The notes beneath the pieces were generated by a model. It had not been told where the DNA came from. It did no database searches and saw nothing but the letters and a program-made list of their open reading frames with translations. DNA of 27,836 nt from a virus, in IMG/VR virus record IMGVR_UViG_3300044630_002956, positions 1 to 27,836 of that record; one strand, written 5' to 3'. Below, in pieces: positions 1 through 27,836 of the stretch; position 1 is the stretch's first letter, and every line of letters starts with the position of its first letter. The position numbers and the translations under genes were made by a program.

Positions 1-85
1 AGTTTTTTTCAATTAAACTTAACTGCTCGTCTATTATCGATTCCACACCATTTATTGCGTATATATGATAGTAGACGTGAATCAT
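1..85 (-). CDS. 5' end of unknown phage protein (cut by window edge)
   Basis: An ATG whose last bases overlap the stop of the glycosyltransferase upstream (TAATG arrangement) opens a frame that stays open for 28 codons to the left edge. It begins MIHVYYHIYAI. The same stop-start overlap joins several clearly real gene pairs in this window, which supports this as a genuine start. Too little is visible to assign a function. Since it follows a glycosyltransferase cluster it may belong to the same surface or modification module, but that is inference. Confidence 0.65.
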   Translation of the reverse strand, partial: MIHVYYHIYAINGVESIIDEQLSLIEKN

Positions 86-711
86 TACAGAGTATTGTAA
101 TAATCGTTTTGTTTCTCTTGCCTATCTATTGTTTTTGGATGTTTAATACAATATACTTCATCCGATGGGAAATTGGTATACGATTGAAATCCAACAATTC
201 TTTCATGTACTTTACCACTCCACCCAATAGTTTCTGGATTGTTTTTGTAAATACGAGTCTGAACATCAGGAAAATTAACCCAACCTTTTTCATTTACATT
301 CCATCCCCACTTTTGAATATGTGCTTCGGTCAATCCTTCTACTGTATTAATACGAGGAACTACTATTAGGTCTTTATCAGTATTAGCATCTAATAATTCT
401 TCCAAATTATAAATTAAATCATTTGATAGGTACTCATCCGCATCTAACTGAAATATCCACTCACCTTTACAGTGTGAATTTAAAAAGTTTTTCCATTGTG
501 CAAAATCGTTATCAAATTCAGATTCAATTAAAGTGATGTAATTTGCATTAGCTTGTAATTCTAAATACTCAATCATTTCCGTAGAAGATTTTGGAGTATC
601 TAAAAGAACTACTATTTCAGAATTTTCACCTTTATAGTTTATCAATTGAGTAACTAATCGTATAATTTCTTCATGCTCATTACAAGCGGTTATTGCGTAA
701 CTTAATTTCAT
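85..711 (-). CDS. GT-A fold (family 2-like) glycosyltransferase
   Basis: A 208-residue protein with the opening of family 2 glycosyltransferases: a beta strand running into YAITACNEHEE near residues 5-15, then a second strand IVVLLDTP around 33-40. The metal and nucleotide-sugar binding DxD motif is seen as QLDADEYL at 88-95 (D90, D92). GT2 enzymes move a sugar from a nucleotide-sugar donor to an acceptor; the acceptor here cannot be read. It is short for the family, so it is a minimal catalytic domain with no membrane segment. The ATG follows the upstream gene's stop directly (TAAATG), and the stop overlaps the next gene, so it sits in a tight operon. Family assignment is good; substrate unknown. 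Confidence 0.8.
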   Translation of the reverse strand: MKLSYAITACNEHEEIIRLVTQLINYKGENSEIVVLLDTPKSSTEMIEYLELQANANYITLIESEFDNDFAQWKNFLNSHCKGEWIFQLDADEYLSNDLIYNLEELLDANTDKDLIVVPRINTVEGLTEAHIQKWGWNVNEKGWVNFPDVQTRIYKNNPETIGWSGKVHERIVGFQSYTNFPSDEVYCIKHPKTIDRQEKQNDYYNTL

Positions 712-1146
712 TTAATCTTCGTTGTGTGTTTCTTTTGTAATATAATCAGCTTCTCCGCCCGTTGTATATGGTGGATTGTATGTATTATTTGTATAATGCC
801 ATGCCGAACCGCTTGGATATCCGTATGTGGTTGATGTACTTCCAAATCCAAATGGTGGATTAGCTATTGTAATAGAACCACTTCCAGGTGTTGTTGTAAT
901 TGTTGTACCATTAGTATCCCCACAATAAATTTCATACGGTCTATATGGATTGTATGGCTGTGGTTGGATAAGTGGGTTTGTCATTGGTGCAGTATTCGGA
1001 ACTCCAAACGGAAATCCTATTGGTTCTTCATCATTAACCTTTGCCAACACATCTTTTAATGCATCCCATTGTTTGGGTGATATATTGTATTCATGTACTC
1101 CTTGAGTAAATCCTTGTAACCAAAGGACGAATTCTTTTGATGTCAT
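712..1146 (-). CDS. unknown protein: helical N-terminus, Gly/Pro/Thr/Tyr-rich tail
   Basis: A 144-residue protein in two parts. Residues 1-40 (KEFVLWLQGF at 4-13, then SPKQWDALKDVLAKV) read as a compact two- or three-helix domain of a kind that recurs in phage hypothetical proteins. Residues 43-135 are low complexity, rich in Pro, Gly, Thr, Ser, Asn and Tyr, with short strands of Thr and Gly. No signal peptide or membrane segment is seen. It lies between a 157-aa unknown gene and a glycosyltransferase gene with only a few bases between. The composition would suit a virion decoration or flexible linker protein, but no function is recognised. Confidence 0.7.
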   Translation of the reverse strand: MTSKEFVLWLQGFTQGVHEYNISPKQWDALKDVLAKVNDEEPIGFPFGVPNTAPMTNPLIQPQPYNPYRPYEIYCGDTNGTTITTTPGSGSITIANPPFGFGSTSTTYGYPSGSAWHYTNNTYNPPYTTGGEADYITKETHNED

Positions 1147-1148
1147 AA

Positions 1149-1622
1149 CTATTTATTTTTTAATTGTGATTTTTTATCAATCCCTTCAACATCTTTATGT
1201 CTAGGAGTTAATGAATTAACATCCATATCTAATTCAATTATTTTACCAAGCCCACTTAACTTATAAGTTCTATACGCTTCGTTTGTAATTATTGGAACTT
1301 TCATAACTACCTTTTCATAAAAAGCTTTTGCTCCACCTCTCATTTCTAACAGGTTAGTATCTTCATTTACGAACCTACCAAAAAATTTTTTAATTAAGTT
1401 TGGATTTACATTTGATACCTTTACGGCATGTACAACATCTTTCACTTTTGAAACAAATAGTGTATATATAATTGGAGCAGAAAATTCACTGTATTTACCT
1501 TTAGTTCCATCTATATATTCATATTCTTTTATAAGATAGAATTTTGCCCTTGTCATTTGATTTGGGACAATGAAGTTTCTATCATCTATAAATTTTCTAT
1601 ATAGTGGATTATAGCTCTGCAT
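1149..1622 (-). CDS. conserved phage protein of unknown function
   Basis: A 157-residue soluble protein beginning MQSYNPLYRKFIDDRNF. The central part looks like a small alpha/beta domain (YLIKEYEYIDGTKGKYS near 28-44, then a hydrophobic strand IIYTLFVSKV), and the C-terminus is basic (KKSQLKNK). The overall pattern resembles short hypothetical proteins of T4-like phages, but no catalytic motif can be named. Its ATG overlaps the stop of the upstream GT-B glycosyltransferase by one base (TAATG), so its translation is probably coupled to that gene. Confidence 0.75.
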   Translation of the reverse strand: MQSYNPLYRKFIDDRNFIVPNQMTRAKFYLIKEYEYIDGTKGKYSEFSAPIIYTLFVSKVKDVVHAVKVSNVNPNLIKKFFGRFVNEDTNLLEMRGGAKAFYEKVVMKVPIITNEAYRTYKLSGLGKIIELDMDVNSLTPRHKDVEGIDKKSQLKNK

Positions 1623-2890
1623 TATTTACTTAACATTTTTAATTTAGGTAATTGAAGTTGTTGAAACTTTGGTTGTACCCTATTATAAATACCATATTGA
1701 TTCAAAATTCCATCAAATAATTTAGTCATTTTTTCCAATCCAAAGTTTTGTTTATTTTGTTTGCCCAATTGTAAAGATGCCGTTTTGTATTTTTCATAGT
1801 TCTTATAAACATCTTTTATGGTTGATAGTGCCTTTGAAATATTTACATTAAACCATTGTGATTCTTTTAATAAAAATTGGTCTGCGGCTGATTCATGTAC
1901 CTGCTTTAATTCACCTTCTAATAAAACAGCTCCTTGCTTTAAGAAATCCAAATGTCCACTCCAATTGGAAACAATTACAGGCTTACCCGTTAAACTGAAC
2001 TCCAATAGAGGTCTACCAAACCCTTCACCTTTTGTAAAGTTTAACATTGCTTTTACTTTTGGATGTTCATACAATCCGTTCATTTCAACAGGTGTTAAAT
2101 CACCATGCAACAAATAAATTGGAACTGATTTATAATCATTACCAAGTACTTCTCTAATTTTTTTAATAGTGGTTTCTCTATCCATTACAGAGAATCCTGC
2201 TGAAGATGTTTTAAGAACTAATGCTGGCTTTACTTTTTCGTTTTTAAATGCCATTGCGAATGTTTTAATCATCATTCCCACATTCTTTCTATCTTCACCC
2301 AAATCACCTCTTAACCAATGACCTACGAATAGAAATGCGAACTCTTCTTTGATTTGGTCTAATTCCGAAATAATAGCAACCTCATCTGTTCCAAACATTG
2401 TTTCATCAAATCCTTCAAATAGAATTTCAACAGGTTTTTGAATTCTATGTTGTGCAATTAATTGTCCTGTTTGTTTATCTTGTTCATTATATACCGTATC
2501 TACTAAACTTTTCTTTGAATGTTCTGATGGAACTATAATCAAATCCATTCTATTACATCCATGAATCCAATCTAATGCACAATGTGTTGTTTCAATTGCC
2601 GCAGTAATTCCAATATTATAAAATCCTAATGGTTGAAATTCATTTGGGACTGTAACTTGAATATAAATGTCAGGTTTTTCTGTAATTTGCGGGATGATAT
2701 TATCTACAGCCCATTTGTGAAATTGATTATCATAATTAAGAGCATCCATTGGGGTATTCCCCCAACGAGTGCTAATAATTTTAATATCAAATTTATCTAA
2801 TTTATATAGAGAATGTAATAAATCTCTCGCGTGGTCACCATATCCACTTCTTGTTGCTACTGGTGCCTGAAATACTAATGTTGGTTTCAT
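1622..2890 (-). CDS. GT-B glycosyltransferase (family 4-like)
   Basis: A 422-residue protein with the two-domain GT-B layout. The N-terminal half opens with a strand and glycine loop (VFQAPVATRSGYGDHAR, 6-22). The C-terminal donor domain holds the EX7E signature of retaining GT4 enzymes: E289 and E297 in the segment EGFGRPLLE, followed by GKPVIVSNWSGHLDFL. The strand AFLFVGHW near 185-192 begins the donor-binding Rossmann domain. Length is usual for GT4. It is preceded by a homologous GT-B gene with one free base between them and is coupled to the 157-aa gene by a TAATG overlap. Donor sugar and acceptor are unknown. Confidence 0.85.
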   Translation of the reverse strand: MKPTLVFQAPVATRSGYGDHARDLLHSLYKLDKFDIKIISTRWGNTPMDALNYDNQFHKWAVDNIIPQITEKPDIYIQVTVPNEFQPLGFYNIGITAAIETTHCALDWIHGCNRMDLIIVPSEHSKKSLVDTVYNEQDKQTGQLIAQHRIQKPVEILFEGFDETMFGTDEVAIISELDQIKEEFAFLFVGHWLRGDLGEDRKNVGMMIKTFAMAFKNEKVKPALVLKTSSAGFSVMDRETTIKKIREVLGNDYKSVPIYLLHGDLTPVEMNGLYEHPKVKAMLNFTKGEGFGRPLLEFSLTGKPVIVSNWSGHLDFLKQGAVLLEGELKQVHESAADQFLLKESQWFNVNISKALSTIKDVYKNYEKYKTASLQLGKQNKQNFGLEKMTKLFDGILNQYGIYNRVQPKFQQLQLPKLKMLSK

Positions 2891-2891
2891 A

Positions 2892-4274
2892 TTATAACTC
2901 TATTAACTTAAATTTTTTCTTTGGTGTCCAATTTTCAAATGCACCTTCCATGCCATCTACTAATGTTTTACACATTGCTTCTCTACTCAACAAACCATCT
3001 CCCAACATCCACTTTCTACCTTTCAATGCTGCTGCATCTCTATCTTCTTTTGGAGTTAAATACCATTCCATAATCAATGGTGATATATCTTCAAAATCAA
3101 CTCTATCATCAAAGATGTAAGGAGTAGGAACTGAACCCGTTGTTGAACGAACTGGCCAAATTGGTTTAACCCAATCTCCCCAAACTACACCTGCTTTTTT
3201 GTGTCTATCATGCAATGAACCAATCTGTACATAATCTTCTGCGGTTAGTAGTTTACCAGTTGTAATATCTCTAAATCCACATTGGTCTTGCAATCCACCC
3301 GTTACCGTTACAATGATTGGAGTTCCAGCCATTACTGATTCAGCCGTTGCCAATCCAAATCCTTCATTAGATGCCACATTAATTGTTACATCTCCTAAAT
3401 TATAAAGATAGTTCAATTGCTCTTCTGAATATCTGTTTGGTGCAAATACTACATTTGTTTCAGGTGAACAACACTCTGCTATAGTTCTTGGTAAATCAGT
3501 ACCATGTTCTTCTACGGGTTGAGTATGCATTAATAAACATACTTTACTTCTATGTTCTGGTGATAATGCCTCCACAAACTTATCGAATGCAAGAATTACG
3601 TCAATTGGTTGTTTTCTACGAATGTTTCTGTTATTCCAATATAAAACAAAATCGTATTCTTTTTCACCAAAGATTTCCTTTTTAAATTCAGCAGGTACTT
3701 CAACTGGCTTATATAAATCCGAATTAATACCATGTGGTACATAACTCACTTGCCAATCAGCAGGTGGTGTCCAATGTGGTTCCTTATCCCATCCCCACAC
3801 TCTACGGGTAATACCATAAGTTTGTTTTGAAATACAACCAATCCAATCACAACTTTCGTAGTAATCTCTATTATATTTAGGGTCTGGTAAATCATCCCAA
3901 ATATGATAAAAGAATAAAGGAACTGATTGACGAATTTCATGCTCCATTTCATACAACCAAATCCAATATCTCGGGTCTGTAAAGTGTAGGATTGCATCAG
4001 GTTGTTCTACCATCAATAATTGACGAATAATACCAGCATTACCATAACCATCCGATGGGTAAATTTTTACACTAGCATCAGCAACACCAGTTTGCTCTCT
4101 AACACTATCGTTTAAGTCTAAAATCTTTCCTGCTTCTGGATGTTTGATTGCTGCTCCTAATTGAACCCAATCATATTTATCAACGGTTCCCATAACCAAT
4201 TGTTTGGAAACATTAGCGATACCACTCGCCATTCGTAAATCGTCTGATAATAATAAAATCTTCTTTTTTGCCAT
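2892..4274 (-). CDS. GT-B glycosyltransferase (family 4-like)
   Basis: A 460-residue GT-B protein starting MAKKKILLLSDDLRMASGIA, a strand plus glycine loop typical of the N-terminal domain. The C-terminal domain has the EX7E motif (E304, E312 in EGFGLATAE) followed by MAGTPIIVTVTGGLQD, where donor sugar-phosphate contacts lie in GT4 enzymes. Aromatic residues are frequent (YWIWLYEMEHE, 103-113). It shares the motif layout of the next gene but little sequence, so the two may add successive sugars. The gene follows the Cas4-like nuclease and probably shares its promoter at 5189-5217. Acceptor unknown. Confidence 0.85.
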   Translation of the reverse strand: MAKKKILLLSDDLRMASGIANVSKQLVMGTVDKYDWVQLGAAIKHPEAGKILDLNDSVREQTGVADASVKIYPSDGYGNAGIIRQLLMVEQPDAILHFTDPRYWIWLYEMEHEIRQSVPLFFYHIWDDLPDPKYNRDYYESCDWIGCISKQTYGITRRVWGWDKEPHWTPPADWQVSYVPHGINSDLYKPVEVPAEFKKEIFGEKEYDFVLYWNNRNIRRKQPIDVILAFDKFVEALSPEHRSKVCLLMHTQPVEEHGTDLPRTIAECCSPETNVVFAPNRYSEEQLNYLYNLGDVTINVASNEGFGLATAESVMAGTPIIVTVTGGLQDQCGFRDITTGKLLTAEDYVQIGSLHDRHKKAGVVWGDWVKPIWPVRSTTGSVPTPYIFDDRVDFEDISPLIMEWYLTPKEDRDAAALKGRKWMLGDGLLSREAMCKTLVDGMEGAFENWTPKKKFKLIEL

Positions 4275-4303
4275 AACTTATTTTTATAAATAATTATTGT
4301 TTT

Positions 4304-5170
4304 TTATATTTTTCCGTCACAAATTCCTCTTTGTTTAAACTCACACCAATCACATAGTTTTGATGGATACTTTGGATATTTTGAATCTACATTATATTCC
4401 CCATTCTGGTCAAACACACTATTAACGAATTCAGTAAACCCTTTCCATGATTTGGTCATAGAAGGTTTACCACTTGCAGGTACGTGTCTACTAATACGAG
4501 GGATGTTATAATCTGTATTTTCAGATACCTTACGCTTTAGAATTATGAATTCCACATCAATTACATCTTCGGATATATTTAGTAATTCTGCGTAAAACTT
4601 TTTGTATAAAAGTAATTGTGTGCTTTTAATCGAGTCTGCTTTTTGGTTTTTAGTCCATCCTCTAGTTGAGGTTTTGAAATCGGTAATACGATATCTACCT
4701 GTTGATTTACTTCTAACAATGAAATCAATAAACCCCATAAAATTAACATTTTCTGAAATCTTTGTATTGATTACTTGCTCAATTGCAATTAACTCGTCAT
4801 CTTTTAATGAGAAAAAATTATTGAAATTTTTAGATTTCTGAAAGTAATCTAAAATAAGATACCCATCTTCTAAAAACTCAACTAACTCCTCTTTGGAACA
4901 TATTGGGGTCTGTCCTTCGTTTGATTCTTTTAAAAAGGATTCTCGCATTTTTTCTTTGAGAAACTCTTTTGTATTCATATTCTTATCTGCTTGCGATTTG
5001 GAAATACGCAAACATCTACTTAAATATTCTTGCAAAGTCTCATGCATTGCGGAACCAAAAACGGTGTGTATATTGGATGATGATTCTCTCAAACCATCTA
5101 CATACGCCAGTTTGTATTGATGTGGGCATGCAGACCACATACTGTATTGGGAAAACGAAACTCTTGCCAT
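4304..5170 (-). CDS. Cas4/RecB-like PD-(D/E)XK nuclease with Fe-S cysteines
   Basis: A 288-residue nuclease of the PD-(D/E)XK superfamily. Visible catalytic residues are H43 (GSAMHE), D149 (GFIDF) and the D164-x-K166 pair (ITDFKTS). Four cysteines sit as in Cas4/AddB Fe-S nucleases: C15 near the N-terminus (WSACPHQYK) and C273, C276, C284 at the C-terminus (LCDWCEFKQRGIC). By family it should be a metal-dependent DNA exonuclease whose Fe-S cluster staples the ends of the domain. Its own promoter lies immediately upstream with a predicted leader of about 12 nt, and no CRISPR genes are near, so a role in phage DNA processing or recombination is more likely than adaptation. Family is secure, role inferred. 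Confidence 0.85.
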   Translation of the reverse strand: MARVSFSQYSMWSACPHQYKLAYVDGLRESSSNIHTVFGSAMHETLQEYLSRCLRISKSQADKNMNTKEFLKEKMRESFLKESNEGQTPICSKEELVEFLEDGYLILDYFQKSKNFNNFFSLKDDELIAIEQVINTKISENVNFMGFIDFIVRSKSTGRYRITDFKTSTRGWTKNQKADSIKSTQLLLYKKFYAELLNISEDVIDVEFIILKRKVSENTDYNIPRISRHVPASGKPSMTKSWKGFTEFVNSVFDQNGEYNVDSKYPKYPSKLCDWCEFKQRGICDGKI

Positions 5171-5186
5171 AGTGTGTTATTTAAAT

Positions 5187-5218
5187 ACAATATACACAAT
5201 TTATTCCGTTTTTCCAAA
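5187..5218 (-). promoter_or_regulatory. Bacteroidota-type promoter for the nuclease/glycosyltransferase unit
   Basis: Read on the minus strand, TTTG (TTG at 5217-5215) is followed after exactly 20 nt by TATATTGT (TATATT at 5194-5189). This fits the -33 TTTG / -7 TAnnTTTG pattern of Bacteroidota housekeeping promoters. The -33 part lies in the last codons of the SGNH gene. The predicted start site is about 12 nt before the nuclease ATG. Confidence 0.7.
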
Positions 5219-6052
5219 TGTTTCTTCTACTTTATTTTTTAATATATCAGCCCAAACGTCGCATGCTTCTAAATTTGGATGGCCGGAATTTCCTTTAAAA
5301 TAATATTCATTATCATTGAATTCTCTCATACCTCTATCCAAAAAGAATTTAAGCATTGTGGATATTTCTTTAAAAATAAACGGATTATCAAATACACTAT
5401 TTATAAATTCTTCTGTTAAAATATACCCGTTATCTCTATTATTGATGTACAAATCAAAATCATTAAAATGTGTATTTATTTTAAATTGCTCATTTATATT
5501 ATCAGAATTTGATTCTTTTAAATAATACTCATCATTATGTTTAAACGGTTTATGGTCATTTATGCCATCAAATATAATATAAGGATATCCTTTTGATTCA
5601 AAGTAAGATGTTAAAGTTATTATATTTTGTAATGTTTTATATAAAGAAAATGTTATGTTGCTATAAATGTAAATCAATTCTTTTCTATTTTTATATATCC
5701 ATTTTGCAGCATTATTGCCATTTTTATAAGCTGGCATAGCTTTTTCAAAACATAATGGAGTAACATGCCATTCTTGCGGAGAATGTATCATATCATCGTA
5801 ATATACTTGGTATCTTAAACATTCCGTTAACTGAATGACAAATAAAGAATCTTTTGCAATATCTTTTTTAACTTCACAAAATTCAATAGTTCTCCAAGTA
5901 ATAGTATCATTACCACTACCACCTTTACCTATATTATAAACTTCTAAATTTAATTTTTCTCCTAAAAATTTAGGCCACGCTCCTTCTTTACCAAGAATAT
6001 GGCCTTCTGTAAAGGAACATCCATTAGCTACCAAATATTTTTTATTTAGCAT
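5201..6052 (-). CDS. SGNH/GDSL-like hydrolase-fold protein
   Basis: A 283-residue protein. The block I motif is VANGCSFTEG, with candidate nucleophile S13. Block II is NIGKGGSGND (40-49), with the expected Gly and Asn. Block V is GHPN, with candidate His H258, though the Asp usually three residues before it is replaced (NSGH). SGNH enzymes remove acyl or other ester groups from sugars and lipids. The ATG overlaps the gp62 stop (TAATG), so it is translated with the clamp loader operon. A second SGNH-like gene lies beside the polymerase. Whether it is a working hydrolase is uncertain because the Asp is missing. Confidence 0.7.
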   Translation of the reverse strand: MLNKKYLVANGCSFTEGHILGKEGAWPKFLGEKLNLEVYNIGKGGSGNDTITWRTIEFCEVKKDIAKDSLFVIQLTECLRYQVYYDDMIHSPQEWHVTPLCFEKAMPAYKNGNNAAKWIYKNRKELIYIYSNITFSLYKTLQNIITLTSYFESKGYPYIIFDGINDHKPFKHNDEYYLKESNSDNINEQFKINTHFNDFDLYINNRDNGYILTEEFINSVFDNPFIFKEISTMLKFFLDRGMREFNDNEYYFKGNSGHPNLEACDVWADILKNKVEETFGKTE

Positions 6053-6504
6053 TATATTTTTAATTTTAATTTGGTTATTAACTTTTTGTCAGTACCATAT
6101 TTTTCGCACATATATTTTATATTCTCCCTGCCTTCTCTGGTTGCATATAAAACTTCAATGTAATCAATTGATTGTCTTTCGGAACAATCGTAATCTTTTT
6201 TAATTAAATCAACTAAAAATGATTCGTATTTTTCTTCTCCTTTTCCTTTGATGTATTTAAGATAATATTTACCTTTAGGTATAATACTGATATACAACTT
6301 ATACATTTCTCTAGGTTCTAATGTTTGAGTCAGAGGTAATATAGTTGCAATCAATTCTACCCATTCAGGTTTCATCGAAAGGAATCTATTAATCATAAAG
6401 TTACTCCATGTCTTAATATCTTCCTCCGATAATTTATCAAAGTAGTTTGGGTCTTGCTCCGATGTAATTGCAGCAATGTGGTCAAATAACTTTTTTCCTG
6501 CCAT
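6052..6504 (-). CDS. gp62: clamp loader small subunit (gp62-like)
   Basis: A 150-residue protein, MAGKKLFDHI at the N-terminus, with the conserved-looking core WSNFMINRFLSMKPEWVELI (33-52) that I associate with gp62 of T4-like marine phages. In T4, one gp62 joins four gp44 to load the gp45 clamp. The reading frame is open 26 codons further, but that ATG (6582) would overlap the zinc-ribbon gene by 76 bases. The ATG at 6504 begins just past that gene's stop and gives the family N-terminus, so it is preferred. It is shorter than T4 gp62 (187 aa). Position after gp44 matches T4 order (44 then 62), with one extra gene between. Confidence 0.75.
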   Translation of the reverse strand: MAGKKLFDHIAAITSEQDPNYFDKLSEEDIKTWSNFMINRFLSMKPEWVELIATILPLTQTLEPREMYKLYISIIPKGKYYLKYIKGKGEEKYESFLVDLIKKDYDCSERQSIDYIEVLYATREGRENIKYMCEKYGTDKKLITKLKLKI

Positions 6505-6506
6505 TA

Positions 6507-6743
6507 TTATACGATTGGTGATGGTGTGTCTCTCAATTCCAAAGGTAATAACTCTTGCAATGCTTTTCCACATTGAGTACATAAATACATTTCAATTGGA
6601 ATGATTGAATCTTGAGCATTACCAGTCATTATTTTACTTAATTTTTTAAATCTATATCCTGGCATAAATGTTTTATTTCCACATTCACACACCATATCCC
6701 TCGCATCATTTAAAGTGACACCATTTGGTAATCCTTGTTCCAT
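6507..6743 (-). CDS. small zinc-ribbon protein between gp44 and gp62
   Basis: A 78-residue protein with a CxC pair (C19, C21 in CECGNK) and a CxxC pair (C55, C58 in CTQCGK), a four-cysteine set expected to bind one zinc ion. The stretch between is basic then hydrophobic. Its ATG overlaps the gp44 stop (TAATG), so it is translationally coupled to the clamp loader ATPase. Zinc ribbons of this size often bind nucleic acid or a partner protein. Location suggests a replication or late-transcription accessory role, which is inference; no named family is claimed. Confidence 0.75.
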   Translation of the reverse strand: MEQGLPNGVTLNDARDMVCECGNKTFMPGYRFKKLSKIMTGNAQDSIIPIEMYLCTQCGKALQELLPLELRDTPSPIV

Positions 6744-7690
6744 TATTTTATAATATTTAAAATTTGAATAATTGTACTCATAAACACTATTTCTTTATCT
6801 ACTACCAATGCATCTTTGGATAATCCTTCTGCAATAGTTAAGATTACATTTGCCGTATTACCTGCTGCATATTCATCTACTCTACTATACAACATAGAAT
6901 ACATTTCAGAATAATCATTTAAACGATTGTCCGCAACTGCTTGTCTGATATTCATAAACATATTTCGTTTATCATCATTTGCTTTTAACAAATCTACCAA
7001 TTTAGTTTGGAAGTTAGATTCCACCATAATTTGATGGTCTACTTTCAACTCTCCTTTTGCAGATTGTAATTGACAAGTATTTAAGATTCTACGAATATCA
7101 GGATAATATGAACTGATAATATCAGCAACATTTTTAACATCGTATTTAATCTTTTCCGCATCTAAAATTCTAGTAACCTGAATTGCAACATCTTTCTTTG
7201 TAGGAGGTGTAATTGCGAATGTTTGACATCTACTTTTGATTGGGTCAATAATCTTTTCGTGGTAATTACACGTTAGAATAAATCTACAATGTTTGGAGAA
7301 TGTCTCCATTAAGTTACGCAAGATTGCCTGTGCGTTTGGAGTCATATAATCAAACTCATCCAAAATGATAATCTTAAATCCTGCAAACCCCATTGAGGAT
7401 GCAAAGTTCTTCACTTTATTCCGAACTGTATCTACGTTGTTCTCATCCGATGCGTTAATAATCATACTATCACATTTGATTGTATTTACAATAAGTTTTG
7501 CAAGTGTGGTTTTACCAGTTCCAGCTTTACCATGTAATAACAAATGTGGAATATCATTATTGTCCAAATATTGTTGAATGGTTTCCTTTACGGTTTCATT
7601 ACCAACATATTCGGAAAGTGTTTGTGGGCGGTATTTCTCCACCCACAAACTATGTTCTCTCTTACTAATATCGTTTTCAAAAAAGCTCAT
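6743..7690 (-). CDS. gp44: sliding clamp loader ATPase (gp44-like)
   Basis: A 315-residue AAA+ protein opening with VEKYRPQTLSEYVGNE (17-32), the start typical of clamp loader subunits. Walker A is GKAGTGKT (54-61), Walker B is IIILDEFD (107-114), and the SRC arginine-finger motif is KSRCQTF (152-158). The C-terminal region fits the helical collar domain. Length matches T4 gp44 (319 aa). The tetramer with gp62 uses ATP to open and place the gp45 clamp on primer ends for gp43. It is followed by the zinc-ribbon gene and gp62 through tight overlaps. Confidence 0.95.
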   Translation of the reverse strand: MSFFENDISKREHSLWVEKYRPQTLSEYVGNETVKETIQQYLDNNDIPHLLLHGKAGTGKTTLAKLIVNTIKCDSMIINASDENNVDTVRNKVKNFASSMGFAGFKIIILDEFDYMTPNAQAILRNLMETFSKHCRFILTCNYHEKIIDPIKSRCQTFAITPPTKKDVAIQVTRILDAEKIKYDVKNVADIISSYYPDIRRILNTCQLQSAKGELKVDHQIMVESNFQTKLVDLLKANDDKRNMFMNIRQAVADNRLNDYSEMYSMLYSRVDEYAAGNTANVILTIAEGLSKDALVVDKEIVFMSTIIQILNIIK

Positions 7691-7696
7691 AATAAA

Positions 7697-7996
7697 TTAA
7701 TTATTTTCTTTAGATTTTTCTCTTTCTAATTTTGATTCTTCTGAAATTGGTCTTGGGAAGATTGTGAACTGCATTCCATTTTGTTGAAAATTTAATCCTT
7801 GTCCTTCTATTGGTTGAATGATTAATGTTAGTGGCGATGGTTCTGAATTTTCATCTGCCCATGCAAATACTACAGGTTCATTGTTGAAAAATTGAAAACA
7901 CCATTCAACATCTTCAATTTGTTGTGGTTCTGAAATACTAACACTACCTTGTGATTGCAATTCCTCATTTGGGAATAATTCTAATTGTTTTTTCAT
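7697..7996 (-). CDS. unknown 99-aa protein ahead of gp44
   Basis: A small acidic protein. After a short linker-like N-terminus (KKQLELFPNEELQSQG) comes a beta-rich segment with clustered aromatic residues (VEWCFQFFNNEPVVFAWADE, about 29-48) and then a charged tail (EREKSKENN). No catalytic motif is seen. It starts the transcription unit that continues into gp44, with 6 bases between the genes. In T4 the regulator RegA sits between genes 43 and 62/44, but this protein is shorter and shows no RegA resemblance that I can see. Confidence 0.7.
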   Translation of the reverse strand: MKKQLELFPNEELQSQGSVSISEPQQIEDVEWCFQFFNNEPVVFAWADENSEPSPLTLIIQPIEGQGLNFQQNGMQFTIFPRPISEESKLEREKSKENN

Positions 7997-8015
7997 TTTA
8001 TATAGTTTATTTTTG

Positions 8016-8046
8016 ATAATATAATTTATTTTCTTTAAATTTCAAA
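8016..8046 (-). promoter_or_regulatory. candidate promoter for the 99-aa/gp44/gp62 unit
   Basis: Minus strand TTG (8045-8043, within TTTTG) followed after 19 nt by TATATTAT (TATATT at 8023-8018). The spacing is one shorter than in the other promoters here and the -7 box lacks the terminal TTTG, so it is the weakest of the set. The predicted leader is about 15 nt. Confidence 0.5.
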
Positions 8047-8781
8047 ATTTTCTTTAATATATTTGTATAGATTTTTTGCGTATGTTTCGTTTTCAAGGAA
8101 AGATGCATGTCTATCTTCGTCTGGTAAATTTGGATACTCTCCATCAAATCTGTTTTCATCGGTGTATTCGGTTCCAACAAATGTTCCATTCCAAATAAAT
8201 GGTATTTCTTTTTCTTTCAAAAAATTTGTTATCAGTAAATGATTTTTATACCAATTTATAAAATCTTCACTTTTATTAGATAACGATATCAAATTTGCCC
8301 AAGCCAGTCTTCCCTCCGTTTCTTCATCAAAATATCCCCAAGGATTTGGATGGTATGGTTCTACTTCACCATTTTCCTTATAGTATTCTCTTCTATGTGG
8401 GTATGTATACATTATTAATACGATTGATGGTTTTAACTCATCTACCCAAGTTATAATACTTCTGGCAATATAATCATTACTTCTACCACTTATACCTAAA
8501 TTTAAATCAACACCATTTGGTATCATTCTAGATAAGTAATGTGACCAAGTTTGTCTATCATGCACACCTATCCCTTCAGTATGAGAGCACCCAACCGACA
8601 TTATTTTTAATCCTTTCTTTTTAGGAGAATCACCTCTAAATCCTAACTCATTAAATGTGTAATAACAAGTTCCAGTATCGGACCCATTTCCTAATATTTC
8701 TTTATTTTTTCTTTCTTCTAATAACCATTTGTAACTTGCTATATCAAATGTTTTAGGATTCCAAAAATTTAAACTTTTCAT
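8035..8781 (-). CDS. SGNH/GDSL-like hydrolase-fold protein next to DNA polymerase
   Basis: A 248-residue protein. The SGNH block I motif is MSVGCSHTEG, with candidate nucleophile S66. Block II is NLGISGRSND, with conserved Gly and Asn. Near the C-terminus DRHAS (His at about 225) could be the block V Asp-His pair. Length is usual for the superfamily. It sits two bases after the DNA polymerase gene, so it is co-expressed with the replisome, an odd place for an esterase. It shares motifs but little else with the protein at 5201-6052. Possible substrates are acetylated or acylated sugars; none can be read from the sequence. Confidence 0.7.
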   Translation of the reverse strand: MKSLNFWNPKTFDIASYKWLLEERKNKEILGNGSDTGTCYYTFNELGFRGDSPKKKGLKIMSVGCSHTEGIGVHDRQTWSHYLSRMIPNGVDLNLGISGRSNDYIARSIITWVDELKPSIVLIMYTYPHRREYYKENGEVEPYHPNPWGYFDEETEGRLAWANLISLSNKSEDFINWYKNHLLITNFLKEKEIPFIWNGTFVGTEYTDENRFDGEYPNLPDEDRHASFLENETYAKNLYKYIKENFEI

Positions 8782-8783
8782 AA

Positions 8784-11345
8784 TTAAAATGTGAAGAATT
8801 TTTTTGCCGTTTGAGTTTCAGTTGATGCTTTTTCCCATTTCAATGCTTTGTAAAAATCATCTAACTTATTTTCCAACTCTGCTTTGAAAATCATATCTCT
8901 ATCTACATATTGCTCTACAAAGTCCATAATTTCTTTTGGGTCATTATAATCTTTGAATGCAACCGTATCCAGCCCTAATGGATTTTGTCTTAAATACACC
9001 CACTTAACCTTATCACCATCTCTAATTGGTTCATGCTTAAACGGACAATCAAAGAACTTTAATAATCGGTTGTACGATATACCTGCTTTAACGTGTGCCG
9101 GAGTTCCTTTTTCAAAATTTGCAATAGCTAATCCACTATCTTTTCTCCACTTTCCATTATCGTATTTACTTAATTCCTTAATAGCACCACCCTTTGCTAT
9201 TTTATTTACAGGTAGATTAATCATACTAGCTTTAAATGCTAATAACTTTGTATCAACATACTCATTATCTTTACCCATAAGAATATCTTTCAACATACCT
9301 GACATATATTCCTGAAACGCTTTTGGGAAAGATGAACGAACTACATCCAAACCTTTTACATCCAACTTATCACATTTGATACCGTTCTTCAATACCATCC
9401 ATTGTGCGTATCGTTTCTTTGCTACCCAAAATCCTGCTTTGGAGATATATTCCTTTTTGATTTCAAATCTGTGTTTATCTTTTGGAATACAAAAGAATCT
9501 TTCAGCTAATAAATCATAAAATGAATTTAAGAATGTTTGTGTTTCTTCAGCAATTATATTAACTTCACTTGCCATTCGTTGCTCATCAAACTCTTTGTAT
9601 TCTGGATATCTATGTTTTACCAAAGGTTCTGCCATCATATAAATTGAATCCGTATCGATGTATACGTTGTAATCTTCTTTCGTACCCAACTCCTTATTAT
9701 ACTTGATATTTGCCATTTCAGCAGTTTTCTTAATCACAGTCTGACCTGTTATTGTAACTGCTTCTGCATTATCAATATCATAGAAACGAAATGCGGGTAA
9801 TCCTAACACCCCATACATTGAGTTCAAAAGAATCTTTTGTACTAATTGACGTTTGGCATAGAATTCATATTTTTCAGTATCACCTGCTTCACCATATTGT
9901 TTTTCTAATTTACGGAATTCAACCCTTTGTTTGAACCATGTATCCAAAATATCTGCAATCAATCCTGGTTTATCTTGATTATATAATACACCATTTGCTG
10001 CTACCCCTAAATTACTATCTTTAATAACTTCGGTTAATTCTTGCTTCGTATATTCGTATTTATCTCCTCCAGAACCTACAATTGTATAACTAGCATCTCC
10101 ACCTCTAACCCAATGTTCTGCATCCCAATTCTGAATTTTACCAATCTTCGTTTCAGGTGAGATATTCAGAGTCATAATGATTGATGGATATAGTGATGTT
10201 AAGTCCAAATCATAAATCCAATCATACTTACCAACAATAGGTTCTTTTACATAAGCTCCGATAAACTTCTCTTCGTTGTTATCACGAAGTGCCTGCATCT
10301 TTTCTTTCCTATCCTTTGGTTTATTTGGTGCTACCAAGCCTTTAGTTTTAAGATATGCTAAACATGCTCCTTCCAAATACTTTGATGAGAACATATAATC
10401 TTCATACGGAACGAATCCCGCGTGGCAGATTGCTCTACATAACTCAATGAATTGAAGTTTCTCATCCATTGATACAACCAAGTCCACATCGACAATGTTA
10501 TATTCAATAAATTTCTCCAAATCGTTTTCAAACAAATCATCCAAACTTCCTTCATACTCAATCTTACCTCTACCCAATTCTTTGGTAGCAATGTGATTTA
10601 GAGTGTAGGATGATTCTAACCCATAGTTATAGTTCTTATATAGATTAATATAATCCAAAATAGATACACCCGCAAAACTCCACTTCTGTCTGTAAGGTGA
10701 ATAAAAGGTTTGCCCAATTGGAGATAATCGTTTAGCATGTCCTTCTCCACATACGTTCTTAATACGATTGTAAAGATACGGAATATCAAAAAAGTCAATG
10801 TTCCAACCTGTTAGGATTGTTGGATTAACTTCTTCATAATAATTAAGAAATGCAATTAGAAGATTTTTCTCATTATCAAAAATATGCAGTTTGACATCTC
10901 TACCATCTTTACTGAATTGTTTTGCATTGTTTTTAACTTTTCTTGCTTTATCTAATACAAATACATCGTACAATTTAGTAACACCATCATGTGATGCTAT
11001 TGCAGTAATTTCATTTTGTGCAAATTGAGTGTTAGGTAATCCACTAACCATTTCAACTTCTATATCAAAAGTCATTGTTCTGTTTCCTTTTGATGGAATG
11101 TCGGAATCGTATATATCAACTAATACTCTAGTGGTTTCGGGTACATCTGATTCAAATAAATCTTCAGCTTCATCCTTTTCCCACTTTGAAATACGAGTCA
11201 ATCTATCACCATGCATTGATGTATGTTGTCCATACGGGTCTTTCTTATACGCATACTTTCGATATGGAAATGTTTGATAACCATTTTTATCATCCCATAG
11301 ATGGATAAGATTTTGTGCTCTTTCGTAAAATATGTTTTGATACAT
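8784..11345 (-). CDS. gp43: family B DNA polymerase (gp43-like)
   Basis: An 853-residue polymerase with both activities. Exonuclease motifs: TFDIEVE (D94, E96), WNIDFFD (D184) and YNIVDVD (Y282, D286). Polymerase motifs: A is DLTSLYPSII (from D381), B is KILLNSMYG (504-512) and C is YIDTDS (D564, D566), followed downstream by KKRYAQW. The C-terminal end, KKFFTF, resembles the short aromatic peptide with which T4/RB69 gp43 binds the clamp. T4 gp43 is 898 aa. It is the replicative polymerase, working with gp45, gp44/62 and gp32. It follows a methyltransferase gene by nine bases and shares the gp45 promoter. Confidence 0.97.
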   Translation of the reverse strand: MYQNIFYERAQNLIHLWDDKNGYQTFPYRKYAYKKDPYGQHTSMHGDRLTRISKWEKDEAEDLFESDVPETTRVLVDIYDSDIPSKGNRTMTFDIEVEMVSGLPNTQFAQNEITAIASHDGVTKLYDVFVLDKARKVKNNAKQFSKDGRDVKLHIFDNEKNLLIAFLNYYEEVNPTILTGWNIDFFDIPYLYNRIKNVCGEGHAKRLSPIGQTFYSPYRQKWSFAGVSILDYINLYKNYNYGLESSYTLNHIATKELGRGKIEYEGSLDDLFENDLEKFIEYNIVDVDLVVSMDEKLQFIELCRAICHAGFVPYEDYMFSSKYLEGACLAYLKTKGLVAPNKPKDRKEKMQALRDNNEEKFIGAYVKEPIVGKYDWIYDLDLTSLYPSIIMTLNISPETKIGKIQNWDAEHWVRGGDASYTIVGSGGDKYEYTKQELTEVIKDSNLGVAANGVLYNQDKPGLIADILDTWFKQRVEFRKLEKQYGEAGDTEKYEFYAKRQLVQKILLNSMYGVLGLPAFRFYDIDNAEAVTITGQTVIKKTAEMANIKYNKELGTKEDYNVYIDTDSIYMMAEPLVKHRYPEYKEFDEQRMASEVNIIAEETQTFLNSFYDLLAERFFCIPKDKHRFEIKKEYISKAGFWVAKKRYAQWMVLKNGIKCDKLDVKGLDVVRSSFPKAFQEYMSGMLKDILMGKDNEYVDTKLLAFKASMINLPVNKIAKGGAIKELSKYDNGKWRKDSGLAIANFEKGTPAHVKAGISYNRLLKFFDCPFKHEPIRDGDKVKWVYLRQNPLGLDTVAFKDYNDPKEIMDFVEQYVDRDMIFKAELENKLDDFYKALKWEKASTETQTAKKFFTF

Positions 11346-11354
11346 TTGTTATTT

Positions 11355-12926
11355 TTAAGGTTTGTAGAAAATAAAGATTGGTTCATATTTGTAAACCATA
11401 TCACCTATCTTCATACTATTTTTCACTCCACTCAAATCAACACCCGTCATCGGACTCATTGTCATTTTAATCTTACCCTTATATTCACATCCCAACTCTG
11501 TAAGAATATCAATTGAGTCCTGCTCCAATGGGAAAAACTTATCTTTACCCACTTTAATATCCGCAATATTCCAAAGAATGTATCTATCATTACGAAGATA
11601 TTCAAATGCAGTTGTTAGTGTAGGTCTTAAAAATCCATCCCTCCAACTATCGTAGTTATTGAATTTCTTAAATGATTGTGTTTCATCATTTGAGTATCTT
11701 TCTCTATCAAAGTATGGTGGAGATGTAAATGCAAAATCTAACTTACCCTTATACTTTTGAAAATTACCATCTAAATGAATTATCTCCGAACCTGTTGTAA
11801 AGATTTCATAAGTATTTTGATGTCCCCAAAAAGGATTACTTGCACCTGGAATCTTATTGTTAAAGAATTCTGCTAAATACTCATATCTCGTCTTACCAAT
11901 TTCAGGTATTTGATTTTCAGTATTAGGGTCATTACCAATGTAGTGAATGTTTCTATCATCTACTGATAATGCTCCTAAAATTCTACCACCCCAACCTGCC
12001 GATGGGTCATAAATGTTTATAACCTTTTGGTCTTTGATATGTTCTGTAAATCTCTGATATAGATACTTTGCAGTTAATGGTGGAAAGTTTACTACTGCCT
12101 GTGTTCCCATACCAATACGGAATGCCGCAGTTGCTTCTGGGAAGATAGTTTGACCAAACGGATATGTTTTAATCTGAATTGGTTGTTTTGGAATATCAAT
12201 TAGATTATCAATATTCTCACCCCAATCCGCAGTTTTAAGTGATGAAATATTCTCATATTTCAATATCCCTGCTTTATACAAATCCTTTACCTCTTGTGCA
12301 GTAATTGGTGGAGATGGTACTTTACTATCTGCCTGTGATAAACAAAACCCATGTCCTTGTTGTGTATCTCCCGCTGCCCATTTCTCAATCCATTCTTTAC
12401 CAGTTTGAATATGTGAGTTGTGGAAATCTGGATGATTTAAGTGTAGAGTTTTAGAAAAACGATACATACCATCCTGACGAGTTAAACGATTCATCTGTTT
12501 AATGAAATCAGGTAAGTACGCATCATCTACAAAAATATCGTAGATTGATGGTTTTGGTTTATCGTATGCAGAACCACCGATACCTGTTTTGTACATTGCA
12601 GGAAAGAATTGATTTACACAAGTGGCAAATTTGTTAAAGTTAAAAATAACTTCATCACCATCTTTGTCTACCTTACTAAACTCATTAACTTTGTATGTCT
12701 GCAGTTTAGAAAAGTTCTCAATAATTTCAGCTTCGTCCATACCAATTCTCGGTGGTGCATCCGTTCTGTTCCACTGCTCAATGGCAGTTTTACGAAAGAA
12801 ATCAACCCACTTACCAAACTCCGGAAAAGGCATCTTTAATACATCTTCGTATTTAAGATTTATTTCTGGAGAGTAAATCCAATCGTTTCTTTCGTAAAAA
12901 TACTTCTTTTTATAATTGAATGCCAT
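11355..12926 (-). CDS. SPPY-type DNA methyltransferase (long paralogue)
   Basis: A 523-residue protein. The C-terminal half is a SAM-dependent DNA methyltransferase: motif I is YDPSAGWGGR (306-315), the SAM acidic strand is HYIGNDP (328-334), and the catalytic motif IV is FTSPPYFDRERY (400-411). SPPY is usual for amino methyltransferases (N4-cytosine or N6-adenine). Residues 1-260 have no named domain and may recognise DNA. It shares with the 409-aa protein the DxSAGWGxR block and the SPPYF..ERYS.D.TQS block, so the two are paralogues. It lies between clamp and polymerase genes, so it is probably made with the replisome and modifies phage DNA during synthesis. Target sequence unknown. Confidence 0.8.
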   Translation of the reverse strand: MAFNYKKKYFYERNDWIYSPEINLKYEDVLKMPFPEFGKWVDFFRKTAIEQWNRTDAPPRIGMDEAEIIENFSKLQTYKVNEFSKVDKDGDEVIFNFNKFATCVNQFFPAMYKTGIGGSAYDKPKPSIYDIFVDDAYLPDFIKQMNRLTRQDGMYRFSKTLHLNHPDFHNSHIQTGKEWIEKWAAGDTQQGHGFCLSQADSKVPSPPITAQEVKDLYKAGILKYENISSLKTADWGENIDNLIDIPKQPIQIKTYPFGQTIFPEATAAFRIGMGTQAVVNFPPLTAKYLYQRFTEHIKDQKVINIYDPSAGWGGRILGALSVDDRNIHYIGNDPNTENQIPEIGKTRYEYLAEFFNNKIPGASNPFWGHQNTYEIFTTGSEIIHLDGNFQKYKGKLDFAFTSPPYFDRERYSNDETQSFKKFNNYDSWRDGFLRPTLTTAFEYLRNDRYILWNIADIKVGKDKFFPLEQDSIDILTELGCEYKGKIKMTMSPMTGVDLSGVKNSMKIGDMVYKYEPIFIFYKP

Positions 12927-12927
12927 T

Positions 12928-13647
12928 CTATGCGGTTAATTGTACTTCTACCAAGTAATAGTTTGCAGTGAAATCATCAATTTTGAATTCAACATGCGCT
13001 AAACCTGAAGTAGATATTTTTAATACTACCGAATTGGCTTCTTTGTTTGCAGAGAAAATCTCTTTGAGATACTTTGCAGAGAATGAAATAGGTTTAACTT
13101 CTTCCGTATAATCTTTGTTAACAGAAAATTCAATCAAAGTTGAATTTACATTCGAATAACCTAATACAAGTTTCAATTCACTATTCTTTGTAAGAACGGT
13201 AAATGTATCTACATCAGATAATGCGTTTTTAGCTTTGATAAATTTGTCAATAAATTTACCATCAAATGCAATTTCAATATCAAATTCTGGTAGAGATTTC
13301 AAATCCGGAACTGATGGGATAACTGCCAAATCCGCTAATTGGAATTGAGCCTTTGTATCATCACTTTTGATAAATAAACTTACGGCCTTTCCTTCAACTT
13401 GCTGAACATCCAATTCAACATCGTCACCTACAACTGATAACAATTTTGTTAATTGTGATGTTGTGTAAATACCTAAATTAGGTGTTGTTTGAGTAAAATT
13501 ATCTAATTGAATTTCACCTAATACTGTCTTATCATCGGAGATAAAACGAGTAACCAATTTGCCATCTGCTGCTTTCCATGCTACAGATTCTACTAATCCT
13601 GCCAAATTATACTTTTGGATAAATCTTGTAATTCTTGTTTTGTTCAT
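12928..13647 (-). CDS. gp45: sliding clamp (gp45-like)
   Basis: A 239-residue protein, close to T4 gp45 (228 aa), composed of two similar beta-rich halves as expected of trimeric clamps. The N-terminal part has FIQKYNLAGLVESVAW and the second half FSAKYLKEIFSANKE, which fits the second clamp domain. There is no signal peptide and no cysteine. Position beside polymerase and the clamp loader unit supports the call strongly. In T4 gp45 tethers the polymerase and also activates late transcription. Its own promoter lies upstream with a predicted leader near 18 nt. Confidence 0.88.
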   Translation of the reverse strand: MNKTRITRFIQKYNLAGLVESVAWKAADGKLVTRFISDDKTVLGEIQLDNFTQTTPNLGIYTTSQLTKLLSVVGDDVELDVQQVEGKAVSLFIKSDDTKAQFQLADLAVIPSVPDLKSLPEFDIEIAFDGKFIDKFIKAKNALSDVDTFTVLTKNSELKLVLGYSNVNSTLIEFSVNKDYTEEVKPISFSAKYLKEIFSANKEANSVVLKISTSGLAHVEFKIDDFTANYYLVEVQLTA

Positions 13648-13669
13648 GTTTTTTAAATTTAATTGTTTA

Positions 13670-13701
13670 CGAATATACTATATTTTTTTTATATTTACAA
13701 G
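13670..13701 (-). promoter_or_regulatory. Bacteroidota-type promoter for the gp45 unit
   Basis: Minus strand CTTG (TTG at 13700-13698) followed after exactly 20 nt by TATATTCG (TATATT at 13677-13672). The context CTTGTAAAT around the -33 box resembles CTTGGAAAT at the promoters near 16805 and 26021. It should drive gp45, the long methyltransferase, gp43 and the SGNH gene. Confidence 0.7.
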
Positions 13702-13704
13702 TCA

Positions 13705-14934
13705 CTATGGTTTTTTCCATATCCATACTGGTTCGCAAAATGTTTTGTTTTTTGCTTCTTCCGCTTTTAATAGAGCTTCTTCAGTGTATCTTTCCTCATC
13801 CCCTTCTATAATTGCACCTGCTCCTGCTGAACCTGGTCTCTTCGCCATTTCCATCCCCAAGCAACCCTCATATTCTCCACCTAACGAAGCGATATAATCG
13901 TTCATAGGATTTGTTATCTCTTGATATCCTTTACCATCTCCTTTGGAAGATGCGTATACATCGGCAATATTGATTGCTAAATACCCACCCTTTCTAATAG
14001 TCGGCCAAACCTTTTCAATTGTTTTGTGTAAGAATAGTTTATTCCACGCATCAATGTTGTTGTATCGAACCCAGCTTTGGGTATCGTCATAAGAATATCG
14101 TTCAACATTGAAATATGGGGGTGAGCTGAAAACAATGTCAAAATAATTGGTGTACTCACTATAATCCATGTCTTCAGCTGGTGAGCAATGGAATGTAGTT
14201 TTTTTATCGGTTTCAAACCATCCGTTGTGTTTTTTGTAAAATTCTGCTTGTTGTTCATAAATTGGGTGATTTTCTTTTCTCGGGTCAATACCCACATAAT
14301 GTTCTCCTTTTTCAGATGCCATAAATCCACACAATCTATCTCCCCACCCTGCTGATATATCTAATACATTTTTTGCATCAACCATATCATAAAGTGCTTT
14401 GGCAACATTGGGTTTGAATTGTGAGCAAATATACTTTCTTAAACTCAAACAAACTCGTAGTTCGTTTCTTCCTACTTCATCAAATTTTAAAGTATATAAT
14501 CCCCCCATTAGACTTGTCATAAAATCCTTACTACTCCAAGTTCTATGAGGACCTGGTGAAACGGTTCCATCTACACTCCATCTGTTTGATTGTTGAAAGT
14601 AATTAGATGCGGAGTTACCAGTATTCAACCTTCTTACGAATTGTTGTTTACCTCTGAATGTTAAAGGATACTTACTTTCGGATGCTTTACGCGGAAACCA
14701 TTGACCTTCGGTTAGGAGTTCGTGATACCGAGTTCCTTTGAGAGCAAGGTATTCCTTTCTAGCATCAGTTTCTGTTATTTCTGCGTATGGTAGTTCGTAT
14801 TCCATACACAATTGTGCAAGAGAATCTTTTACGTCATCTCTATCAAATGTGGTTTTAATATAACTCCACTCTTCACTATTGATGTGAAGATATGGAGTCA
14901 TATTTTTGAACTTATCAAAGTATTGTATATACAT
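13705..14934 (-). CDS. SPPY-type DNA methyltransferase (short paralogue)
   Basis: A 409-residue SAM-dependent DNA methyltransferase. Motif I is LDISAGWGDR (191-200), followed by HYVGIDPRKE (212-221), and motif IV is FSSPPYFNVERY (269-280). The C-terminal INIADVY strand matches INIADIK-like sequence in the 523-aa paralogue. The first 150 residues differ from the paralogue and may set a different target. The ATG overlaps the stop of the 600-residue GmrSD-like gene (TAATG), so the two are translated together. Amino methylation (N4-C or N6-A) is inferred from SPPY; specificity is unknown. Confidence 0.8.
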   Translation of the reverse strand: MYIQYFDKFKNMTPYLHINSEEWSYIKTTFDRDDVKDSLAQLCMEYELPYAEITETDARKEYLALKGTRYHELLTEGQWFPRKASESKYPLTFRGKQQFVRRLNTGNSASNYFQQSNRWSVDGTVSPGPHRTWSSKDFMTSLMGGLYTLKFDEVGRNELRVCLSLRKYICSQFKPNVAKALYDMVDAKNVLDISAGWGDRLCGFMASEKGEHYVGIDPRKENHPIYEQQAEFYKKHNGWFETDKKTTFHCSPAEDMDYSEYTNYFDIVFSSPPYFNVERYSYDDTQSWVRYNNIDAWNKLFLHKTIEKVWPTIRKGGYLAINIADVYASSKGDGKGYQEITNPMNDYIASLGGEYEGCLGMEMAKRPGSAGAGAIIEGDEERYTEEALLKAEEAKNKTFCEPVWIWKKP

Positions 14935-16736
14935 TAAACTAAAATTGGTTTACTTTTAAGATACTCACGTTTTTCTCTAACTTTTTGTCTTACAACTGAA
15001 TCTGGTTCATTTATAATTTCCAAATACTCACTCAATCGTAATACACTCATTCTTAAATTGTGATAAGAGCTCATTGCTCTACAATTTAATTCAAATTTAA
15101 ATTTATCACCTAAATTTTCAGATTTGAATGCTTCAACTCGCTCGATATCATTCATGCGAATTAATTCTGAATCTGAAATAATATGTCCACCAACTGGTTT
15201 TCCTTCAATTTCAGTATTATCCAAATCCAATCCTTTTTGTTTATTAAAAGAGTCAATAATAATTTCATTTGAAAACAATCTAGGAACTCTATTGGTTTTT
15301 TTACACAAACCAATAGTTAATCCGTATGATTCATTTGTAAGTGCATTGTATAAAAATTCTTTTTTAATATAGGAAAATGCATCTAAATAATCATTCTTAT
15401 TTGATGCTCCCATGCAAACACCAAATCTTGTTTTCGTTCCGGCATTATCATTTTTAGTACCGTCTGAATTTAATTCTGGATGAATTCTTTGAGTTTCAAT
15501 AAAGTTATACAATGTGTTTGCAAAAATATCAATATCACATATTACCATATTTTCGTTTTGAACCCATTTATAAATTTCTAAAAATTGTAAAATATATTGT
15601 CTTGATAATTTTGGATTTTCAATTTTAGAAAAAAGTTCATATAAAATATCAAATTTATTTAAAACAGATTCTTTTAAATCTTCATCAAATTTGTATTGAT
15701 ACCCAAATGTAGATTGAATTACATCTTTTAATTTACCATCGGTTGAATCTACAAATTTCCCATCTATTGTATATTGAGTTACTAAATGTGCAACCATAAA
15801 TGTTTCTAGACTAATCTTTTTTTCATCTGGATATAAGTTTAAAAATGGATGTAACTTGTAATCAGCTGCTTTAAATCTTTCCAATTTTATGGATGAAAAA
15901 GTTTTTAACCAACTAGTGGATTCATTTGTATCGGCATGTAATAATTGAGCAATTGTTTTGTTCTGCATCTTATTTAAAACCTTGTAAAAATGATGACAAT
16001 CTCTTGCAGAATACATTGGTAATATTCGTAAATTAAAAAGTCCTTCGTAGTATCTTTCTAAAACATCAACTTTTGTTACAAGTTCATTTGTTGTAGTATA
16101 TTTATTTGCCGTTTCTACAATATCGGAAATATACATATCATTTACCTCTATGTAATCAACAAATCCAGCTGATTCATCATTTGGGTCTAATGGTCTTTTT
16201 ATCTTATAACTTTTAAAAAATAACTTCTTATCAGACTTTAATTTAACCAAATCCAATGCCCCTCCAATAATTCCCCACAACCTATGTTCAATATCAGTTG
16301 CTTCAAATACAAGATTACCGTTTGGATATACAACCAAATTTACAACACCATCTCTTAACCAAAAAGAACCGTCATCATTTCCCCAATTATTTGCAAAATG
16401 TTCAGAAGCAGTTTGAACATTTGTTAGATTATAACTCTTTGGGTCTTGTCCTGTTGAAGGAGGTGAAATTATTCTACCCTCTTGGTAAAGTTTTACCAAA
16501 ACTTTTGCAGTAACTTTAACATCAATAAACCCCCATTGTGGGTTTGCAATCAAATTTGAACAATCTTTTTCACAAATGTCTCCTACAAATGTGTAAAATT
16601 GTTTCTTAATCTTTGTTTGGTGGTAATCAAATGTTTCAAGATATTTATTATAAACACCTTTTGTTAGCCACGATGGCGTTTCTGCTTGAATTAAGCGTGT
16701 AAGCTCCGCTTTACGGTCACTCTGTGATTTAATCAT
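14934..16736 (-). CDS. GmrSD/ParB-like protein with HNH-like C-terminus
   Basis: A 600-residue protein that I place tentatively in the DUF262 (ParB-like)/GmrSD type. Residues 131-160 run VVNLVVYPNGNLVFEATDIEHRLWG, where DIEHR (148-152) sits like the DGQ(Q/H)R motif of DUF262 and DGQHR proteins. Residues 300-460 look all-helical. The C-terminus has GKPVGGHIIS (512-521) and NCRAMSSYHNLRMS (551-564), giving candidate HNH residues H518, N551, H559 and N560, the layout of DUF1524 nucleases. GmrSD proteins are NTP-driven endonucleases that act on modified DNA. It is coupled by TAATG to a DNA methyltransferase and has its own promoter. Both motifs are degenerate, so a non-nuclease role is possible. 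Confidence 0.5.
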   Translation of the reverse strand: MIKSQSDRKAELTRLIQAETPSWLTKGVYNKYLETFDYHQTKIKKQFYTFVGDICEKDCSNLIANPQWGFIDVKVTAKVLVKLYQEGRIISPPSTGQDPKSYNLTNVQTASEHFANNWGNDDGSFWLRDGVVNLVVYPNGNLVFEATDIEHRLWGIIGGALDLVKLKSDKKLFFKSYKIKRPLDPNDESAGFVDYIEVNDMYISDIVETANKYTTTNELVTKVDVLERYYEGLFNLRILPMYSARDCHHFYKVLNKMQNKTIAQLLHADTNESTSWLKTFSSIKLERFKAADYKLHPFLNLYPDEKKISLETFMVAHLVTQYTIDGKFVDSTDGKLKDVIQSTFGYQYKFDEDLKESVLNKFDILYELFSKIENPKLSRQYILQFLEIYKWVQNENMVICDIDIFANTLYNFIETQRIHPELNSDGTKNDNAGTKTRFGVCMGASNKNDYLDAFSYIKKEFLYNALTNESYGLTIGLCKKTNRVPRLFSNEIIIDSFNKQKGLDLDNTEIEGKPVGGHIISDSELIRMNDIERVEAFKSENLGDKFKFELNCRAMSSYHNLRMSVLRLSEYLEIINEPDSVVRQKVREKREYLKSKPILV

Positions 16737-16802
16737 TTTTTATTATTTAAATTGTTTATAAGTTGGTCACTTAAAGGCTGACGCTGACTCCTGTTTTATT
16801 CT
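16737..16802 (-). promoter_or_regulatory. leader of the GmrSD-like gene with GC-rich tandem repeat
   Basis: Between the promoter and the ATG lies a leader of about 62 nt. In very AT-rich surroundings it holds a GC-rich patch, AGGAGTCAGCGTCAGCC on the minus strand, containing GTCAGC twice in tandem (16788-16777). AGGAG resembles a Shine-Dalgarno site but is about 50 nt from the ATG and cannot serve this start. It may be structured RNA or a protein site; no long stem is evident. Confidence 0.35.
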
Positions 16803-16835
16803 ACAATATACAAAAAATGCCTGGTATTTCCAAGC
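16803..16835 (-). promoter_or_regulatory. Bacteroidota-type promoter for the GmrSD-like/methyltransferase pair
   Basis: Minus strand CTTGGAAAT (TTG at 16833-16831) followed after exactly 20 nt by TATATTGT (TATATT at 16810-16805), preceded by TTG directly before the box. The CTTGGAAAT start is identical to that of the gp32 promoter. It drives the 600-residue gene and the coupled methyltransferase. Confidence 0.7.
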
Positions 16836-16847
16836 ACTTTCTTTTAT

Positions 16848-17612
16848 TTATTTTCCAACATTCCAAAATAAAGTATCTTCACTAATTGTTGCCATCTCTT
16901 GTATATGTTTCCATGCTTTTGAGTCATAAGTTAATGATGATGGAAATGGTGGTCTATCTTCCATTTTGCAATCTTTGTGGAACGGCATTCTTTTTGGTAT
17001 TGTGATTGCTCTACCTTGCTGAACGATTGATGTGTTGTGTCCAATTTGAACTCCATATACTTTTGCATCAGGCCATGCTAATTGTAAACCTCTACTTAAT
17101 GTACCAGAACTCATTACACTCCAAACTTCTTTTGGTGTAAATGGTAACTTTCTTGCCGTTTCTACGATTGTGTTTAGAATGATTGGGTCATCAAATCCGA
17201 ATGGAACTAATTTAATCTTATCCCATCCGTGTCCTTGTCTATCTTTTGCCTTTCGATTTAAGTTAGTTAGGTATCCCATAGGAACTTCGTTGATTTCTGC
17301 ACCCACCATTTCTGCTTCTAATGTAAGTTCGGTTCTTTTGCCTTGTGGAACATACACAATTGCTTTCTTTCCTAAATCTCTACAAGCGTATGCTAATGCA
17401 ACTTGTCCGTATCCTTGTCTGGGTGATGCGTAAATCCATTGTTCTACCTGTGGATACGCCAACATATATGAATATGCGAATCTGCGTTTACTACCGCCAG
17501 GTAAAAGGTCATCTCTTACAACCTTTATACCTGCGATAGTTTGAACTACGATAGGTGGTAAATTCACCTCATAGTTATATCTTTCTAAATGAAAATCTAA
17601 ATGTTTATACAT
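16848..17612 (-). CDS. small fold-type II PLP-dependent enzyme
   Basis: A 254-residue protein of the tryptophan synthase beta-like superfamily. The segment VRDDLLPGGSKRR (32-44) matches the lysine motif of ACC deaminase and D-cysteine desulfhydrase; K42 is the expected Schiff-base lysine. SSGTLSRG (168-175) is placed like the glycine-rich phosphate loop. Usual family members have about 330 residues, so this is a compact version. A TTG two codons upstream is in frame, but the ATG at 17612 is preferred because the promoter box ends 3 nt before it. Reaction unknown; amino acid beta- or gamma-elimination or replacement chemistry is usual. A role in making a base-modification precursor is speculative. 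Confidence 0.72.
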   Translation of the reverse strand: MYKHLDFHLERYNYEVNLPPIVVQTIAGIKVVRDDLLPGGSKRRFAYSYMLAYPQVEQWIYASPRQGYGQVALAYACRDLGKKAIVYVPQGKRTELTLEAEMVGAEINEVPMGYLTNLNRKAKDRQGHGWDKIKLVPFGFDDPIILNTIVETARKLPFTPKEVWSVMSSGTLSRGLQLAWPDAKVYGVQIGHNTSIVQQGRAITIPKRMPFHKDCKMEDRPPFPSSLTYDSKAWKHIQEMATISEDTLFWNVGK

Positions 17613-17613
17613 A

Positions 17614-17647
17614 ACCAAATTTACGAAAAAAAATCCAATAAAACAAG
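17614..17647 (-). promoter_or_regulatory. promoter of the PLP enzyme, predicted leaderless
   Basis: Minus strand CTTG (TTG at 17646-17644) followed after exactly 20 nt by TAAATTTG (17623-17616), a perfect TAnnTTTG -7 box. The ATG lies 11 nt after the first base of the box, about where transcription should begin, so the mRNA probably has no leader. Confidence 0.72.
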
Positions 17648-17648
17648 T

Positions 17649-17915
17649 CTATTGCGATATTTGTTCGTTTATTAAATTAACATAAGCAAGTTTGGATTGA
17701 ACGCCTACAAATCTACCTACTTCTTTACCATTTTTTTCTATGATAACAGTTGGTACTGAACGAATTGAGTATTTAGTAGCTTCAGTATATGCTTCATCTA
17801 CATCATAATCTTCAAATTTTACATTTGAAAATTGAGTTTTAACTTCGTTAATTATTGGTGCTAATACTTTGCATGGTCCACACCAAGATGCACTAAATTT
17901 CTTTACTGTTAACAT
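17649..17915 (-). CDS. trxA: thioredoxin
   Basis: An 88-residue minimal thioredoxin. The active site WCGPCK is at 11-16 (C12, C15), the buried Asp-type strand FEDYDVDEA follows, and the cis-proline loop is SVPTVII, with GRFVG near the end. It lacks the first strand and helix of bacterial thioredoxin (about 105 aa), as do other short phage thioredoxins and glutaredoxins. It sits downstream of nrdB-nrdA and should reduce the C-terminal cysteine pair of the reductase. The start overlaps the preceding 63-aa gene by 23 bases. Confidence 0.92.
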   Translation of the reverse strand: MLTVKKFSASWCGPCKVLAPIINEVKTQFSNVKFEDYDVDEAYTEATKYSIRSVPTVIIEKNGKEVGRFVGVQSKLAYVNLINEQISQ

Positions 17916-18084
17916 ATTTTTTATTTTTTGAGTTTCCCTTTAATTTTTCAATTAATTTAAATTTTCTAACTTGCTTCAATTTTCTGTCTAATGGATTCTC
18001 ATTTTCTTCAACTCTATTTAACTTTTTTTCTAATTGAAGTAGTTTTTTAGCTACCTTTGCTTTGTCAATCTTGTTTTCACTCAT
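17893..18084 (-). CDS. small charged helical protein between nrdA and thioredoxin
   Basis: A 63-residue, Lys/Glu-rich protein. Residues 5-30 (KIDKAKVAKKLLQLEKKLNRVEE) have heptad-like leucine spacing that suggests a helix or short coiled coil; the tail is basic. It begins 18 bases after the nrdA stop and ends with TAG inside the thioredoxin gene. Its place in an otherwise continuous operon supports a real gene. Function unknown; an RNR or thioredoxin partner is only a guess. Confidence 0.55.
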   Translation of the reverse strand: MSENKIDKAKVAKKLLQLEKKLNRVEENENPLDRKLKQVRKFKLIEKLKGNSKNKKYVNSKEI

Positions 18085-18102
18085 AATCTTGTTTTTTAAT
18101 TT

Positions 18103-19884
18103 TTATCCTTCACAACTTACACATTCGGCATCCATTGCTCTTGCTGCAATATCACCTCTTAAAACTGATTCTGTTCTCATGTAATATAATGTTTTTACTC
18201 CTTGTTTCCAAGCTTCCATGTGGATTTGATTAATCCACTTTGGTTCTGCGGTTGCAGGGAATGCTAAATTTAATGAAACTGCTTGGTCAATGTATTGTTG
18301 TCTTACACCAGCTTGTCTTACTAAATCTAACTGATTAATTTCTTTGAATGTTTTGAACACATCTTTAACTGAACTACATCTATGTGCTCTTTCATCAATC
18401 GATACTTCTTTACATTCAACTAACTTACCATCTGAAAAACAATATTCATCCAAAAAGTCCAAATCTTGTACTGAACCACCATCTGCTAAAATCTTATCCC
18501 ATACTTCTTTGGTGTTTTTACCGATTTTCTTTAAAACTTTTTCTAACTCTGGGTTCTTACGAATGAATGTTCCTTTTGCAGTTTGTTCGGTAAATACGTT
18601 AGCTGCCCAAGGTTCAATACCACTACTTACATTACCACTCAATTTAGAGTTTGATACCGTAGGTGCTACTGCTCTCAAGTGAGTATTTCTGAATCCACTC
18701 TCTTTACACCATAGAGGTTCACCATATTCAGATGCCAAATCTCTACTTGCTCTTTCAGATTCAATCTTCATTTGAGAGAAAATCTTACGAGTTTCAAATT
18801 GAGCCTGTAATCCTTCAAATGGCAATCCTTTTTGTTGTAAGTAAGTGTGCCATCCTAATACACCCAATCCCAATGCTCTACCTCTTTCTGCCGAACGAAC
18901 TGAATTCTCAAATCCTTTCATATTCTTTGCTCTCTGAATGAACTCTTCTAATACACCATCCAAAAAGATAGTAGCAGTATATATCAAGTCGGTATCTTTC
19001 CATTCATCGTATTTAGCTAAATTCAATGATGATAAACAACAAACAAATGAGTGTTGCTCATCGGTATGTAAAACGATTTCAGAACAAATGTTAGTCATGT
19101 GGACCTTCAATCCGTTCTTCTTATACATTTCAGGATTTGCTTTGTTTACATTTCCTTTATACATAATGTAAGGTTCACCAGTTGCTTTTCGTTTCTGAAG
19201 TAATTTACCCCATTTTCTACGAGCATCCGAATCTCCTTCTTCCAACTTCTTCATAAATCTATCACTAACTACAACACATTGATGTAAGTTAAGTGATTGA
19301 CGATTAACATCACCTTTAGGTTCTCTAATCTCTAAAAAATCTTCAAAGTCTTTGTGTTCAATTTTAATGTTCACCGATGCTGCTCCTCTTCGTACTGAAC
19401 CTTGATTTGTTGCAAGGATAGTTGAATCATAGATTTTGGCAAATGGAACAATACCATCCGATGTTCCATTACCAGTAATTTTACTACCAGCAGGTCTAAT
19501 CATATTGATACCAATACCAACACCACCACCATGCTTTGCCAACAACATCAATTCTAAATTCTTTGAACCGATTTCAAAAATACTATCACCCACATCAATA
19601 CCAAAACAAGAGATTGGTAATCCCCTATCTGTACCTGTGTTTGATAATACTGGTGTTGCTAAACACAACCAACCTTTCCAAATGTAATCAAAGAACTTTG
19701 TTGCCAATTGTGGTTTATCCAATCGTTTAGCAACTGCCGTAGCAACTCTCCAATATGCATCTTTTGGTTTTTCTCCTGATTGTAAATATGTTTTGGATAT
19801 AGTTTTTACATATATCTCATTATTTCCCCACGAAGGAAAGTCAACATCAACTTCCCATCCGTATTCTTCTCCAAAATTTTTCAT
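18103..19884 (-). CDS. nrdA: class I ribonucleotide reductase large subunit
   Basis: A 593-residue NrdA that reduces ribonucleoside diphosphates. Active-site residues are visible: C93 (GLPISCFG), the N265-x-C267-x-E269 set (MTNICSEI) holding the thiyl radical cysteine, and a partner Cys at 282/283 (VCCLSSLN). The paired tyrosines of the radical path are seen in TLYYMRTES. The C-terminal redox pair is C588-x-x-C591 in ECVSCEG. E. coli NrdA has 761 residues; this one starts directly in the catalytic barrel and lacks the N-terminal ATP-cone, so the usual dATP off-switch is absent. It follows nrdB by eight bases. Confidence 0.96.
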   Translation of the reverse strand: MKNFGEEYGWEVDVDFPSWGNNEIYVKTISKTYLQSGEKPKDAYWRVATAVAKRLDKPQLATKFFDYIWKGWLCLATPVLSNTGTDRGLPISCFGIDVGDSIFEIGSKNLELMLLAKHGGGVGIGINMIRPAGSKITGNGTSDGIVPFAKIYDSTILATNQGSVRRGAASVNIKIEHKDFEDFLEIREPKGDVNRQSLNLHQCVVVSDRFMKKLEEGDSDARRKWGKLLQKRKATGEPYIMYKGNVNKANPEMYKKNGLKVHMTNICSEIVLHTDEQHSFVCCLSSLNLAKYDEWKDTDLIYTATIFLDGVLEEFIQRAKNMKGFENSVRSAERGRALGLGVLGWHTYLQQKGLPFEGLQAQFETRKIFSQMKIESERASRDLASEYGEPLWCKESGFRNTHLRAVAPTVSNSKLSGNVSSGIEPWAANVFTEQTAKGTFIRKNPELEKVLKKIGKNTKEVWDKILADGGSVQDLDFLDEYCFSDGKLVECKEVSIDERAHRCSSVKDVFKTFKEINQLDLVRQAGVRQQYIDQAVSLNLAFPATAEPKWINQIHMEAWKQGVKTLYYMRTESVLRGDIAARAMDAECVSCEG

Positions 19885-19892
19885 AATCTTTT

Positions 19893-20906
19893 TTAAAATA
19901 TATTATCCCAATTTTCACCTTCACCAGCTTTACTATAATCGGTAGGTCTCATAGCGAAGAAATCCGTATGAGTTACACCACCTGTAAGATGGTAAAACCA
20001 ATCTAATTCAGATGCTTTCTTTTCGTTAAACTCAAAATAGTCATCTCCACCTTTAATTGGGTTATATCCTAATTCTACTAACTTTTCATTAACTCTTTTT
20101 GTAATAAATTCCTTCAGGTCATCTTTTTTAAGATTCTCCAAATCACCCATTTCAAAAATCTTATCAATAAATTTGTGTTCTAAATCTCTAATGATTTCAG
20201 CTGCTTCATAAATTGCAGGTTTTGCTTCTTCTAACAATTCAGGAAACTCATCACACATGTGCCTAAATAATTGGCAACCCATCTTTGAGTGAAGTGATTC
20301 ATCTCTTACACTCCACTTCATTTGCTGGCCAATTCCTTTCAATAGATTTCTCATTTGGAAAGAATATAGGACAGCAAATGAGGAGTATAGAGCTACACCC
20401 TCTGCAAATGCAGAAAATATTGCCAATGAACGTGCTACCTCAACTCTTGCTTTATGATTAGTATCCAAATCTTTTGGAGTCCAATCTGCAGTAGTGTTGG
20501 TTAGTAATTCAAATCTCTCCTTCATTGTTTCATCATGTAAGAAACCTGCGAAATCATCTAATCCTAATGTTTCATTTAGGTAAGAATACGCAACTGAATG
20601 TATTGTTTCTTGTGAACCAAATGCCATTGCCATTTGTCTAATCTCATGCTTTGGAAACCATTTGGTAACCATACCTGTCCAATAATCGGATACCGCACAT
20701 TCGGTTTGAGCAAATCCTAAAAGTATGTTTCCTACTAAATGCTTTTCTTCAGGTGTTAAATTTTCATTCCAATCTTTTACGTCCATCTGCATAGGAATTT
20801 CAGTATGCAACCAAAATGCTTGCATCTGCTTTAACCAGCCTTCATTGTAATAATCAGGATATTCAAATGGTTTATATGGAATTCTTTCTGTAAATAATTT
20901 GCTCAT
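19893..20906 (-). CDS. nrdB: class I ribonucleotide reductase small subunit, Glu in place of first Asp ligand
   Basis: A 337-residue NrdB with a full metal site: E69 (AQTECAV), E100 and H103 (SQETIH), E169 (FAEGV), E203 and H206 (RDESLH). Spacings match E. coli D84, E115, H118, E204, E238, H241 exactly, so E69 stands where E. coli has Asp. Y107 lies four residues after H103, the place of radical Y122. A Glu first ligand is known from class Ic and, as far as I recall, the dimanganese class Id (NrdBi) enzymes of Flavobacteriia. A C-terminal Tyr (about 324) precedes the NWDNIF tail. It makes the radical used by NrdA, encoded directly downstream. Confidence 0.95.
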   Translation of the reverse strand: MSKLFTERIPYKPFEYPDYYNEGWLKQMQAFWLHTEIPMQMDVKDWNENLTPEEKHLVGNILLGFAQTECAVSDYWTGMVTKWFPKHEIRQMAMAFGSQETIHSVAYSYLNETLGLDDFAGFLHDETMKERFELLTNTTADWTPKDLDTNHKARVEVARSLAIFSAFAEGVALYSSFAVLYSFQMRNLLKGIGQQMKWSVRDESLHSKMGCQLFRHMCDEFPELLEEAKPAIYEAAEIIRDLEHKFIDKIFEMGDLENLKKDDLKEFITKRVNEKLVELGYNPIKGGDDYFEFNEKKASELDWFYHLTGGVTHTDFFAMRPTDYSKAGEGENWDNIF

Positions 20907-20952
20907 ATTTTTAATTTATTTATGTTTTTAATTGTAGGTATAACTATGAAGT

Positions 20953-20973
20953 AAAGTCGGAAATTCCGATTTT
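20953..20973. repeat. short inverted repeat between helicase and nrdB
   Basis: TCGG-AAATT-CCGA (20957-20969) flanked by AAAG and TTTT gives a stem of about eight pairs with one G-U when read on the plus strand, followed by a T run. On the transcribed minus strand the same stem has one A-C mismatch. It could be a weak terminator (better formed for antisense transcripts) or an operator. No canonical promoter was found in the 88-base gap, so nrdBA may be read through from the helicase gene. Confidence 0.35.
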
Positions 20974-20994
20974 TCTTTAGAAAACTTTATACAA

Positions 20995-22353
20995 TTATCC
21001 CATATTTTCCACATACTTTTTGTGTAATAATTTTTTCTCCAAACCTTCACCATTTTTGCTATCTTTTGTAGAAGCCATACCATCAATAGATGTTGCTGCG
21101 AACACATCCATAATACCATGAAACGTATCAATCTTTGCTGGAAAGGTCATTCCATCAGGTCCAAATCGATTTTTAACGATATGAATACGACCTGTGTTTG
21201 ATAACTTATCCTTTGTTTTTCTACTAACACTCATAATGAAATCAGCAGTTTGAACTTTCTTGTACGAATCTCCAACCGAATCGGCTTGAATAACTTCGTG
21301 GTCAATTGCTGCTCTATTAGTCTGTGTTGCAGTCCATACTGGTATCTGTGCTTCACCACTCAATCCTCGCAACTCCTCATAGATTCCACCCAACTCCGCA
21401 TACAATCCATCTCTATTACTATTGCCAGATTTTAATAAATCCGCATAATCAATAATAATTAATTTAGGATTGAACCCAACTTGTCTTACTTTTTCAATAT
21501 GAGCTGCAATTGTTTTTGCAGATGCGAATTGTGGTGGATAATATTTAATACGAACTCTACCTGGAATCTTTTTAATTTTGCGGATAATTTCATCTTTCCT
21601 ATCCTTATGTTCGGATGTTTGGATACCAGTAAGAATTGTAGTATATCTCTGTCCTACATAACTTTCTGATAACTCCAAAGTATAATGTAATACATCAATA
21701 CCCTTTTCTAATGCAGAACACGCTATTTTAGATAAGAACCAACTTTTACCAATACCGGAGGGAGCCATTACAACACCCAATTCACCAGGCCCCAAACCAC
21801 CATCCATTAGTTCATCAACAACATCCCATCCAGTTGGACACGAATCTCGTTTAACATCTTCCATAATGGATTCAAAGTTTTCAATGTAATCTAATCCTAA
21901 ATCAGATTCTACACCCACCTTTGATGCTGCCATCATCGTATCTATAATCTTATCGTAGTTTCCTGCTTTGAGTAAATCTACCGATTTTAGAAGGGCATCT
22001 TTTACTTTTTGGTTTTTACAAAAAGTTAAATATTCTTTTTTAACATAAGGTAAATCTTCGGAACCAACTTGTAAATAAACATTTTTAAGTTGGTCAACTA
22101 CGGTTTGTTTTAAACCTTTATCATCTATAGAACTTACTTTGATTTTGAACACCTCCATTGTAGGAGTTGCTCTAAATTCATTAAAGTAATCTAATAGAGA
22201 ATTTATAATCCATTGATTTGCCTGTGATTCAAAGAATGTAGGTTTAGTGATTTCGTTTACCTGTTCAAGAAACTTAACATCTGTTATAAGAGAAGCAACA
22301 ACTTTAGATTGATACGATTGTCCATATTTTACCAATGTATCTACTGCTTCCAT
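20995..22353 (-). CDS. gp41: DnaB-like replicative helicase (gp41-like)
   Basis: A 452-residue RecA-fold helicase. The N-terminal 150 residues are helical, as in DnaB/gp41. Then come CPTGWDVVDELMDGGLGPGE (172-191), Walker A MAPSGIGKS (196-204) and Walker B PKLIIIDYADLL. Downstream are TATQTN and SVSRKTKD, matching DnaB motifs, with a candidate arginine finger in KNRFGPDG. Length is close to T4 gp41 (475 aa). It unwinds DNA 5'-3' ahead of the replisome. No separate primase gene is in the window. The ATG overlaps the stop of the 70-aa gene (TAATG). The C-terminal 20 residues are charged and low complexity. Confidence 0.93.
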   Translation of the reverse strand: MEAVDTLVKYGQSYQSKVVASLITDVKFLEQVNEITKPTFFESQANQWIINSLLDYFNEFRATPTMEVFKIKVSSIDDKGLKQTVVDQLKNVYLQVGSEDLPYVKKEYLTFCKNQKVKDALLKSVDLLKAGNYDKIIDTMMAASKVGVESDLGLDYIENFESIMEDVKRDSCPTGWDVVDELMDGGLGPGELGVVMAPSGIGKSWFLSKIACSALEKGIDVLHYTLELSESYVGQRYTTILTGIQTSEHKDRKDEIIRKIKKIPGRVRIKYYPPQFASAKTIAAHIEKVRQVGFNPKLIIIDYADLLKSGNSNRDGLYAELGGIYEELRGLSGEAQIPVWTATQTNRAAIDHEVIQADSVGDSYKKVQTADFIMSVSRKTKDKLSNTGRIHIVKNRFGPDGMTFPAKIDTFHGIMDVFAATSIDGMASTKDSKNGEGLEKKLLHKKYVENMG

Positions 22354-22565
22354 TATTTTTTACGTTTCTTTCTTGCTAATTTTTTTTCTTCAATCGATAA
22401 TTCCAACACCGTTTCCGATACTTCAACTACTTTTTGTACTGGTTTACGAAGTGCTTTCCACTCCGATTTGGGTACGAAAACCCAACCATATTGAAATACT
22501 TTTAAATCTGCTTCTTCTTCTTTTACTCTGCGGATTTCTCCATCTTTACTTTTGATACACTTCAT
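22353..22565 (-). CDS. small basic protein ahead of helicase
   Basis: A 70-residue protein, MKCIKSKDGEIRRVKEEEA at the N-terminus, then an aromatic patch YGWVFVPKSEWKALRK (26-41) and a very basic end (KKLARKKRKK). The first 45 residues look like a small beta domain found in short phage hypothetical proteins. Its stop overlaps the helicase ATG, so translation of the helicase is probably coupled to it. Function unknown; nucleic-acid binding is suggested only by charge. Confidence 0.75.
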   Translation of the reverse strand: MKCIKSKDGEIRRVKEEEADLKVFQYGWVFVPKSEWKALRKPVQKVVEVSETVLELSIEEKKLARKKRKK

Positions 22566-22588
22566 CTGTTCCGTGTTTAAATTTAAAA

Positions 22589-22894
22589 TTATTTAACTAC
22601 CATTAAAATTTCTGATTCTCTTAATAGAATATATTTGTTACCACCTACTTTGATTTCTTGTCCTTGATGGTACGGAGGGAGGATTACTTCATCACCTACT
22701 TCAACACTCATTGGAATTAATGTTCCACTCTGTGTGTAAATACCAGGTCCTACCGATTCTACTTTTGCTCTTTTTACATCTTCACTTCGTACTGAATCAG
22801 GTATAATAATACCACCTGCAGTTTGTGAAACTTCTGGTTCTAATTCTGTTAGAAGAACTCTATCTCCTAACGGTTTTACTAATTTGTTTGACAT
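22589..22894 (-). CDS. groES: GroES-type co-chaperonin
   Basis: A 101-residue Cpn10 protein. It begins VKPLGDRVLL, has the mobile loop SQTAGGIIIPDSV that contacts GroEL (24-36), and then GDEVILPPYHQGQEI and YILLRESEILMVV, the ordered strands of GroES. Length is the same as bacterial GroES (about 97). T4 uses the unrelated-looking gp31 with host GroEL to fold its capsid protein; this phage seems to carry a standard GroES for that role. It sits between the RNase H and the 70-aa gene, with four bases after the former. Confidence 0.93.
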   Translation of the reverse strand: MSNKLVKPLGDRVLLTELEPEVSQTAGGIIIPDSVRSEDVKRAKVESVGPGIYTQSGTLIPMSVEVGDEVILPPYHQGQEIKVGGNKYILLRESEILMVVK

Positions 22895-22898
22895 TTTT

Positions 22899-23957
22899 TT
22901 AAAATTTTGCTATGTGAGAAAATGTGGATTGTAACCAGTCCGTAACATTTGGAAACGAATCCAATATACGAGCTTTCAATCCTACTTTTAAAAATTCTTG
23001 CTTACTAAACTTTGGTACTGATTCTTCAAATCTATCTATAATTTTCATTCGAAGATTACCACTAAATGTTGGTTCAGAAAGTTGAAACAATTTACGATTT
23101 CTTTTTAAGATTTCCAAATTATTTTCAAACAATTCATGCCCCTTTACTTTTTTTGGTTGAGTTTTAATATACTCTAACATAGAATCGGTAGTATGAACTT
23201 CCTCATCTGCTAATATTGGAAATGCTTTAAGAATTGTTTTTAATCCTAATCCTGTAATACCCTCTACATTATCAGATTTATCACCATCAATTATTCTAAA
23301 ATTAATAAAATTGTGTGGGTGAATACCAAACTCCTCAATAACTTCTGGAATATTGTATATTTTCTTTTTAGATGGTGAATACACACTCACATCTTTATTT
23401 ACCAATTGAATGAAGTCCTTATCGGAACTCATTATCACAACTTTTTCGTTTTCTTTTTTTAATTGAGTAGCAATGTACGCCATTACATCATCCGCTTCAA
23501 TTCCATCATATATCATAATAGTGACAGGTAGAACTGAAAGTAGTTCACCTAATGCCGTCATTTGACGTTTCATTGATGCACTTTCTTCTTCAGGTGTCAT
23601 TTGAATAGATGCGGCACGATTCAATCTCATTTTGATTTTATTCTTGCCTCTTTCCGATTTGTATCCGGAATATATTTCTTTCCTACTATTCGAACCACCT
23701 TTACCATCAAATACGATTACAACTCTGGTAGGATTGATTGTTCGGATGGCATAGCCGATACTTTTTAAAGTACCGACTATTCCTCCAATATGGTCACCAT
23801 TCTCATTAAGATTAGGTGCAGTTGACCAGGAACGAATGAAGGTATTAAGACCATCAATAACTAATGTTTTAGAGTTACGATGTAAATCTCCAAAATCATT
23901 ATGTTCCCTATCTATTTGTTTTAGTATATCTAAATACTTTTTGTTAATCTGACTCAT
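22899..23957 (-). CDS. rnh: FEN-family 5'-3' exonuclease / RNase H (T4 Rnh-like)
   Basis: A 352-residue flap-nuclease-family protein. Metal-binding acids: D35 (VIDGLN), D84 (VFDGKGG), E154, D156, D157 (GIEADD), D179 and D181 (SSDKDF), D226 and D229 (GDKSDN), followed by the helix-hairpin-helix-like GITGLGLKT. T4 RNase H (305 aa) has the same layout. It removes RNA primers and flaps from lagging-strand fragments, helped by gp32. The start codon overlaps the 3' end of uvsX by 14 bases. Confidence 0.92.
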   Translation of the reverse strand: MSQINKKYLDILKQIDREHNDFGDLHRNSKTLVIDGLNTFIRSWSTAPNLNENGDHIGGIVGTLKSIGYAIRTINPTRVVIVFDGKGGSNSRKEIYSGYKSERGKNKIKMRLNRAASIQMTPEEESASMKRQMTALGELLSVLPVTIMIYDGIEADDVMAYIATQLKKENEKVVIMSSDKDFIQLVNKDVSVYSPSKKKIYNIPEVIEEFGIHPHNFINFRIIDGDKSDNVEGITGLGLKTILKAFPILADEEVHTTDSMLEYIKTQPKKVKGHELFENNLEILKRNRKLFQLSEPTFSGNLRMKIIDRFEESVPKFSKQEFLKVGLKARILDSFPNVTDWLQSTFSHIAKF

Positions 23958-25047
23958 TTCCTTCGTCCGTTGTTATTTCAACTTCATCCGATGATGCTGC
24001 TTTGTATAATAAAATTGTTGCTTCACAAATCCTACGATAGATTTGGTCTTTAAGTTCTTCGTTTTCTAATAATTTAGCGAAGTCCTTTGATTGAAATTTC
24101 ATAATTTCACCTGTATCAATATCAGTGTATTCATACCATGCTCCACCTTGCTTTAGAAGTTTAGCATCTTTCATAACTGCTAACCAACCTCCGAAATTAT
24201 CAATACCTCTATCAAAGAAGATATCGAAATCCGCGTGTCTCAAAGGAGGACCCATTCGGTTTTTAATAACCTGTGTTCTAACTTTGATACCTACGATTCT
24301 ATCACCTTGTTTCAATTGCCCCATATTCTTCAATCTCAATCTAACAGATGCGTGGAATGCAAGTGCTTTACCACCCGATGTTGTCCACGGGTCTCCGAAC
24401 ATTGCGTTCATCTTCTGTCTTAATTGATTTGTGAATACTAATGCAATAGATTGTCTACCAATCATATTGGTAATCTTTCTCATTGCTTTGGAGATAATAA
24501 TTGCCTTATCGGTTGCGTAACCATCTTTACCATAATCGGCTTCTAACTCCTTATGTGTTGATGCTGCTGCTACTGAATCCACAACGATTGTTACCAATCT
24601 ATCCTTATCACCTTTACGAACTTGCTCAATAATTGTTTCACATGCTTCAAAAATACCTTCAACAGTATCAACTGAAACATATAGGAGTTTTGAGATATCT
24701 ACTCCAATTGCTTCTAAAAATTCTCTACTAACTGCGGTTTCGGTATCAATCAGAACTGCAACACCACCTTTACGTTGTGTTTCAGCTAATAAATGGGCAG
24801 AGAGCAGAGATTTTCCACTCTGCTCTAAACCCGTTATTTCTGTTATTCTACCAACTGGCAATCCACCATAAGGTCTGTTTGAGATTGCAACATCCAACAT
24901 AGCGTTTCCGGTAGATACCCAATCCTTTACATTGGTAGGAGCATCACCACCCTCATCTGTTAGAAAGTAAGCAATCTTACCATCCTTATTTTGTTTGTTT
25001 AGAGAATCGGCAAGTAAACTTGCTAAATCTTCTTCTCTTTTTGCCAT
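23944..25047 (-). CDS. uvsX: UvsX/RecA-type recombinase
   Basis: A 367-residue RecA-family protein. Walker A is GLEQSGKS (73-80), Walker B lies in LVTIVVDSVAA, and the DNA-binding loop region is FGDPWTTSGGKALAFHASVRL-like, followed by a VIKNRMGPP segment. Length is near T4 UvsX (391 aa). The C-terminal tail is acidic (DEVEITTDEGNESD), as in UvsX. It forms filaments on ssDNA for recombination-dependent replication and repair, displacing gp32. It follows the gp32 gene by 12 bases, and its end overlaps rnh. No UvsY is seen in the window. Confidence 0.94.
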   Translation of the reverse strand: MAKREEDLASLLADSLNKQNKDGKIAYFLTDEGGDAPTNVKDWVSTGNAMLDVAISNRPYGGLPVGRITEITGLEQSGKSLLSAHLLAETQRKGGVAVLIDTETAVSREFLEAIGVDISKLLYVSVDTVEGIFEACETIIEQVRKGDKDRLVTIVVDSVAAASTHKELEADYGKDGYATDKAIIISKAMRKITNMIGRQSIALVFTNQLRQKMNAMFGDPWTTSGGKALAFHASVRLRLKNMGQLKQGDRIVGIKVRTQVIKNRMGPPLRHADFDIFFDRGIDNFGGWLAVMKDAKLLKQGGAWYEYTDIDTGEIMKFQSKDFAKLLENEELKDQIYRRICEATILLYKAASSDEVEITTDEGNESD

Positions 25048-25059
25048 TTATAACTAATT

Positions 25060-25920
25060 TTAGTTGTTAAATAAATCATCGAATGCCGATGCTACATCTT
25101 CTTTAAGAGGAGATGCTTTTTGTGTAGATGCCTTTGGTTCTTCATCATCCCAAGGTAACCCACCACTTTCTTGAGTACCACCCATATCAGTAGATACAGT
25201 TGATTGTTTAGGTTGAACTTTTGCCGATGCCAATTCCTCATTAATTGGGTTTCCACTACCATTAGATGGAGCAGATGGGTTTAACCAATTTTCCAATACA
25301 CCCTTCAATTCATCGTAAGATAATTCAGAATATAGTTCTGTAATCTCTTTTTGTGCGTTCAATAATTCAGTTACTGCCTGTGCGTCATCCAAAATTTTAG
25401 ATACGGCAGGTTTAACTCTGATTGTAGTTGTTGGGTATGCTGCATTTGATTCTTCAGCTGATACTACTTCTAATACAATATCACGTCCTGTGTGTGGGTC
25501 TGTAATATCACCATAATCAGGGTCAGCAATATATCCTAAAATATCTTGATATACTGTTTTACCAAATCCCCAAAATTTAACTCCTTCACTTTCTTTACCT
25601 CTTACGATAACTGGTGCGAATGTTCTCAATTTTGGTTCCATTTTTTTCCCGGCCTTCCAGTCATCAGTGTCTCCTGTACGCTTTAGCTTTTCAGCAAACT
25701 CTACGATAGGGTCAGGTCTTCCAAATGAAATTGGAGATAGATACGTTTTGTTGTTAATATTGTAGTGAAAATACAATTCAATGAAAGGATTATCCTTATT
25801 GAATTTGTAAGGTACTAAACGGATTTGAGATTTTCCGTTTGCTGGCTTCCAAATGGAATCAGACTTCTTTGTGTTGTTTTGAAGAGAGCTAAATCTCTTG
25901 AGTGCTAATGAAATGTCCAT
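25060..25920 (-). CDS. gp32: single-stranded DNA-binding protein (gp32-like), zinc-less
   Basis: A 286-residue protein, close to T4 gp32 (301 aa). The N-terminus (LALKRFSSLQNNTKK, basic) fits the cooperativity domain, the core has FKFNKDNP-type and FWGFGKTVYQDILGYIADPDYGDITDP segments typical of gp32, and the end is acidic (SAFDDLFNN) after a Ser/Gly/Pro-rich linker. There is no cysteine at all, so the zinc site of T4 gp32 is absent. It coats ssDNA and organises the replisome. It heads the uvsX-rnh-groES-helicase unit and has a long leader of about 94 nt, suiting the autogenous translational control known for T4 gp32. Confidence 0.87.
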   Translation of the reverse strand: MDISLALKRFSSLQNNTKKSDSIWKPANGKSQIRLVPYKFNKDNPFIELYFHYNINNKTYLSPISFGRPDPIVEFAEKLKRTGDTDDWKAGKKMEPKLRTFAPVIVRGKESEGVKFWGFGKTVYQDILGYIADPDYGDITDPHTGRDIVLEVVSAEESNAAYPTTTIRVKPAVSKILDDAQAVTELLNAQKEITELYSELSYDELKGVLENWLNPSAPSNGSGNPINEELASAKVQPKQSTVSTDMGGTQESGGLPWDDEEPKASTQKASPLKEDVASAFDDLFNN

Positions 25921-25982
25921 TGCTTTTTAAGTTTTAAGTGTTAATAAATTGTTTTAAGTTTGAAGGTTTTATCGCGATTTCC

Positions 25983-25998
25983 TTATATCTAAATATAA
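25983..25998 (-). promoter_or_regulatory. hairpin in the gp32 leader
   Basis: TTATAT-TTAG-ATATAA on the minus strand forms a perfect six-pair stem with a four-base loop inside the predicted gp32 5' leader, about 63 bases before the ATG. T4 gp32 represses its own translation by binding a structured leader, so this could be the analogous nucleation site. The stem is all A-T, so it may be weak. TATATT inside it also lies 21 nt after a TTTG and could be a second, weaker start. Confidence 0.4.
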
Positions 25999-26013
25999 CC
26001 TTTTTACTTTTCT

Positions 26014-26042
26014 TGTAACAAATATACAATAAATTTGTTACA
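26014..26042. promoter_or_regulatory. perfect inverted repeat over the gp32 promoter (candidate operator)
   Basis: TGTAACAAAT (26014-26023) and ATTTGTTACA (26033-26042) are perfect inverted copies 9 nt apart. One arm overlaps the -7 box of the gp32 promoter and the other lies in its spacer, as expected of a repressor operator. It is not followed by a T run on the minus strand, so it is not a good terminator for the gene upstream. Confidence 0.5.
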
Positions 26043-26050
26043 TTTCCAAG
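26018..26050 (-). promoter_or_regulatory. Bacteroidota-type promoter for the gp32-uvsX-helicase unit
   Basis: Minus strand CTTGGAAAT (TTG at 26049-26047) followed after exactly 20 nt by TATATTTG (26026-26019), a perfect TAnnTTTG. The -33 box lies just beyond the stop of the Nmad1-like gene. The predicted start is near 26014, leaving a 5' leader of about 94 nt, the longest in the window. Confidence 0.75.
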
Positions 26051-26052
26051 TT

Positions 26053-26409
26053 TTATTTTGCCCACTTCCCTCTACTCACTAATTGAGAAATTACGGAGTA
26101 AACTGCTAGGTCTTGATAGGTATCTTCGATAGTTTCAGACACTTCATCGGGATGTCCTAATACTACCAATTGCTTTAATCTGTTGATTTTATCGTTCTTT
26201 CTGAACCATAGGCCATTCAATGATAATTTAACATCTTCTTTAGTTTGAAGTGATGTACCTACTGAAATATTACCCGGTCCGTAGTTTCTTTGTTTTTTAC
26301 AAAAAGTAGTATACATTTCATCCAGAATATTTTTAAATTCAAAAGTCATTTCTGGATAAGTTTCTTCACAATATTCGACTGCGGATTGTTCTTTTTTGGT
26401 ATCTAACAT
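26053..26409 (-). CDS. Nmad1/DUF1599-like protein
   Basis: A 118-residue helical protein. It carries CKKQRNYGPGNISV (37-50), then LWFRKNDKINRLKQLV (67-82), then SETIEDTYQDLAVYSVI (91-107). This order (K..x-Y-G-x, R-x-x-DK-x-x-R-L, then E-x-x-x-D-x-x-x-DLA-x-Y) is the pattern of the DUF1599/nucleotide modification-associated domain 1 family, which Iyer and Aravind linked to phage DNA base modification by context. The biochemical role of the family is not established to my knowledge. Its start overlaps the 108-aa gene by seven bases. With two DNA methyltransferases in the window, a DNA modification role is plausible. Confidence 0.7.
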   Translation of the reverse strand: MLDTKKEQSAVEYCEETYPEMTFEFKNILDEMYTTFCKKQRNYGPGNISVGTSLQTKEDVKLSLNGLWFRKNDKINRLKQLVVLGHPDEVSETIEDTYQDLAVYSVISQLVSRGKWAK

Positions 26410-26729
26410 AACTTATTTTTTAAAAGTTTTTTATTTATTTTATTTTTTAATTTGATTCCTAAAGCACACATTTCATACTCCTCATATTCTACGAGGGTTT
26501 CGATGTTTTCATCTAATAAATTTATGAATTCTTTACTATCAATTGAAAGTGTAATAACAATCGAATGTTTGATTATTACATGCGCAAAATCAACGCGAGA
26601 TTTATTGTTTCGAATTCCAAATGAAATTGAATCAATAATTGCTTTAGACATTTCCATTCTATAAGTTTGGAAAACATCTACAGGGTCTTGAACGTAAATT
26701 TGAATAGGTTTGAATCTATTTCTTTTCAT
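26403..26729 (-). CDS. unknown 108-aa protein
   Basis: A soluble protein beginning MKRNRFKPIQIYVQDPVD. The middle is rich in Ile/Val strands (FAHVIIKHSIVITLSID, about 48-64), followed by an acidic helix (ENIETLVEYEEYE) and a basic end (KNKINKKLLKNK). I recognise no family. It is the first gene of a unit with a predicted leaderless promoter and overlaps the Nmad1-like gene by seven bases, so the two may work together. Confidence 0.7.
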   Translation of the reverse strand: MKRNRFKPIQIYVQDPVDVFQTYRMEMSKAIIDSISFGIRNNKSRVDFAHVIIKHSIVITLSIDSKEFINLLDENIETLVEYEEYEMCALGIKLKNKINKKLLKNKLC

Positions 26730-26733
26730 ACTA

Positions 26734-26766
26734 CTAATATATGAAAAAAAAATCAGAATTACAACT
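26734..26766 (-). promoter_or_regulatory. promoter of the 108-aa/Nmad1-like unit, predicted leaderless
   Basis: Minus strand TTG (26764-26762) followed after exactly 20 nt by TATATTAG (TATATT at 26741-26736). The ATG lies 12 nt after the first base of the box, so transcription should begin at or next to the start codon. Confidence 0.65.
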
Positions 26767-27160
26767 CCTCTGTATTAAAACTTTTAAAAACTTTTGTAGG
26801 AATTTTTTTATATCCAATTGAAGATGTTGTAATAATACAATTTTTAAATTCATCCCAATCAATCATATACGAACTATCCAATATCCCACCCGTCTTTGAT
26901 TTAACTACTTCATTGAGTGCGTTGATGGTGTATATTGTATTTGACTGTTTTTTTCTATGAACTAAAATTGTTTTCCAATCGGATGGTATTGCAGAAGAAC
27001 CTTTTTTAACATTGAATGTAATGTATAGTTCTCCCTCATTTATTTTATTTTCTAATACAAATACGTTTGGGTTTGTAAGTATATACTGATTTAGAACAAA
27101 TTCTAACGATTTATCTAACTCTTCTTTTATGGTAAAAAGACATAATAACTGTGTATTCAT
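26759..27160 (-). CDS. unknown 133-aa phage protein
   Basis: A soluble protein starting MNTQLLCLFTIKEELDKSLE. The middle has alternating strands (FVLENKINEGELYITFNV) and the segment LVHRKKQSNTIYTINALNEVV (85-105), then SSYMIDWDEFKNCIITT. The pattern is like short hypothetical proteins of T4-like marine phages, but no catalytic or binding motif can be named. A 57-base gap separates it from the gene upstream. The -33 box of the next promoter lies inside its 3' end. Confidence 0.72.
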   Translation of the reverse strand: MNTQLLCLFTIKEELDKSLEFVLNQYILTNPNVFVLENKINEGELYITFNVKKGSSAIPSDWKTILVHRKKQSNTIYTINALNEVVKSKTGGILDSSYMIDWDEFKNCIITTSSIGYKKIPTKVFKSFNTEEL

Positions 27161-27217
27161 CTATCTTTGCTTTATTAACTTTACCGATAAATATAAAATT
27201 ACAAACGAAAAGTGATT

Positions 27218-27836
27218 TTATTTACGACTTTTCCTAGAATCCACTTTAGAAGCAATACATTGACTCAATCCATCTCCTAATTTTTTCTCAACTTTTTTAC
27301 TTTCACCGGAAGTTCTCCAGCTATCTTCTACCAATGAAACATTCCCATTTGGATTTGTAATTTCAATATATCCAGTAGTTGCATTTATTTTACACTTCTT
27401 TAATAGATGTTGATTCAATTGGTCTCTTCCTTCTTTTGAGTTAATATCTCCTTCAAATCCACTTAACTCCGCTAAACATCCTCTAAAATCTTCAGGTCTA
27501 CTTCCTCTGATACCAGTCACTGCCGATAAATTTTTATCGAAGTTTTCAACCATTAAATCAAAGTGCATTGAATGCATTGCAGTTGCTATGTATGCCGATG
27601 TGTGAGGACCATTATTTCCATCCTTATCTGGAAATCCTTTTTCTCTATCAGCTTTAGAAATTTCATTTACCATATCACGATGCACTGCTCCAACTAAATC
27701 TTTTTCATCATTTTTATTTTTAACTGCCAACGCAATTGATTCTGAATTAAAATCTATATCAGGATATTTTTGTTTCGTTTTTGTTTCTTGTGCAAATTCA
27801 CCAACTTTTGTGAGAATTTTACCAAATTTTTTATAA
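27218..27836 (-). CDS. unknown phage protein (5' end beyond window)
   Basis: The frame runs open to the right edge, so the true start is outside. An in-frame TTG at 27730 is not a likely start, because the 35 upstream codons (YKKFGKILTKVGEFAQETK and on) look coding. About 205 residues are seen. They include a His-containing helix (AYIATAMHSMHFDLM), the segment GIRGSRPEDFRGCLAELSGFEG, and a basic end (KVDSRKSRK). The family is unknown to me. The stop is followed by a 57-base gap with no clear promoter. Confidence 0.75.
   Translation of the reverse strand, partial: YKKFGKILTKVGEFAQETKTKQKYPDIDFNSESIALAVKNKNDEKDLVGAVHRDMVNEISKADREKGFPDKDGNNGPHTSAYIATAMHSMHFDLMVENFDKNLSAVTGIRGSRPEDFRGCLAELSGFEGDINSKEGRDQLNQHLLKKCKINATTGYIEITNPNGNVSLVEDSWRTSGESKKVEKKLGDGLSQCIASKVDSRKSRK

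What the first reader, a model, noticed from the sequence alone, without database searches (positions are those of the whole stretch)
14934..16736. GmrSD/ParB-HNH-like protein translationally coupled to a DNA methyltransferase
The 600-residue protein has a DIEHR motif where DUF262/DGQHR proteins have DGQ(Q/H)R, a helical middle, and C-terminal GGHIIS plus YHNLRMS that look like a DUF1524-type HNH nuclease. It shares a promoter (16805-16833) and a TAATG overlap with a SPPY methyltransferase. A modification-dependent or modification-blocked endonuclease paired with a methyltransferase inside a phage replication region would be a compact system for degrading host or rival DNA while sparing phage DNA. 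This role is inferred; the motifs are degenerate.
Basis: partly seen in the sequence, partly recalled or inferred. Interest (0 to 1): 0.7.

Follow-up and report, generated by a model that had tools for sequence, protein, structure and literature searches.

The report
Mobile GmrSD-like nuclease gene in phages
This uncultured phage carries an unrecognised protein with the predicted shape of a bacterial DNA-cutting defence enzyme, and related phages swap very different versions of it at fixed genome positions, which suggests a weapon phages use on other DNA rather than a fixed partner of the methyltransferase beside it.

Summary
The ORF, motifs and TAATG overlap are real. No Pfam, NCBIfam, PHROG or PADLOC model recognises the 600-aa protein (P600). 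Degenerate-motif scans of IMG/VR found nine distinct relatives; none turned up in GenBank phages or GTDB genomes. With them AlphaFold2 gave pLDDT 86, and Foldseek's leading named viral hits are DUF262/GmrSD and HNH proteins (prob 1.00, E down to 8e-9): a ParB/sulfiredoxin-like N-terminal part plus an HNH-like C-terminus. H518, N551, H559 and N560 are invariant.

The dedicated pair with the 409-aa methyltransferase does not hold: that gene is core in 66 related contigs, none with adjacent P600, and P600 occurs elsewhere without it. P600 behaves as a mobile cassette: empty sites exist, it jumped between loci, and at one locus three alleles 32-49% identical sit between near-identical flanks. Several members lie beside DNA-modification genes (Mom, D12 or SPPY methyltransferases) or DruA.

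Best reading: an exchangeable phage-encoded GmrSD-like nuclease that distinguishes DNA by modification, used against competing or host DNA. A homing-endonuclease-like role is the main rival. Activity and target are inferred, not shown.

The parts
14934..16736 (-). P600: GmrSD-like protein, ParB/Srx-like N-terminal part plus HNH-like C-terminal part, 600 aa
15837..16547 (-). ParB/sulfiredoxin-like (DUF262-like) domain, about residues 64-300 (limits approximate)
   Evidence: AF2 model and Foldseek hits to GmrSD_N, ParB, Noc, sulfiredoxin
16437..16451 (-). GQDPK motif (residues 96-100), at the place of the GmrS QR(P) motif
   Evidence: invariant in 10 of 10 members
16281..16295 (-). DIEHR motif (148-152), variant of DGQQR/DGQHR; E, H, R invariant, D or N at 148
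   Evidence: compared with GmrS motif in PMC4619093
15972..15986 (-). YKVLN (251-255), equivalent of the DGQHR/GmrS FxxxN motif
   Evidence: (Y/F)xxxN in 10 of 10 members
15174..15191 (-). GGHIIS (516-521), first HNH histidine H518
   Evidence: H518 invariant in 9 of 9 members with a C-terminus
15048..15086 (-). NCRAMSSYHNLRM (551-563), second half of the HNH motif, no zinc cysteines
   Evidence: N551, H559, N560 invariant in 9 of 9
16805..16839 (-). terminator hairpin overlapping a promoter-like site in front of P600
   Evidence: same element follows PLP in L008 before different cargo
14935..16818 (-). transferred cassette (leader + ORF): the only stretch shared with L001/L002 at this locus, 87.7% nt
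13705..14934 (-). 409-aa SPPY-type methyltransferase MT409, core gene, start overlaps P600 stop
16848..17618 (-). PLP-dependent enzyme-like gene (PALP), upstream boundary of the insertion slot

Best explanation
P600 is a phage-encoded, single-chain GmrSD-like nuclease. Its N-terminal ParB/sulfiredoxin-like domain, with variant motifs GQDPK, (D/N)xEHR and (Y/F)xxxN, binds an NTP and senses the state of DNA. Its C-terminal HNH-like domain nicks or cuts DNA that lacks, or carries, a given modification. The phage's own DNA is spared by whatever modification it makes (Mom-type acylation, N6A/N4C methylation). The gene is a transferable cassette that related phages exchange for very different alleles at fixed loci, as expected of a weapon against competing phages or host DNA. 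Shown here: ORF, conserved motifs, predicted fold, exchange, neighbourhoods. Inferred: NTP use, nuclease activity, modification discrimination, target.
For: AF2 mean pLDDT 85.6 from 10 homologues. Foldseek viral hits: DUF262 protein E 8e-9, GmrSD_C, several GmrSD_N and HNH_5 proteins, prob 0.99-1.00. Weak but on-theme PDB order: DndI, SspE, Cas9 HNH, sulfiredoxin, ParB, Noc. GmrS motif set matched in kind. Modification genes nearby: Mom in L085, L092, L095, L098, D12 in L081, SPPY in window and L079; DruA in L094. Mom was found in 4 of 30 searched records, all four carrying P600. Allele replacement at site B: P600 32-49% aa identity against 89-100% for flanking genes, tree incongruent with locus. 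Purifying selection. Published parallel for phage Mom joined to nuclease domains: PMC7824862.
Against: No sequence-level match to DUF262, DUF1524 or HNH models. PDB fold matches are not significant (best E 0.16) and TM-scores are modest. The acidic residue before the HNH histidine and the zinc cysteines are missing. Site B members have no recognised modification gene beside them. The Mom association comes from one phage lineage, and the records searched were not a random sample.
Confidence: 0.5

Rival explanations
1. P600 is a homing-endonuclease-like selfish gene: its HNH cuts alleles lacking it and recombination spreads it, with the ParB-like domain serving as DNA-binding part.
For: Empty sites (PLP abutting MT409 in G028, L015, L016). 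Transfer as leader + ORF only. Several insertion sites, near NrdA, PolB and PCNA, the usual neighbourhoods of phage homing genes (PMC10448857).
Against: Large protein with conserved NTPase-type motifs instead of usual homing DNA-binding repeats. At site B one allele is replaced by another rather than an empty site being filled. Beside modification genes in several lineages.
Confidence: 0.22
2. P600 and MT409 form a dedicated restriction-modification pair.
For: TAATG overlap in the window; adjacent again in L079 with the same PLP gene upstream; the P600 promoter would also drive MT409.
Against: MT409 conserved in 66 contigs, none with adjacent P600; other cargo in the slot; P600 in other contexts, and 40 kb away in G028.
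Confidence: 0.1
3. P600 has lost nuclease function and is a ParB/DndB-like regulator or DNA-binding protein.
For: Degenerate HNH: no acidic residue before H518, no zinc cysteines; no sequence model recognises it.
Against: H518, N551, H559, N560 invariant across very divergent members, which is expected of an active or structural site under selection.
Confidence: 0.13

Closest known systems
GmrSD / Eco94GmrSD / BrxU (type IV, DUF262 + DUF1524)
   Same: Two-part plan: ParB/Srx-fold N-terminal and HNH C-terminal domain in one chain of similar length (BrxU 587 aa, P600 600 aa)
   Different: No detectable sequence similarity; DGQQR replaced by (D/N)xEHR, QR by QDP, (E/D)H by GH; phage-encoded and mobile
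SspE and DndI (phosphorothioate-sensing DUF262-HNH nickases)
   Same: Same domain order; DndI 9jfl and SspE 7drs are ranks 1 and 4 in the PDB fold search
   Different: Match not significant; SspE and DndI belong to bacterial phosphorothioate systems, and no dnd/ssp genes were noticed near P600
Jumbo-phage Mom-REase modification/restriction genes (PMC7824862)
   Same: Phage DNA-modification gene associated with a nuclease predicted to attack rival or host DNA
   Different: There the nuclease is REase-fold and fused; here separate, GmrSD-like, and with varied modification neighbours
Phage homing endonucleases (HNH, T5orf172)
   Same: Free-standing nuclease-like genes inserted beside replication and RNR genes, with empty sites
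   Different: Domain content and allele replacement differ

Membership tests
GmrSD (DUF262/DUF1524) | Match to Pfam GmrSD_N (PF03235) or GmrSD_C models | tested here: not met
   0 GmrSD families at E<=10 in 10 members; profile-profile against 7 BrxU-type proteins, prob 0.1%
GmrSD (DUF262/DUF1524) | ParB/Srx fold N-terminus and HNH fold C-terminus | tested here: met
   predicted model pLDDT 85.6 and Foldseek viral hits prob 1.00; PDB hits not significant
GmrSD (DUF262/DUF1524) | (I/V)DGQQR motif | tested here: not met
   (D/N)(I/V/F)EHR instead; R invariant (motif from PMC4619093)
GmrSD (DUF262/DUF1524) | FxxxN motif | tested here: met
   (Y/F)xxxN255 in 10 of 10
GmrSD (DUF262/DUF1524) | GmrD (E/D)H ... 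NLxLLxxxN motifs | tested here: not met
   GH518 and N551-x8-N560; H and both N conserved but acidic residue absent and spacing one longer
GmrSD (DUF262/DUF1524) | NTP-stimulated cleavage of modified DNA | not testable with these tools
   needs purified protein
Restriction-modification pair with MT409 | Constant genetic partner | tested here: not met
   66 MT409 contigs without adjacent P600, P600 in other contexts
Homing endonuclease | Empty cognate sites in relatives | tested here: met
   PLP directly abuts MT409 in G028, L015, L016
Homing endonuclease | Cleaves empty site and is inherited with bias | not testable with these tools
   needs assay and crosses
Known anti-phage defence systems (PADLOC) | Match to a PADLOC model | tested here: not met
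   0 families in 10 members

The most novel reading that the evidence does not exclude
A previously unrecognised family of phage-encoded GmrSD-like nucleases that phages exchange as polymorphic weapon alleles at fixed loci, each used together with whichever DNA modification (Mom acylation, N6A/N4C methylation) the carrier phage makes: a modular phage-versus-phage restriction system.
Probability: 0.33. Interest if true: 0.7.

Novelty: new variant of a known kind. Interest (0 to 1): 0.5.

Why it matters
GmrSD, BrxU and SspE are known as bacterial defences. A phage family of the same architecture, absent from current profile libraries and exchanged as divergent alleles inside near-identical neighbourhoods, would show phages using modification-sensing nucleases against one another. 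The allele swap also gives a direct test: alleles from sister phages should differ in which modified DNA they cut.

Tried and rejected
AF2 with three close homologues gave a useless model (pLDDT 36). tblastn of four members against GenBank phages found no relative. GTDB genome scans found none. An HMM of P600 and its two close relatives found no copy in 23 related phage records. The 756-aa protein in the same slot of L006 is not a detectable relative. Profile search of the C-terminal part against PDB sequences gave no HNH hit. A Bacteroidota-type promoter count in the window was not convincing (7 and 9 by strand, 3.4 expected, largest simulation 9), so the host is not called. I rejected the dedicated MT409 pair because MT409 is a core gene and the neighbours change. 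The E. coli record could not be searched with PF03235, so BrxU was taken from plasmid pEFER instead.

Full report
Observation. The window is a whole 27.8-kb IMG/VR virus record with its clear genes on the minus strand: a T4-like replication block (PolB, PCNA-like clamp, RFC-like loader, NrdA/B, helicase, FEN, RecA, SSB; names partly from sequence inspection). The ORF 14934-16736 encodes 600 aa and contains DIEHR (148-152), GGHIIS (516-521) and YHNLRMS (558-564). Its stop overlaps the ATG of the 409-aa SPPY methyltransferase MT409 as TAATG.

Search for relatives. No model in Pfam, PHROGs, NCBIfam or PADLOC recognises P600. The first scan of IMG/VR gave two 89% relatives. Degenerate patterns built on D(x)EHRLWG, NxRxMSxxHNLRM and GQDPx13HxxxxWG and a profile scan widened the family to ten distinct sequences including the window's, 35-89% identical to it. 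GenBank phages and GTDB genomes gave none.

Fold. With three sequences AF2 failed; with ten it reached mean pLDDT 85.6, pTM 0.73. Foldseek against predicted viral proteins put a DUF262 protein first (E 8e-9), followed by GmrSD_C, GmrSD_N, HNHc and HNH_5 proteins, mostly at prob 1.00. PDB matches were not significant, but the order was on theme: DndI, SspE, Cas9 HNH, sulfiredoxin, ParB, Noc. GmrS motifs named in PMC4619093 have counterparts: QR as GQDP, DGQQR as (D/N)xEHR, FxxxN as (Y/F)xxxN; H518, N551 and N560 stand for H-N-N. Profile comparison with BrxU-type proteins found nothing. So it has the architecture without sequence-level membership.

Methyltransferase link. MT409 has 66 relatives in IMG/VR, and P600 was found in none of those loci. 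Between thioredoxin/PLP and MT409 those phages carry AsnB-like plus GNAT genes, a 756-aa protein, a ParB-like 420-aa protein, or nothing. The order PLP-P600-MTase recurs only in L079 at 51% identity. In 120-kb record G028, P600 is at one end of the record and MT409 about 40 kb away, with PLP directly abutting MT409: the empty site.

Mobility. Window and L001/L002 share only 16818-14935 at this locus (leader plus ORF, 87.7% nt), while their PDDEXK, GT2 and GT1 genes are 46-64% identical. At site B, between a 184-aa gene and the PDDEXK gene, three P600 alleles 32-49% identical sit between neighbours that are 89-100% identical, mostly above 92%. The tree places L086 (site B) inside the Mom-associated clade and L001 and L083 (site B) in the other clade, with strong support. 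P600 has lower G+C (28.6%) than PLP (36.7%) and MT409 (37.0%), and dN/dS to L001 is 0.13. A terminator hairpin overlapping the promoter-like site precedes P600, and the same element follows PLP in L008 before other cargo.

Neighbours. Mom family genes (PF25680, E below 1e-42) lie beside P600 in L085, L092, L095 and L098; DruA (PF14236) in L094; a D12 N6A methyltransferase lies about 1.2 kb upstream in L081. Of 30 records searched, Mom was found in four, all carrying P600, but these are one lineage and the records were not a random sample.

Interpretation. A phage-encoded GmrSD-like nuclease, exchanged as alleles and often near DNA-modification genes, fits a weapon that spares modified self DNA; jumbo-phage Mom-REase genes are a published parallel (PMC7824862). 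A homing-type selfish gene explains empty sites and placement near RNR and polymerase genes (PMC10448857) and stays the main rival. Nuclease activity, NTP use and the discriminating modification are inferred, not shown.

Limits. Most contigs are fragments, so absence in a record is not absence in a genome. The wider metagenome collection could not be scanned. The structure is a prediction, and no comparison with cellular AlphaFold models was available.

Noticed in passing
11355-12926: A second SPPY-type methyltransferase-like protein (523 aa) lies between PolB and the PCNA-like clamp, with local similarity to MT409 (about 30%).
   Followed up: partly
12928-13647: Sliding clamp matches archaeal/eukaryotic PCNA models (NCBIfam 8e-8, below its cut-off; Pfam PCNA_C below cut-off).
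   Followed up: no
L008:2953-4792: In the slot before MT409 a relative carries a 162-aa protein and a 420-aa ParB-like protein (PHROG E 1.6e-10); by eye both may hold PD-(D/E)XK nuclease domains, untested.
   Followed up: partly
L006:3720-5990: A 756-aa orphan protein with an HNH-like VGHLEADSDGG stretch fills the same slot in three related contigs.
   Followed up: partly
L007:3985-6010: AsnB-like amidotransferase plus GNAT acetyltransferase occupy the slot in about ten relatives; possibly a DNA or small-molecule modification pair.
   Followed up: partly
L094:704-1894: A DruA (Druantia) homologue (PF14236, E 2e-28) lies directly upstream of a P600 family gene in a phage contig.
   Followed up: partly
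22589-22894: Looks like a GroES-type co-chaperonin inside the replication block.
   Followed up: no
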